From positions 62,001 through 126,000 of the forward strand of contig CAMDZD010000002.1 of NCBI GenBank assembly GCA_945910815.1: a stretch of DNA of 64,000 nucleotides, given 5' to 3'. Below are positions 1-64,000 of this stretch, one piece after another. The notes under the pieces are model-generated. The model was not told the DNA's origin. It saw only the letters and a program-made list of their open reading frames with translations, and did no database searches. The position numbers and the translations under genes were made by a program. Every line of letters begins with the position of its first letter. Position 1 is the stretch's first letter. Source of the stretch: an uncultured Clostridia bacterium. GTDB lineage: Bacteria > Bacillota > Clostridia > Oscillospirales > Ruminococcaceae.

Positions 1-409
1 TGATTCTGTCAATATCGGGCTGTTCGAGATTAGTCAGTGTAACATAATTTCCTTGCAAAAATGAGAGTCTTGCGTCGTCGTCCTTGAAATACAGAGTTTC
101 ACGCATACCCTTAGGCATCTGGTCTATAAAGCAGAAAACACACTTATTACGGCAGGTACGCTTTTTATCCATAAGAAAGCTTCCCGATTCAATACCCAAG
201 TCATCGTATTCGCTTTTTTCGAGATTAACAGTAAATTCCTTTCCGTCACGGCTGACCGTCAGGCTGATTTGATTGTCAGCGGAATAATACATATAATCAA
301 GAACATCATTTATTTTATGACCGTTTATGCTTATGAGAAAGTCACCTATACTGATTTTCTGTGTTCTGTATGCCGGAGAATTTTCAATAATACCTGTAAT
401 TTTTATCAT
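1..409 (-). CDS. DUF512-type protein (PDZ-like N-terminus plus Cys-rich CRNKCVFCFIDQ motif), truncated by the window edge
   Basis: Minus-strand translation from ATG at 409 reads MIKITGIIENSPAYRTQKISIGDFLISINGHKINDVLDYMYYSADN...KKRTCRNKCVFCFIDQMPKGMRETLYFKDDDARLSFLQGNYVTLTNLEQPDI and runs off the left edge. Confidence 0.8.
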   Translation of the reverse strand, partial: MIKITGIIENSPAYRTQKISIGDFLISINGHKINDVLDYMYYSADNQISLTVSRDGKEFTVNLEKSEYDDLGIESGSFLMDKKRTCRNKCVFCFIDQMPKGMRETLYFKDDDARLSFLQGNYVTLTNLEQPDIDRI

Positions 410-518
410 CAGACAAGCTCACCTTTTAAAAAAATTTTTCCGGACGGTAAGTCCATAACAAAAAAGAGAGAAAGATTTCTCCTCCTCTCCTCCTGACATA
501 TAAGGAAAAACTGCTGAA

Positions 519-704
519 TTATTCAGCGTCCATTTTAAGAACCTCAACGCCCTTATAGAAACCGCAGTTCTTGCAAACCTTATGCGGAGCTTTTATAGCA
601 CCACAGTGGTCGCACTTGCTCATAGCAGGCATATCGAGCTTCCATACACTTGAACGTCTTTTGTCACGTCTTGCCTTAGAAGTTTTTCTCTTTGGTACAG
701 CCAT
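519..704 (-). CDS. rpmF: 50S ribosomal protein L32
   Basis: MAVPKRKTSKARRDKRRSSVWKLDMPAMSKCDHCGAIKAPHKVCKNCGFYKGVEVL; start trimmed to MAVPKRK. Confidence 0.97.
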   Translation of the reverse strand: MAVPKRKTSKARRDKRRSSVWKLDMPAMSKCDHCGAIKAPHKVCKNCGFYKGVEVLKMDAE

Positions 705-752
705 TACCGGCACCTCCTTATTCAAAGCATTATTTTATATAAATAATGCAGA

Positions 753-1202
753 TTATTTCAGACAATTGCATTCAGATTCGTTAAGGTCACACCCGCACAC
801 CATACAAAGACCTTTGCAGTCATCTTTACAGATGAATTTTGTGGGCAGTTCCAGAAACAAATCCATAATTGCAATATCGTTTAAATCAATGCTCTCTTTT
901 TCTGCTACAATATAATCATCATTGCCGTCATTATCGAGAGATGAAACGACAGTATGGCAGAAATCATAACTGAAATTTCTGTCAAGCTCTTTAAGACAGC
1001 GGTCACAGGTTATATGCAGGGTAAAGTCTGCTGAAAACTTAACAGTGACGATACCGGCTTTGTTGAAGATGACACCTTTTATATGCACAGGCGATGCAAA
1101 TGAAAGCCCGTTCACAGCGGAAAGCTCGTCCTCCATAATATTGTAGTCAATATTTTTACGTTCACCGGTAATATTAAAAAGCTGTTTTAAATTAATAATC
1201 AT
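753..1202 (-). CDS. yceD: YceD/DUF177 family protein
   Basis: Immediately upstream of rpmF; Cys-rich C-terminus CKDDCKGLCMVCGCDLNESECNC typical of the family; start trimmed to MIINLKQLF. Confidence 0.85.
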   Translation of the reverse strand: MIINLKQLFNITGERKNIDYNIMEDELSAVNGLSFASPVHIKGVIFNKAGIVTVKFSADFTLHITCDRCLKELDRNFSYDFCHTVVSSLDNDGNDDYIVAEKESIDLNDIAIMDLFLELPTKFICKDDCKGLCMVCGCDLNESECNCLK

Positions 1203-1283
1203 AGCACTGAACCTCTTAAGCATTACAAATTATATTATACACTAACAGAAACAATCTGTCAATAGGATTTTAAAAAATTTTTT

Positions 1284-1306
1284 GGCGGAGAATAAATTTC
1301 TCCGCC
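1284..1306. terminator. Putative hairpin GGCGGAGAA/TTCTCCGCC
   Basis: 9-bp inverted repeat with a TAAAT loop between convergent-looking ORF ends; flanked by A/T tracts. Confidence 0.5.
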
Positions 1307-1319
1307 TGTGGGGAAAAAC

Positions 1320-1727
1320 TTACTTTATGAACTTTGTAACGCTTTCAGGGAGTTCGGAATTGTCAGCAGAAATTGTAAATACAACGTCTGTATCCTCTCC
1401 GGTGAGCTTGTCAAGCTTGCTGAGGAGTTCACCGAGCATATTGAAGTCGTAGCCACAGATTTTAAGAACGCCGTCAATGAAGATTTCCTTTATATCGTAG
1501 TTGCCTGCAAGCATACCTGCAACAAATCCGTAAAGGCTGTCGAAGCTGTTTACATTGAACTGTTCAACACTGCACCATCTGACCTTATAGCTGATTTCAC
1601 GTCTGAGAGTTTCGCCTTTTTCGATACAAACGAGACAGCCGTTAGTTGACTTTACAGCATCGTTAATCATATTGATAAGGATTTTTGTCTTGCCGGTACC
1701 TTTTTTTCCGGTAATAAGTTTAATCAT
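1320..1727 (-). CDS. Small P-loop ATPase-like protein of unknown function
   Basis: Walker A GKKGTGKTK at the N-terminus; no further family recognised. Confidence 0.7.
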   Translation of the reverse strand: MIKLITGKKGTGKTKILINMINDAVKSTNGCLVCIEKGETLRREISYKVRWCSVEQFNVNSFDSLYGFVAGMLAGNYDIKEIFIDGVLKICGYDFNMLGELLSKLDKLTGEDTDVVFTISADNSELPESVTKFIK

Positions 1728-1761
1728 ATATATTACTCCTTTATATTAATTTGATGTATAA

Positions 1762-3096
1762 TCAGCCGAGTTTTGCTTCAAGAGCAGACTTGCGGTCTTC
1801 ATATCCGGGCTTTCCGAGAAGTGCGAACATATTTGACTTATAGCTTTCAACACCGGGCTGATTGAATGGATTTACTCCGAGAACGTATCCTGAAACTGCA
1901 CAAGCCTTTTCAAAGAAGTAAATAAGATAGCCGAGTGTAAATTCAGTTGTATCATCGATTTCAATGATTATATTCGGAACTCCGCCCTCTGTGTGAGCAA
2001 GAACAGTACCTTCAAAAGCCTTTCTGTTTACGACTGACATATTCTGATTTGTAAGGAAATTCAGACCGTCAAGATTAGCTTCATCGGGTTCAAGGAAGAG
2101 GTCTTTCTTAGGTTTCTTTATGTCAACGACAGTTTCAAACATAAGTCTTGAACCTTCCTGAATATACTGTCCCATTGAATGGAGGTCAGTTGAGAATACA
2201 ACAGATGCAGGGAAAAGTCCCTTGTTGTCCTTACCTTCGCTCTCGCCGAAAAGCTGTTTATACCATTCAGCCATAGTAACGAATGCGGGGTCATAGGAAA
2301 CGAGAAGTTCAACAGACTTGCCCTTTCTGTAAAGAATATTTCTGAGAGCAGCATATTTATAGCAGTCGTTATTGTCGAAATCGGCAGTAAAATCAGCCTG
2401 AGCCTTTGCAGCACCCTGCATAAGAGCATCAATGTCACAGCCTGCAACGGCAATCGGAAGAAGTCCTACTGCTGTAAGAACTGAAAAACGTCCGCCTACA
2501 TCGTCCGGAATAACGAAAGTTTCATAACCTTCAGTATCAGCAAGGCTCTTGAGAGTACCTCTTGCCTTGTCAGTAGTACAGAAAATTCTGTCCTTAGCAT
2601 TTTCCTTGCCGTACTTTTCTTCAACAAGCTTCTTGAATACTCTGAAAGCAAGAGCGGGTTCGGTAGTAGTACCGGATTTTGAAATTACATTTACAGAGAA
2701 GTCTCTGCCTTCGCAAAGTGAGATAACCTCATTGAGATAAGTCGGATTGATATTGTTTCCGACATAGTAAATATCAGGAGTATCCTTTTTAAGGTTATTA
2801 TAGAAAGGTGATTTCAGGAACTCGATAGCAGCTCTTGCACCGAGATATGAACCGCCAATTCCTATAACGATAAGAACATCGGAATTTGACTGAATTTTCT
2901 TGGCAGCAGCCTTGATTCTTGCAAATTCGTCTTTATCGTAGTCAGTAGGGAGATTGAGCCAGCCGAGAAAATCACTGCCCAGACCGTTTTTGTCATGCAA
3001 AGTTTTAGCAGCAGTTTCAACCTGTGATTTAATCCCTTTAAGTTCATCGGGATTGATGAAGCTTTCGAGATATTTAGTATTGAGTTTCAAAGACAT
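1762..3096 (-). CDS. pgi: Glucose-6-phosphate isomerase
   Basis: [46 protein letters not shown] motifs; 444 aa. Confidence 0.97.
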
Positions 3097-3225
3097 TTTA
3101 AAAACCTCCAGTGAGCAACATAGAAAGCAGATACATAATTTTCCGCCTCATTAATATCATACTATACTTTGAAAATTTTTGCAAGAGGGAAACGTCATAA
3201 TTGTGCAAATACAACAAATCTCTTT

Positions 3226-4353
3226 CTATAATTTCAGTAAATTTGACAGTGATTTTTTTACAGTAAACAACAAAGAAGATTTTTTTACTTCATTTTTAGT
3301 GATAATATCTGTTTCAAATACAAGGGTATCACCATTATAGAATGCCATTGTACCTATTTTCTGACCTTTTTTTACGGGTGCGGTTATATATTCGGGAATA
3401 ACTATCCTGTTTGTAATTTCAGATGAGGCTTTCGGAACTACAACGCAGTTCTGGGATTTGAGCATAATTTCAACGGCATTTTCCTGACCTGATTTTACTT
3501 TCATCGGAATAAGAAGTTCATCGAGAAAGGCGGGAACTGTGACTTTAAATTCTCGGAATCCCCTGTTTATAAGGCTTTTTGCTGTTGAAAATGATGTATC
3601 CTCATCGGGAGCTTTCAGAATTACCGCAATATATGAGGAATCCTCTCTCAATGCTCCCTCGGCTATGCAGTAGCCTGACTGTTCCGAATGACATGCTTTA
3701 AATCCGATATGCCCCTCGAATTTACGTGCAAGAGTATTTTCGCTTACAAGCTCGGTCTGACCGTTTTTTACAAAGTCTCTCCATGTCTGAAAATACGGCA
3801 GAAGAAAATCATATCCGGAAAGCTCCGCTGATATTACTGCAATATCGTGGGCAGTAGTGTAATCCTTTTCGGAATAATAACCGTAAGGATTTGTAAAAGC
3901 TGAATTTCTTAAACCCAAATCGAAAGCCATAGAGTTCATCTGTGAAACAAATTCATCTAAAGAACGGCAGGACTTTTCCGCAAGAACTGTCAGTGCATCA
4001 TTTGCATTTCCGATTATTACGCTTTTCAGAAGTTCATCTGCCGTAAGCTTATCGCCCTGCTGTAACCATATTACTGAACCTTTCGTTCCTGTTACCGATG
4101 CCGATGCCGTAAGCTCATCATCAAGACGGAATTTTCCCGTTTCAATAGAATCAGCTATAACAAGAAGTGACATCAGTTTCGCCATATATCCCGCATTTAC
4201 CTGCATATCGGATTTGTTTTCGGATATAACGGTGCGTGTAGTGGTTTCCATAAGAACATACGGGAAATCATTTTCCACCGCACAGGAGCTTAAATCAGGA
4301 ATATATGAAAACACTGTCAGTACAGAAAATATTATGCACAATAATTTTTTCAT
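3226..4353 (-). CDS. D-alanyl-D-alanine carboxypeptidase (S11/PBP) family protein with degenerate active-site motifs
   Basis: Overall DacF-like architecture with signal peptide (NPYGYYSEKDYTTAHDIAVIS, C-terminal PBP5-like domain); SxxK/SxN/KTG positions read YMAK/NAN/KAC. Confidence 0.8.
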   Translation of the reverse strand: MKKLLCIIFSVLTVFSYIPDLSSCAVENDFPYVLMETTTRTVISENKSDMQVNAGYMAKLMSLLVIADSIETGKFRLDDELTASASVTGTKGSVIWLQQGDKLTADELLKSVIIGNANDALTVLAEKSCRSLDEFVSQMNSMAFDLGLRNSAFTNPYGYYSEKDYTTAHDIAVISAELSGYDFLLPYFQTWRDFVKNGQTELVSENTLARKFEGHIGFKACHSEQSGYCIAEGALREDSSYIAVILKAPDEDTSFSTAKSLINRGFREFKVTVPAFLDELLIPMKVKSGQENAVEIMLKSQNCVVVPKASSEITNRIVIPEYITAPVKKGQKIGTMAFYNGDTLVFETDIITKNEVKKSSLLFTVKKSLSNLLKL

Positions 4354-4410
4354 ATAGAAATCCTCCGCATTTTATACTGTTATATTATACTGCAAATGCG
4401 GACAGATTAT

Positions 4411-6324
4411 TTATGACTCCTGAATAATACCGCTTCTGTATGCCGTCAGAAGTTCTTTCAAATCGGAAATTCTTTCCTCAAGCTCCTTTCCCAAATCAGT
4501 ATCGGAAATGTTTACACGTTCTTTCATTTTTTCAACTATGTAAACCTTTGGAGCATAATTTTCGGCTGTATGTTCCGCAAGCTGTAAACTGTGGGAATCG
4601 TATATAAGTGTATATCCTGCTATTCCCGTTTTGGTACGGTATGCCTTTGAAATTCCGCCGTCTATTACATAGAGCTTTCCGCCTGCTTTCACGGGACTTT
4701 CGCCGTCCTTTATTTTTACCGGCACATGACCGTTTATTATATGCCCATGTTCCTCACTGACTCCAAATTCATGAAGTATTTTAATGCATACTTCAGGATT
4801 GTCACTGAGTTTGTAGTAAGGATTATATATTTCCTTATGGAGTTCGGAATCATCTGTGAAGTATCTTTCAAAGAATGCCATTTTATCTTTTCCGTATATC
4901 GGAGATTTCGCACCGCACCACAGATACCACATAAAATCGCAAGCCGTTTCCTTTGATTTACTGCCGTAAATTCCGTAATATGCCTCTTTTGCGATTTCGT
5001 TTATACGGTCAAGGAGAGCTTTTCCCGAATAATTTATTCCGTCTATATTCATATATTCAAAGTCGCCCGATTCCGTCATAGGAATACAGCCGTGATAAAG
5101 TATATTGTTATTGCATACCTTGTACATACTTCCATGTGAATAAAGGAATTTTATATGCCTGTTCAGTCTCTGACTGTGGCGGAATGATGCCGAAAGTATA
5201 TTCATCAGTTCATCTTCCTGCGGAGTAAGTTCGAGAGGATTTTCGGGATTGACAGTAGGAAAATTATTATCTTTCAGCTTGTATGTTTTACCGTTAATTT
5301 CGATTGTACCGGATTCAAAATCCACTTTCGGAAGAAGATTTCTGTCATTCATATCATATTCGGGGTGCTTTCTGATTAGCTGGCCTTCAAGCTTGCATTG
5401 TATTATTGTTATAGCCTTGTGCATTTTTGCGGTAAGGGTATCTTCAACGGAATCGTATTTGTTGTAATCGAGAAGATGTGGCATAAATTCAGTGCAGGGG
5501 TCATCTTTGTATACTTCATTTGCAAATACCGACAATGCCCTTAAATTAAGACCGTATCCGTCCTCAAGGACATCAAAACCGTTGTAGCTTACTGCAATTC
5601 TTACAACGTTCGCAATAAGAGCCTTGTTTCCGGAGCAGGCTCCCATCCACGAAATATCATGATTGCCCCACTGTATATCGACATCGGAACGCTTCATTAA
5701 TTCGTCCATAATAATATCAGGACGTGGGCCTCTGTCGAAAATATCTCCTATTATATGGAGCTTGTCTATTGCGATTGCCTGAATAAGATTGCATACTGAT
5801 GCTATAAAATGCTGTGAAATTCCTGTTTCTATGATTGAGGAAATAATTTCCTCATAATAGAAATCCTTGTTTATATCATCGGTAACATTAAGAAGTTCAT
5901 CAAGAATATACAGAAAATCCTTAGGGCATTTTTCACGCACCTTTGAACGTGTATATTTTGCAGAAACACTTTCACATACAAGAATAAGGCGGTATATGGT
6001 AATTTTCTGCCATTCGTCAGTAAGACCTCCGGAATTTTCAAGTTCTTTCATACGCTTTTCGGGATAGTATATCAGATACGCAAGATTTTCACGTTCCTGA
6101 CTTGTAATACTTTTTCCGAAAACCTTATCTATTTTGTTTTTTATAAGTCCCGATGCACTTTTAAGCAGATGAAGAAAGCTTTCATATTCGCCGTGCAGGT
6201 CGCTGAAAAAGTATTCCGTTCCCTTCGGGAGACTTCTTATGGCATTATAATTTACAATTGCACTTGCACCGGATTCTATATTAGGGTATTCCTTTGATAA
6301 AAGCTGTAAATATTTCAGTTCCAA
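4411..6324 (-). CDS. fbp: Fructose-1,6-bisphosphatase, class III (Firmicutes type)
   Basis: SDLHGEYESFLHLLKSASG, IIGDIFDRGPRPD, WGNHDISWMGA, INGHVPVK motifs; 637 aa. Confidence 0.95.
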   Translation of the reverse strand: MELKYLQLLSKEYPNIESGASAIVNYNAIRSLPKGTEYFFSDLHGEYESFLHLLKSASGLIKNKIDKVFGKSITSQERENLAYLIYYPEKRMKELENSGGLTDEWQKITIYRLILVCESVSAKYTRSKVREKCPKDFLYILDELLNVTDDINKDFYYEEIISSIIETGISQHFIASVCNLIQAIAIDKLHIIGDIFDRGPRPDIIMDELMKRSDVDIQWGNHDISWMGACSGNKALIANVVRIAVSYNGFDVLEDGYGLNLRALSVFANEVYKDDPCTEFMPHLLDYNKYDSVEDTLTAKMHKAITIIQCKLEGQLIRKHPEYDMNDRNLLPKVDFESGTIEINGKTYKLKDNNFPTVNPENPLELTPQEDELMNILSASFRHSQRLNRHIKFLYSHGSMYKVCNNNILYHGCIPMTESGDFEYMNIDGINYSGKALLDRINEIAKEAYYGIYGSKSKETACDFMWYLWCGAKSPIYGKDKMAFFERYFTDDSELHKEIYNPYYKLSDNPEVCIKILHEFGVSEEHGHIINGHVPVKIKDGESPVKAGGKLYVIDGGISKAYRTKTGIAGYTLIYDSHSLQLAEHTAENYAPKVYIVEKMKERVNISDTDLGKELEERISDLKELLTAYRSGIIQES

Positions 6325-6360
6325 GAATATTCCTCCGTTCTGTATAATTTATAAGCATAT

Positions 6361-6381
6361 CGGGCGACCAGTGACCGCCCG
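6361..6381 (-). terminator. Putative terminator hairpin CGGGCG/CGCCCG
   Basis: Inverted repeat downstream of the 6400..7806 minus-strand CDS. Confidence 0.45.
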
Positions 6382-6399
6382 AATATTTCAGAATAAAAA

Positions 6400-7806
6400 T
6401 TATTTTTTTGTTTTTTTGTCTCTGTCGGACTTGTCTGCCTTTGGAACTGTGTATATAGGCTTTACAGGTTTCTGTCTGTTTTTGTAACATACATAGGCGT
6501 ATATGCATATAAGCACATAAATAAGGCAGAGAACAGTTGAAACTATAAAGGCATTTTTAAACCAGGGTGATTTGGAAAATGACGATGCGGCGTATAAATT
6601 ATATTTTGATTTGGAACGCTTTACATCAGATACCGCAACAAGATTTACTGTACCAAGAGTTTCGCCCGAATATTTCAAATCAACCGTTCCGAGGTTCTGA
6701 CCTTTTGATACAGGAGCTTTTATTGAATCGGGACAATGAGTTTCAGTTTTTATAAGTGCAAGGTCTATTCCGTCATACCATAGATAAGTAAATTCTTCTT
6801 CCGGCTTTACAAGTACATAATCAGCATTTTCACCGAGTTCAACTTCTATTTCGTCAATCTCAATCGAATCGGAAAGCAATACCTGATATGAAAAATGATT
6901 GAATATCCAGTCAAGAATAATTTCAGCGTCATCGAGATGATAGAACTGTCTTTCACCGTATGCATCAGTAAAAGGTGATTTCATAAGGACAACAAGGTAA
7001 TTGTTACCGCTTTTGCTTCCGAGGGTTATAATATTTCTTCCGACTGAAGAAGTATTTGCAGTTTTGATACCCTTTGCACCTACATAATAGTAATCGGAAT
7101 CCTTATCAGTCATAAGATTGGAATGAGTCCATTTCCAGGGTTCTTCTCCCTCATACAGCATATGTCTTTCTGTATTGGGGTGACTCGGAGTATGTTCTGT
7201 CTGTGTAGCAATTTCTTCAAAATGCGGTACTTTAAGGGCGTATTCAGTTATAATAGCCATATCTCTTGCAGTTGTATACTGTTCTGAATCATAAAGGCCG
7301 TTCGGATTTGTAAAATTAGTAGCAGTACAGCCTATTTCAGAGGCTTTCTGATTCATCATATCAACGAATCCGGAAATATTTCCATCGCTGAAATGATATG
7401 CAAGAGTCTGAGTGGCTTCTATTGATGATGTAAGCATCATTGCGGAGAGCAAATCCTCAACAGTAAGGACATCGCCGTCATAAATATCGGCATAGCACAA
7501 ATCCATATAGTATTCGCTTGCATACAAATCCGAATATACATCTTCTTCGACCGTGATTTCCTCTTTGAGATTGTCGCAGTTTTCAAGGCATATGACAGCC
7601 GTCATAATATTGACCAATGCTCCGGGAGTCTGCTTGACATCGGGATTTTTTTCATGTATAATCAAATCCGAATCAAGATTTATTACAATTGCCGATTCAC
7701 TTTTTATCTGCGAAGTAAGAGGAAAATTAAATGCCTGAGCTTCAGATTTATTCACAAAGGGTACTAAGGCAGTGAGAGCCATAATAAACGAAAGTATTCT
7801 TTTCAT
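6400..7806 (-). CDS. S11 D-alanyl-D-alanine carboxypeptidase-like protein with degenerate active-site motifs and a C-terminal TM helix
   Basis: DacF-like fold signatures (NFTNPNGLYDSEQYTTARDMAIIT, VGAKGIKTANTSSVGRN) but ALVN/SSI/KTA at catalytic positions; C-terminal hydrophobic helix with a basic tail. Confidence 0.8.
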   Translation of the reverse strand: MKRILSFIMALTALVPFVNKSEAQAFNFPLTSQIKSESAIVINLDSDLIIHEKNPDVKQTPGALVNIMTAVICLENCDNLKEEITVEEDVYSDLYASEYYMDLCYADIYDGDVLTVEDLLSAMMLTSSIEATQTLAYHFSDGNISGFVDMMNQKASEIGCTATNFTNPNGLYDSEQYTTARDMAIITEYALKVPHFEEIATQTEHTPSHPNTERHMLYEGEEPWKWTHSNLMTDKDSDYYYVGAKGIKTANTSSVGRNIITLGSKSGNNYLVVLMKSPFTDAYGERQFYHLDDAEIILDWIFNHFSYQVLLSDSIEIDEIEVELGENADYVLVKPEEEFTYLWYDGIDLALIKTETHCPDSIKAPVSKGQNLGTVDLKYSGETLGTVNLVAVSDVKRSKSKYNLYAASSFSKSPWFKNAFIVSTVLCLIYVLICIYAYVCYKNRQKPVKPIYTVPKADKSDRDKKTKK

Positions 7807-7963
7807 ATAAAAATATCTCCTTTAACACATATTAATTATATTATATCAGATTATTTCCTGTTTTTAAAGGGGTTTTAAAAAATTTTTTTCAAAGCTGTTT
7901 ACCTTTTCTGAAAAATATGATAGAATATTACTGAATTACAGAAAATCAGGAGGATTTTATATT

Positions 7964-8629
7964 ATGGTATACGTTACCGGCGATATGCACGGAGAATTTA
8001 AGAGATTCAAGGATTCAAAAATAAAACGCCTCAAAAAAGGCGATACACTTATAATATGCGGTGATTTCGGATTTTTCTGGAACGGTTCAAAAGAAGAAAA
8101 AGCGATTATTAAAAAGCTCGAAGAAAAAGAGTTTGACATTGCTTTTATTGACGGCTGTCACGAAAATTTCGATATTATCGAAGAACCTGAACCAATCGAA
8201 TGGCACAGGGGGAAAGTTCACGCTCTGGGTAAAAATATTTTTCATCTTATGCGTGGTCAGATTTACGAAATAGAGAATATGAAAATTTTTGCATTCGGAG
8301 GCGGTCACAGTCAGGATTTTGAATTTCGCCGTGACAGTCCGAACTGGTGGCAACGTGAACAGCCTTCGCATGATGAAATTCTTGATGCTATCGAAAATCT
8401 TAAAAAATACAACTGGAAAATCGACTACATAGTAACTCATGAACCCCCTGCATCTCTTAAGGACTGCCTGAACGTTGATATTTTTCAGCGTCTGGAAGTA
8501 CATACTTTTTTTGAAGATGTCATTAAAAACTGCTGGTTTAGGAAGTGGTTTTTCGGGAAATGCCATATTGACAAGTATATCCCCACAAAATACTTTGCAC
8601 TTTTTGACAGTGTAGAGCAGATAAAATAA
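7964..8629 (+). CDS. Metallophosphoesterase family protein
   Basis: VTGDMHGEFKRF, ICGDFGFFWNG, IDGCHENFD, VTHEPP metallophosphatase motifs. Confidence 0.9.
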   Translation: MVYVTGDMHGEFKRFKDSKIKRLKKGDTLIICGDFGFFWNGSKEEKAIIKKLEEKEFDIAFIDGCHENFDIIEEPEPIEWHRGKVHALGKNIFHLMRGQIYEIENMKIFAFGGGHSQDFEFRRDSPNWWQREQPSHDEILDAIENLKKYNWKIDYIVTHEPPASLKDCLNVDIFQRLEVHTFFEDVIKNCWFRKWFFGKCHIDKYIPTKYFALFDSVEQIK

Positions 8630-8631
8630 TA

Positions 8632-8657
8632 AAAGGCGGTCTTAAATGACCGCCTTT
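8632..8657. terminator. Bidirectional terminator hairpin AAAGGCGGTC/GACCGCCTTT
   Basis: Near-perfect inverted repeat between convergent genes (7964..8629 + and 8663..9961 -). Confidence 0.75.
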
Positions 8658-8662
8658 GCTGT

Positions 8663-9961
8663 TCAAATATCGTTTCTGATAATATCCTCAAGAGTTTCTT
8701 TTTTAATAACGATTCTTGATTCGCCGTTATTGATAAATACAACCGGAGGCTTAGGGATTCTGTTGTAGTTTGATGACATTGAGTAATTGTATGCACCTGT
8801 TGCACATACGGCAATAATATCGCCTGATTCCGCATGCTGTAACGGCATATTCTCACCGATTAAGTCACCGCTTTCACAGCACTTTCCGGCAATTGTAACC
8901 TTTTCGTTTCTTGGTTCGGAAGCCTTGTTTGCAACTATTGCCTCATATTCTGACTGATAAAGAATATATCTCGGATTGTCGCACATACCGCCGTCTATTG
9001 ATATATATGTACGGATATCCGGGATTTCCTTTCTTGCACCGACAGTATAGAGAGTAATTCCGGCAGGACTTGCAATTGAACGACCGGGTTCTATAAGTAT
9101 AAACGGGAGATTTATTTCAAGCTCCTTACAGCATTTATGAACAGTTTCGGAAACTCTTTCCATATATGTTTCATACGGAACAGGGTCATGTGATTCAAGG
9201 TATTTTATACCGAATCCACCGCCGAGATTAAGTTCCTTTACTTCAAAGCCGAGTTCATTTTTAATTTTTGCGATGAATTTCAGCATTACTTCAGAGGCAG
9301 TTTCAAAGGGTTCTATATCGAAAATCTGTGAACCGATATGACAGTGCAGACCTCTTAAAATTATATTTTCGGAGTCAATAGCTTTCTTTACGGCTTCAAA
9401 GGCTTCACCGGTTTCGAGAGCAAATCCGAATTTACTGTCAATCTGACCTGTTTTTACGAAATTATGAGTATGTGCATCTATTCCGGGCTTGATTCTGAAC
9501 ATAATTTTTGCAGTGATTCCCTTTGATTTTGCAATTGCGTTAAGTTTTTCGAGTTCGGAAATATTGTCAACGATTATATGACCGATATTGTTTTCAACGG
9601 CAAATTCAAGTTCTTCATCGGTTTTGTTGTTGCCGTGGAAACAGATTTTGTCACAGTCAAAACCGGACTTTACAGCGGTATAAAGTTCGCCGATTGAAAC
9701 AACGTCAAGACCGATTCCTTCCTCTTTCATAATTCTGCACATTTCCTTACAGCAGAATGCCTTGCTTGCATAGCATACAAGACCGTTTCCGCCATAGAAT
9801 TTGTCGATACTGGACTTAAAGCTTCTGCATGCTTTTCTGATAAGCTGTTCGTCCATTACATAAAGAGGCGTTCCATATTTTTTGGCAAGCTCAACGGTAT
9901 CAATACCGCCTGCTGTTAGATGTCCCTTTTCGTTTACTGATAAGTTTTCAGATACAAACAT
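8663..9961 (-). CDS. lysA: Diaminopimelate decarboxylase
   Basis: PLYVMDEQLIRKACRSF, CYASKAFCCKEMCRIM (PLP Lys), HCHIGSQIFD, GGGFGIKY, EPGRSI, CCESGDLIGE motifs. Confidence 0.97.
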   Translation of the reverse strand: MFVSENLSVNEKGHLTAGGIDTVELAKKYGTPLYVMDEQLIRKACRSFKSSIDKFYGGNGLVCYASKAFCCKEMCRIMKEEGIGLDVVSIGELYTAVKSGFDCDKICFHGNNKTDEELEFAVENNIGHIIVDNISELEKLNAIAKSKGITAKIMFRIKPGIDAHTHNFVKTGQIDSKFGFALETGEAFEAVKKAIDSENIILRGLHCHIGSQIFDIEPFETASEVMLKFIAKIKNELGFEVKELNLGGGFGIKYLESHDPVPYETYMERVSETVHKCCKELEINLPFILIEPGRSIASPAGITLYTVGARKEIPDIRTYISIDGGMCDNPRYILYQSEYEAIVANKASEPRNEKVTIAGKCCESGDLIGENMPLQHAESGDIIAVCATGAYNYSMSSNYNRIPKPPVVFINNGESRIVIKKETLEDIIRNDI

Positions 9962-9986
9962 TTTTTTCTACTTCCTTTCGGATATT

Positions 9987-10574
9987 TTATTCATCAGCCG
10001 AGATTTCATCTATAATACTGCGTATTTCCTCAACTCCCTCGAAAGTCATTGAGGAAAAGGGTACTATGTGAATCTGGTCATAATACGGGATTTCAGTTTT
10101 CAGAGCCTCCATACGCTTTTCACGTTCTGTTTTTTTGAGCTTGTCAGCCTTTGTAAGAACTATTACGAACGGAAGTTCTGATTCAATAAGATAATTTATC
10201 ATATGAATGTCGTCAGCCGTAGGAGGGTGACGCATATCTATCAGTGAAAATACAAGTCTTATATCACGGTCGGAATTGAGGTAACCCTCTATAAGCTCCG
10301 ACCAGCGTTCCTTTTCGGATTTTGATACCTTTGCATAACCGTATCCGGGGAGGTCTGCAAAGTATATATTTTCAAGGGAATAAAAATTTATAGTAGCAGT
10401 TTTTCCGGGGACAGAACTTACTCTTGCAAGATTTTTTCTGTTGAATATCTTGTTTATAAGCGTTGACTTTCCGACATTGGAACGTCCCGCAAATGCAATT
10501 TCGATTCTGTCGCAGGGAGGTATCTGCGAAAATTTTCCGTAAGAGGCATAAAATTCAGCCTTGCTGTAATTCAT
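9987..10574 (-). CDS. engB: Ribosome biogenesis GTP-binding protein YsxC/EngB
   Basis: AFAGRSNVGKSTLINKIFNRKNLARVSSVPGKTATINFY, DLPGYGYAKVS, TKADKL. Confidence 0.96.
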   Translation of the reverse strand: MNYSKAEFYASYGKFSQIPPCDRIEIAFAGRSNVGKSTLINKIFNRKNLARVSSVPGKTATINFYSLENIYFADLPGYGYAKVSKSEKERWSELIEGYLNSDRDIRLVFSLIDMRHPPTADDIHMINYLIESELPFVIVLTKADKLKKTEREKRMEALKTEIPYYDQIHIVPFSSMTFEGVEEIRSIIDEISADE

Positions 10575-10607
10575 TTTTTAACTGTCTCCTTTACTTTTGA
10601 ATTTTAT

Positions 10608-12941
10608 CTATTTTGCAAGGGCGGTATCGAGAACCTGTTCAATATTTTCAGCGTAAACAAAATTTACTGCATTTTTTACAACGTCATCGACTTCCTCAAG
10701 GTCAGGCTTATTGTCAGCAGGAATTATAACCGTTTTTATATCAGCTTTATATGCAGCCATAGTCTTTTCCTTAAGTCCTCCTATCGGAAGAACTTTTCCG
10801 TGAAGTGTAATTTCGCCCGTCATAGCAACATCTGAACGAACCGGTATTCCGGAAAGAGCTGATACAAGAGCAGTCGCCATAGTAACTCCGGCAGAAGGGC
10901 CGTCCTTCGGCACAGCACCCTCGGGAGCGTGAATGTGAATGTCATTTTCTTTATAAAAATCTGGATTTATGTTATATTTTTCCGCAATGCTCCTTGTATA
11001 GCTTACAGCAAGCTTTGCACTTTCTTTCATAACATCTCCTAGAGAGCCTGTAACCTCAACAGTACCCTTTCCCTTAAGAATAAGAACTTCGAGAGGCATT
11101 AAAACTCCTCCGACAGAAGTCCACGCAAGACCGTTTACTATTCCGACCTGATTCTGCTTTGATTTAAGGTCGGCAAGATATTTGTATGAACCGAGAAAGT
11201 CCTTAAGGTTATCAGATTTTATATTTACTTTCTTTGCATCTCCTGAAGCAATTATTCTTGCGGATTTTCTGCAAAGAGATGAAATATATCTTTCAAGACC
11301 TCTGACTCCTGCCTCTCTTGTATAGTATGCAATTACATCATGCACAGCATCATCGGAAATTTTAATCTGTGAGGCTTTAAGGCCGTTTTCCTTAATCTGT
11401 TTTGGAATAAGGTGTTCCTTTGCAATATGGAATTTTTCTTCGGCAGTATAGCTTGTAAGCTCAATTACTTCCATACGGTCAAGGAGAGGCTGTGGAATTG
11501 CGGAAGTATTGTTTGCAGTAGTAATAAATACAGCTTTGCTCAAATCAAACGGAACTTCTATAAAATGGTCGCAGAAAGCGTTATTCTGTTCGCTGTCGAG
11601 AACCTCAAGCATAGCTGCCGAGGGGTCACCTTTTATATTACTGCTTAACTTATCGATTTCATCAAAAAGAATCAGCGGATTTGCAGTTCCTGCCTGAATA
11701 AGAGCATTTATAATTCTTCCGGGCATAGCTCCGACGTAAGTTTTTCTGTGACCTCTTATTTCGGATTCATCATTGACACCGCCGAGAGATACTCTTGCAT
11801 ATTTTCTTCCCATAGCCTTTGCAAGTGATTTTGCTATTGAAGTTTTTCCGATTCCGGGAGGGCCTGCAAGACAGATAATCTGTCCCTTTACATTCGGATT
11901 AAGCATATGCACGGCAATATATTCGAGAATGCGTTCCTTTACTTTTTTAAGTCCGTAATGCTCCTTATTGAGAATTTCCTCTGATTTCTGCATAGAAATT
12001 TTTGACTTTGAATATTTTCCCCAGGGCAGGTCAAGGCAGGTATCAAGATAGTTTTTAATCACAAATGATTCCTGTGATGCGGGGCTCATTTTTAAAAGCT
12101 TGTCAGCTTCCTTCAAAAGCTTTTCACGGCTTTTTTCATCGATTTTAAGATTATCTATTCTTGAAATATAATCAATGACTTCATCTGAATCACTTTCGCC
12201 GAGCTGTTCCTGAATGACTCTCATCTGTTCACGCAGGAAGTATTCTTTCTGACCTTTATCAATATTTTCCTTTGTCTGCTGATTTATCTGATTTTCAATT
12301 TCAAGTATTTCATTTTCATTTGAAAGCGATGCAAGAAGTATTGAAAGCTTTCCGATTATGGAACTTTCTTCAAGGAGCATCTGCTTGTCACGGTATTCGA
12401 GATTGCAGTTAAAAGCTATTTCCTCAAAGAGCTTTATCGGAGATTCCTCACAGAGAACTGATGTTATAAGCTCCTTCGGCATTCTCTCAAAGTAAGAGCT
12501 GTAACGTTCAAATTCATCTTTAAGCGAACGCATAAGGGCTTCGGTTTCGCAGTGGTCAGGAGTTGTCTTTGAATAATTCGGGAGTCTTTTGACCTTTGCA
12601 GACATTACTTCTCCGTCATCTTCAAAATCAACGATTTCCGCACGGTACATTCCCTCAATAAGGACTTTCATAATGTGACTGTCAGGCATTTTAAGAACCT
12701 GTCTTATTTCGGCAACGACTCCTATATTATACAAGTCCTTTCTTTCAGGCTCATCAACTGAAATATCATTCTGTGCAACAAGAAAAATCTTACTGCCTGA
12801 TTTTATAGCTCTTTCGACAGCTTCAGTTGTTTTCTTTCTTGCGACATCGAAATGCATTACCATTTTCGGAAATGCAACCATTCCTCTCATAGCAATGGTA
12901 TAAAAAGTATTTTTCAAGTCTTTAACATTCTTTTCTTCCAT
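10608..12941 (-). CDS. lon: ATP-dependent protease La (Lon)
   Basis: [38 protein letters not shown], catalytic [15 protein letters not shown]; lon-engB neighbourhood. Confidence 0.98.
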
Positions 12942-13153
12942 AAAAATTCCTTTATATCTTTATCTTACCTGCGAAAAATTATTTTTCAGAAATACCGTTT
13001 TCGCAGTTTCCGGTATATCTGAAAGGCTTTATACCATTATACTATAACTTTTCTGAAAATGCAATAGGAAATAAGTTCTTTATTTATGATATTTTTATTA
13101 TTTTCAGAAACGTGAATACGACAATAAACGTGAAAATATATCATTGTTTTTTG

Positions 13154-13182
13154 TTGACATTCTATAATTATACTGATATAAT
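13154..13182 (+). promoter_or_regulatory. SigA-type promoter TTGACA-17-TATAAT upstream of the alarmone synthetase gene
   Basis: Exact consensus -35 (13154-13159) and -10 (13177-13182) with 17-bp spacer. Confidence 0.8.
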
Positions 13183-13220
13183 ATCATTATATATGACGAA
13201 AGGAAGGTTAATCTGTCATT

Positions 13221-13895
13221 ATGAATGAAAAAGAATTTTATATTGAGACAATAAAGAAATTTCCATCTATTGAAAACAAGACTGCATCTGACGTTTTTTT
13301 TGAATTTCTCCAGTTACAGCACCTTTACAGCTCCGCAATAGATATTGTTACAACACAGCTCAATATTCTTGACAACGAATTCAGTGTTAAGTTTCAGAGA
13401 AATCCCATACATAATATTGAAAGCAGACTGAAATCCCCGCAGTCCATTATAGGAAAGCTTAATAAAAAGGGACTTCCTGTTACAACGGAATCAGCTAAAA
13501 AAAATCTGCTCGATATGGCTGGCATAAGGGTTATATGCTACTATGTAAATGACATTTATTCCATTGCCGAGCTTCTCACCTGCCACGATGAATTTATTCC
13601 GATAAAAATAAAGGATTATATCGCAAATCCAAAGGCAAGCGGTTACAGAAGCTATCATATGATTCTTAATATACCCGTTTATCTTTCAAATTCAAAACAG
13701 TATGCTCCTGTTGAAATTCAGATACGCACTATTGCTATGGATTTCTGGGCAAGCCTTGAACATCAGCTCAAATATAAGACAAATAACACCGTTTCAAAGG
13801 AACTCGCCGAGGAACTCCGCAAATGTGCTGATACAATATCCGAAACCGATATGAAAATGCAGAATATTTTCAATCAGCTGAATGAACTGGAATAA
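13221..13895 (+). CDS. GTP pyrophosphokinase family small alarmone synthetase (RelQ/YjbM-like)
   Basis: RelA/SpoT synthetase motifs MAGIRVICYYVNDIY, KDYIANPKASGYRSYHMILNIPV, VEIQIRTIAMDFWASLEHQLKYK; no HD hydrolase domain. Confidence 0.92.
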   Translation: MNEKEFYIETIKKFPSIENKTASDVFFEFLQLQHLYSSAIDIVTTQLNILDNEFSVKFQRNPIHNIESRLKSPQSIIGKLNKKGLPVTTESAKKNLLDMAGIRVICYYVNDIYSIAELLTCHDEFIPIKIKDYIANPKASGYRSYHMILNIPVYLSNSKQYAPVEIQIRTIAMDFWASLEHQLKYKTNNTVSKELAEELRKCADTISETDMKMQNIFNQLNELE

Positions 13896-13965
13896 AAATT
13901 TTTCATTTCCCCTTGAAATTATTTGTTTTCTGCGTTATAATATATTCAGAATATTTTTTTGAAAG

Positions 13966-14784
13966 GTGTCTTTTAAAATGCAGGAAAAAATAAATATTGG
14001 TTTTATCGGTGCAGGAAATATGGGTTCTGCCATTATGAAAGGTATTGCAAAAAGCAGTATGGAAAATATACAGCTTTTCGCTTTCGACAAGCTCTCATCA
14101 AAAACTGATGAACTTAAAAAATACGGCGTTGAAATCTGTTCTTGCGAAAACGAAATCGTTGAAAAATGCAAGTACGTTTTCCTTGCCGTAAAGCCTCAGG
14201 GTATCGAAGAAGTTCTCAATACTATTTCCGGAAAGATTTCCGCCGATACTATTATAGTATCAATTGTTGCCGGAATTTCCGACGAATACATAGTTTCAAA
14301 GACAATTCCGAATGCTAAGGTTATTTTGGTTATGCCTAACACTCCCCTTCTGCTTGGTGAGGGTGCTTCTGCATTATCCAGAAACGACAGCGTTTCCGAT
14401 GACGAATTCAAGCTTATATGCGATATTTTTGCCGTATGCGGTAAAATTGCGGTAATTCCTAAAAACAAAATGAAGGAAATTATTGCCGTAAACAGCAGTA
14501 GTCCCGCATTCATCTATCTTTTCGCAAAGGGATTTATTGAATACGGTGAAAAAGCCGGTATCGATTCCGATGCCGTAAAGAATATGTTCGCACAGGCTCT
14601 TATAGGCTCTGCAAAGATGATTACCGATTCCGGTTATACTATCGATGAGCTTATTAAAATGGTATCTTCTCCGGGTGGAACTACTCTTGCAGGTCTTGAC
14701 GCTCTCTATGAGGGAAAACTCACCGATACTGTTAATGACGCCTGCGAAAGATGTACAAAGCGTGCCTATGAGCTTTCAAAATAA
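13966..14784 (+). CDS. proC: Pyrroline-5-carboxylate reductase
   Basis: IGFIGAGNMGSAIMKGI, VLAVKPQ, RVMPNTP-like VMPNTPLLLGEGAS, SPGGTTLAGLDAL. Confidence 0.95.
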   Translation: MSFKMQEKINIGFIGAGNMGSAIMKGIAKSSMENIQLFAFDKLSSKTDELKKYGVEICSCENEIVEKCKYVFLAVKPQGIEEVLNTISGKISADTIIVSIVAGISDEYIVSKTIPNAKVILVMPNTPLLLGEGASALSRNDSVSDDEFKLICDIFAVCGKIAVIPKNKMKEIIAVNSSSPAFIYLFAKGFIEYGEKAGIDSDAVKNMFAQALIGSAKMITDSGYTIDELIKMVSSPGGTTLAGLDALYEGKLTDTVNDACERCTKRAYELSK

Positions 14785-14858
14785 CTGATTTTCTTCTGCA
14801 TTAATCCTTAATGTCGGGCATATAATTTTTTTATAGACGATGAAAGGATTGATGTAAA

Positions 14859-15428
14859 ATGACTAACCCAAAAAACAGGACGTTCTTTATATGTATGACT
14901 GTTGCTCTTGCTGTCGGAATACTTATCGGCAGTTTAACTGCCGTTTCCGACGGATTTCCGAAAGATTCACCGCTTGCAAACCAGTATGTCTCACCTCTTT
15001 TCAGCGGAAATACTCTGCTTGAAATATTCAGAAATACTTTTCTTTCGACAGGCGGTATTCTTGCGGTAATATTCTGCACGGGATTTTTTGCAGTGGGACA
15101 GCCTTTTTCATTGATTATGCTGATTTACAGGGGATTCGGCATAGGATTTTCAACGGCTTTTACATATATGGCTTTCGGGAAAAGCGGATTTTATATCACT
15201 ATGCTGTTTATAGTTCCGAAAATCCTCGCAACTTCAGTTATAATTATGCTTGCCGTAAGAGAATCCCTGAGGCTTTCAAATATAATCTACGGATATATTT
15301 TCAGAGAAGCGGTTCAGGAAAATATGGGAAAATACATTCGGCTTTACTGCTTTAAATTTATAGTTCTGATTCTGCTTGCTTTAATAACAGCCTCTGCCGA
15401 CTGTGGAATAAATTATCTTTTCGGCTGA
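14859..15428 (+). CDS. Stage II sporulation protein M-like membrane protein
   Basis: Multi-pass membrane protein with SpoIIM-like pattern (FRNTFLSTGGILAVIFCTGFFAVGQP...YRGFGIGFS). Confidence 0.65.
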   Translation: MTNPKNRTFFICMTVALAVGILIGSLTAVSDGFPKDSPLANQYVSPLFSGNTLLEIFRNTFLSTGGILAVIFCTGFFAVGQPFSLIMLIYRGFGIGFSTAFTYMAFGKSGFYITMLFIVPKILATSVIIMLAVRESLRLSNIIYGYIFREAVQENMGKYIRLYCFKFIVLILLALITASADCGINYLFG

Positions 15429-15464
15429 TGATGTAAAAAAATTTTTTTGTTGGGAGTGTTGAAA

Positions 15465-16379
15465 TTGGGCATATTCAGAAAAGATTATGAAAGTGCCGGC
15501 TCGGGAATTGCAAAAAATTCAGGTAAAAAGGGCGTAAAGCTTTTTTTTGAAATTCTGGGCGTAAGATTCTGGAAAATTATAGAAGTAAATCTTCTCTATT
15601 CGCTTTTTTATCTTCCCTTGCTTTTTGCATTTACTTTCTTTGCCTATGTGAATAATAAGAATATCGCTCTTATATTGGGCGGTATAATGATTGCCGTCTT
15701 TCTTGTACTCTGGGGACCTGCTACCTCGGGAGTATTCAAAATTATGAAGAATTTCGCACAGGACAAACATTCCTTTATAATGTCCGATTTTACACAGACT
15801 TTCAAGTCAAATTTCAAAAATGCGTGCATTATCGGAGTTGTTGATATTCTTCTTTTAAGCTCCATTATTGCGGGAATGTGGGTATATCCTGCTCTTGCAG
15901 AACAGACAGGCAGTAAAATTATGTATGTTTTTCTTGCGGTCAGCTTAAGCGTCGGAGTTACATTCATAATGATGAATTTCTATATGTTTCCTATGCTTGT
16001 TTCAACCGATTTGTCGCTGAAAAATATATTCAAAAATTCGTTTGCACTGATGTTTGTCGAACTTAAAAGAAACGTTTTAACCTTGCTTATAATCGGCGGA
16101 ATAGTTGCGGTTATGCTTTTTCTTATACTGTTTGTGAACTTCGCTTTTATATATATTCTGCCGTTCTTTCCGTTCGCATTCAATACTTTTCTGATATGTT
16201 TCAGAAGTTATCCCGTAATTCAGAAATATGTCATTAATCCTTACTATGAGGAAAAGGGCGAAGTCAATCCCGAACTTGAAGGAAATACAAGCTCCGAGGA
16301 AACTCTCTTTGAGGACAAGGGTGGTTCTGAAAAGCCTATCGAAAGCCGTAAAAAGAAAAAAGGAAAAACTGTTTCGTAA
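15465..16379 (+). CDS. DUF624/YesL-like membrane protein
   Basis: ORF from 15447; TTG at 15465 best fits the GGGAG SD; FFEILGVRFWKIIEVNLLYSLFYLP typical of YesL/DUF624 proteins. Confidence 0.7.
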   Translation: MGIFRKDYESAGSGIAKNSGKKGVKLFFEILGVRFWKIIEVNLLYSLFYLPLLFAFTFFAYVNNKNIALILGGIMIAVFLVLWGPATSGVFKIMKNFAQDKHSFIMSDFTQTFKSNFKNACIIGVVDILLLSSIIAGMWVYPALAEQTGSKIMYVFLAVSLSVGVTFIMMNFYMFPMLVSTDLSLKNIFKNSFALMFVELKRNVLTLLIIGGIVAVMLFLILFVNFAFIYILPFFPFAFNTFLICFRSYPVIQKYVINPYYEEKGEVNPELEGNTSSEETLFEDKGGSEKPIESRKKKKGKTVS

Positions 16380-16384
16380 AAAAT

Positions 16385-16403
16385 TACCCGTCAATGACGG
16401 GTA
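16385..16403. terminator. Terminator hairpin TACCCGTCA/TGACGGGTA followed by T-run
   Basis: Perfect inverted repeat followed by TTTTTTAT just after the stop at 16379. Confidence 0.85.
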
Positions 16404-16414
16404 TTTTTTATATA

Positions 16415-17980
16415 TTACTTAAGACTTTCAAAAGCGTTTTCAATAGTTTTGTCATCGGGCTTTTTGGTGAACATACTTACAACAGGTACTATTATAAGCG
16501 AAAGTATCATAGAAAAAGCTCCGGCATTAATCGGCGAGAGAATATTTACAGGGAGATGAAGTTCTGCAATGCTCTGCTTAAGACCGTTAAATGCAGGTAT
16601 TCCGAATCCGAAAAGTATCATATGAACTATTGTGATTCCGAGTCCTGCAATAAAACTTGCCCAGCAAGATGCTGATGTGATTTTTTTTGAAAAGAGTCCG
16701 TAAAGGAAAGGTCCTAAGAATGCTCCCGACAAAGCTCCCCACGAATATGACATAAGAGTTGTTATTGAGGAATTTTTATTAAGTGCTATGATTACGGATA
16801 TTATAAGGAATATCGCAATAAGCACCCTTAAAATAAATACTTCCTTTTTTTCGGTCATATTTTTGGTGCGTGGCTTTATGAGGTCAATTGTAAGCGTTGA
16901 ACTCGATGTCAAAACGAGTGACGAAAGTGTTGAAAGCGATGCCGAAAGTACAAGCATAACAACAAGTCCTATAAGAATATCGGGAAGTGCATTGTCAAGA
17001 AGTGCGGGAACCATCGAATCAAATTCAGGTCTGCCGTTTATTACGTTTATAGGAGCTTTTCCCTCCTCGCCCGATACTGAACAGTAAAGGCGGATAAATC
17101 CTCCCATAAAATAAGAACCGCCCGCAACTACAAATGCGAATATTGTTGATATAACAGTACCCTTTGCAATAGCCTGTTCGTCCTTTATCGCATAGAATTT
17201 CTGTACCATCTGCGGAAGTCCCCACGTTCCGAGAGATGTAAGAATTACAACTCCGAAAAGATTCCAGGGGTCAGGACCAAAGACGGTATTAAGATTTTCG
17301 GTTCCCTCGATTTTTCCGAGATTTTCAAGTGCTGTTGAAAATCCTCCGGCGTGCTTTACAGTACAGTATACTACTGCTGAAATTCCCGCAAGCATTACAA
17401 TTCCCTGAATAAAGTCGTTTATTGCTGTTGCGGAATATCCTCCGAGAATTACATATACTGCCGAAAGCACTGCCATTGCAATTATTATGTATGCATATCC
17501 GTTCTCGCCGAGATTGAATGCCATACTGAAAAGCCTTGACAGTCCGTTATATACAGAGGCTGTATACGGTATCAGAAATACAAAGACGATTACTGCGGAA
17601 ACAAGCTTTAATTTCGGAGAATTAAAACGCTTTTCAAAAAATTCGGGCATTGTTTTAGCTCCGAGATGATTTGTCATAAGTCTTGTGCGTCTGCCCATTA
17701 TAATCCAGGGGAGCATACTTCCTATAACAGCGTTGCCTATTCCAATCCACGTTGCGGATATTCCGAAATTCCAGCCGAACTGTCCGGCATATCCTATAAA
17801 TACGACTGCCGAAAAATAAGATGTTCCATAGGCGAAAGCAGTAAGCCACGAACCTACATTTCTTCCGCCGAGTACAAAATCATTTACTGATTTCGTTCGC
17901 CTTACGGTGTAAAAACCTATACCAAGCATAATTATGATATAGATTATAAGAATAAAAATGGTTGATGTCTGAGTGTTCAT
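16415..17980 (-). CDS. Sodium:solute symporter (SSS family, proline/pantothenate symporter-like)
   Basis: About 13 TM segments; DFVLGGRNVGSWLTAFAYGTSYFSAVVFIGYAG SSS family signature. Confidence 0.88.
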   Translation of the reverse strand: MNTQTSTIFILIIYIIIMLGIGFYTVRRTKSVNDFVLGGRNVGSWLTAFAYGTSYFSAVVFIGYAGQFGWNFGISATWIGIGNAVIGSMLPWIIMGRRTRLMTNHLGAKTMPEFFEKRFNSPKLKLVSAVIVFVFLIPYTASVYNGLSRLFSMAFNLGENGYAYIIIAMAVLSAVYVILGGYSATAINDFIQGIVMLAGISAVVYCTVKHAGGFSTALENLGKIEGTENLNTVFGPDPWNLFGVVILTSLGTWGLPQMVQKFYAIKDEQAIAKGTVISTIFAFVVAGGSYFMGGFIRLYCSVSGEEGKAPINVINGRPEFDSMVPALLDNALPDILIGLVVMLVLSASLSTLSSLVLTSSSTLTIDLIKPRTKNMTEKKEVFILRVLIAIFLIISVIIALNKNSSITTLMSYSWGALSGAFLGPFLYGLFSKKITSASCWASFIAGLGITIVHMILFGFGIPAFNGLKQSIAELHLPVNILSPINAGAFSMILSLIIVPVVSMFTKKPDDKTIENAFESLK

Positions 17981-18172
17981 AAAAAACCTCGCTTTCTTGT
18001 AATTTACCGCTTTAATTCTTTAAAGCGACATAAAACTATTATATTATACCATTCTTTGTATTTTTTGTCAATAGCTTTTTAATAATCATCAAAAAATTTT
18101 GTTCAGTTTTAAAATTCTATTGTAATTTTTTTCAGTCTGTGATATAATAATCAAAAACGGAGGATTTACAAA

Positions 18173-18817
18173 ATGGACAAAAAAGAAACAGCTCTGCTTG
18201 CCGTTAAGGAACTCGAAAAGCTGTACCCCGACATCAGATGTTCTCTCAAATACGAACACGATTATCAGCTTTTAATTGCAGTAAGGCTTTCCGCACAGTG
18301 TACCGATGCAAGAGTAAATATAGTTACGGAATCACTTTTCAAAAAGTACCCCGATTTGCAGTCATTTGCCGATGCCGATTTATCCGAACTCGAACAGGAC
18401 GTCAAGCCGTGCGGATTTTACCATACAAAGGCGAAAAATATAAAGGATATGGCGAAAACCCTTATTGAAAAATACAACGGCGAACTGCCTCATACTATGG
18501 AGGAATTAACATCTCTTGCCGGAGTCGGAAGAAAAACCGCTAATCTTATTATGGGCGATGTATGGGGCAAGCCTGCAATTGTTACCGATACTCACTGTAT
18601 CAGAATTACCGGCAGACTCGGTCTTACGGAAAATACGGAGCCTTTCAAAGTCGAAAAAGACCTTTTAAAACTTATTCCTCCGGAAGTCTCATCACGTTTC
18701 TGTCATCAGACGGTACAGTTCGGGCGTGATATATGTACCGCAAGAAACCCAAAATGCGGTCAGTGTCCGCTTAATTACTTTTGCAGATATTTCAAATTCA
18801 AGAATACGGAGGATTGA
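18173..18817 (+). CDS. nth: Endonuclease III
   Basis: LTSLAGVGRKTANLIMGDVWG HhH, VTDTHCIRITGRLGL, C-terminal 4Fe-4S cysteines CTARNPKCGQCPLNYFC. Confidence 0.97.
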   Translation: MDKKETALLAVKELEKLYPDIRCSLKYEHDYQLLIAVRLSAQCTDARVNIVTESLFKKYPDLQSFADADLSELEQDVKPCGFYHTKAKNIKDMAKTLIEKYNGELPHTMEELTSLAGVGRKTANLIMGDVWGKPAIVTDTHCIRITGRLGLTENTEPFKVEKDLLKLIPPEVSSRFCHQTVQFGRDICTARNPKCGQCPLNYFCRYFKFKNTED

Positions 18818-18823
18818 TTTTTT

Positions 18824-19540
18824 ATGGATATTCAGAAACTTCAGAATATTATTGACAATTCGGAAAAAATCGTTTTTTTCGGCGGTGCAGGCGTTTCAAC
18901 TGAAAGCGGTATTCCCGATTTCAGAAGCGTTGACGGTCTTTACAATCAGAAATATGACTATCCGCCCGAAACTATTTTAAGCCATAGTTTTTTCTTGCGT
19001 AAGCCCGAAGAATTTTACAGGTTTTACCGTGAAAAAATGCTATGCCTTGACGCTATGCCGAATAATGCTCACTTTAAGCTTGCAGAACTCGAAAAGGCAG
19101 GTATACTTATGGCTGTTGTAACCCAGAATATTGACGGTCTGCACCAGAAGGCAGGAAGTCGGAAAGTTTATGAACTCCACGGAAGTATTCACCGCAATTA
19201 CTGTATGAAATGCGGTAAATTCTACAACGCTGAATTTATAAAAAACAGTTCGGGTATTCCGAAATGCGAATGCGGAGGAATTATAAAGCCCGATGTCGTT
19301 CTCTATCAAGAGGGACTCAATCAGGATATACTTTATAATTCAGTAAGTGCAATTTCCCACGCTGATACGCTGATTATAGGCGGAACTTCTTTAAATGTAT
19401 ATCCTGCCTCGTCACTTATTGACCATTTCAGAGGCAGTAACCTTGTTATAATAAACAAATCGCCCACTTCCGCCGACAGCAAGGCAAATCTTCATCTCAA
19501 CGGCAATATAGGCGAAATTCTCTCGCAGATAAAGGTATAA
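18824..19540 (+). CDS. NAD-dependent protein deacylase (sirtuin)
   Basis: [64 protein letters not shown]. Confidence 0.95.
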
Positions 19541-19544
19541 TATT

Positions 19545-19979
19545 ATGAAAGCTGTAATTCAGAGAGTATCCCGTGCAAGCGTAACCGTTGACAAAAAAAT
19601 ATGCGGTCAGATAAATCAGGGTTTTCTGGTACTTCTGGGAGTCGGTCTTGAAGATACCGAAGATGACTGTATCAGAATTGCAGACAAGCTTATAAAATTA
19701 CGCATTTTCTCCGATGAAAACGGAAAAATAAATCTTTCTCTTAAAGATGTAGGCGGAGAACTTTTAATAGTTTCGCAGTTTACTCTCTATGCTGATTGCC
19801 GAAAGGGTAATCGTCCGAATTTCATACAGGCAGGCAAGCCTGATGTTGCCGAACGTCTTTATAACTTTTTTACGGAATACTGTAAAAAAAGCGTTCCGAA
19901 TGTTCAGACGGGAATTTTCGGTGCTGATATGAAAGTTGAACTCCTTAACGACGGACCTTTTACTGTTATACTTGAATGA
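19545..19979 (+). CDS. dtd: D-aminoacyl-tRNA deacylase
   Basis: [39 protein letters not shown]. Confidence 0.96.
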
Positions 19980-19982
19980 AAA

Positions 19983-20006
19983 AAGGGCGGATTTATTTCC
20001 GCCCTT
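19983..20006. terminator. Bidirectional terminator hairpin AAGGGCGGA/TCCGCCCTT
   Basis: Perfect inverted repeat between convergent dtd and nfo. Confidence 0.75.
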
Positions 20007-20009
20007 AAT

Positions 20010-20843
20010 TTAATCAGAATAATTTTTACGGAGAAGTGCAATTTCTCTCTTATAGCCTTCCATATCGTTCGGAGTTTCAAGAATAAACGGCAGATTTTTC
20101 AGTGCAGGGTGATTGATTACTCTTATAAGAGCGTCAAGACCTATTGTCCCCTCACCTATTTTAGCGTGTCTGTCCTTATGCGAACCCATTGGATTAAGGC
20201 TGTCGTTGAGATGTACCGCCTTTAATTTTTCAAGTCCGATGATTCTGTCGAACTCCTCAAGAACGTTTTCGAGATTTCCGACTATATCATAACCGCCGTC
20301 CCATATGTGACAGGTATCAAGGCATACTCCCAGTTTATTACTGAGGTTCACACGGCTGATAATCTGCTGAATTTCTTCAAAATTTCTGCCGACTTCCGAA
20401 CCCTTTCCCGCCATTGTTTCAAGGAGTACGGTTGTAGTCTGTTCGGGATTAAGAACAGTATTAAGCTGTTCGGAAATCAGTTTTATACCGGTTTCCGCTC
20501 CCTGTTTTACGTGCGAACCGGGGTGAAAGTTATAGTAATTATTCGGAGTATATTCCATTCTTTTAATGTCATCTCTCATAGCATAGACGGCAAAATCCCT
20601 GATTTTCGGGTCTGATGCACAGGCATTCATTGTATACGGAGCGTGTGCGACAAGCTTTCCGAATTTTTCACGCTTATATATTTCAAGAAATCTTTTAACA
20701 TCATCGGGATTGATTTTCTTAGCATTTCCGCCCCTTGGATTTCTCGTAAAAAATGCGAAAGTATTCGCATTTATTGAAAGTGCCTGATTTATCATTGCTT
20801 CGTATCCGTTCGACGCCGAAAGATGACAGCCTATATACAGCAT
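20010..20843 (-). CDS. nfo: Endonuclease IV
   Basis: [78 protein letters not shown]. Confidence 0.96.
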
Positions 20844-20850
20844 AGCTTAA

Positions 20851-21087
20851 TCACTCATCAAATGAATCGAAATCGATTCCGTCAAGAATTTCCTTAAGGG
20901 CAACAACTTCATCAGCAGTAAGAGTACAGCCCTTGCCCATTTTGGAGTAGTCGGGAGCCCATTCACGAATATCGTATTTAGGGTCACGGTCATTCCAGCT
21001 TACGAGATTGAGTTCTTTTTTCCAGCCCTTTGCATTTTCGGATATATCGCCGATATGCTGGGTGATTTCAAATTTAAGTTCAGCCAT
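20851..21087 (-). CDS. YdbC/PC4-like transcriptional coactivator family protein
   Basis: Small ORF: MAELKFEITQHIGDISENAKGWKKELNLVSWNDRDPKYDIREWAPDYSKMGKGCTLTADE, a YdbC/PC4 p15-like pattern. Confidence 0.75.
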   Translation of the reverse strand: MAELKFEITQHIGDISENAKGWKKELNLVSWNDRDPKYDIREWAPDYSKMGKGCTLTADEVVALKEILDGIDFDSFDE

Positions 21088-21205
21088 TTTAAAAAAATCT
21101 CCTTTTCAAAAAATACTAAAGATAATTTTATCATAAAAAGCAAAATTTGTCTACTGTACATATTATACAAATTTTCCCTGAAAATATATGGCATTTTTTA
21201 AGGCA

Positions 21206-21328
21206 GGTGCAGGGTTGTGCAGGGTGTGCATAGTATTTCCGGGAGCTTTATAATTTTTTATAGAGAGAAAAAAATTTTTTTCACGATAATATAGGAAAAA
21301 CCCTGCATACCCTGCACTACCCTACACC
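21206..21328. repeat. Long inverted repeat whose 25-bp arms are 10-bp-period GTGCAGGGTN arrays
   Basis: Arm 1 GGTGCAGGGTTGTGCAGGGTGTGCA (21206-21230); arm 2 TGCATACCCTGCACTACCCTACACC (21304-21328); 22/25 complementary; 73-bp AT-rich loop. Confidence 0.85.
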
Positions 21329-21461
21329 ATATTAATTTATTTCGTCATAATATACATAAATATTATTTTCCAAAAATCTTTTACTGTCAAATGATACAAT
21401 TGAATTAATTTCTTTAAGATGTTATAATTATTCTGATACTGATTTTTAAGGAGTGCTTGAT

Positions 21462-22529
21462 TTGAAAAAATTTCTTAATGTATTTTCATTTGTTTTCAGT
21501 ATGGTTCTTTACATGTTTGCCGGTGCTTTGACTGCAAGTATGTTTGAAAACCTTATTTTCGGACTTTTAATATTTTTTCTTTTCTTTCTTATTCACATTA
21601 TTATACACGAAACAGGTCATCTTGTTTTCGGACTTCTGACGGGATATAAATTCCTTTCATTCAGAATCGGCAGTTTTACTTTACAGAAAGAAAACGGAAA
21701 ATATTTTCTGAAAAAATTCACTATCCCCGGTACTGCCGGACAGTGTCTCCTCGGAGTTCCCGATATTCCGGCTGAAAAATGTCCCTGTCTCCTCTATCAC
21801 GCCGGAGGCGGTCTGATGAATCTTATTACAGCCCTGATTACTCTGCCATTTGTATTCATATCTGACGGTATTGTAAAATCCGTATTTTCAATATTTTTTG
21901 CTATGGGAATAATTACGGCTCTGCAAAATCTTGTACCTCTTAAAAGTCAGGGAATAAACAATGACGGAATGAATATCATTGAAATTTCAAGAAACGATTC
22001 CGAAAAGCGTATGATATACAATCAGCTTGAAATAAATTATCTGACTACTCTCGGAACACGATACAGGGATATTGACGAAAAATATTTTAATGATGAAAAC
22101 TGTGAGGGTATTCTCGCTGACGGCATAAGAGCTGTAAAGATAAACAGATTTCTTGATATGCACGATTTTGAATCAGCCGGAAAAACCGCTCAGAATCTCA
22201 TTGACAGCAATATATCGGGATTTTACGGCAATGAAGTGAAATGCGAATTGTTATTCTATAGGATTATTTCCGGAGCTGACAGAACATCTATCGACAATCT
22301 GCTTGACAAAAAACTGAAAAACTACATAAAATCAACCTGTCAGTACTATCTTTCAAAAATCCGCCTTATGTATGCATATAATCTGCTTATTGAAAAAAAT
22401 ATCCCCGAAGCCGAAAAGTATAAGCAGATGTTTGAAAAAGTATCGGAAAAATATCCGGTAAAGGCTGATATTATTCTTGAAAGGGAACTTATGGATATTA
22501 TTACGCAAAAAAATACGGCGGTACAGTGA
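21462..22529 (+). CDS. M50/site-2-protease-like membrane zinc metallopeptidase
   Basis: Hydrophobic N-terminus with HETGH (HExxH) and a downstream NLVPLKSQGINNDG motif resembling the S2P NPxxDG site; ORF from GTG 21453, TTG 21462 better spaced from AAGGAG. Confidence 0.7.
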   Translation: MKKFLNVFSFVFSMVLYMFAGALTASMFENLIFGLLIFFLFFLIHIIIHETGHLVFGLLTGYKFLSFRIGSFTLQKENGKYFLKKFTIPGTAGQCLLGVPDIPAEKCPCLLYHAGGGLMNLITALITLPFVFISDGIVKSVFSIFFAMGIITALQNLVPLKSQGINNDGMNIIEISRNDSEKRMIYNQLEINYLTTLGTRYRDIDEKYFNDENCEGILADGIRAVKINRFLDMHDFESAGKTAQNLIDSNISGFYGNEVKCELLFYRIISGADRTSIDNLLDKKLKNYIKSTCQYYLSKIRLMYAYNLLIEKNIPEAEKYKQMFEKVSEKYPVKADIILERELMDIITQKNTAVQ

Positions 22530-22544
22530 CCGGACTGTATCGCC
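22517..22544. terminator. Terminator hairpin GGCGGTACAGT/ACTGTATCGCC
   Basis: 11-bp stem (one G-T) between convergent genes; minus-strand reading is followed by a TATTTTTTT run. Confidence 0.7.
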
Positions 22545-22579
22545 TTAAAAAACGGGTGTGTCTAATCTTTATATTTTAA

Positions 22580-22810
22580 TTACTTGATGATAAACTTGTC
22601 AATTTCTTTGCGGAGTACCGAAGCATCATCGGTATGAGCGTTGAGAGTAATCGGCTTTGAAAGGTCAAGGCTGAATATACCCATAATTGACTTTGCATCA
22701 ATAGCATATCTGCCGGAAACAAGGTCGATGTCGAAGTCGAACTTCATAACAGTATTAACGAATTCCTTTACATCGTTGATAGCCTGAAGGGAAATTTTAA
22801 ATGTTGTCAT
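22580..22810 (-). CDS. HPr-like protein lacking the active-site histidine
   Basis: HPr-family size and AKSIMGIFSLDL (Ser46 region), but ISLQAINDVKEF replaces the GIHARPA motif. Confidence 0.85.
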   Translation of the reverse strand: MTTFKISLQAINDVKEFVNTVMKFDFDIDLVSGRYAIDAKSIMGIFSLDLSKPITLNAHTDDASVLRKEIDKFIIK

Positions 22811-23080
22811 AATTATTACCTCCTGAAACTTCAGTATATTGCCATTTTTTATTGTTTATACAGTTTTTCCTGACTGCAAGTATATAATATCATTAAATTC
22901 TGATTTTGTCAAGACGATTTCTGAATTTTCGTTAAATCGGTATAATACCGCTGTAAAACGGACGTAATTTTTATGCACTAATTCAAATTGTTACATCTGT
23001 ATAAAAATTCTGTAACTGTTTTGTAGCTTTTCCACATAACTTTTTTGCCGTAAAATTTATAATATATATAAGGAGTTAAT

Positions 23081-24385
23081 ATGTTAAAAGTATTTTATAT
23101 AACATTCGGGTGCAAGGTCAACTATTACGAAACTGAATGTCTCAAAAGCATAATGAAAAAGAGAAATTTTGAAAATTCCGGAAGCTATAAGACGGCTGAT
23201 ATAGTAATAGTCAACAGCTGTACTGTTACCGCTTCGGGCGACAGCCGAATGTTTTCGGCAGTGAGAAAAATAAAGCGTGAAAATCCGGAATGTATTATAG
23301 TTCTGACCGGTTGTTATCCGCAGGCTTTTCCGGAAGATTCAGAAAAAATCACTGATGCGGATATAATTACAGGCACTAAAAACAAGCAGGATATTCCTGA
23401 TATTATAGAACGCTTTCTCGAAAACAGACAGCATACATCTATAATAGAATGTTATCAGAAAAATGATGTATACGACAATATGACCTGTACAGAGTTTACA
23501 GAACATACAAGAGCTTTCGTAAAGATTCAGGACGGTTGCAATTGTTTCTGTTCGTACTGCATTATTCCTTATGCAAGAGGCAGAATACGTTCAAAATCTC
23601 CCGATATTCTGAAAAATGAAATATCAGGCATAGCTAAAAACGGTATTAAGGAAATAGTTCTCTCAGGAATAAATCTCGCCTTTTACGGCAAGGAATACGG
23701 TTTGAATCTTGCTGATGCTGTCGAAATATGCTGTAATACCGAGGGTATCGAAAGAGTACGACTCAGTTCTCTCGAACCTGAAATGATTACGGATTCACAG
23801 CTTGAAAAACTTGCCTCTTTTGAAAAATTCTGTCCGCAGTTTCATCTGTCACTTCAGAGCGGTTGCGACCGTACACTTAAAGCTATGAACCGTCGTTATA
23901 CTTCCTCCGAATACGCTGAACTTGCTGAACGCATAAGAAAAAAATTCCCCGTATGCAATATAACTACTGATATTATGGTAGGATTTCCCGATGAAACTGA
24001 TGAGGATTTCAGAAAATCAACCGAATTTGTACGCAGTATGAATTTCGGAAAAATCCACGTTTTCAGATATTCACGAAGAAAGGGTACTGTTGCGGATAAA
24101 ATGCCGAATCAGATAAGCGAATCCGTTAAGTCTGAACGCTGGCACACTATGAATCATATCGCTTTAAATTCACAGAAAAATTTTCTTGAATCAAGAGCCG
24201 GAATGACTCTCCCCGTACTCTTTGAACGTGAAAAAGACTCCGATTTCCATAACGGATATACTCCCGATTACACCTATGTAAAAATTCCTGAAAAAAATTT
24301 CAGAAAAAGTTTGCGTAATTCGATTTTTTATGTTAGAATAATAGATAGTACATCAGATTATTGTACTGGTCAGATTATTAAATGA
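23081..24385 (+). CDS. mtaB: tRNA (N6-L-threonylcarbamoyladenosine(37)-C2)-methylthiotransferase MtaB
   Basis: TFGCKVNYYETE, radical SAM CNCFCSYCIIPYARGRIRS, HLSLQSGCDRTLKAMNRRY. Confidence 0.93.
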   Translation: MLKVFYITFGCKVNYYETECLKSIMKKRNFENSGSYKTADIVIVNSCTVTASGDSRMFSAVRKIKRENPECIIVLTGCYPQAFPEDSEKITDADIITGTKNKQDIPDIIERFLENRQHTSIIECYQKNDVYDNMTCTEFTEHTRAFVKIQDGCNCFCSYCIIPYARGRIRSKSPDILKNEISGIAKNGIKEIVLSGINLAFYGKEYGLNLADAVEICCNTEGIERVRLSSLEPEMITDSQLEKLASFEKFCPQFHLSLQSGCDRTLKAMNRRYTSSEYAELAERIRKKFPVCNITTDIMVGFPDETDEDFRKSTEFVRSMNFGKIHVFRYSRRKGTVADKMPNQISESVKSERWHTMNHIALNSQKNFLESRAGMTLPVLFEREKDSDFHNGYTPDYTYVKIPEKNFRKSLRNSIFYVRIIDSTSDYCTGQIIK

Positions 24386-24448
24386 TATGCCGTCCGCAGA
24401 GGCACAAATCCAAAAATTTTTTTATCCTGCGGAGAAAGGTTGATTGAA

Positions 24449-27400
24449 ATGCCTGTATTCAGAATCTATGTTGAAAAAAAACCCGAATTTGCTACGGAAG
24501 CTCAGTCTGTTTTAAGCGATATTCAGACCGCATTAAGACTTAATATCTCCGGTCTCAGAATATTAAACAGATACGATGCCGACAGATTATCCGAAGAAGA
24601 TTTTAAATCTGCCGTAAATACGGTATTCTCTGAACCGGCTGTTGATGTTGTCTATGAAAATCTTCCCGAAATCAACGGTAATGAAAGAATTTTCGCTGTT
24701 GAATTTCTCCCCGGTCAGTTCGACCAGCGTGCTGACAGCTGTGAACAGTGTATTCAGATTTTACGTCAGGGAAACAGATGCCGTGTAAGAAATGCAAGAA
24801 TTTATATAGTATCCGGAAATATTACCGATGCTGAATTTGAAAAGCTCAAGGCATATATTATTAACCCTGTTGAAAGCCGTGAAGCCTCTCTTGACTACTG
24901 CAAAACTCTTGACACAAATTACAGTATTCCCGAAACTGTTGAAACTCTTGACGGCTTTATTGAACTCGATGACTGCGGTCTTGCCGGATTTATTAAAAAA
25001 TACGGTCTTGCTATGGATTTGGATGATATAAGATTCTGTCAGAAATATTTCAGAGATACTGAAAAAAGAAATCCTACAATAACCGAAATCAAAATGATTG
25101 ATACTTACTGGTCTGACCACTGCCGTCACACTACATTCCTTACAAACATTCAGGACGTATATATTGAATCTCCGTATATAGCAGATACATACAAGCTCTA
25201 TCTTAAAACAAGAGAAGAACTCGGCAGACAGGAAAAACCCGTTACTCTTATGGATATAGCTACTCTTGCCGCAAAAAAGCTTAAGGCTGACGGTCTTATG
25301 CCCGACCTTGACGAAAGCGAGGAAATAAACGCCTGCTCCGTAAAAATAAAGGTTGATGTTGACGGCAAAGATGAAGACTGGATTCTTATGTTCAAGAACG
25401 AAACTCATAATCACCCTACCGAAATCGAACCTTTCGGAGGTGCTGCAACCTGTCTCGGCGGTGCAATCCGTGACCCGCTTTCAGGACGTTCATATGTATA
25501 TCAGGCTATGCGTGTAACAGGTGCTGCAAATCCGCTTGTACCCGTTGAAGATACTATCAAGGGCAAGCTCCCGCAGAGAAAAATTACAGTAGGTGCTGCA
25601 AACGGTTACAGTTCATACGGCAACCAGATTGGTCTTGCAACAGGTCACGTTGCAGAAGTTTATCACCCCGGATACGTTGCAAAAAGACTTGAAATAGGTG
25701 CTGTACTCGGTGCTGCTCCTGCTGAAAATATCAGACGTGAATCTCCTGTTGCGGGCGATGTTGTAATTCTCCTCGGCGGAAAGACAGGCCGTGACGGTTG
25801 CGGTGGTGCTACCGGTTCATCAAAATCACATACTCTTGAATCACTTGAACACTGCGGTGCAGAAGTTCAGAAAGGTAATCCGCCCGAAGAAAGAAAGCTT
25901 CAGAGACTTTTCAGAAATCCCGAAGTTACTAAGATGATTAAACGCTGTAACGATTTCGGCGCAGGCGGTGTATCTGTTGCTATCGGTGAACTTACTGACG
26001 GTCTTGTAATAAATCTCGATGCCGTACCTAAAAAATATGAAGGTCTTGACGGTACTGAAATTGCTATCAGCGAATCTCAGGAAAGAATGGCTGTTGTAGT
26101 AGCTAAGGAAGATGCCGAAAGATTTATCAGTGAGGCTGAAAAGGAAAACCTTGAGGCTACTCTCGTTGCAGATGTCGTTGACGAACCACGTCTCAAAATG
26201 AACTGGAACGGCAATACAATTGTAAATCTTTCAAGAGATTTTCTCAATTCAAACGGTGCGTCAAAGTATACCGATATAAGAATTGTAAAGCCGGCTGAAA
26301 AAACTGATTCCGAAATTGAGGACTGCCCCGATACATGGACAGAAATTATGTCAAATCTCAATGTATGCTCGCAGAAAGGTCTTGTTGAAAAATTCGACTC
26401 AACAATCGGTGCGGGAACTGTTCTTATGCCTTACGGCGGTGTATATCAGCTTACACCTTCACAGGCTATGGCTGCAAAAATTCCGGTACTCAAGGGCGAA
26501 ACAAATACATGCTCTCTTATGGGCTGGGGATATAATCCTAATATTTCAGAGAGAAGTCCTTATCACGGTGCTGTAAATGCCGTTATAGAATCTATCGCAA
26601 AGGTTGTAGCAGGCGGAGGTACTTATAAAAAATGCTGGCTTACTTTCCAGGAATACTTTGAAAGAACCCAGAATGACCCTAAACGCTGGGGCAAACCTCT
26701 TTCCGCACTTCTCGGAGCTTTCAAAGCTCAGCTCGAAATGGGTTGCGGAGCTATCGGCGGTAAGGATTCTATGTCAGGTACTTTCGAAAATATTGACGTT
26801 CCGCCTACTCTCGTTTCATTTGCAGTTTCAACCGCTAAGGCTGACAAGATTGTTTCAACTGAATTTAAATCTGCCGGAAGTAAAGTTATATATATTGCTC
26901 CCGAATATGATGAAAATTCTCTCCCTGTATTCGACAGTGTTAAGGCTGTATTTGATAAGGTTGAAAAGATTATTGCTGACGGCAGAGCAAAGGCTGTATG
27001 GACTGTCGGATATGGCGGTGTTGCCGAAGGTATCGCTAAAATGTGTTTCGGTAATAAAATCGGTTTCAACTTCACTTCAAGACTTTCAGCGGATACTCTC
27101 TTCAAGGCTTGCTACGGTGCATTCATAATCGAACTTGACGGCGATGCAGAGTCCGATGAAAATGTTATAGGTACTACACAACAGGAATACAAAATCTATA
27201 ACTTTGACTACTCAATCAATATGGATTCACTCCAGAGAACATGGGAAAGTAAGCTTGAACCTGTATTCCCCTGCAGAATAAAGACTACTGATACAACTCC
27301 CGAAATCTATTCATATTCTTCAAATAAAATCATGTCATCTGTTGAGAAATTCGCAAAGCCGAGAGTATTTATTCCTGTATTCCCCGGTACAAACTGCGAA

Positions 27401-28153
27401 TATGATACTGCAAGAGCTTTTGAAAAAGCGGGTGCTTCTGTTGAAACTGTCGTTATCAGAAATATGAAAGCCGGTGACATTGAATCTTCTGTTGAACAGA
27501 TTGAAAAAATCATCAGAAATTCACAGATTATAATGATTCCGGGCGGATTCAGCGGTGGTGACGAACCTGAGGGAAGCGGTAAGTTTATCACTGCATTCTT
27601 CAGAAATCCGAGAATCAAGGACGCTGTTCATGAACTTCTCAAATGCCGTGACGGTCTTATGCTCGGTATCTGTAACGGTTTCCAGGCTTTAATCAAGCTC
27701 GGACTTGTTCCCTACGGCGAAATCGTTGATATGACTGATGAATCCCCTACACTTACATTCAATACTATTGCACGTCACCAGTCTATGATGGTAAATACAA
27801 GAATCGCTTCAACAAAATCTCCATGGCTTTACGGCTGTGAAGTAGGCGATATACATACTGTTCCGATTTCTCACGGTGAGGGACGTTTTGTAGCTCCTTT
27901 AAGTCTTATTCAGCGTCTTGCTAAAAACGGTCAGATTGCTACACAGTACGTTGACCTTGACGGCAAGCCGTCTATGGATATCCGCTATAATCCGAATACT
28001 TCTATTGACGCTATCGAGGGTATTACTTCTCCAGACGGTCGTGTATTCGGTAAAATGGGACACAGTGAACGTAAGGGTAGCTTTATCGCTAAAAACGTTG
28101 AAGGAAACAAAGACCAGAAAATCTTTGAAAGCGGTGTAGCTTACTTTAAATAA
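24449..28153 (+). CDS. purL: Phosphoribosylformylglycinamidine synthase (single-chain, with C-terminal glutaminase)
   Basis: YWSDHCRHTTF, FKNETHNHPTEIEPFGGAATCLGGAIRD, GCGGATGSSKSH, GATase FPGTNCEYD and LMLGICNGFQALIKLGL; SD ggagaaagg before ATG 24449. Confidence 0.97.
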   Translation: MPVFRIYVEKKPEFATEAQSVLSDIQTALRLNISGLRILNRYDADRLSEEDFKSAVNTVFSEPAVDVVYENLPEINGNERIFAVEFLPGQFDQRADSCEQCIQILRQGNRCRVRNARIYIVSGNITDAEFEKLKAYIINPVESREASLDYCKTLDTNYSIPETVETLDGFIELDDCGLAGFIKKYGLAMDLDDIRFCQKYFRDTEKRNPTITEIKMIDTYWSDHCRHTTFLTNIQDVYIESPYIADTYKLYLKTREELGRQEKPVTLMDIATLAAKKLKADGLMPDLDESEEINACSVKIKVDVDGKDEDWILMFKNETHNHPTEIEPFGGAATCLGGAIRDPLSGRSYVYQAMRVTGAANPLVPVEDTIKGKLPQRKITVGAANGYSSYGNQIGLATGHVAEVYHPGYVAKRLEIGAVLGAAPAENIRRESPVAGDVVILLGGKTGRDGCGGATGSSKSHTLESLEHCGAEVQKGNPPEERKLQRLFRNPEVTKMIKRCNDFGAGGVSVAIGELTDGLVINLDAVPKKYEGLDGTEIAISESQERMAVVVAKEDAERFISEAEKENLEATLVADVVDEPRLKMNWNGNTIVNLSRDFLNSNGASKYTDIRIVKPAEKTDSEIEDCPDTWTEIMSNLNVCSQKGLVEKFDSTIGAGTVLMPYGGVYQLTPSQAMAAKIPVLKGETNTCSLMGWGYNPNISERSPYHGAVNAVIESIAKVVAGGGTYKKCWLTFQEYFERTQNDPKRWGKPLSALLGAFKAQLEMGCGAIGGKDSMSGTFENIDVPPTLVSFAVSTAKADKIVSTEFKSAGSKVIYIAPEYDENSLPVFDSVKAVFDKVEKIIADGRAKAVWTVGYGGVAEGIAKMCFGNKIGFNFTSRLSADTLFKACYGAFIIELDGDAESDENVIGTTQQEYKIYNFDYSINMDSLQRTWESKLEPVFPCRIKTTDTTPEIYSYSSNKIMSSVEKFAKPRVFIPVFPGTNCEYDTARAFEKAGASVETVVIRNMKAGDIESSVEQIEKIIRNSQIIMIPGGFSGGDEPEGSGKFITAFFRNPRIKDAVHELLKCRDGLMLGICNGFQALIKLGLVPYGEIVDMTDESPTLTFNTIARHQSMMVNTRIASTKSPWLYGCEVGDIHTVPISHGEGRFVAPLSLIQRLAKNGQIATQYVDLDGKPSMDIRYNPNTSIDAIEGITSPDGRVFGKMGHSERKGSFIAKNVEGNKDQKIFESGVAYFK

Positions 28154-28165
28154 TATTATTGCAAA

Positions 28166-28191
28166 GGGCGGACATTTTTCACTGTCCGCCC
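28166..28191. terminator. Bidirectional terminator hairpin GGGCGGACA/TGTCCGCCC
   Basis: Perfect 9-bp stem between convergent genes; the minus-strand stop codon lies in the loop. Confidence 0.8.
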
Positions 28192-30728
28192 GATTTTTTA
28201 TGGCTGAATTTTTCCGCATACTCTTTGATTTCACGTTCCGTATTTTTCATTTCCTCAAGAAATTCCTGAGATGATATTCTGTATGCTCCGTTGCCGAGAA
28301 TAATCATCTGTTCAAGATTATCAGATGTCGCTACACGCACACGGTAATCCCTTACAAGCTCATGGGATATTTTTTCAATATATGAATCAGCCGTTTCCGA
28401 TTCTTTTGTATATACAACGTCTATATTGTTTACACGTTCATAAGAACCGCTGTTTCCTTTTACTTTGTAGGCATCAAATACAAGTATTACTTTGCATTTT
28501 CTGAATCCCTGATAGTTGCAGAGCTTGTTTATAAGCGTATTTCTTGCAAGGTCAAGGCTTTCGGCAAACTGCTTTTTAAGTTCGTCCCACGAAAATATTA
28601 TATTATATCCGTCAACAATAAGATATTCGCCTTTTTTCGGCGGAGCTGATTTGTATTCCGTTTTCTGTTCGGGTGCTTTGTGAAGTGCCTGACGTTCATC
28701 ACGGTTTATTTTTCCGTATGTACGTTCAAATATCTGCATAAGCTCTTTATCTTCTTCAAGTGAACCGCTGTATTGTTTTTTTGATACGGGAACAGATACC
28801 GTTTCCGTAATCTTTTTCTCCTGTTTCAGACAGCTTTCAAGATGCATATAATTTTCCACTTCGTTCCACTTTACCAGAAAGCCTGCACCGTGCTTGCAGA
28901 ATATCGAATCCGCTGTATTTTCGGTATCTTCATCGCAGTTATATCCGATTTCCGAAATGATTTTTTCAGGATTACGGCAAGGCTTGTATCCCTCAAGCAT
29001 ACACGTCAGACGACCTTTTCCCTTTGTATATCCGGCAAGCTCCGTATGATATTCACGGATTGTTTCAACAGGAACCGTTCCCTTTATTACGGACATATTA
29101 TTATAAGTTTCGGGAACTGAAAAAACAGCGTCCATAAACTGTATATCGGAAAGAGCCTTTCCGACAAATTCGGAAGGTACTTCAAGAGTAAAATTATAAT
29201 ATGGTTCAAGAATTACGCTTTCAGCCTTACGGAGTCCGTTCCTTACTGCCCTGTATACCGCCTGCCGGAAATCTCCGCCCTCTGTATGCTTTAAATGAGC
29301 CTTTCCCGATACAAGAGTAATATTCATATCGGTTATGGGTGAACCTGTAAGTACTCCGATATGCTGTTTTTCCTTTAAATGCGTTATAATAAGCCTCTGC
29401 CAGTTACGGTCGAGCAAATCTTCACGGCAATTCGTATAAAAATGAAGTCCGCTACCTGTTTCGGCAGGTTCTAAAAGAAGATGTACTTCCGCATAATGCC
29501 TTAAAGGTTCGTAATGCCCTACGCCCTCCGATTTGCTTTTAATAGTTTCCCTGTATGCAATTTTACCCTGCGAAAATTCTATTTTAATTCCGAAACGTTC
29601 CGCAACTATGCTCTTTATTACTTCAAGCTGAATTTCACCCATAAGCTTTATATGTATTTCCTGTAAGCTTTCGCTCCATATTATATTCAATTCGGGAAAT
29701 TCATCTTCAAGCTTTTTCAGATTTTTCATAACAGTATGTGCATCGGAATCGGGCGGTATTTCTATTTTATACGACAGAACAGGTTCAAGCTTTGGCATAT
29801 CTGAATTTTTTTCAGCTCCGAGACCTTCTCCGCAGTATGTTTCTGAAAGTCCCGTTACTTCGCAAATCATACCGCTTTCCGCAACATCAGTAAGTGTGAA
29901 TTTGTTTCCGGAATAAATTCTTATCTGATTTACTTTTTCGCCATTCAGTATTGATTTTACTTTAAGATTTCCGCCTGTTATTTTCATATGCGTAAGACGG
30001 TTTCCGTTTCCGTCCTCGGATATTTTAAATACTCTGGCTGAAAATTCATTTTTATACTTCGGGGCAAGAGTATATTTTTCCATAATTTCAAGCAGTTTGT
30101 CAACTCCCTGCATTTTCAGTGCCGAACCGAATACGCACGGAAAAATTTTTCTGTCTCTTATATTCCGTGATATGCTTATATCGGAAATTTTTTCCGTTTC
30201 AAGATATTCCTGCATAAGTTTTTCATCACAAAGTGCGGTATCTTCATAAAAATTAACGCTTTCAGAATCAATACAGTTTCCGCTGAGATGAGTTTTTATA
30301 TCTGACATAATTTCATTGCGGTCAAGTCCCGAAAAATCCATTTTGTTTATAAATATAAATACGGGTATATTATATATTTTAAGCAGTTTCCATAGAGTTT
30401 CCGTATGGCTCTGGACTCCCTCCGCACCGTTTACAACAAGTATTGCATAGTCAAGAATCTGCAGTACACGTTCAGTCTCGGAAGAAAAATCAACATGTCC
30501 GGGAGTGTCAAGAAGTGTAAATTCCATATTTTCAGTTTTTATATACGCCTGTTTTGAAAATATTGTTATTCCCCTCTGACGTTCAAGTGAATGTGTATCA
30601 AAAAAAGTATTCTTATGGTCAACACGTCCGTGCTTTCTTATTGCTCCGGTACGGTATAATATGGCTTCTGAAAGAGTAGTTTTTCCGGAGTCTACATGGG
30701 CAAGTATTCCTGTAACAAATCGTTTCAT
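28179..30728 (-). CDS. TetM/EF-G-like translational GTPase fused to a C-terminal YacP/Rae1-type NYN ribonuclease domain
   Basis: N-terminus GILAHVDSGKTTLSEAILYRTGAI, ERQRGITIFSK, DTPGHVDFSSE, NKMD; C-terminus YLIVDGYNIIFSWDELKKQ...VILVFDAYKVKG...VVYTKESETADSYIEKISHEL...VRVATSDNLEQMIILGNGAYRISSQEF. Confidence 0.9.
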   Translation of the reverse strand: MKRFVTGILAHVDSGKTTLSEAILYRTGAIRKHGRVDHKNTFFDTHSLERQRGITIFSKQAYIKTENMEFTLLDTPGHVDFSSETERVLQILDYAILVVNGAEGVQSHTETLWKLLKIYNIPVFIFINKMDFSGLDRNEIMSDIKTHLSGNCIDSESVNFYEDTALCDEKLMQEYLETEKISDISISRNIRDRKIFPCVFGSALKMQGVDKLLEIMEKYTLAPKYKNEFSARVFKISEDGNGNRLTHMKITGGNLKVKSILNGEKVNQIRIYSGNKFTLTDVAESGMICEVTGLSETYCGEGLGAEKNSDMPKLEPVLSYKIEIPPDSDAHTVMKNLKKLEDEFPELNIIWSESLQEIHIKLMGEIQLEVIKSIVAERFGIKIEFSQGKIAYRETIKSKSEGVGHYEPLRHYAEVHLLLEPAETGSGLHFYTNCREDLLDRNWQRLIITHLKEKQHIGVLTGSPITDMNITLVSGKAHLKHTEGGDFRQAVYRAVRNGLRKAESVILEPYYNFTLEVPSEFVGKALSDIQFMDAVFSVPETYNNMSVIKGTVPVETIREYHTELAGYTKGKGRLTCMLEGYKPCRNPEKIISEIGYNCDEDTENTADSIFCKHGAGFLVKWNEVENYMHLESCLKQEKKITETVSVPVSKKQYSGSLEEDKELMQIFERTYGKINRDERQALHKAPEQKTEYKSAPPKKGEYLIVDGYNIIFSWDELKKQFAESLDLARNTLINKLCNYQGFRKCKVILVFDAYKVKGNSGSYERVNNIDVVYTKESETADSYIEKISHELVRDYRVRVATSDNLEQMIILGNGAYRISSQEFLEEMKNTEREIKEYAEKFSHKKSGGQ

Positions 30729-30793
30729 AAAAAATCGTTCCAATCAAAAGTTTTTTTATTTATTATATCATAAATTCTGCATATATTCAAGTA

Positions 30794-30821
30794 CGGGCGA
30801 TTTTTTTATAAAAACCGCCCG
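30794..30821 (-). terminator. Putative terminator hairpin CGGGCG/CGCCCG after the cobalamin cluster
   Basis: Inverted repeat with an AT-rich loop between 30829..31272 and 28179..30728 (minus strand). Confidence 0.55.
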
Positions 30822-30828
30822 CAGTAAT

Positions 30829-31272
30829 TTACAGAAATTTTCGCATATTCGCCATAAGATTTTCTTCAATGCTTATTAGTTTTTTTGCCATATTCTTTGA
30901 TTTTTCATCAGCAGATTTATACTGATTCAGATATTTGTAAAGCGATTTCACTCCCATATTACAGCCGTCTGTTATAAGGTCTGCAACAACATCATCTGAT
31001 TCATTAACAGCTAATTTCACATTTGTTTTTATCCATGACATTCCCTTAGCCATAGCACTGGGTTCCTTGCCGTCATCGTGATACTCGTTAAGAAGTTCAA
31101 GAAGATTATTTTTTATTTTCTCGTGTTCCTCAAGGCTTTTCAGCAATGCACTTTTAAGCTCATGATTTTCAGTATATTCAAGAACATCATTAATTGCTGA
31201 TACGCCCATTTTAATCCCTGCATCACATTCACGGAGCAGTCTTATAGTATCCTGTTCAATCAAATTAATCAC
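30829..31272 (-). CDS. Uncharacterised helical (ferritin-like/DUF2383-like) protein at the end of the cobalamin cluster
   Basis: 147 aa, amphipathic helices MINLIEQDTIRLLRECDAGIKMGVSAINDVLEYTENHELKSALLKSLEEHEKIK; start overlaps the end of cbiP. Confidence 0.6.
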   Translation of the reverse strand: MINLIEQDTIRLLRECDAGIKMGVSAINDVLEYTENHELKSALLKSLEEHEKIKNNLLELLNEYHDDGKEPSAMAKGMSWIKTNVKLAVNESDDVVADLITDGCNMGVKSLYKYLNQYKSADEKSKNMAKKLISIEENLMANMRKFL

Positions 31273-32770
31273 CTTCCGGTGATATTATATCCGTTCCCTC
31301 ACGGATTATTCTGTATATAAGATTCATATCAATATTTCTGCGGACTTCATCGGCAAGAATATCATACTGCATATTTTTATATTCCGAACGTGATATTTTT
31401 TCTGTATCATTATATTCGAGATTTTTAAGCTGATACAGTTTTTTTACTATTCCGCATGATATTTCCGGACTGTCAAAAATTCCGTGAATATAACAGCCGT
31501 ATATATTATTTCTGTATGCACCGTGATTTTCTCCGCCGTATTCAAGAAAAGTTTTTTCATTTGAAAAGGTTCTGCCCATGTGTATTTCGTAACCCTCAAA
31601 ATCCAGACCGTTCAGAACCGAAAAAACTCCGCCTATATCCGAAATAATTCCGCTTGTCTGCGTCTGTTTCTTATCGGGATAAAATACTGTTGAAATATCA
31701 AGAAGTTCCATTCCGCTGATTTCTCCTCCGCCCTCCGTATTATACGGGTCTGAAATCTTTTTGCCGAGTATCTGAAAGCCACCGCATATTCCGAATATCG
31801 GTGTTCCCGATGATACAAGCCTTTTTATTTTACATTCAAAACCGCTTTCACGTAAAAATTTCATATCGGATATTGTGCTTTTAGTCCCCGGAATTATTAT
31901 CAAATCGGGTGATTTAAGATTTTCGGGCTTTGATATATATTTAACGCTTACTCCTTCATACTGCGAAAACACATTGAAATCCGTAAAATTTGAAATTCTC
32001 GGAAGTTTTATGACTGCTATTTCTATAATTGCGGTTTCATTGTTTTCAAAGCGTCCGGAAAGGCTGTCCTCATCATCAATATCACAGTTTATATACGGAA
32101 TTACTCCCGCTACCGGCTTACCGCTTTTTTCCTCAAGTATATCACAGCCACTCTGAAATATATTTTTGTCGCCACGGAATTTATTTACTATCAAGGCTTT
32201 TATCATATTCTGTTCGGATTTTTCAAGAAGATTAACAGTTCCGATAAGCTGTGCAAAAATGCCTCCCCTGTCAATATCCCCGACAAGCAGAACGGGAGAT
32301 TTCGCAAGCTTTGCCATACCCATATTGACTATATCATCGGATTTCAGATTAAGCTCTGCCGGACTTCCTGCACCTTCTATTATAATTATATCGCATTTTT
32401 TTTCAAGTTCGTGATAAGCTTTCATAATATCCGGAATAAAATCCCTTTTGCGTTTAAAATACTCTGAAGCACTCATATTTCCGAAAGGTTTGCCATTAAG
32501 TATTATCTGCGAACCAATATCCGTTGTAGGCTTTAATAATATCGGATTCATCAGGGCATCTGGTTCAATTCCGCAAGCCTCTGCCTGTACAGCCTGAGCT
32601 CTGCCCATTTCAAGACCGTTTTTCGTAATATACGAATTAAGTGCCATATTCTGCGACTTGAAAGGCATACACTTATAGCCGTCCTGTGTCAGTATTCTGC
32701 ATAATGCCGTAACAATAAGGCTTTTCCCTGCACTTGACATAGTTCCCTGTATCATTAAAGATTTAGCCAT
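31265..32770 (-). CDS. cbiP: Cobyric acid synthase
   Basis: MIQGTMSSAGKSLIVTALCRILTQDGY, FKSQNMALNSYIT, ARAQAVQAEAC-like GRAQAVQAEACGIEPD, GATase GICGGFQILG. Confidence 0.96.
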   Translation of the reverse strand: MAKSLMIQGTMSSAGKSLIVTALCRILTQDGYKCMPFKSQNMALNSYITKNGLEMGRAQAVQAEACGIEPDALMNPILLKPTTDIGSQIILNGKPFGNMSASEYFKRKRDFIPDIMKAYHELEKKCDIIIIEGAGSPAELNLKSDDIVNMGMAKLAKSPVLLVGDIDRGGIFAQLIGTVNLLEKSEQNMIKALIVNKFRGDKNIFQSGCDILEEKSGKPVAGVIPYINCDIDDEDSLSGRFENNETAIIEIAVIKLPRISNFTDFNVFSQYEGVSVKYISKPENLKSPDLIIIPGTKSTISDMKFLRESGFECKIKRLVSSGTPIFGICGGFQILGKKISDPYNTEGGGEISGMELLDISTVFYPDKKQTQTSGIISDIGGVFSVLNGLDFEGYEIHMGRTFSNEKTFLEYGGENHGAYRNNIYGCYIHGIFDSPEISCGIVKKLYQLKNLEYNDTEKISRSEYKNMQYDILADEVRRNIDMNLIYRIIREGTDIISPEGD

Positions 32771-33749
32771 TGAAAATATCCTCCAGAGCTTTTATAAGTA
32801 TTTCGTTTTCCCTGTGAGTCCTTACGGCAATACGAAAGTAATTTTTTCCGAGTCCTTCAAAGTTTTCGCAGTTCCTGATTTTTATTTTCCTTTCCGCAAG
32901 AAGTCTGTCAATTGGCTTTTCAGTATAAAGCAGTATGAAATTGGTTTCGGATTTATATGCTTTTATTCCTATTCTTTTAAGATTTTTAAAAAGAAATCTT
33001 CTTTCGGTTTCTATAAAAGATACAGTACGGCTTATATAATCAGTTTCCTTAAGTGCCTGTATTCCTGCAAGCTGTGCCGGAACTGATACATTCCAGCACT
33101 GTCCCGAATATTTTACCTTTTCGGCAAGCTCCTTATCACCGAAAAGTGCATACCCTAAACGCAGTCCTGCCATAGCGTATATTTTTGTAAAAGCCTTGAG
33201 AATAATTACTCTGTTATTCATAAAATTAAAAATGCTTTTGCTCCTGCCGTCCCTTACAAAATCAAGAAAACATTCATCGCATAGAAAGTATATGTTTTTT
33301 TTAATGCAGATATCGGAAATTGTTTTCATAATCTCTGTATTTAATGTCAGTCCCGTGGGATTATTCGGATTTCCGAGTATAACTATATCCGCATTATGAG
33401 AAAATTCTGACGTTATTTTGCAGTTATATTCAGATAATGCTTTTTCGTATTCGATGAATGACGGTTCTTCTACAAAAGCTTTCTGCGGTCTGATTACGGA
33501 TATTATCCTGTAAATCAAATCTGATGCACCGTTTCCGCATACTATATTTTCAGCAGGAAAATTTTCGTATTCCGATATTGCAGAAACAAGCCTTTCGGAA
33601 TACGGTTCGGGATAGCTTTCACACATATCAACTGATTTCAATACAGCTTTTCTTACATTTTCCGGCATACCAAGCGGATTTATATTTGCCGAAAAATCAT
33701 ATTCTGTATCATCGGAATATATATTTCCGCCGTGTTCATACTTTTTCAA
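32763..33749 (-). CDS. cobD: Threonine-phosphate decarboxylase / aminotransferase class I (CobD-like)
   Basis: EHGGNIY...FSANINPLGMPENVRKAV, NPNNPTG, CDECFLDF, LKAFTKIYAMAGLRLGYALF. Confidence 0.88.
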   Translation of the reverse strand: MKKYEHGGNIYSDDTEYDFSANINPLGMPENVRKAVLKSVDMCESYPEPYSERLVSAISEYENFPAENIVCGNGASDLIYRIISVIRPQKAFVEEPSFIEYEKALSEYNCKITSEFSHNADIVILGNPNNPTGLTLNTEIMKTISDICIKKNIYFLCDECFLDFVRDGRSKSIFNFMNNRVIILKAFTKIYAMAGLRLGYALFGDKELAEKVKYSGQCWNVSVPAQLAGIQALKETDYISRTVSFIETERRFLFKNLKRIGIKAYKSETNFILLYTEKPIDRLLAERKIKIRNCENFEGLGKNYFRIAVRTHRENEILIKALEDIFNG

Positions 33750-34693
33750 AATATCACCTCAAAAATTAAAATTCTGAATATTACTGATAAAATCAGCATT
33801 AATACTGTTGTCATATACATAAGCTTATTCGCTCTGATTATGTCACCTTTTTCAACAGGTCTTGTATTATCACCTATATACGGCTTTTTGTGAAGTTTCC
33901 CGAAATAATATGCATCTCCTGCAAGACGTATATTCAAAGCTCCGGCACATACGGATTCTGTCTGTGCGGAATTGGGGCTTGCGTGCTTTAATCTGTCACG
34001 TTTCCATATTTTATATGCGGATTTCCCGTCATATTTCAGAATATACGCTGATATTATCATCAGAATTGCTGTAAGTCTTGACGGAATATAATTCAGAACA
34101 TCATCAAGCTTTGCGGAAAATCTTCCGAAATCCTTATATTTTTCGTTCCTGTATCCGACCATTGAATCCATTGTATTTGCTGACTTGTAAAAAAATCCGA
34201 GAACTGCACCTCCGAATGCCATATAAAAAATCGGTGCTGTTACTCCGTCAGAAGTATTTTCCGCAACCGTTTCAACAGTAGCTTTTATAATTCCCTCAAA
34301 ATCAAGCCTTTCGGTATCTCGTCCCACTATCATTGATACGGCTTTGCGTGACTTTTCAATATCGTTTTCCGCAAAGGTTTTATATACTTTCATACTTTCG
34401 GTTTTCAGGCATTTCGGAGCTATCAGATACCAGCACATTACCGATTCGGCAGTAATCCCCAGAATTATATTTATTTTATAACATAATAACAGTATCAGAA
34501 ACGGTACTGCCGTTGACAAAAACAAAACAGTCAGAGTCATAAAAATTCCGCCGATATATAATTTTTCCGGAAATAATTTCCGCATAAGCTTTTCAAGATT
34601 TGAAATAAGCTTTCCGATAAGCCTTACAGGGTGCGGAAAATTATAAGGGTCTCCGAATATGCAGTCAAGAATAAATCCAATTAATATGCTCAT
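33746..34693 (-). CDS. cbiB: Adenosylcobinamide-phosphate synthase
   Basis: DCIFGDPYNFPHPVRLIGKLIS, VGRDTERLDFEGIIKATVETVAENTSDGVTAPIFY, NTMDSMVGYRNEKYKDFG. Confidence 0.96.
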   Translation of the reverse strand: MSILIGFILDCIFGDPYNFPHPVRLIGKLISNLEKLMRKLFPEKLYIGGIFMTLTVLFLSTAVPFLILLLCYKINIILGITAESVMCWYLIAPKCLKTESMKVYKTFAENDIEKSRKAVSMIVGRDTERLDFEGIIKATVETVAENTSDGVTAPIFYMAFGGAVLGFFYKSANTMDSMVGYRNEKYKDFGRFSAKLDDVLNYIPSRLTAILMIISAYILKYDGKSAYKIWKRDRLKHASPNSAQTESVCAGALNIRLAGDAYYFGKLHKKPYIGDNTRPVEKGDIIRANKLMYMTTVLMLILSVIFRILIFEVIF

Positions 34694-35607
34694 ATACTCT
34701 CCCTGATTTTTAAATATTTTCCGTCAAAATCCGTGATATAGCCTCCGCCGTTCAATACCTGATAATCATAGAACGATTTTTTCGGAAATCCGTATTTTTC
34801 AAGCACCGCCATTATGACTCCTCCATGAACCACAAATGCAACAGACCTGTTATATTTTTTTATTATATCTTCAAATGCATTACAGCATCTTTTTTTAAAT
34901 ATTTTGGAACTCTCACCGTTCGGAGGTTCTGCAATACCGTCAATCCATTTTATATAATCGGGGTTTTCGCATAATTCAGAATAATTTTTGCCCTCAAAAT
35001 CTCCGAAATCAGTTTCACGCAGATTTTTATTTATAATTATTTTTTTATCGGGATATATTAATTCCGCTGTCCGAATACATCTTTTCATCGGACTTGATAC
35101 AAGAATATCACATTCGGAATAATCTTTTCCGGAAAGTTCAGCCATTCCCTCAACGCATAAATCCTCGTCAGTTCTTCCGATATAGCGTTTTTCAAGATTG
35201 CCGGCAGTTTTCCCGTGACGGATAAACACAACGGTCATAGCTTTTATAATCTGTGCAATACCGCATGACATTCTTATTACGGCAATTGATTTTTCCGCAA
35301 CCCAACAGCATAATCTACCCGTATTTTCACGCCATATTCTTTCGGATTTCTCAACGGGAACTATTCCCTCGCCTATTATATCCGCAATTATTATTATATC
35401 GGGATTTTTGTTTAAAATATCTTTTATATCGTCAATGCTGTATTTCTTAGTGAGATACTGAAAATTATAAACGCATTTCGCATTAATCAAATCATTTATA
35501 TTGCAGTTTTTACCGTTTATCATATCGGATTCCGATATACCGTAATAATTTACTGCATAATTTTTTTTACCCTGATATGCTCCTCCTGTTATCATTATCA
35601 ACAGCAT
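34690..35607 (-). CDS. cobC: Degenerate CobU-like domain fused to alpha-ribazole phosphatase (CobC, histidine phosphatase)
   Basis: N-terminal ITGGAYQGKKN...IGEGIVPVEKSERIWRENTGRLCCWVAEK (CobU-like); C-terminal VVFIRHGKTAGNLEKRYIGRTDEDL...RETDFGDFEGKNY...FVVHGGVI (phosphatase RHG, ETDFG, H). Confidence 0.88.
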   Translation of the reverse strand: MLLIMITGGAYQGKKNYAVNYYGISESDMINGKNCNINDLINAKCVYNFQYLTKKYSIDDIKDILNKNPDIIIIADIIGEGIVPVEKSERIWRENTGRLCCWVAEKSIAVIRMSCGIAQIIKAMTVVFIRHGKTAGNLEKRYIGRTDEDLCVEGMAELSGKDYSECDILVSSPMKRCIRTAELIYPDKKIIINKNLRETDFGDFEGKNYSELCENPDYIKWIDGIAEPPNGESSKIFKKRCCNAFEDIIKKYNRSVAFVVHGGVIMAVLEKYGFPKKSFYDYQVLNGGGYITDFDGKYLKIRESI

Positions 35608-36371
35608 ACACCTCTTTCAAGAATATCACATAATACAATTACTCCAAGCATTGAAATTTCACATATCTGCAAAAAATATCCTGCCAAATCTCCCGTAATT
35701 CCTCCGAATGTTTTATAAGAAAAATTTCGGTAATATACAAAACTTAAAGCCGATACAAGAAAAACTGAAATTCCGCAAAGCATATCAATATAAATCAGAA
35801 ACAGTATGCAAAAAGCATAAATTAAAATCAATGATACAAGAGTAATTTTCCTGTCGGCAGGCTCTGAAAAACCCTGAAGCGTTCCCGATTTTTTGGCACA
35901 TTTCAAAGTTACTGCACCTATTCCGCTTAATGCTCTTGATATTATGAAAATTATACCCGATGACATAAAAGCATGTTCACTGCTGATTTCCGAATACAAT
36001 CCGAACTGTATTATAAAATACGAAACAAGTCCGATTAACGCAAATGCTCCTACTCTCGAATCCTTCATAATTTCAAGCTTTCTTTCACGGTCTGCATACG
36101 AATTTTTAGCATCAAGAACATCGCAGAAGCCGTCAAGATGTATTCCGCCCGTAACAATTACAGGAATTATAACGGATACTGCCGAATATAATACTGTTCC
36201 AATCTGAAATGCATAGCAGAAAGCTCCCCATATATATTCAACAAATCCGATTATTAAACCTATCAAAGGGAAAAAGCAGAGCGAATATTTATGATTTTCC
36301 TCACTCCATTCAATTTCGGGCATTGGTATTTTTGAATACATCGCAAAAGCTGAAATCAAGGATTTAAGCAT
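35598..36371 (-). CDS. cobS: Adenosylcobinamide-GDP ribazoletransferase (cobalamin synthase)
   Basis: FAMYSKIPMPEIEW, GGIHLDGFCDVLDAKNSYADRERKLEIMKDSRVGAFA, GGITGDLAGYFLQICE; start trimmed to MLKSLISAF. Confidence 0.95.
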   Translation of the reverse strand: MLKSLISAFAMYSKIPMPEIEWSEENHKYSLCFFPLIGLIIGFVEYIWGAFCYAFQIGTVLYSAVSVIIPVIVTGGIHLDGFCDVLDAKNSYADRERKLEIMKDSRVGAFALIGLVSYFIIQFGLYSEISSEHAFMSSGIIFIISRALSGIGAVTLKCAKKSGTLQGFSEPADRKITLVSLILIYAFCILFLIYIDMLCGISVFLVSALSFVYYRNFSYKTFGGITGDLAGYFLQICEISMLGVIVLCDILERGVCC

Positions 36372-36886
36372 AGCAAATCCCCCTTTAAAACTATCGGTAT
36401 ACCATAAACGCACTCTATGACAATATCCGCAATATTTGCAATATCTGTATTTATCTGACCGAGATATTTTATATAATCAGCAGTTTCAAAGCCGTATTTC
36501 AGACCGTCACAGCCGACATTATTCGATACTATTACAAGCAGACTGCATTTTTCTGAAAGATTTTTAATTCCCGAAACTATTTTTTCAACAGGATTATATA
36601 TTCTTTCTGATGAAAACATCTCATTTGCACAGAGATTTCCCATACATTCGAGAAGAACTCCCGAATTTTCCGGAATATCAATATCATGTATATCTGTATA
36701 TTTTTCGATTGTATGAAAATTTTTGTCCTTTCGGATTCTGCGATGACGTTCAATTGCCTGTTCTGCTTCGTCGCCGTATGGTATCATAGTTGCTATATAG
36801 AATTTTTCTCCCTGAAAATTTCTGAAAAGATTTTCAGCTAATGCGGATTTTCCGCATTTTGAGCCTCCTGTAATTAATACAATCAT
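36356..36886 (-). CDS. cobU: Adenosylcobinamide kinase/adenosylcobinamide-phosphate guanylyltransferase
   Basis: ITGGSKCGKSALAE Walker A, IERHRRIRKDKNFHTIEKY, LLECMGNLCANEMF, IVSNNVGCDGLKY. Confidence 0.92.
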   Translation of the reverse strand: MIVLITGGSKCGKSALAENLFRNFQGEKFYIATMIPYGDEAEQAIERHRRIRKDKNFHTIEKYTDIHDIDIPENSGVLLECMGNLCANEMFSSERIYNPVEKIVSGIKNLSEKCSLLVIVSNNVGCDGLKYGFETADYIKYLGQINTDIANIADIVIECVYGIPIVLKGDLLCLNP

Positions 36887-37932
36887 TAAAATTCAACATA
36901 CCTTTCCATTGGAAGATTTTCAAATTTATGTGCCGAATTGTACACCGACAATGCTCCGTCAAGCATAGGAAGAAGAAGTATTCCGCCCGTACCTTCTCCG
37001 AGACAGAGTTCCGCATTGATTATCGGTTTCAGACCTATTTCGTCAAGAATCATTTTTCCCGCCGGTTCTTTTGATACATGGGAACACAGCATAAAATCTC
37101 TTGACTGCGGATTAATTCTGTATGCAAGAAGTGCCGATACAGCAGATATAACTCCGTCTATAATTACGGGTACACGATACACAGCACCTCCGAGAAACAA
37201 GCCCGTCATACCCGCTATATCAAATCCGCCGAGCTTTGAAAGAACGTCAAGGGGATTATTTATGTCGGGGGAATTTGTTTCTATGGCTTTTCTTACAGTT
37301 TCGATTTTATGCTTAAAACGTACTTCATCGAGTCCCGAACCCTTTCCCGTTACAAGCTCCGGAGCTTTTCCGAGAAGTACAGATGCCACTGCACTTGATG
37401 TCGTTGTATTGCCGATTCCCATTTCTCCGGTAACTATAATATCGGTATTTTTATTTTTCAAATCACGGACAATATCAATTCCGTATGAAATCGCCTGTTC
37501 TGTCTGCTGTAAAGTCATTGCGGATTCATGAGCTATGTTTTTAGTTCCGTATGCAATTTTTCTGTTGATTACTTTATTATTTTTTATATCGGATTTTATA
37601 CCCATATCAACTGCTATAACATCAGTATTGAATGACTGTGCCATTCTGTTTATATTTGACGTTCCTTCTGCTACTGCATTTGCGACTATTTCTGTAACTT
37701 CACTTCCCGTCTGAGTGACTCCCTCACATACAACGCCGTTATCCGCACACATTATCACTGCACATCTTTTATTTAGTTTTACATTCGGATTCCCTGTAAT
37801 TCCGGCAATCTGCATTATATATTTTTCAAGTATCCCGAGACTGTTCAGAGGCTTTGCTATACTGTTCCAGTGTTCATGGGATTTCTGCATTGCCCTGACA
37901 TCAAGACCTGATATATTTTTAATTCTGTTCAT
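36886..37932 (-). CDS. cobT: Nicotinate-nucleotide-dimethylbenzimidazole phosphoribosyltransferase
   Basis: DNGVVCEGVTQTGSEVTEIVANA, GEMGIGNTTTSSAVASVLLG, GFDIAGMTGLFLGGA, LGEGTGGILLLPMLD. Confidence 0.96.
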   Translation of the reverse strand: MNRIKNISGLDVRAMQKSHEHWNSIAKPLNSLGILEKYIMQIAGITGNPNVKLNKRCAVIMCADNGVVCEGVTQTGSEVTEIVANAVAEGTSNINRMAQSFNTDVIAVDMGIKSDIKNNKVINRKIAYGTKNIAHESAMTLQQTEQAISYGIDIVRDLKNKNTDIIVTGEMGIGNTTTSSAVASVLLGKAPELVTGKGSGLDEVRFKHKIETVRKAIETNSPDINNPLDVLSKLGGFDIAGMTGLFLGGAVYRVPVIIDGVISAVSALLAYRINPQSRDFMLCSHVSKEPAGKMILDEIGLKPIINAELCLGEGTGGILLLPMLDGALSVYNSAHKFENLPMERYVEF

Positions 37933-39238
37933 GATATTCCTTGCACTTCCTTACAAAATTTACGGCAATTTCAGTATTTGAGTAGAAATAAATATGCGGA
38001 AATCCCATATAATAATTTTCTCCCGAATGAATACATTCCCACTCTTTTCCGTTCGATTGCTTTACTGCTCTGAAATCCTTTCCGCAGTCTGTACTGTCCC
38101 AGTAGTGAAATTCATGAGCCTTGATTGATTCCCCTTTATTGCATAGGAGATTATTTTTATCAGCAATTATTTTTATATATCCGAAACGCTGTAATTTTTC
38201 GGTTCTGAAAGATTTTCCCCGAATTATTCCAACGCCCTTATATTCTCCGATATATTCATGAAGATACATAAATCCGCCACATTCCGCTATTATCGGGATA
38301 TTTTTTTCAAATGCTGATTTTATATCCGAAATTATGGATTTATTTTCAGATAATTTTTCCGCATAAAGTTCGGGATAGCCACCACTTAAAATTATTCCCG
38401 ATATATCTTCGGGCAGTTTTTCATCATCAAGCGGAGAAAAATATTTTATTTCACAGCCGAGTCTTTCAAGAATATCGATATTATCCTGATATATAAACGA
38501 AAATGCCCTATCCCTTGCAACTGCAATTTTAAGACTGCATATTTTTTTTATATTTATATCATCATATTCGGGAAAATCCATATTATCCGAAAGTCTTGAA
38601 AGCTTTGATATATCAATAGTTTTTTCGGCGGTATCTCCGAGAATATCAAGCTTTTCACGTATCTTTTCGGTATCCGATGAAAGTCCGAGATTACGGCTTT
38701 CTATTACTGCATTGCGGCAGTACGGAAGATACCCGAAAAATTCCGTATCAAGCTCATCACAAAGCGATTTTACATAATCTTTAAGGCTTTCGGGAAGTCT
38801 GTTGAATATAAATCCCTTTATATTATTTGGCTTTTTATATTCAAGAAATCCTTTCATAACTGCACCTGTTGACGTACTCATTCCCTTGCAGTCAATTACT
38901 ATAACAACGGGAATATTAAGATTCTGCGATATTTCGTAAGATGACGCTTTGCCGTTTATTCCGTCATAGAAACCCATTACTCCCTCGACTACTGATATAT
39001 CGCCCTTGCTGTTTCGGGAGAAAAGATATTTCAGCGTATTGTCATCACAGAAAAAACTGTCAAGATTATGGGATTCTATTCCTATAATTTCACGGTGAAA
39101 CATCGGGTCTATATAGTCGCAACCGCATTTGAATGATACGGGATTTATATTCTGATTTAAATACGCCTTTAATACTGCACATACAACAGATGTTTTACCG
39201 CAACCGCTGTTTGTACCCGCAATCATTAATCTTTTCAA
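37919..39238 (-). CDS. cbiA: Cobyrinate a,c-diamide synthase
   Basis: MIAGTNSGCGKTSVVCAVLKAY, KCGCDYIDPMFH, VVEGVMGFYDG, LSGGYPELYAEKLSEN, AECGGFMYL. Confidence 0.96.
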   Translation of the reverse strand: MKRLMIAGTNSGCGKTSVVCAVLKAYLNQNINPVSFKCGCDYIDPMFHREIIGIESHNLDSFFCDDNTLKYLFSRNSKGDISVVEGVMGFYDGINGKASSYEISQNLNIPVVIVIDCKGMSTSTGAVMKGFLEYKKPNNIKGFIFNRLPESLKDYVKSLCDELDTEFFGYLPYCRNAVIESRNLGLSSDTEKIREKLDILGDTAEKTIDISKLSRLSDNMDFPEYDDINIKKICSLKIAVARDRAFSFIYQDNIDILERLGCEIKYFSPLDDEKLPEDISGIILSGGYPELYAEKLSENKSIISDIKSAFEKNIPIIAECGGFMYLHEYIGEYKGVGIIRGKSFRTEKLQRFGYIKIIADKNNLLCNKGESIKAHEFHYWDSTDCGKDFRAVKQSNGKEWECIHSGENYYMGFPHIYFYSNTEIAVNFVRKCKEYHEQN

Positions 39239-41136
39239 GCTTTTACTCCTTTTATTATAAATACGGGATTTTCCGCATTAAACATTGTATGACTTCCGGT
39301 TTTATGAGTTCTCACTGCTGAAATCTGTACCGTTTCGGCAGTCATTCCGAATTTTTCAAACGCTTTTATCGACTGATTAAGAGTTTCAACAGATACGGCA
39401 GTAATTACTACATCGGCAAGAGGATTTTTTCTGTATACGATTTCAAGGATTTCGGGAATTTTTCCCGATGAACCGCCTATAAATACCTTATCGGGAGTTT
39501 CAAGAATTTCAATAATCTCCATAATATCACAATGCCTTATGTCTATATTGTCGCACAGAAATTTTTCCGAATTTAATGAAGTAAGTTTAACGGCATCGGA
39601 ATTTTTATCAACTGAATATACTTTTCCGTCCGTACACTGCAAAGCCATTTCAACCGATACCGAACCTGTTCCGCAACCTATATCCCAGCATATACTGTCA
39701 TTATTTATTTCAAGCTTTGATATTATCAAAGAACGTATTTCCGATTTTGTCATGGGAATTTTACTGCGGATAAATTCATCATCAGGTATTCCCGAACGCT
39801 TTGACTTTTCATAATCAGGATTTTCCGTTACTATTACAGAAAGCTTACTGAATCCGCATCTTGCAAAATCATAAGGTTTTCCGACATGGATTTTTTCGTC
39901 ATCATATCCGAGATTTTCTCCGACATATATTTTAATTTCGGACATATTGCAGTCACAAAGAAAACGGCAGAAACTTCCGACTGAAACAGTGCCAAGAAGG
40001 AAAAAGCAATACTGATTTGACGCAATATTGCGTACAATATTCTCCTCTTTTCCGTGAAGGCTTATGAATTTTACATTCTGCCACGGCTTTTTTATTTTAC
40101 TGCAAAAATATATCGGTGAAGAAATTCCGCTTATTACTTCGGTATCGAAATCTTCAAGCTTTTTCAGAATTTTTTCCGCACCGCTGTAAAATCCGCAGTC
40201 TCCCGACATCAAAACCGATATTTGATTACAGTCGGATTTTATAATATAATTATATATTTCCTCGGTAATATAGGTCTGAAAGCACGTTTTACCGAAATTT
40301 TCAAACGGCTTGAGCATACGTTCCGCACCTATCAGAATATCGGATTTTTCTATACATTCAAGAGCCTGTTTTGTAAGTGTTTTAACTCCTTCCATACCTA
40401 TTCCGACTATATATATTTTTTTTGATAAAATACTTTTTATCTCATCAAGTGAATATCCCGTTTCGGAAGGCTTTTTTACAGTAACCATATCTATTTTGCA
40501 TATACGACATGCTTTTACTTTTTCGGGATAGCCTCCCGATTTACCGCTTTCCTTTGTGACAAGTATTTCAGAATTGTATTTCCGGATATGATTTATATTA
40601 TCCTCAACGCTGAAATGACCGTCACCGGATATTACTTTTTTAAATCCGAGATTCAACGCATCTTCGGCATTAATTACCCTTACCGCAAGACGTTCACAAT
40701 AATGCATTACCTTTGTATATTCGGAAAGATTTTTTATTCCTGTTGTAATAAGTGCATTTTTATCGCTCTGATTGAGATATTCAACGACTTCTGAAATACT
40801 GTTCAGTGATAATCCCGAAATTTCCTCGCTCTCACGAATAAGTCGCAGATATTTTACAACTGATTTCTGACAGGCTTTTTTTATATTTTCAGTAACTTCA
40901 ACTGCATACGGGTGAGTTGCATCTATTACAAGATTTATATTGTTTTCTGTTATATAATCGAAAATCTGATTTTCGTCAAGTCTGCCGTATATTGATTTTA
41001 CATATTCAAGACTCGAAACAAGATTTGCTCCGTATTCAGTAGCTGTACTTACAGTTACGGGAATTTTATTATAACTGCAAAATTCCGTAAGCTCCCTGCC
41101 CTCCGTAGTGCCTCCGAAAATTAAAATATTATTCAT
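39235..41136 (-). CDS. CbiJ-CbiE-CbiT triple fusion (precorrin-6A reductase + C5-methyltransferase + C15-methyltransferase/decarboxylase)
   Basis: NILIFGGTTEGRELTEFC and DATHPYAVEVTENI (CbiJ); YIVGIGMEGVKTLTKQALECIEKSDILIGAERML (CbiE); MTKSEIRSLIISKLEINNDSICWDIGCGTGSVSVEMAL (CbiT). Confidence 0.93.
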   Translation of the reverse strand: MNNILIFGGTTEGRELTEFCSYNKIPVTVSTATEYGANLVSSLEYVKSIYGRLDENQIFDYITENNINLVIDATHPYAVEVTENIKKACQKSVVKYLRLIRESEEISGLSLNSISEVVEYLNQSDKNALITTGIKNLSEYTKVMHYCERLAVRVINAEDALNLGFKKVISGDGHFSVEDNINHIRKYNSEILVTKESGKSGGYPEKVKACRICKIDMVTVKKPSETGYSLDEIKSILSKKIYIVGIGMEGVKTLTKQALECIEKSDILIGAERMLKPFENFGKTCFQTYITEEIYNYIIKSDCNQISVLMSGDCGFYSGAEKILKKLEDFDTEVISGISSPIYFCSKIKKPWQNVKFISLHGKEENIVRNIASNQYCFFLLGTVSVGSFCRFLCDCNMSEIKIYVGENLGYDDEKIHVGKPYDFARCGFSKLSVIVTENPDYEKSKRSGIPDDEFIRSKIPMTKSEIRSLIISKLEINNDSICWDIGCGTGSVSVEMALQCTDGKVYSVDKNSDAVKLTSLNSEKFLCDNIDIRHCDIMEIIEILETPDKVFIGGSSGKIPEILEIVYRKNPLADVVITAVSVETLNQSIKAFEKFGMTAETVQISAVRTHKTGSHTMFNAENPVFIIKGVKA

Positions 41137-41854
41137 TTATTTTATATCCTCTCGGTGTAACCATTCTGCCGTTTATAACTTTTGTTTCACTGTTTCCTAT
41201 AAATACCGTTGTGAACATATCAACGGAAGTATCTTTCAGTTCGGAAAGCGTTAAAATTCTGCTTTCCTGCCCCTCACGTCCGATATTGCGGACTATTCCG
41301 CATACTGTATCCGGATTTCTGTACATCATAATCATATTGCAAGCTCTTGAAAGATAATCAGCACGCTTTTTAGATGACGGATTATATATAACTATTGCAC
41401 AGTCCGAAATTGATGCGTATTCAATACGCTTTATAATTTTATCCCACGGAGTAAGCAAATCGGAAAGGCTTATGACAGTAAAATCGTGTCCGAGAGGTGA
41501 ACCGAGTAAAGCGCCTCCCGAAAGTGCAGAAGTTACTCCCGGAATTATTTCTATATCAACATCGGGATAATTAACGCTTAATTCAATTGCAAGTCCTGCC
41601 ATTCCGTAAACTGACGAATCCCCACTGCATACAAGAGCTACTGTCTTTTCCCTTGCTTTTTCAAGGGCATATATTACACGTTCACGCTCTTGTCGCATAC
41701 CCGTTGAATAATATTCCTTATCAGGAAAATATTTTTTAAGTATATCAGTATAGACAGTATAACCTACTATAATATCACTTTCAAGAATAATTCTTTCCGC
41801 CTCGATAGTCATATTTTCACGGCTTCCCGAACCGAATCCCACTACATACAGCAT
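41129..41854 (-). CDS. cbiH: Cobalt-precorrin-3B C17-methyltransferase
   Basis: LYVVGFGSGSRENMTIEAERIILESDIIVGYTVY, LVCSGDSSVYGMAGL, VIYNPSSKKRADYLSRA. Confidence 0.94.
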   Translation of the reverse strand: MLYVVGFGSGSRENMTIEAERIILESDIIVGYTVYTDILKKYFPDKEYYSTGMRQERERVIYALEKAREKTVALVCSGDSSVYGMAGLAIELSVNYPDVDIEIIPGVTSALSGGALLGSPLGHDFTVISLSDLLTPWDKIIKRIEYASISDCAIVIYNPSSKKRADYLSRACNMIMMYRNPDTVCGIVRNIGREGQESRILTLSELKDTSVDMFTTVFIGNSETKVINGRMVTPRGYKINE

Positions 41855-42873
41855 TATAAAATTCTCCTTTCAAAATCAATATTTATTTCACGCTCTGCAA
41901 GTGCAAAAGTAACACCATTACCCGAATGTTTTTTTAATATCAGACGATTTCCGTCCATTACCGCACATCTTTCGCATACATTATCTGTTCCGGTTGTTTT
42001 CATCACAAAATCAGAACACGAAAATTCTCCCTCAATACTCATAAGCTCATCTGCACTGTAAAAATTCAGAGGAGTATTATATTTTCTGCTGAATCTGATT
42101 AATGCTGTTTCATTGCGTTTTATATCTATTGTTGATATGCAGTAGACAAGATTTATATCTATATTATTTTCTTTCAGCATATCAAGAATAAAATCTTCAA
42201 AAACATCGGGAGACAGATTTTTTTTACAACCTGTACCTATTACAAATTTTTTCGGAATAAGATTCAATGTATTTTCAAAAATATTTTTTTTACAGTCTGA
42301 TATGCAGATACCATATTTGAAAGTTTTTTCTGTCACAAGCTCATCGGGAATATTTTTATACGGATATTCACTGTAAAAGCCGATTTTATTTTCTTTAAGT
42401 ATCTCACTTGCAATAAGCTTAGCTGTATTCATATCGCATATATGCAGACCGTTCGCCTTTGCAAAGCTGTCGGGAGAAAATTTTTTTCCCGTATCCGTTG
42501 CAGTAGTTACAACTGCAACTGCTCCTGTTATATCTGATACAATTTCAGCAAGGCAGTTAGCTCCTCCGATATGCCCCGACAGTACAGAAACGGCAAATTT
42601 TCCGTTTTCATCAACAGCAATTACAGCAGGGTCGCACTGTTTTGATTTTATATGCGGTGCGATACATCTCACGGCAATCCCGACTGCACATATAAAAATT
42701 ATGCCGTCATATTTATTGAATATATCCCCTGTAATTTCAGACAGGCTTTCAAAAATCACAGAGTTTTCAGACGGATATTTTTTGAATGAATATCTTTCGC
42801 AGTCAAGCTTTTCTGATATTTTATCTGATATTCTGTTGCCGTTTTCGGTAAGAGATATTACTGCTGTTCGCAT
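41854..42873 (-). CDS. cbiG: Cobalt-precorrin-5A hydrolase CbiG
   Basis: DGIIFICAVGIAVRCIAPHIKSKQCDPAVIAVDENGKFAVSVLSGHIGGANCLAE, IGTGCKKNLS. Confidence 0.94.
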   Translation of the reverse strand: MRTAVISLTENGNRISDKISEKLDCERYSFKKYPSENSVIFESLSEITGDIFNKYDGIIFICAVGIAVRCIAPHIKSKQCDPAVIAVDENGKFAVSVLSGHIGGANCLAEIVSDITGAVAVVTTATDTGKKFSPDSFAKANGLHICDMNTAKLIASEILKENKIGFYSEYPYKNIPDELVTEKTFKYGICISDCKKNIFENTLNLIPKKFVIGTGCKKNLSPDVFEDFILDMLKENNIDINLVYCISTIDIKRNETALIRFSRKYNTPLNFYSADELMSIEGEFSCSDFVMKTTGTDNVCERCAVMDGNRLILKKHSGNGVTFALAEREINIDFERRIL

Positions 42874-43616
42874 TTTCTGAACTCCGTTTCAAAATTTTTA
42901 TCGTAAAGTTTGGAAAGTGAATAGTTATCTCCTAAAAAGTTTCCTACTGCAATCAATGCTGTTTTAGTTATATTATTCGCTTTTGCAGTTCCGGCAAGCT
43001 CCGATACTTTACAGCGTAAAATTTTTTCATCGTCCCATGTAGCTTTATATACTATTGCCGAAGGAGTATCCGGACTGTAACCGCCTTTTATAAGTTCGGC
43101 TGAAAGTTTCTCAAGCATACCGGTACTCAGAAATATTATCATAGTAGAACCATGTACGGCAAGCTTTGAAATCTGTTCGGATTCGGGTACGGGAGTACGT
43201 CCCGCCATACGTGTTATTATTACAGTCTGCGAAACATCGGGAAGTGTATATTCAGCTTTAAGAGATGATGCCATTCCGCAAAAGGAACTCACTCCGGGAC
43301 ATACTTTATAATCTATTCCGAGGGAATCAAGACGGTCAAACTGTTCACGGACTGCACCGTATAAGCAGGGGTCACCCGTGTGAAGCCTTACTGTCATTTT
43401 ACCCGATTTTTCAGCCTTTTCCATAACCTCTATGACTTCATCAAGATTCATATACGCACTGTTATATATTTCGCAATCGGATTTTGCATAGCTTAAAAGC
43501 TCCCTATTTACAAGCGAACCTGCATATATAATAACATCAGCCTCTTTAAGAAGATTTGCTCCCCTTATTGTTATCAAATCCGATGCTCCGCATCCTGCAC
43601 CTACAAAGTTAACCAT
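42858..43616 (-). CDS. cbiF: Cobalt-precorrin-4 C11-methyltransferase
   Basis: MVNFVGAGCGASDLITIRGANLLKEADVIIYAGSLVNRELL, RLHTGDPCLYGAVREQ; start trimmed to MVNFVGAG. Confidence 0.95.
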   Translation of the reverse strand: MVNFVGAGCGASDLITIRGANLLKEADVIIYAGSLVNRELLSYAKSDCEIYNSAYMNLDEVIEVMEKAEKSGKMTVRLHTGDPCLYGAVREQFDRLDSLGIDYKVCPGVSSFCGMASSLKAEYTLPDVSQTVIITRMAGRTPVPESEQISKLAVHGSTMIIFLSTGMLEKLSAELIKGGYSPDTPSAIVYKATWDDEKILRCKVSELAGTAKANNITKTALIAVGNFLGDNYSLSKLYDKNFETEFRKCEQQ

Positions 43617-45393
43617 AATATTCCTCCGCAATTTTTTCAGCATTTTCAGTCATACCGATTATTCCGTATTTGTTTGAAAACAATACCGCACCTATCGGAA
43701 TACTGTTTTTTACTTTTGCATTAAGATGATATTGTATTTTTTTCATAAGAATTTCTGATACTTTATCAAGTATTCCCGCATTTATGAATATTTCAACAGC
43801 CTCATCAGTTGTAACACATTCGGGAATCTTTTTTAGTATTCCGGAATCTGCTCCGGCAAGAACTCCGCATGTAACAAGCACTTCAAATCTTCCGTCCGCC
43901 TGTGCGGAATGGGTATTCATAATTCCTGCACCGAGCTTTACAAGCTTTCCGATATGACCGACTATAAGTATACTCTGAAATTTGTATTCAAGTGCGGAAT
44001 CTATTGCCTCGCCTATGAAATTACTGCACTTAACAGCTTTTTCGGATAAATCCGGAATTTTATCATTCAGAAAGCTTTCACTGTAATTCCCGATTGTAAG
44101 CAGAAGGTTTTTTATTCCGTTTGCTCTCCTTGAACGCATTTCAAGACGGAATGTATCTATAAGTGCCTTACTGCTCATAGGCTCGACTATTCCGGACGTT
44201 CCTATTATGGATATTCCGCCTTTTATTCCTATTCTTGGGTTATAAGTTTTTTCGGCAATTTCAACGCCATCGGGAGCTGATACTGTAATTTTTATTCCGA
44301 AATCACAGGAATAATATTCAAGAATTTCTCCGACTTCATAAGCTATCATTTTTCTCGGAACACTGTTTATAGCATATTCTCCGCAAGGCTGGTCAAGACC
44401 TTTTGCGGTAACTATTCCGATACCCTTTCCGCCTGTAATTTCTATACCGGAGCTTATTTTCTCGGCTCTTGCGTATATTAAAATTCCGTCTGTAATATCG
44501 GGGTCATCGCCCGAATATTTTTTTACTGCACATGATACATAATCATCACAAATATCTATATCAAGAATTTCCGCACTGACTTCAATTCCCTTTGGAGTCA
44601 TAATTTTAACGCTTTGGATTTCCTTTCCTGTAACAAGCATTTCAGCAGAGGCTTTCGATGCAATAGCCGAACATGTTCCGGTAGTATACCCAAAACGTAA
44701 TTTTTCATTTCCGTGATATATATATCTGTTCTGTGGTTCAGCAATTACAGTAGTGAAATATCCCGATTTTTCAGGTATTCCGTGATATATCTTTTCATCG
44801 GGAAGTCCGCAGTTCTCGGCAGTGAAAATATTTCCGTCAAGCTTTTTCCTTAGTTCAGAAATATTTTTACCTGATTTCATAATAACTCTTGTACAGTTAT
44901 ACTGGCAAAGGCTTTCAAAGTCATCACACGATGACGGCATTATTATAAGCGGATTATTTCCGAGGACAAGTGGTCTTTTAAGCTTTGCAGATACCGCACA
45001 GAAGCTTGTGACTCCTGCACATATTTCAACATCAAATTCCGATTTCTCCACAATATCGGATATATACGAAAAAGTCGAATATACCGAAATATCACCTATA
45101 CTGATAAATGCAATGTTTTTACCCGATTTCAGATAAGGGAAAAGCTTTTCAGCAAGTTCACGGTGACGGCGTTCAAGCAGATTTGTATCACGTGTCATAA
45201 GAAAGTCAAGATAAATTATTTCCTTATTATCCGTACAGCATATTTTTTTTACAATATCAAGTGCAAGAGTATTTTCTCCTCTGGTACGGGGTACCGCTAT
45301 AATATCACAGTAATTTATAATTCTGACTGCTTTCAGAGTAATAAGTTCGGGGTCACCCGAACCGATACTCACACCGTATAAAATTCCGTTCAT
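43609..45393 (-). CDS. CbiL-CbiD fusion (precorrin-2 C20-methyltransferase + cobalt-precorrin-5B C1-methyltransferase)
   Basis: LYGVSIGSGDPELITLKAVRIINYCDIIAVP (CbiL); LRFGYTTGTCSAIASKASAEML, GGKGIGIVTAKGLDQPCGEYAINSVPRKMI (CbiD). Confidence 0.93.
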   Translation of the reverse strand: MNGILYGVSIGSGDPELITLKAVRIINYCDIIAVPRTRGENTLALDIVKKICCTDNKEIIYLDFLMTRDTNLLERRHRELAEKLFPYLKSGKNIAFISIGDISVYSTFSYISDIVEKSEFDVEICAGVTSFCAVSAKLKRPLVLGNNPLIIMPSSCDDFESLCQYNCTRVIMKSGKNISELRKKLDGNIFTAENCGLPDEKIYHGIPEKSGYFTTVIAEPQNRYIYHGNEKLRFGYTTGTCSAIASKASAEMLVTGKEIQSVKIMTPKGIEVSAEILDIDICDDYVSCAVKKYSGDDPDITDGILIYARAEKISSGIEITGGKGIGIVTAKGLDQPCGEYAINSVPRKMIAYEVGEILEYYSCDFGIKITVSAPDGVEIAEKTYNPRIGIKGGISIIGTSGIVEPMSSKALIDTFRLEMRSRRANGIKNLLLTIGNYSESFLNDKIPDLSEKAVKCSNFIGEAIDSALEYKFQSILIVGHIGKLVKLGAGIMNTHSAQADGRFEVLVTCGVLAGADSGILKKIPECVTTDEAVEIFINAGILDKVSEILMKKIQYHLNAKVKNSIPIGAVLFSNKYGIIGMTENAEKIAEEYYG

Positions 45394-46040
45394 AATAATA
45401 TCTCACCTGTTTTTCTGTCATAGAGCTGATATAATAATGCGTTGCATATCGATACCGCAACAGTACTTCCTCCCTTTCTGCCCTCTGATACTATATAGGG
45501 GATTTTATCCGACATAATAAGATTTTTAGACTGTACAACATTGACGAATCCGACCGGTACACCTATTATAAGTGCAGGATTTATTTCTCCGGAAAGTATA
45601 AGCTCATGAAGGCATATCAGAGCTGTGGGAGCGTTTCCGACCGCAAATATAACGTTTTTGTTTTTAAACATATCAACAGCTTTGTGTATAGCCTGTATAG
45701 CTCTTGTGGTATTGTATTTTTTCGCCTCTGCAACGACATCAGGGTCACTTACAAAACAATGTACCTCACAGCCTAAAGCTTTCAGAGCAGGCTTGCTTAT
45801 TCCCGAAAGTATCATTTTTGTATCGGTAATTATTACGGCATTGTTTTTTAATGCATTTAACCCCGATTCAACTGCATTTTCCGAAAATCTTATATTTTTT
45901 ATATAGTCAAAATCTGCCGTTGTATGGATAATACGCTTTAATATAAGGCGTTCGGAATCTGAAAATCCCGAAAAATCCGCCTCGCTCTCTATTATTTCCA
46001 TACTGCGTTTTTCAATATCGGCAGGATTTACATTTTCCAT
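45390..46040 (-). CDS. cbiC: Cobalt-precorrin-8 methylmutase
   Basis: IEKRSMEIIESEA, RIIHTTADFDY, VGNAPTAL, GVPVGFVNVVQSK, GRKGGSTVAVSICNALL; start trimmed to MENVNPADIEKRS. Confidence 0.95.
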   Translation of the reverse strand: MENVNPADIEKRSMEIIESEADFSGFSDSERLILKRIIHTTADFDYIKNIRFSENAVESGLNALKNNAVIITDTKMILSGISKPALKALGCEVHCFVSDPDVVAEAKKYNTTRAIQAIHKAVDMFKNKNVIFAVGNAPTALICLHELILSGEINPALIIGVPVGFVNVVQSKNLIMSDKIPYIVSEGRKGGSTVAVSICNALLYQLYDRKTGEILL

Positions 46041-46051
46041 TTTCAAAAAAA

Positions 46052-46768
46052 TCATCTCCATTCAGATGTAAGGTCTTTTATTACCTCTCCCGCAATAATC
46101 AGACCTGCTACGGACGGTACAAAAGCATTGCTTGACGGTATACGCTTTTTTCCCTTTTCCTCATAGTTTTCAGTATCAGGTATAAAAGGTTGTTCCTTTG
46201 AATAAACTGTCCTGAGTCGCTTTACTCCACGTTTTTTAAGTTCATAACGCATTACTCTTGCAAGGGGGCATACAGAAGTTTTATATATATCCGATACTTC
46301 AAACATAGTCGGGTCAAGCTTGTTACCTGCACCCATTGAGCTTATTATAGGAGTTCCCGATTCCTGTGCTTTAACTGCAAGTTCGATTTTTCCCGATACA
46401 GTATCTATCGCATCAACTATATAATCATACTGACTGAAATCAAATTCCGATGAAGTTTCGGGAGTGTAGAAAGTTCTGTATTTTCTCACATGACATTCGG
46501 GATTTATCTGCATAATGCGTTTTTCCGCAACATCGGTCTTATACTGTCCGACAGTATCCAGTAAAGCATAAATCTGACGGTTTATATTAGTAATGCTTAC
46601 GATGTCATTGTCGATTAAATCAAGAGAACCTATACCACTTCTGACAAGTGCCTCAACAGTATATCCGCCTACTCCGCCTATACCGAATACGGCTACTCTT
46701 GATTCAGATAATTTTTTCATCGCATTACTGCCGAGCATAAGCTCCGTTCTTGAAAACTGATTAAGCAT
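46052..46768 (-). CDS. tcdA: tRNA threonylcarbamoyladenosine dehydratase (ThiF/HesA-like E1 family)
   Basis: FSRTELMLGSNAMKKLSESRVAVFGIGGVGGYTVEALVRSGIGSLDLIDNDIVSITNINRQ. Confidence 0.93.
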   Translation of the reverse strand: MLNQFSRTELMLGSNAMKKLSESRVAVFGIGGVGGYTVEALVRSGIGSLDLIDNDIVSITNINRQIYALLDTVGQYKTDVAEKRIMQINPECHVRKYRTFYTPETSSEFDFSQYDYIVDAIDTVSGKIELAVKAQESGTPIISSMGAGNKLDPTMFEVSDIYKTSVCPLARVMRYELKKRGVKRLRTVYSKEQPFIPDTENYEEKGKKRIPSSNAFVPSVAGLIIAGEVIKDLTSEWR

Positions 46769-46788
46769 TTTTATTTCTCCTTACTGAA

Positions 46789-47604
46789 TTAATAATTATC
46801 AAGAAAGCTTGTGTATTCATCGCCCTTATGATACGATATAATAGTATCAAGATTTACATTTTCAACACTGCGGAATATATTTATATCCACATTCGGATTT
46901 ATTTTTTTCATATCTGCAATAAGCTCTTTCATTTCCTGACGCTTTGAAGTGTTTCCGCCGTCCTGAGTATGTTCCATATTTTCGGTAAAACGGCATGCAC
47001 ACTGTATAAACTCAAGATTATTATATCTTGCCCACGCTTTTATATCCGATTCACGCACCATATAAAGAGGACGGATAAGCTCCATATTCCCGAAATTTGA
47101 ACTGTGCAGTTTAGGCATCATTGTCTGAACCTGTCCGCCGTAAAGCATACCCATCAGTATAGTTTCGATAACGTCATTGAAATGATGTCCGAGTGCAATT
47201 TTATTACAGCCGAGACTTTCCGCATAGCTGTAAAGATGACCTCTCCTCATTCTTGCACACAGATAGCACGGACTGTCATCTACATCGGCAACTATATTGA
47301 ATATTTCGGATTTGTATATTTTAACCGGTATTCCTAAAAGTTCCGCATTATCAATAATTTTCTGAAGATTTCTTTCATTATATCCTGGATTCATAACGAT
47401 GTATTCCGCCTCAAACGGAACATCACTGTATTTCTGAAGTCGCTGTATGCACTTCGCCATAAGCATAGAGTCCTTGCCTCCGGATATACAGACAGCTATT
47501 CTGTCACCCTCCTGTATTAATTCATATTCCTTTATGCTTTTTACAAATCTGTTCCAGATTGTCTTTTTGAATTTCTTAACTATACTTGTTTCGATACTGT
47601 CCAT
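46789..47604 (-). CDS. TtcA-family tRNA 2-thiolation protein
   Basis: PP-loop VCISGGKDSMLMAKCIQRLQ; CYLCARMRRG; GHHFNDVIETILMGMLYGG. Confidence 0.9.
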   Translation of the reverse strand: MDSIETSIVKKFKKTIWNRFVKSIKEYELIQEGDRIAVCISGGKDSMLMAKCIQRLQKYSDVPFEAEYIVMNPGYNERNLQKIIDNAELLGIPVKIYKSEIFNIVADVDDSPCYLCARMRRGHLYSYAESLGCNKIALGHHFNDVIETILMGMLYGGQVQTMMPKLHSSNFGNMELIRPLYMVRESDIKAWARYNNLEFIQCACRFTENMEHTQDGGNTSKRQEMKELIADMKKINPNVDINIFRSVENVNLDTIISYHKGDEYTSFLDNY

Positions 47605-47637
47605 AAAAAAAATTCAGCTCCTTAAAAATATAGAAAC

Positions 47638-47666
47638 ATTATATCATATATCATCTGAAAAATCAA
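47638..47666 (-). promoter_or_regulatory. Promoter TTGATT-17-TATAAT for the ttcA-tcdA-cob gene string
   Basis: Minus strand -35 at 47661-47666, -10 at 47638-47643, 17-bp spacer. Confidence 0.65.
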
Positions 47667-47686
47667 TACAGGCTTTTTGTGTTTTG

Positions 47687-47700
47687 TTTCCCTCGGGAAA
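47687..47700. promoter_or_regulatory. Palindrome TTTCCC-TC-GGGAAA between divergent promoters (candidate operator)
   Basis: Perfect 6-bp arms around a TC centre, between the cob (-) and feo (+) promoters. Confidence 0.5.
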
Positions 47701-47705
47701 TTTTG

Positions 47706-47733
47706 TTGACTTTTATTCCCGAAATGATATAAT
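47706..47733 (+). promoter_or_regulatory. Promoter TTGACT-16-TATAAT for feoAB
   Basis: -35 at 47706-47711, -10 at 47728-47733. Confidence 0.75.
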
Positions 47734-47765
47734 ATTTCTGTAAAGATTTGAAAGGAGAATGTTTA

Positions 47766-50114
47766 ATGACGCTGAAAGATTTAAAAACAGGAAAAAGTGC
47801 CGTTATTCTCGAAACGGGCGGAGAGGGTTCGCTCCGTCAGCACTTTCTCGATATGGGAGTTATCCCCGGTGCAGAAGTTACGCTTGTGAAATATGCTCCT
47901 ATGGGTGACCCTATGGAGCTTAGAATACATGGCTATGAGCTTACTCTCCGCCTTGCCGATGCAGAAAAAATTACCATAAGCCCAATTGAAAAAACTGCTG
48001 AAAGCAATATCAGCAGTTCCGCAATAAAGCATAAGCGTGAACATCCCGGACTTGGCGAGGGCGGTAAATATCATGTAAAGGCTGATGAAAATCCTCTCCC
48101 TAAGGGAACTATTCTGACATTCGCACTTGCAGGCAATCAGAACTGCGGAAAAACTACTCTTTTCAATCAGCTTACAGGCTCAAATCAGCATGTCGGAAAT
48201 TTTCCCGGGGTTACTGTCGACCAGAAAAGCGGTATGATTAAAAATCACCCTGAAACACTTATAACCGACCTTCCCGGAATTTATTCTATGTCACCGTATA
48301 CAAGTGAGGAAATCGTTACAAGGGAATTTATAATAAATCAAAAGCCCAAAGGTATTATAAATATAGTTGATGCAACTAATATAGAAAGAAATCTTTATCT
48401 TACAATGCAGTTGATGGAGCTTGATATTCCTATGGTTCTCGCACTTAATATGATGGACGAAATGAGAGGAAACGGCGGTTCTGTACATATCAACGAGCTT
48501 GAGGATATGCTCGGTATTCCTGTTGTGCCTATATCCGCATCAAAAAATGAGGGTATCGATGAACTTGTAAGTCATGCACTGCACGTTGCACAGTATCAGG
48601 AACGCCCCGGAAGAATTGATTTCTGCGGTAAAAACGATAACGGCGGTGCTGTTCACCGATGTCTGCACGGTATTATGGAGCTTATTGAAGACCATGCAAA
48701 ATCTGCCGGTATTCCGGTAAGATTTGCATCAAGCAAGCTTGTTGAGGGCGATAAAATTATTGAAAATGCTCTTAATCTGACCCAGAACGAAAAGGAAATG
48801 ATTGAACATATAGTCTGTCAGATGGAAGAAGAAAGAGGTCTTGACCGTAACGCTTCAATCGCCGATATGAGATTTACTTTCATTAATAAACTGGTAAAAA
48901 ATACTGTTGTAAAGCCTAAGGAAAGCAAGGAACATGAGCGTAGCAGAAAAATAGATAAATTCCTTACCGGAAAATATACGGCTATTCCTGCATTCGCTCT
49001 GATTATGTCTGCCGTATTCTTTCTGACTTTTAATGTAATAGGTGCATTTTTTCAGGGTATTCTCGAAACTGCCGTTGAATCCCTTACGCAGATAATGGAT
49101 TCCGCCTTAAGCTCGTGGCATGTAAATGAGGTACTTCATTCGCTTATAATTGACGGAATTTTTAACGGCGTAGGAAGTGTTTTAAGCTTTCTGCCGGTTA
49201 TAGTTACGCTGTTTTTCTTTCTTTCGATTCTTGAGGACAGCGGATATATGGCGAGAGTTGCCTTTGTTATGGATAAACTGCTAAGAAAAATAGGACTTTC
49301 CGGAAGAAGTATCGTTCCTATGCTTATAGGATTCGGGTGTACAGTTCCGGCAATTATGGCAAGCCGTACACTGCCCTCCGAACGTGACCGAAAAATGACT
49401 ATTCTGCTTACTCCTTTTATGAGCTGTACCGCAAAACTGCCTATATACGGATTTTTTACTTCAATGTTCTTTCCGGAATACAGCGGATTTATTATGATAG
49501 CTCTTTATTTCGGAGGAATTATTGCCGGAATTGTTGTGGCTCTTATTTCAAGAAATACAATGTTTAAAGGTGAGGCTGTTCCGTTTGTTATGGAGCTTCC
49601 GAATTATCGTATGCCTGGAGCTAAAAATGTTGCAATGCTCCTCTGGGATAAGGCTAAGGATTTCCTGCAACGTGCTTTTACCGTTATATTTATTGCATCT
49701 GTAATTATATGGTTCTTACAGAATTTCGATTTACATATACGTATGACTGACAACTCTCAGAATAGTATACTTGCCGTTATTGCGGGATTTATTGCCCCTG
49801 TATTTGCTCCGCTCGGATTCGGTGACTGGAGAATATGCACATCGCTGATAGCAGGCTTTATGGCTAAGGAAAGCGTTGTTTCTACTCTTTCGGTACTTTT
49901 CGGAAATACTGCAAATATTACTTCTCTGCTTGCTCCCGCTGATGCTCTTTCACTGCTTGTATTCTGCCTGCTTTATACTCCCTGCGTTGCCTCAATATCA
50001 GCCGTAAAAAGAGAACTCGGAGGAAAATGGGCTTTCGGTATCGTTGTAGAACAGTGCGTTATTGCGTGGATTTCCGCACTTCTTGTAAGAGCTGTTGCAG
50101 TTATGATAATATAA
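47766..50114 (+). CDS. feoB: FeoA-FeoB fusion ferrous iron transporter
   Basis: N-terminal FeoA/SH3-like MTLKDLKTGKSAVILETGGEGSLRQHFLDMGVIPGAEVTLVKYAPMGDPMELRIHGYELTLR; G-domain AGNQNCGKTTLFNQLTGSNQHVGNFPGVTVDQKSG; FeoB membrane core. Confidence 0.95.
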   Translation: MTLKDLKTGKSAVILETGGEGSLRQHFLDMGVIPGAEVTLVKYAPMGDPMELRIHGYELTLRLADAEKITISPIEKTAESNISSSAIKHKREHPGLGEGGKYHVKADENPLPKGTILTFALAGNQNCGKTTLFNQLTGSNQHVGNFPGVTVDQKSGMIKNHPETLITDLPGIYSMSPYTSEEIVTREFIINQKPKGIINIVDATNIERNLYLTMQLMELDIPMVLALNMMDEMRGNGGSVHINELEDMLGIPVVPISASKNEGIDELVSHALHVAQYQERPGRIDFCGKNDNGGAVHRCLHGIMELIEDHAKSAGIPVRFASSKLVEGDKIIENALNLTQNEKEMIEHIVCQMEEERGLDRNASIADMRFTFINKLVKNTVVKPKESKEHERSRKIDKFLTGKYTAIPAFALIMSAVFFLTFNVIGAFFQGILETAVESLTQIMDSALSSWHVNEVLHSLIIDGIFNGVGSVLSFLPVIVTLFFFLSILEDSGYMARVAFVMDKLLRKIGLSGRSIVPMLIGFGCTVPAIMASRTLPSERDRKMTILLTPFMSCTAKLPIYGFFTSMFFPEYSGFIMIALYFGGIIAGIVVALISRNTMFKGEAVPFVMELPNYRMPGAKNVAMLLWDKAKDFLQRAFTVIFIASVIIWFLQNFDLHIRMTDNSQNSILAVIAGFIAPVFAPLGFGDWRICTSLIAGFMAKESVVSTLSVLFGNTANITSLLAPADALSLLVFCLLYTPCVASISAVKRELGGKWAFGIVVEQCVIAWISALLVRAVAVMII

Positions 50115-50123
50115 ATATTCAAG

Positions 50124-50145
50124 GGACGCACCTTTCAATGCGTCC
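50124..50145 (+). terminator. Terminator hairpin GGACGCA/TGCGTCC followed by T-run
   Basis: 7-bp stem followed by TGTTTTTTTG just after the feoB stop. Confidence 0.8.
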
Positions 50146-50156
50146 TGTTTTTTTGT

Positions 50157-52376
50157 TTATGACTGTTCGCTTAAATAAATTGATACTCTGCTTTGAATAC
50201 GTTCCGCACATTCTTCAGCGGATATATTTCCGTTTATAAATTCATTAAATTCCTCGTCCATAATATAAGTAATATATCCGTTTCTGTAAATCAAAGTATC
50301 GCATGTATCAAGATATTTTATAAAATCCCTGTATACTTCATCACTTAAAGGGTTGCCGTAAAAATAAGTTTTGCTGTCTGCACTGTTATGCTGATATATT
50401 CCGGCAGATTTTTTAGATATATCCTTTCTTGTCGCAAGGTAACCGCTGTACATTGACGGTGTATTCTGCTGATATTCTGCACTCATTATGTAATTTATAT
50501 ATTCCCACGCACCTTCCGTACAACTGCCGTTTGATATAACGGAATAAATATGGTTTGACGAAATAATTCCGGAATGATTATCGTCAGGGATTCCCAGAAA
50601 TGTTATATTTTCAATGTCCATGGAGCGAATCTGACTTAAATCCGAAAGTGAACTCAATGACATAATATATTCGCTTGTCAAGAGAGATTTTTTGTTTTTA
50701 AGCATTGAGTGTGTTTCCTGATTTACAAGTTCCTGTTCTTCCTGAGTCAGTGAGCTGTAATCACGTTCCGGAAGCATTGGAACATCCCGGCAGAACTCAA
50801 GAAATTTTATAAATTTTTCGGAATCAAAACTGCATGACGAATTTTCATAATCAATCCATGCTCTTGTATTATATCCACCGAACATTTCAAAAACCTGCGT
50901 TCTTGTGTTAAGTGATTCGTTGTTTGAAAGAGTCATTCCCTCAGGCAGATTTTCAGTTATTTCATACATATCCTCATAAGACCAGTTTTCATATTCTTTT
51001 CCGACAACTTCACTGTTTGCGATACAGGTCATTATATAATACTGTGAACATATACCATAAAGTCCGTTTTTATATTCAAAGGCATTGATAACATTTTCAC
51101 GGACATCATCTTTTGAAAATCCGCCGTATTTTTTCATTAAGTCATACATATTCAGAAATACTTCCGAGTCAGCATACTGATACATTTTTGAAGTCTGACT
51201 GTATACAAACAAATCAGGAGCATTTCCGGAAATCAAATCCCTGTTAAATTCATCATAATCTCCGCCGTATGACTTACATTCCACAATATATTCATCGCTT
51301 CTTTTGTTGAATCCCGATATAACGGCATTCAAATCATCATAGGCTGTATCCTCAACGCCAAGAATTACTGTTTTTTTGTTTTCAACATAATCATCAGGTC
51401 TTGCTGTAAGAACTGATATATACGTCATTCCGCTTGAACTGCAACCGTACATCATAATACGACCTTCTGAACCTATGCAGATTTCATATACTTCCGATGA
51501 AATTATATTTGATTTTGAAAAGTCAAGTATTTTTATAAATTCATTGCTTTCAGTAAGTCCGAAATATCCCTCATTCATTCGCATATACATTCTGAATCCG
51601 TTTGTGCCTCGTCTCAGCGAACCACATATGCTTAAATAATTATCAGTTTCAATTTTCTCAGATATATTTTTCAGAGAATTTTCCTCATAAAATGAAAGAG
51701 TCTTAAACTCCCCGACTGCAAGCTTTCCGGAATTGTCCGTGCCTGAAAAGTCAATTCCCTTATCGCTCTGAACTGTATCAGTTATTTTTCCGTCAGAACT
51801 GAATTTTACAAGTGATGTATAGAAATTTGCCGTATATGTATCATCATTATTTCTGACAAGTCCGTTTATATGGGATTCCGTAAGATTATAATATTTTTCC
51901 ATATTATTAATATCAGTTTCGGATATAAGATTTCCGGAGCTGTCATATTTTGCAAGCTCAAACGATAAAACAGCATTGCTGATATAATCCTGTTCATCAA
52001 ATTCACCGTTTTCGGGGAAATCATAATCGCATATATATTTCAGCTGTGAAATTTCTCCGTCAGGACTTATGTCATACATACATTCTGTAATATTTTCCCT
52101 TTTGCGCAGAATTTCCGTGCTTTCGGTTTTAAAATCCGAATCAAGAATACAAAACTTTATATTATAAGAAAAATCATTGTAAATTATATAATGCCTTTCA
52201 AGATTTTCCGCATATTCCATATACTCAAAAATATTGTAATCTTCGGGCATATTCAGATGTTCTTCCTTGTACATAGTCTGTGTGACCGGTACGGGAATAT
52301 TTTCTGTATTTTTTTCTCCGCAGGAACATACAGAAAAAACAATCATAACTGCAAAAGCTTTTAAAAATTTTTTCAT
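50157..52376 (-). CDS. Lipoprotein, extracellular solute-binding-protein-like C-terminal half with a long non-SBP N-terminal region
   Basis: Signal peptide/lipobox-like VFSVCSCG; C-terminal half TVILGVEDTAYDDLNAVISGFNKRSDEYIVECKSYGGDYDEFNRDLISGNAPDLFVY resembles sugar-type SBPs. Confidence 0.75.
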   Translation of the reverse strand: MKKFLKAFAVMIVFSVCSCGEKNTENIPVPVTQTMYKEEHLNMPEDYNIFEYMEYAENLERHYIIYNDFSYNIKFCILDSDFKTESTEILRKRENITECMYDISPDGEISQLKYICDYDFPENGEFDEQDYISNAVLSFELAKYDSSGNLISETDINNMEKYYNLTESHINGLVRNNDDTYTANFYTSLVKFSSDGKITDTVQSDKGIDFSGTDNSGKLAVGEFKTLSFYEENSLKNISEKIETDNYLSICGSLRRGTNGFRMYMRMNEGYFGLTESNEFIKILDFSKSNIISSEVYEICIGSEGRIMMYGCSSSGMTYISVLTARPDDYVENKKTVILGVEDTAYDDLNAVISGFNKRSDEYIVECKSYGGDYDEFNRDLISGNAPDLFVYSQTSKMYQYADSEVFLNMYDLMKKYGGFSKDDVRENVINAFEYKNGLYGICSQYYIMTCIANSEVVGKEYENWSYEDMYEITENLPEGMTLSNNESLNTRTQVFEMFGGYNTRAWIDYENSSCSFDSEKFIKFLEFCRDVPMLPERDYSSLTQEEQELVNQETHSMLKNKKSLLTSEYIMSLSSLSDLSQIRSMDIENITFLGIPDDNHSGIISSNHIYSVISNGSCTEGAWEYINYIMSAEYQQNTPSMYSGYLATRKDISKKSAGIYQHNSADSKTYFYGNPLSDEVYRDFIKYLDTCDTLIYRNGYITYIMDEEFNEFINGNISAEECAERIQSRVSIYLSEQS

Positions 52377-52453
52377 AGTCAGAACTTCCTTTCAGTGTTT
52401 TATATATAAGTGATTTTCAGACACAAAAAAGACGAACTTTTTTGAAAAAAATC

Positions 52454-52479
52454 GGGCGGATTATTTAAAAAATCCGCCC
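52454..52479 (-). terminator. Terminator hairpin GGGCGGAT/ATCCGCCC
   Basis: Inverted repeat immediately downstream of the histidine kinase gene (minus strand). Confidence 0.7.
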
Positions 52480-52488
52480 TTGAATTTT

Positions 52489-54867
52489 TTATCCGTTTTT
52501 TCGGAGAGGGTATCTTGTTTCCGCAATAAATACATCTCCGTCAATTTTTATGTTGAAATTACCTCCGCAAGCTTCAGTGAAACTTTTTGCTATCGAAAGA
52601 CCTAAGCCGTTTCCCTCGCTTGTACGTGATTCGTCACCCCTTGTAAAGCGTTCGGTTATTTCCTCCGGAGTGAATTTCATTTCATATGCCGATATATTTT
52701 TTATCTCTGTTATTACCTCGTTTTGTACTGTGTAAAGCTTTATGTATATTCTTGTTCCGTTCATTGAATACTTAAGAGCATTGTCTATAAGATTCTGATA
52801 TACTCTGTAAAGCTTTTTTCCCTCCGCATATATGGGAGCTGTCTCCGTCTGAATATCCGTGCGGATTTCCCTGCCGTATTTTTCTATCTTGTCCGACATA
52901 TCCGCTTTAACCTGTTCAATAAGTATGCACATATCTATATTTTCAAGTGCTATATCTGTATTGCTTGTAGCTTTTGCAAGGTCGAATAAATCAGATACTA
53001 TTGATTTAAGTCTCGCTGATTTCTGTTCAAGTATCTTTACATAATCCGAAGCTTCCGGAGTAAGTTCTTCCGCTGAAAGCAAATCTATATAGCTTATTAT
53101 CGATGTCAGCGGAGTTTTGAGGTCATGCGATACATTTGTTACAAGGTCAATTTTCATACGCTCCGATTTTATCTGATTTTCGACAGCCGTCTGTATTCCG
53201 TCTGAAATATTGTCAAGCATTATATTCATTTTGTATGTGACATCTTTTTCCGGAACGCCTGACGGACTGTAATCGCCTTTTGTCATATTTTCGATTCGCT
53301 CGCTTAGTCTGGTCATTGACTGCAAATCATTGAAATTAAGAAATACATACAAACCCAGTATAATCAAACTGCATATAATTATAATTTCTTCAGTTCGGAA
53401 ATCCATTCCAATAATTATTATAATTATTTCCGCAATACTGCATATTCCCAGTCTTTTCAAAAACTTAAATGCAAATGCATTGTTTCTGATTATATATTTT
53501 GCAGATACTCTCTGTTTCCATTCTTTTTTGACTATTAAAAAGCCTTTTTTCAGCCACCCGAAAAATTTCTTCAATATTTTTACCGAAATTGTTGTTTCGC
53601 AAAATTTTCCGCATTTGAATTTCCTGATTATCGAACCCAGCAGAATCATTATCATAGAATATATAACAGGTATAATCAATGCATACATAATCTGCACAAG
53701 ATAATAGCTGTTGTTAAGATTATAGCTCATAATACTTATTGTATGCGGTGCGGCAAAAAATCCCCCGATGACAATAAATCCGGCTATGCCTGCTAAAAGC
53801 ACTTCACTCCATATTCTGTCAAAATGACGGAATATAAATTTGTTTTCCTCAACGCTCCAGCCGTCCGCAGTCAGAACATATACGCTTAATATCAGTGCTA
53901 CAAATAAAAGCGGTATCAGAATTGCTATGCTTTTTGTAATATTATCCTCTTTCTGCTGACGCATCATAAGAGAGTTTTCATATTCAGCTATCATATTATC
54001 TGAAGGAACTATTGCTATTTTAAGATTTTCATTACTGCCTTCATATTCAGAAAAATTTGAATAATCAACTTTATGCCATTCGTTTGCTTGTCCGTCATAT
54101 ATCATTATTTCGCCGTCTTTTGGGGTCTGATAAGGTACTATCGTTGTGCCTTCAACTGTTTCTTCCGATTCATAATAATCATTATATCCGTATTCATAAT
54201 TTTCATAATCAATCGGCAAAGGCGTTGAACCGTCCTTTTTATAGTATATTTTTACTCCGTAGTTGTCTGTATAATAATCAAGTCCCGTTGTATCAAAATC
54301 AAACAATGCTACATTCTTTTCCGTTAAATTGAAATTATAGTAATACATTCCGTAACTTGTACTGTACCACGAATTATAATGCAGATTGTCGAAAATATAT
54401 TCCGGTATATTATGATAGTCTCCACGATAAAATAAACAGTATTTGCTGTAATCCGCCATAAGCTGTTCAGACGTATTGTCCGTATTGGTAAGAATACGAT
54501 TATTATATGATACATAATATCTGAAATCATTAATATAATCAAGCTCAGGCCTTCCGTTTTCATCAAGCAGACCTTTTTCTGAAAGAGCTGATTTTATTGA
54601 GCTTTCAAGCTCCTTTGAACAGGTATATTTTCCCTTTGAATCCGTATTTTTAAGATATGTATTTCCTATCAGCCAGAGTTTATCGAATAAATTCATCATA
54701 CTGTCGCTGTATTCATAGCTTTCCAGACTGCTCGGGACATAGTTGCAGAAAAGTTCCTTATTATCGACAATTGAATCTACAAAGCCGAATGTACACGCTC
54801 CTATGATAATAAATGCCAGTATAAATGCGGTTACCCTTGTTTTTACGGATTTTAAAAATTTCATCAT
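52489..54867 (-). CDS. Two-component sensor histidine kinase with a large Tyr-rich extracytoplasmic region
   Basis: LVTNVSHDLKTPLTSIISYIDLL (H-box), NLIDNALKYSMNGTRIYI (N-box), GNGLGLSIAKSFTEACGGNF (G-box); several TM segments; start trimmed to MMKFLKS. Confidence 0.93.
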   Translation of the reverse strand: MMKFLKSVKTRVTAFILAFIIIGACTFGFVDSIVDNKELFCNYVPSSLESYEYSDSMMNLFDKLWLIGNTYLKNTDSKGKYTCSKELESSIKSALSEKGLLDENGRPELDYINDFRYYVSYNNRILTNTDNTSEQLMADYSKYCLFYRGDYHNIPEYIFDNLHYNSWYSTSYGMYYYNFNLTEKNVALFDFDTTGLDYYTDNYGVKIYYKKDGSTPLPIDYENYEYGYNDYYESEETVEGTTIVPYQTPKDGEIMIYDGQANEWHKVDYSNFSEYEGSNENLKIAIVPSDNMIAEYENSLMMRQQKEDNITKSIAILIPLLFVALILSVYVLTADGWSVEENKFIFRHFDRIWSEVLLAGIAGFIVIGGFFAAPHTISIMSYNLNNSYYLVQIMYALIIPVIYSMIMILLGSIIRKFKCGKFCETTISVKILKKFFGWLKKGFLIVKKEWKQRVSAKYIIRNNAFAFKFLKRLGICSIAEIIIIIIGMDFRTEEIIIICSLIILGLYVFLNFNDLQSMTRLSERIENMTKGDYSPSGVPEKDVTYKMNIMLDNISDGIQTAVENQIKSERMKIDLVTNVSHDLKTPLTSIISYIDLLSAEELTPEASDYVKILEQKSARLKSIVSDLFDLAKATSNTDIALENIDMCILIEQVKADMSDKIEKYGREIRTDIQTETAPIYAEGKKLYRVYQNLIDNALKYSMNGTRIYIKLYTVQNEVITEIKNISAYEMKFTPEEITERFTRGDESRTSEGNGLGLSIAKSFTEACGGNFNIKIDGDVFIAETRYPLRKNG

Positions 54868-54868
54868 T

Positions 54869-55600
54869 TTAATGCACCTCCCGGATTTTTTCAATCTTAT
54901 AGCCTATTCCCCATACTACTTTTAAGTATCTCGGTTCACTCGGATTGATTTCTATTTTCTCCCTGATATGCCTTATATGTACCATAACCGTATTTTCAAC
55001 GGAATATGATTCCTCATTCCAGACTTTTGAATATATTTCCTCTGCGGAAAATATTCTTCCTGCATTTTTCATAAGAAGTTCTATTATTTTAAACTCCGTT
55101 GCAGTAAGCTTTACGGGTTCTCCGTCAAGATAAAGCTGTTTTTCATTCATATTCAGCATAAGTCCGCCGTTTTTTATGCAGTTTGATTCAGTTCTGCTGT
55201 CTATTGCTCCGAGGCTTAAATATCTGCGTAAATTTGAATTTACTCTTGCAACAAGCTCCATTGGATTATACGGCTTTGTAATATAATCATCTGCTCCCAT
55301 TGACAAGCCCAGTATTTTATCGCTGTCCTCCGATTTCGCCGACAGTACTATTATCGGAATATTTTTAGTAGCACGTATTTTCATCATTGCGGAAAGTCCG
55401 TCAAGTTTAGGCATCATTATATCTATTATAATAAGATGAATTTCATTCTGAATAAGAACGTCAAGGGCTTCCAGTCCGTTGTATGCCTTGTAAATTTTAT
55501 ACCCCTCCTTTTCAAGAACTTTTGATATTGCGTTTACTATATCTTTGTCATCGTCTGTGACAAGTATTGATGATGATTCAAAACTGTTCATATAAAACAT
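54869..55600 (-). CDS. OmpR/PhoB-family response regulator
   Basis: ILVTDDDKDIVNAI, LIIIDIMMPKLDGLSAM, GADDYITKPYNPMELVARV, winged helix C-terminus VWGIGYKIEK. Confidence 0.95.
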   Translation of the reverse strand: MFYMNSFESSSILVTDDDKDIVNAISKVLEKEGYKIYKAYNGLEALDVLIQNEIHLIIIDIMMPKLDGLSAMMKIRATKNIPIIVLSAKSEDSDKILGLSMGADDYITKPYNPMELVARVNSNLRRYLSLGAIDSRTESNCIKNGGLMLNMNEKQLYLDGEPVKLTATEFKIIELLMKNAGRIFSAEEIYSKVWNEESYSVENTVMVHIRHIREKIEINPSEPRYLKVVWGIGYKIEKIREVH

Positions 55601-58086
55601 TTCCTCCTGAATTTTTTTCTGACTCTGTAATAATTTATTTCACAAACTATTGAATACAGAAATATAACTGACCCCGCTAATGATGTAACTATTCCCGCCG
55701 TTCTGAACGGAGCATGATATTCTATAATTATATTATGTTTTCCGGCTTTTATCGGAAATCCTATAAATGCTGTATTTGTTTTATAATATTCTGTATCTGC
55801 TCCGTCAACACTTATTTTAAATCCCTTGTCATACGGCACTGAAAGATTAAACCACCCGTCATGTGTTGCGTTTATACTGCCTTGTATAGTATCTCCTTTT
55901 GTAAATGTACGGTCTATATTAAAATTATCTCTCTGCATACTTTCAAATGCAGATACATCAAGACTGTATATTTCAAAATCCGAAAGCATGTAAATTCCGT
56001 CCGAAAACTCAAACATAAGACTTTTTACAGGCTTATCTGAAGATAATATATATGTAAAATCATAATTTTTATTATTATACTTCCAGTCAGGTGCGGAAAG
56101 TTTATTTTTAACTCCGTTTACGCTTACTGAAATATCTTTCCTATTATCTCCTATACGGTTATCTGCACGGAATTTAAGCATAATCAGATTTTCTGACATA
56201 TTATCCGGATTTATGCATATTTTAAACGGCATATCACTTTTTACTTCATATGCCTGATTTACTTTTCTGATTCTGCCCGTATCGCAAAGCTTATCAAAAT
56301 CACATGAAATCTCTGTTATTTTATCGGGATATATTGTATTTTTACCTTCTGTATCTGCTATAATGTTTTCAAGGAGAGCTTCTGTCTTTTCATTCCAGCT
56401 GAGAGAATTAAATACATCTTCACTCATTATATTTGATGACGCATATCCCACTGAAAAAGCCATGCTGTTTCTGAAAAGATTGTATTTCCCTGTACTGTCA
56501 GTACATGTTTCGCCATACATAGGATTATATTTTTCGCTTATTCTGTATCTGCACCCCATTAATATATTAAATATCTCATTATAGGGCTGTGCCTGTAATG
56601 CGTTGTTACGGCACTGATTTTCTCCTGCTGATGTTTCAAATCTGAATTTCCTGAAATTCTGATTGTTTATTGATGAATATATTGTTGATGTATAGTAATC
56701 ATTTCCATATATGGAATTTACAAGTTTTGGATTGTCATTTGCAAATCTGTAAAAGCTGTAATCTCCGGCAACTGTCCTTTCTGTAAGCTCCTGTATTTCA
56801 TCTGAATAAAATTCTTCAATTTCAGTATGCGTTACAAAATTATCGCTCAGATTTACTGATATACAGCATACAAATCCGAATATCACCGCCGGAATATATC
56901 TTCTGCAATCTCTGAATCTGACAAGAAAAATCATTGATACGATTAAATCACACACTGTAAGCACTAAAATCTTTTTACTGTTTCCGCTGAAAAGAATATA
57001 CGAAAGTATAAACAATGCAAGCACTGCCGAAACTTTAAATATATCTTTCCTTCTGATTTCGTTTCCGCATAAAATCAGTGCAAGCGGTATAAACGGTATA
57101 AGTATCTTTGAATCAGCATAGAGCTTTCCGTTCAGAAGATATACTATTAATGGAAAACACACTATAATAAGAAATATCCATGAAAGTATTTTCCTGTGCT
57201 TTTCATCAGAAAATATTCCTGATACAGCAAATATAATCACTGTTCCTGTAAGTCCCATTGAATACGGACTGTAAAGCATATAATCTGCATTTGCATGCGG
57301 AAAAATAAGTTCTGTTATATTTAATGAAGATGTTCCCGCCTCCCGACCGCTTAAAAGTGTAAACAGCACCGGAATCCACATAAATCCTGATATGAGTATC
57401 CCAAGAAATATATATTTTAACATTCTGAAATCTGCCCTGATATGCTTTTCATATGAATTGTATATCATATATATAACTATCACAAGAAATACACTTATAC
57501 TGAAATAAAAGCTCACAAGCATTATACAGCATGAACACACTGTAAGAATAATTCTGTTTTTAAGGCTGTCCATATCTGTACATACCATAAGTGAACCTAT
57601 CAGAAAGGGCATATACTGGATAAACATTATATGCCTGTGACTTTGATATATTAAAGGTGCAGAAAACATAAATACCAGTGAAAGCAAAAATGCCTTGCTT
57701 TTATTAAATCTGCCTTTAATAAATTTATAAAAAAGCATACACGATATATAGACAGATAATATACTGATAATTTGTATATATTCTGACATTCTTATCCACG
57801 GCATAAGATATGCAGGAAAATACAGAGGATTAAAAATTCCATAATATGCAAGATTGTATATATTCTGACCTCCGCCAAGCTGTAATGCAAAATCAGGAAA
57901 AATATCTCCCGTAGAATAAAATCTCGTCCGGAAATATTCCGGTATCGCAAAATGCTGATTTATCCAGTCCGTTTCCGAACCCCATACATCTGCTCCGCTG
58001 AAAACAAATATTATTATAAGCATAATTACAAATATGAATGTAAGTATAAATTCATAACGGTATCTCTTTATCATTTTAATTCTCAT
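55588..58086 (-). CDS. YfhO-family multi-pass membrane protein
   Basis: 832 aa, about 12 TM segments; YfhO-like N-terminus (GADVWGSETDWINQHFAIPEYFR...FALQLGGGQNIYNLAYYGIFNPLYFPAYLMP) and C-terminal YDKGFKISVDGADTEYYKTNTAFIGFPIKAGKHNIIIEYHAPF. Confidence 0.88.
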   Translation of the reverse strand: MRIKMIKRYRYEFILTFIFVIMLIIIFVFSGADVWGSETDWINQHFAIPEYFRTRFYSTGDIFPDFALQLGGGQNIYNLAYYGIFNPLYFPAYLMPWIRMSEYIQIISILSVYISCMLFYKFIKGRFNKSKAFLLSLVFMFSAPLIYQSHRHIMFIQYMPFLIGSLMVCTDMDSLKNRIILTVCSCCIMLVSFYFSISVFLVIVIYMIYNSYEKHIRADFRMLKYIFLGILISGFMWIPVLFTLLSGREAGTSSLNITELIFPHANADYMLYSPYSMGLTGTVIIFAVSGIFSDEKHRKILSWIFLIIVCFPLIVYLLNGKLYADSKILIPFIPLALILCGNEIRRKDIFKVSAVLALFILSYILFSGNSKKILVLTVCDLIVSMIFLVRFRDCRRYIPAVIFGFVCCISVNLSDNFVTHTEIEEFYSDEIQELTERTVAGDYSFYRFANDNPKLVNSIYGNDYYTSTIYSSINNQNFRKFRFETSAGENQCRNNALQAQPYNEIFNILMGCRYRISEKYNPMYGETCTDSTGKYNLFRNSMAFSVGYASSNIMSEDVFNSLSWNEKTEALLENIIADTEGKNTIYPDKITEISCDFDKLCDTGRIRKVNQAYEVKSDMPFKICINPDNMSENLIMLKFRADNRIGDNRKDISVSVNGVKNKLSAPDWKYNNKNYDFTYILSSDKPVKSLMFEFSDGIYMLSDFEIYSLDVSAFESMQRDNFNIDRTFTKGDTIQGSINATHDGWFNLSVPYDKGFKISVDGADTEYYKTNTAFIGFPIKAGKHNIIIEYHAPFRTAGIVTSLAGSVIFLYSIVCEINYYRVRKKFRRKCFI

Positions 58087-58115
58087 CTTCTCTCCTTTAT
58101 CATTTTAATCTTCAT
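58083..58115 (-). CDS. Putative 10-aa leader ORF (MKIKMIKERR) overlapping the YfhO start via ATGA
   Basis: ATG at 58115 preceded by GGAGAGGAG; its TGA overlaps the YfhO ATG (TCAT at 58083-58086 on +); arises from a 29-bp tandem duplication. Confidence 0.45.
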   Translation of the reverse strand: MKIKMIKERR

Positions 58116-58233
58116 CTCCTCTCCTGTCAAGATTATAATAACAGACGTTTCTTATTATCGGACTGATATAAATCTTAATTTTTTCTTAAATGAATGATTT
58201 TGTGTTTTTCATACAAAATTTTGGCGAAATAAC

Positions 58234-58262
58234 TTGACTTTTTTTGAATTGTATGTTATAAT
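58234..58262 (+). promoter_or_regulatory. Promoter TTGACT-17-TATAAT upstream of the vWA/PP2C/kinase genes
   Basis: -35 at 58234-58239, -10 at 58257-58262; SD aaaggag before the ATG at 58318. Confidence 0.75.
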
Positions 58263-58317
58263 TACCAAAAACCGTTATATGATAATGTTTAATTTAATTT
58301 TGAAAGGAGATTATTAA

Positions 58318-58965
58318 ATGTCAGATTTTTCAAGAAGACTGCCTGTTTATCTGCTCCTCGACTGCTCCGGCTCTATGACAGGTGAACCTATTGAGGCGGT
58401 AAGACAGGGAATAAAAGCTTTGCTTTCCGAACTTAAAAGCGACCCGCAGGCTCTCGAAACTGCTTATATATCTGTTATTACTTTTGACAGCTCTGCACGT
58501 CAGACTTCTCCCCTCACTGAACTTATGCTCTTTAAAGAACCTCAGCTCAAGGCAAGCGGTGCTACTGCTCTCGGAGGTGCTTTAAATGTTCTCGCTGACT
58601 GCATAGAAAATGAAGTGAGAAAAGCTACTGAAACTCAGAAAGGTGACTGGAAACCCCTTGTATTTATACTTACTGACGGCTCTCCTACTGATACAGAGGA
58701 GTTCAGAAATGCTGTACAGAGAATAAAATCAGTTAAAACAGCAAATATAATAGCCTGTGCTGCCGGCTCCAACGCCAAAACTGAATATCTTAAACAGATT
58801 ACCGACAACGTTCTTATGATGAATACTCTTTCATCAGGCGACCTTGCAAGCTTTTTCGCATGGGTTTCAAGTTCAGTTAAAATGTCCTCGCAGAAGCTTG
58901 ACGAAAAACCCGGTGGTGCTATACAGCTCCCGCCTCCTCCTCAGGGATTCGTAATTGTTCCATGA
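58318..58965 (+). CDS. vWA domain protein, TerY-like
   Basis: LLLDCSGSMTGEPIEAVRQGIKALLSEL (MIDAS DxSxS), VITFDSSA, ALGGALNVLAD, FILTDGSPTD. Confidence 0.92.
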   Translation: MSDFSRRLPVYLLLDCSGSMTGEPIEAVRQGIKALLSELKSDPQALETAYISVITFDSSARQTSPLTELMLFKEPQLKASGATALGGALNVLADCIENEVRKATETQKGDWKPLVFILTDGSPTDTEEFRNAVQRIKSVKTANIIACAAGSNAKTEYLKQITDNVLMMNTLSSGDLASFFAWVSSSVKMSSQKLDEKPGGAIQLPPPPQGFVIVP

Positions 58966-58980
58966 TTTTTAGGTACGGCT

Positions 58981-60282
58981 ATGAATGAAAATACATTTAA
59001 AAATATTACTGAAAGTTTCATTGAAGAATATAACAGTCTTGATTCCTCGGCAACTGCTGACGAAATAAGAAATACTGTTGAAATTTTTATCCGCAAATAT
59101 AATGACCTCCTCAAAGATGAAGTTATAGAGCATACAGCCAATATGTGGAAATATTTCCCTGTTCCCGAAAACCAGCCCGAACCCTTTCCGGAATACAAAA
59201 CTCTTAACCTTGAACTTCCTGAATGCAGTATAATTGCCTCAAGAGTAAGAGGGAAAAAACATAAGCACGAGGGAACTAACTGCGATGACTGGTTTGAAGT
59301 TTCAAATTACGGGAAAATAGCATGCATTGCCGTTGCTGACGGTGCAGGTTCAAAGAAATTTTCAAGAATCGGTGCTAAAATATCATGTATGACTGCCGTT
59401 TCATCAATGAAAAAACTACTTGAAAAGCTCTTTACCGAAGAAAAAAGCATATCGGAAAAGCTTTCACTTCCTGTGAATGACCCCGATTTTCTCGAAGTAT
59501 GCAAAATTCTTGCCGGAATAGTTCAGCAGTCTGTCGCAAATGCTTATGAATCGGTTGAAACTGCTTTTAAATCACGCTCCGGAATAAAGGAATATTCCGA
59601 TTTCTTAGGGCGTGAACTTCAGCTCAGTGATTTTGCATCAACTCTGCTTACGGCTCTTGTTATACCGTCTGAAAATGATTCCGATGAAAGTCTTGTTATA
59701 ACATGTCAGATTGGTGACGGAATTTCCGCTGTCATCAATGGTGACAATTCCATAAAGCTTATGGGTGAACCCGACAGCGGTGAATTTTCCGGCGAAACTG
59801 ATTTTCTTACTTCTTCAAATATGAAAAATACAGACAATCTCCAAAGCCGTACAAGAATTTCAAAATCAAATGCAAAGCTTCTTCTTATGATGACTGACGG
59901 TGTAGCTGATGATTATTTTCCGAATGAAACGGAAATTCTCCGCCTTTGCTGTGACCTTATTCTCAACGGAATTATTCCGGATTTTCTTAAAAAATCAGAT
60001 AATGATGATTTTTCTGGAAAAATCCCCGAACCTATCGGATACCCCTGTGTCAACGACAAAACAAAAAATGTATTTCTGAGATATGCAAACAGAATATGTT
60101 CTGCACTTAATATATCTCTTAATCAGCTCTGCGAAAGCAAAAGTATTTTTGCTGATGCAGTTCCGGAAAATACTGATTCTCCCGAAGAAATGCTCCGCAT
60201 ATGGCTTGACAACTATGTTGAAAGGGGTTCTTTTGACGACAGAACTCTTGTTATTGTAAGATTTCAGGAGAATAAGATATGA
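58981..60282 (+). CDS. PP2C-family Ser/Thr protein phosphatase
   Basis: KKHKHEGTNCDDWF, ACIAVADGAGSKKFSRIGAKISC, QIGDGISAVI, LMMTDGVADDYF, FDDRTLVIVRF. Confidence 0.9.
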   Translation: MNENTFKNITESFIEEYNSLDSSATADEIRNTVEIFIRKYNDLLKDEVIEHTANMWKYFPVPENQPEPFPEYKTLNLELPECSIIASRVRGKKHKHEGTNCDDWFEVSNYGKIACIAVADGAGSKKFSRIGAKISCMTAVSSMKKLLEKLFTEEKSISEKLSLPVNDPDFLEVCKILAGIVQQSVANAYESVETAFKSRSGIKEYSDFLGRELQLSDFASTLLTALVIPSENDSDESLVITCQIGDGISAVINGDNSIKLMGEPDSGEFSGETDFLTSSNMKNTDNLQSRTRISKSNAKLLLMMTDGVADDYFPNETEILRLCCDLILNGIIPDFLKKSDNDDFSGKIPEPIGYPCVNDKTKNVFLRYANRICSALNISLNQLCESKSIFADAVPENTDSPEEMLRIWLDNYVERGSFDDRTLVIVRFQENKI

Positions 60283-61754
60283 AACGCATTGCTGAAGCAA
60301 TTCTTTCAGATGGTACAAAATTACCCTATGTAATAACTGACAATCCTCCTGCCGGCGGTATGAAGCACACCTATTTTACTCCGGATAAAAAATTTGCCGT
60401 GCAGTTCTTTAATGATTCATCACATGCAAATGATATTGAACTGCACAAGCGAATGGAATATATAATAGGAAAGTATAATCCCACCCTCTCCGAAAAAAAC
60501 GGTGGTGCTAAAGGAAATACAGAGGAATCAGCAAATTATTTTTCAAAAAGATTCTGCTGGCCTGTTTCTACTGTCAGATACCCCGAATTCGGAATAGTAT
60601 GCCCTGCATATCCTCCTAATTTCTTTTTTGATGAAAATTCTTCGGAATTTATCAATTTAAAGGGAAAGGACAAGCGTAGTAACTGGTTTACTTCCAAAAA
60701 CAGAAAATATCTCCGTGATGAGGAATGCGGAAATTTCCGTTCCATGCTCAAAATGTCACTTCTCCTCGCACGTTCTGTAAGACGGCTTCATCAGGCAGGA
60801 CTGGCTCATGCCGATTTATCATGCAACAATGTCCTTATTGACCCAAAATCAGGTCAGTGCGTTGTAATTGATATAGATTCCCTCGTAGTTCCGGGAATAT
60901 TTCCACCCGAAGTTGCAGGCACAAGAGGATATATTGCTCCGGAAGTTCTCGCAACTTCCATGTTGCCGTCAGGTGACAGCAGAAGAAAACTGCCTTCTTC
61001 ATATACGGATTTGCATGCCCTTGCAGTGTTGATTTATGAATACCTTCTTCTGAGACACCCGCTTATGGGGCCTAAAATATATTCAAAAAACTCTGCCGAG
61101 GAGGACGATTTTCTTGCAATGGGTTCAAAGGCTACTTTTATTGAAAACCCCTTTGATACAAGCAACCGCCCTGATGAACTCGGTGTTGTAATAAAGGATT
61201 TAGGCGAACCTCTTGAAAAACTGTTTATTCAGGCTTTCGTGAATGGTCTGCACAATCCCGAAGAAAGACCCTCCGCTATGGAATGGGAAAAAGCTCTTGC
61301 AAAAACATGGAATCTGCTCCATAAATGTGAAAATCCCGACTGCCTTGCGGAATGGTTTATACTTCATGACACTAAAAATCCGGTATGCCCCTTTTGCAGG
61401 CACAATGTACGGCGTGACAGTATTGTAAGACTTCACCTCAAAAGCAAGCTTAAAGGAAAAAACGGTCAGTGGACTGACTGCGGAACTGTCGATTTACACG
61501 ATAAAATGCAGTTGTACAAATGGCATGTGCTTTCCAACGTTTTCCCAAACGAAAAAGCTGAACGTACTCCTGTGGCTGATATATATACATCAAATCAGCA
61601 ATGGTTTTTCGTCAACAGATGCCTTAAGGGTCTGACCTCCCCCGAAGGCTTTATAATTCCGGCTGGTCATCAGTTTGAACTTAAAGACGGTTCTGTTTTC
61701 AGAGCCTCCGATGATGAAAATTCCCTGCTGATTTCAGTTACAAAAGGAAAATAA
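60279..61754 (+). CDS. Protein kinase-like domain with C-terminal zinc ribbon (TerY-P-type kinase)
   Basis: LAHADLSCNNVLID (catalytic loop), VVIDIDSL (DFG-equivalent), GTRGYIAPEVL; CENPDC..CPFC zinc ribbon; start overlaps the PP2C stop. Confidence 0.88.
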   Translation: MKRIAEAILSDGTKLPYVITDNPPAGGMKHTYFTPDKKFAVQFFNDSSHANDIELHKRMEYIIGKYNPTLSEKNGGAKGNTEESANYFSKRFCWPVSTVRYPEFGIVCPAYPPNFFFDENSSEFINLKGKDKRSNWFTSKNRKYLRDEECGNFRSMLKMSLLLARSVRRLHQAGLAHADLSCNNVLIDPKSGQCVVIDIDSLVVPGIFPPEVAGTRGYIAPEVLATSMLPSGDSRRKLPSSYTDLHALAVLIYEYLLLRHPLMGPKIYSKNSAEEDDFLAMGSKATFIENPFDTSNRPDELGVVIKDLGEPLEKLFIQAFVNGLHNPEERPSAMEWEKALAKTWNLLHKCENPDCLAEWFILHDTKNPVCPFCRHNVRRDSIVRLHLKSKLKGKNGQWTDCGTVDLHDKMQLYKWHVLSNVFPNEKAERTPVADIYTSNQQWFFVNRCLKGLTSPEGFIIPAGHQFELKDGSVFRASDDENSLLISVTKGK

Positions 61755-61779
61755 TTTTTTTAAAGGAAAGGAACTTAAA

Positions 61780-64000
61780 ATGAAAATTCAAGGTCTTAAT
61801 GACGAACAAGTCCGTGCTTCAAAAGAGAAATACGGCGATAATCGTATGACCGAACAGCAGTCCGAAGGCTTCTGGTCAAAGCTTAAAGATAATTTCGGCG
61901 ACCCTATGATTAAAATTCTGTGTGTCGCCCTTATTATCAATGTAATATTTGCTTTTCTCGGTCAGACAGAATGGTATGAATCTGTCGGCATTGCTCTTGC
62001 GGTACTGCTTGCAACCCTCGTTTCAACATTCTCTGAATACAGAAACGAAAACGCATTCCAGAAACTTCAGGAAGAGGCTTCACAGATTAAATGCAAGGTT
62101 TACAGAAACGGTGAAATTGTTGAAATCCCTATTGATGATATTGTTGTAGGTGACTGCGTTCTGCTCCAGTCCGGTGACAAAATTCCGGCTGACGGTGTTA
62201 TCATTGACGGTCATATTCAGACTGACCAGTCTGTACTTAACGGCGAATCAAAAGAGGCTGAAAAAATTCCCGTTCCGGAAGATTATCAGGATACCGATGA
62301 GGCTATGGATTTCCTTAATAAATACAAGGTATTCCGTGGTTCTGTCGTATGCTCCGGAAATGCTGTTATGCGTGTTACCACAGTAGGCGACAAATCTGTT
62401 TACGGTCAGATTGCAAAGGAACTCCAGATTGATGATGACCGTGAAACTCCTCTCAAGCTCAAACTCGGCAAGCTCGCAAATCAGATTAGTATGTTCGGCT
62501 ATATCGGTGGCGGTGCTATTGCAGTTGCCTTTATGATTCAGAGAATATTCTTAAACGGCGTAGCTGTTGCAGAGTATTTTTCAAACTGGATGAATCCTGT
62601 AAATGACCTCGTCGAAGCGGTAATGCTTGCCGTAATTATCATAGTTATGGCTGTTCCGGAAGGTCTTCCGCTTATGATTGCCATAGTTTCCGCACAGAAT
62701 ATGGGAAAAATGCTCAAGGAAAATGTCCTTGTCAGAAAAATTTCAGGTATCGAAACTGCCGGAAGCCTTAACATTCTTTTCAGCGACAAAACAGGTACTA
62801 TAACTAAAGGTCAGCTTGAAGCTGTTACATTCGTTGACGGTCAGGGAAATGATTTCAAAAACTTTGATGATGTCAGAGGAGAACTCGGAAATCTCCTCTA
62901 TATGAGTGTAAGACATAATACAAGTGCTGTTCTCAGCGGTGACAAAGTTGTGGGCGGTAATGCTACTGAGCGTGCTTTGCTCGGATTCCTTAAAGGAAAG
63001 TCAATCGATGCAAATGTAACTGTTACTGACAGCATACCTTTCAACAGCAGTAACAAATATTCCGCATCAACAGTAAGCGGTGACTATAACCTTTCACTTA
63101 TCAAGGGAGCTCCGGAAAAAATTATAAGCAGGTGTAAATTCTGCTACGATGAAAACGGAAAGAAAATTCCTTTTAAATCAGAAGGTTCAAAGGTATCCGC
63201 AAAAATCGATGAACTTGCAAGCCGTGCAATAAGAGTTCTTGCTCTTGCCGAATGTGACGGAAAAATTACTGACGATGCACTTCCGGACGGTGACTGGACT
63301 CTTGTCGGAATTATCGGTATCCGTGACGAAGTAAGACCCGAATCAATTGATGCTATTGCACAGGTTCACAAAGCCGGTGTACAGGTTGTTATGATTACCG
63401 GTGACAGAAAAGATACTGCTATGGCTATTGCTAAAGAAGCTGGTCTTCTCAAAAAGGAAAGCGACATTGTTCTTACATCTGATGAACTTGCTAAGCTCAG
63501 CGATGACGAACTTAAAGCTAAACTCCCGAATATCCGTGTAGTTGCCCGTGCATTGCCAAGTGACAAGAGCCGTTTCGTAAGAGTTGCACAGGAACTCAAT
63601 CTCGTTGTAGGTATGACAGGTGACGGCGTAAACGATTCCCCTGCTCTTAAGCGTGCCGATGTCGGATTCGCTATGGGCGGTGGTACTGAAGTTGCCAAGG
63701 AAGCAAGCGAAATCGTTATTATGGACGATAATTTCAAGTCTATTGAAAAAGCTATCCTCTACGGACGTACAATTTTTAACAGTATAAGAAAATTCATAGT
63801 ATTTCAGCTTACAATAAACGTTGCAGCGGTTCTTATTTCGTTTATATCTCCTCTGCTCGGAATTGCAAATCCGCTTTCAATCACACAGATTCTCTGGGTA
63901 AACCTTGTAATGGATACTCTTGCAGCCCTTGCATTCGGCGGAGAACCTGCTCTTGAAAGATATATGAATGAAGCTCCTAAAAAACGTGATGAACATATTG
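61780..64000 (+). CDS. P-type Ca2+-transporting ATPase (PMCA/SERCA-like), truncated by the right window edge
   Basis: No stop before the end of the window (absent from the ORF track); ILFSDKTGTITKGQLEAVTF phosphorylation site, VMAVPEGLPLMIAI (PEGLP), IKGAPEKII, MTGDGVNDSPALKRADVGFAMG. Confidence 0.92.
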   Translation, partial: MKIQGLNDEQVRASKEKYGDNRMTEQQSEGFWSKLKDNFGDPMIKILCVALIINVIFAFLGQTEWYESVGIALAVLLATLVSTFSEYRNENAFQKLQEEASQIKCKVYRNGEIVEIPIDDIVVGDCVLLQSGDKIPADGVIIDGHIQTDQSVLNGESKEAEKIPVPEDYQDTDEAMDFLNKYKVFRGSVVCSGNAVMRVTTVGDKSVYGQIAKELQIDDDRETPLKLKLGKLANQISMFGYIGGGAIAVAFMIQRIFLNGVAVAEYFSNWMNPVNDLVEAVMLAVIIIVMAVPEGLPLMIAIVSAQNMGKMLKENVLVRKISGIETAGSLNILFSDKTGTITKGQLEAVTFVDGQGNDFKNFDDVRGELGNLLYMSVRHNTSAVLSGDKVVGGNATERALLGFLKGKSIDANVTVTDSIPFNSSNKYSASTVSGDYNLSLIKGAPEKIISRCKFCYDENGKKIPFKSEGSKVSAKIDELASRAIRVLALAECDGKITDDALPDGDWTLVGIIGIRDEVRPESIDAIAQVHKAGVQVVMITGDRKDTAMAIAKEAGLLKKESDIVLTSDELAKLSDDELKAKLPNIRVVARALPSDKSRFVRVAQELNLVVGMTGDGVNDSPALKRADVGFAMGGGTEVAKEASEIVIMDDNFKSIEKAILYGRTIFNSIRKFIVFQLTINVAAVLISFISPLLGIANPLSITQILWVNLVMDTLAALAFGGEPALERYMNEAPKKRDEHI

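Follow-up and report, generated by a model that had tools for sequence, protein, structure and literature searches.

A Tet-like GTPase fused to a YacP/Rae1-type NYN domain in Clostridia and the apparent displacement of free-standing yacP

Introduction

GTPases of the EF-2 family place their domain IV in the ribosomal A site, as is established for EF-G and TetM. Other proteins act on the mRNA itself: SmrB/MutS2 and RelE are ribosome-associated mRNA nucleases. We know of none among these nucleases and their like that joins a translational GTPase and a nuclease in one chain. Rae1 (YacP) needs the ribosome for its activity, and to our knowledge it is not settled how a nuclease of this kind reaches the A site. 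PMC8266666 describes this protein as a ribosome-associated A-site endoribonuclease. In TetM, loop III of domain IV is held to displace tetracycline, and mutants with a substituted loop III can stay active (PMC4750697).

The two types of protein have been reported in one chain. For ten clostridial species, Atkinson 2015 (PMC4342817) reports Tet proteins that have gained an NYN RNase domain resembling YacP. The fusion receives one sentence there, is placed in Tet and is proposed to involve a novel resistance mechanism with RNase (rRNase) activity. Neither experimental work on the GTPase-NYN architecture nor another paper about it was found in the literature searched. The architecture is already on record and is not new.

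The present analysis concerns one such gene in a window, i.e. the whole analysed stretch of 64,000 nucleotides from an uncultured clostridial genome (GCA_945910815.1). Its protein combines a Tet-like GTPase with a following YacP-type NYN domain in a member of the Clostridiales, the same architecture as in the proteins of Atkinson 2015, and it is almost certainly one of them. An earlier sequence-only reading of the window had suggested that similar proteins are annotated as TetM-like or as translation factor GTPases. This was right: one member is labelled 'translation factor GTPase family protein', and Atkinson 2015 describes Tet plus YacP-NYN. The breadth of the fusion, the separate status of its GTPase subfamily, an unfused sister group and the displacement of yacP go beyond the passages of PMC4342817 considered here. 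As far as the searched literature shows, subfamily status, scale and the displacement of Rae1 with relics at its old locus are new.

The fusion gene and its domains

The 849-aa protein is encoded by a single uninterrupted frame (window 30728..28179, minus strand), with the ATG at 30728 and the stop at 28179-28181 (Table 1). The frame, the Pfam matches and the alignment to solved structures bear out the architecture proposed in the sequence-only reading, and every motif quoted there was found. The GTPase part comprises the five EF-G/Tet domains in order (residues 1-586), where the Pfam matches start at residue 6 and that of domain II is weak. It thus shows the features of the EF-2 family, namely a G domain, the EF-G domains II-V and the catalytic His. 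By sequence, its nearest solved chains are TetO and TetM. The NYN part (residues 703-844) is matched by Pfam PF05991 with an E-value of 9.5e-53 and 179 bits (cut-off 24.6). It aligns over its full length with the solved B. subtilis YacP/Rae1 (5MQ8/5MQ9, E=1.5e-29).

The order of GTPase followed by NYN domain had been predicted correctly. The GTPase region of about 640 aa needs a small correction: the core stops at about residue 586, and the extension that follows it at about residue 630. The stretch KHGAGFLVKWNEVENYMH, formerly read as part of the linker, is that C-terminal extension, which is also terminal in unfused relatives. These end at the YMH of the extension, which places the fusion point there.

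Table 1. Features of the fusion gene and its surroundings in the window
Feature	Window position	Strand	Basis or remark
Fusion gene, complete, 849 aa + stop	28179..30728	-	ORF and Pfam
G domain, residues 6-219; P-loop AHVDSGKTT, DTPGH with H78, NKMD	30072..30713	-	Pfam GTP_EFTU, 2.5e-52
EF-G domain II, residues 228-297	29838..30047	-	Pfam EF-G_D2, weak, slightly below its cut-off
EF-G domain III, residues 315-386	29571..29786	-	Pfam EFG_III
EF-G domain IV, residues 388-503	29220..29567	-	Pfam EFG_IV
Domain IV tip, loop I region GVGHYEPLRHYAEVHL, residues 402-417	29478..29525	-	Subfamily signature; not in TetM/O/W or EF-G
Domain IV tip, loop III HLKHTEGGDFR, residues 478-488	29265..29297	-	Subfamily signature; YSPVSTPADFR in TetM/O/W
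EF-G domain V, residues 506-586	28971..29213	-	Pfam EFG_C
C-terminal extension, residues 587-630	28839..28970	-	Folded in AF2 model; also C-terminal end of unfused relatives
Linker, residues 631-700, mostly disordered in AF2 model	28629..28838	-	AF2 model and alignment
Conserved short linker helix, residues 655-671, DxELxxIFERTYG	about 28716-28766	-	AF2 model and alignment
Predicted YacP/Rae1-type NYN endoribonuclease domain, residues 703-844; D706, D752, D781, E785, D803	28197..28622	-	Pfam
Possible own promoter TTGAAT-17-TATAAT, 10/12, extended -10	30762..30790	-	Regional number of such sites not above chance
Inverted repeat followed by T-run, terminator of purL (+)	28166..28191		Overlaps last codons of fusion gene

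In the AlphaFold2 model, built with 41 fusions (mean pLDDT 83), the C-terminal extension is folded. The linker contains two disordered segments (636-659 and 675-698), one on either side of the helix 655-671. The pLDDT of the linker lies below 50, so that the position of the NYN domain is not fixed by the model. The comparison of the whole model with known structures is dominated by EF-G and adds nothing on the placement of the NYN domain; its TM values are 0.34-0.57 because the domains move. In the linker helix, E662, I666 and T670 are each kept in at least 90% of the aligned fusions. No known counterpart of this helix was identified, and a LEEIDRIINRTYYANQGKK-like form occurs in another group of fusions. 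Some Lachnospiraceae-type fusions (loci L106, L115 and L117) have longer, low-complexity linkers, with frames of up to 1086 aa.

An assembly artefact was considered and rejected, as dozens of independent assemblies contain full-length fusions of about 845-960 aa. The window contains no Rfam match. A 147-aa protein (window 30829-31272) with only a sub-cut-off match to DUF2383 is encoded between the fusion gene and a series of cobalamin genes. Within that series, a shortened CobU, matched by Pfam over profile positions 109-166 only, shares one frame (34690-35607) with a histidine phosphatase, perhaps an alpha-ribazole phosphatase.

A GTPase subfamily apart from TetM, TetO and TetW

Judged by its sequence, the GTPase belongs to a separate subfamily far from TetM/O/W and fails Tet membership. 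Its best NCBIfam match is the general tet_protect model (NF012153), at 413 bits of the curated cut-off of 775, and the TetM/W/O/S model reaches 279 bits of 1100. The fusion shares with TetM/TetO/TetW the succession of domains I-V and intact GTPase motifs, at 27-29% identity across some 590 residues. It differs in its domain IV tip loops, its sub-cut-off score, its distant position in the tree, the added linker and nuclease, and its absence from the usual resistance plasmids.

The tip loops GH(F/Y)EPLRHYAEVH and KHTxGGDFR are invariant or near-invariant and common to the fused and unfused members; both are absent from TetM/O/W and EF-G. Instead of the TetM-type loop III YSPVSTPADFR (with L505 and S508-P509-V510), the window protein carries HLKHTEGGDFR. 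As TetM mutants of this loop can stay active, the difference does not prove a lack of tetracycline protection. Compared to EF-G, the domain plan is the same and a His is found at the aligned tip position of loop III, whereas the tip loops differ (QSGGxGQYG in EF-G, EPLRHYAEV in the fusion) and only the fusion has a nuclease. Two ordinary EF-G-type genes are present elsewhere in the window's genome.

In a tree of 89 GTPases, one clade holds all fusions (SH-aLRT 100) together with an unfused protein of Ligilactobacillus salivarius, and unfused clostridial GTPases branch beside it. In this tree, which covers TetM/O/W among the Tet classes, the subfamily lies next to them but on very long branches. 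The claim of the sequence-only reading that the protein is not of the TetM type is upheld as to sequence signature (tip loops, NCBIfam scores) and would also fit the phylogeny.

The gene was also considered as a mobile resistance gene, and this was rejected. Among 72,556 plasmid records, only a copy on a 518-kb 'plasmid' of Monoglobus and unfused copies of L. salivarius and Paenibacillus were found. The unfused relatives are labelled as TetM/TetW/TetO/TetS family in PLSDB. On L. salivarius megaplasmids (L175 7986-9920, others) the unfused relative is 42-48% identical, groups with the fusions and has the tip loops of their subfamily, and it bears the label TetM/TetW/TetO/TetS tetracycline resistance.

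Spread and conservation

A domain search for GTP_EFTU, EFG domains and NYN_YacP, as the sequence-only reading had suggested, was run together with a survey of the taxonomic spread. The fusion is carried by 103 of 292 genomes sampled across Clostridia (about a third), and 18 of the 292 have a GTPase of this subfamily in unfused form. Full-domain matches of the subfamily score at least 248 bits, other EF-G-type proteins at most 126. Fusion-length copies also occur in some genomes of the same phylum outside Clostridia. Full-length fusions were read from 21 families, with named loci in Ruminococcus flavefaciens, Herbinix, Mediterraneibacter, Robinsoniella, Monoglobus, Hydrogenoanaerobacterium and others. 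They form essentially one fusion lineage.

The G-domain motifs, H78 of DTPGH included, are invariant in 41/41 fusions. Loss of the acidic nuclease residues in most orthologues had been named beforehand as an observation that would speak against a ribosome-directed nuclease. Such a loss was not seen: D706, D752, D781, D803 and E785 are invariant in 119/119 fusions (a set that includes a few duplicates) and in 24 stand-alone YacPs; the four Asp align with D7, D53, D81 and D104 of Rae1. No recurrent gene neighbour was found across about 120 subfamily loci, the largest cluster comprising 15 loci in mixed positions and strands. The fusion therefore probably acts alone, and no partner is expected.

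Displacement of free-standing yacP

The ancestral place of yacP is between rlmB and sigH (mrnC-rlmB-yacP-sigH operon). Gene content, locus structure and relics indicate that the fusion has repeatedly displaced this free-standing yacP/Rae1 gene. A stand-alone YacP that passes the Pfam cut-off is present in 0/103 fusion genomes versus 91/189 others (p=4e-18 with three marginal matches counted as YacP). Phylogeny confounds this class-wide contrast, but much less so the relics and the within-genus swaps, of which there are only about five. YacP is also absent from 98/189 genomes without the fusion, so that its loss is easy and the co-loss is weaker evidence than it appears. Apparent second NYN genes in three fusion genomes of one genus were sub-cut-off matches of 21 bits and were dropped.

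The rlmB locus was examined in 25 fusion genomes besides the window's own, and 20 of them keep the rlmB-sigH junction. An intact yacP is missing there in 20/20 (E 1e-4, yacP query of the same group), and rlmB and sigH lie 117-629 nt apart. In the non-fusion relatives, by comparison, yacP is found between the two genes in 6/6 loci read, with rlmB and sigH 616-699 nt apart. The two genes are not neighbours in the window's genome, which makes the ancestral site unreadable there. A check for a separate yacP, proposed with the sequence-only reading, showed that this genome has a single NYN_YacP, the fused one.

The contrast also holds among close relatives. In genus g30, G018 and G048 carry the fusion and G182 and G265 carry yacP; in g91 the same holds for G235 versus G097, and in g35 for G023, G123, G184, G220 and G267 versus G053. 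At the family level, G064 and G155 (fusion) contrast with G291 (yacP) in f48, and G019 (fusion) with several genomes that have yacP before sigH in f24.

At least three fusion genomes contain decayed relics of yacP. In G023 the remains of yacP, interrupted by stops and a frame shift, lie between rlmB and sigH (L217 2200-2760; 63 bits), and their two pieces share 48% and 64% identity with the intact yacP of G053. Shorter relics in G100 (L220) and G077 (L219) score clearly above all 40 shuffles, and weaker ones in G267, G073 and G163 barely above the shuffles. Candidates in the gaps of G203, G119, G019 and G048 were not above the shuffles and were rejected.

In the NYN tree the split between fused NYN domains and native stand-alone YacPs is supported (98/99), with 141 columns that leave the deeper order unresolved and the long rows L172/L173 unsure. 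From this split, it looks as if a ready-made fusion had arrived and the native gene had then decayed, and not as if the fusion had formed locally.

Compared to B. subtilis Rae1/YacP, the fused NYN domain aligns along its length and all acidic residues are kept. Rae1-type YacP, however, has about 170 aa and is encoded as a free protein in the rlmB-yacP-sigH operon, while the fused domain is tethered to a GTPase, is encoded at another chromosomal place and has lost a tail. An L-E-K-x-R-like C-terminal tail is present in 24/24 stand-alone YacPs versus 4/117 fused copies; in the fusions it has been lost or altered. The window fusion lacks this LEKxR tail and lies outside the mrnC-rlmB-yacP-sigH operon. 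In a simple reading, the tail of stand-alone YacP would have served a targeting that is now provided by the GTPase, and its loss is as expected if the GTPase took over this role.

Genome G221 has a fusion-type NYN domain as a separate gene with an LEKIR tail (L019 / L205 6787-7308), away from rlmB/sigH, and an unfused GTPase elsewhere. The separate NYN may be a fission product or a pre-fusion remnant. YacP is lacking in 7/18 genomes with an unfused GTPase, which indicates that this GTPase has some job of its own. An enrichment of stand-alone YacP with the unfused GTPase was considered and gave no clear signal (11/18 vs about half elsewhere).

Proposed function and alternatives

The repeated replacement of Rae1 by the fusion suggests RNA cutting on the ribosome. 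The functional overlap with Rae1 assumed in the sequence-only reading is supported, and the displacement of yacP at its locus is independent evidence for it. We hold it moderately probable that the fusion is a ribosome-directed endoribonuclease that takes over the job of free-standing Rae1 (YacP). In the proposed mechanism, the GTP-form of the EF-G/Tet-like part would bind the factor site of a ribosome with an empty or stalled A site. The tip of domain IV, with a loop set of its own, would reach in the direction of the decoding centre. Some 70 residues beyond the C-terminal extension would tether the Rae1-type NYN domain, which would then cut mRNA in or beside the A site. GTP hydrolysis would subsequently free the factor, and tmRNA and exonucleases could clear the products; tmRNA is present in the window's genome. 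Ribosome binding, mRNA as substrate, cutting in the A site and the order of these steps are what we infer. Domain IV and the NYN domain cannot fill the A site together, so that the cut may be made after partial release or at another place on the ribosome. The proposed action resembles that of SmrB/MutS2 and RelE, with mRNA being cut on a stalled ribosome.

A ribosome-bound NYN domain would also reach rRNA and A-site tRNA. Its targets may be these RNAs, at the factor site or the A site, and not mRNA, with a part in rRNA maturation, quality control or ribosome inactivation; we regard this as unlikely. Stand-alone yacP adjoins rlmB (23S methylase) and mrnC (23S maturation), and an rRNase activity was proposed by Atkinson 2015 (PMC4342817). 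Against this, PMC8266666 and the title of Leroy 2017 that it cites present the displaced Rae1 as an mRNA endonuclease that depends on the ribosome.

It is less likely still that the NYN domain keeps the job of Rae1 and is merely carried by the GTPase, with independent activities and neutral co-transfer. The long disordered linker of the AlphaFold2 model would fit such an arrangement, as would the occurrence of the unfused GTPase with and without YacP and the separate NYN and GTPase genes of G221. However, at least 21 families have retained the fusion, the linker helix is conserved (E662, I666 and T670), and the loss of the stand-alone tail suggests dependence on the new partner.

Least probable is a Tet-class protein that protects against tetracycline or another A-site antibiotic with the NYN domain as accessory: tet_protect is the best NCBIfam match, TetO/TetM are the nearest solved structures and the unfused relatives bear Tet labels in PLSDB, but the score is far below the cut-off, loop III departs from TetM at L505 and S508-P509-V510, the branch to TetM/O/W is very long, the gene is single-copy in a third of Clostridia and nearly absent from plasmids, and the loss of yacP would be left unexplained, points that the active TetM loop III mutants (PMC4750697) keep from being decisive.

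Implications

Taken further, the reading of the fusion as a ribosome-directed successor of Rae1 leads to a broader and more tentative proposal, which we put forward as possible. The fusion may be a single-chain bacterial mRNA-surveillance factor, in which the GTPase recognizes the state of the A site and delivers its own nuclease. It may have spread through Clostridia by gene transfer, making Rae1 redundant each time. With the displacement, the scale and the subfamily status, what had been a single-line remark becomes a hypothesis that can be tested. A natural fusion to an A-site-type GTPase, together with the decaying free gene, makes the question of delivery to the A site directly testable. 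Many gut Clostridia may be mislabelled as carriers of a TetM-like resistance protein although theirs is a different kind of translation factor, which matters for resistance surveys.
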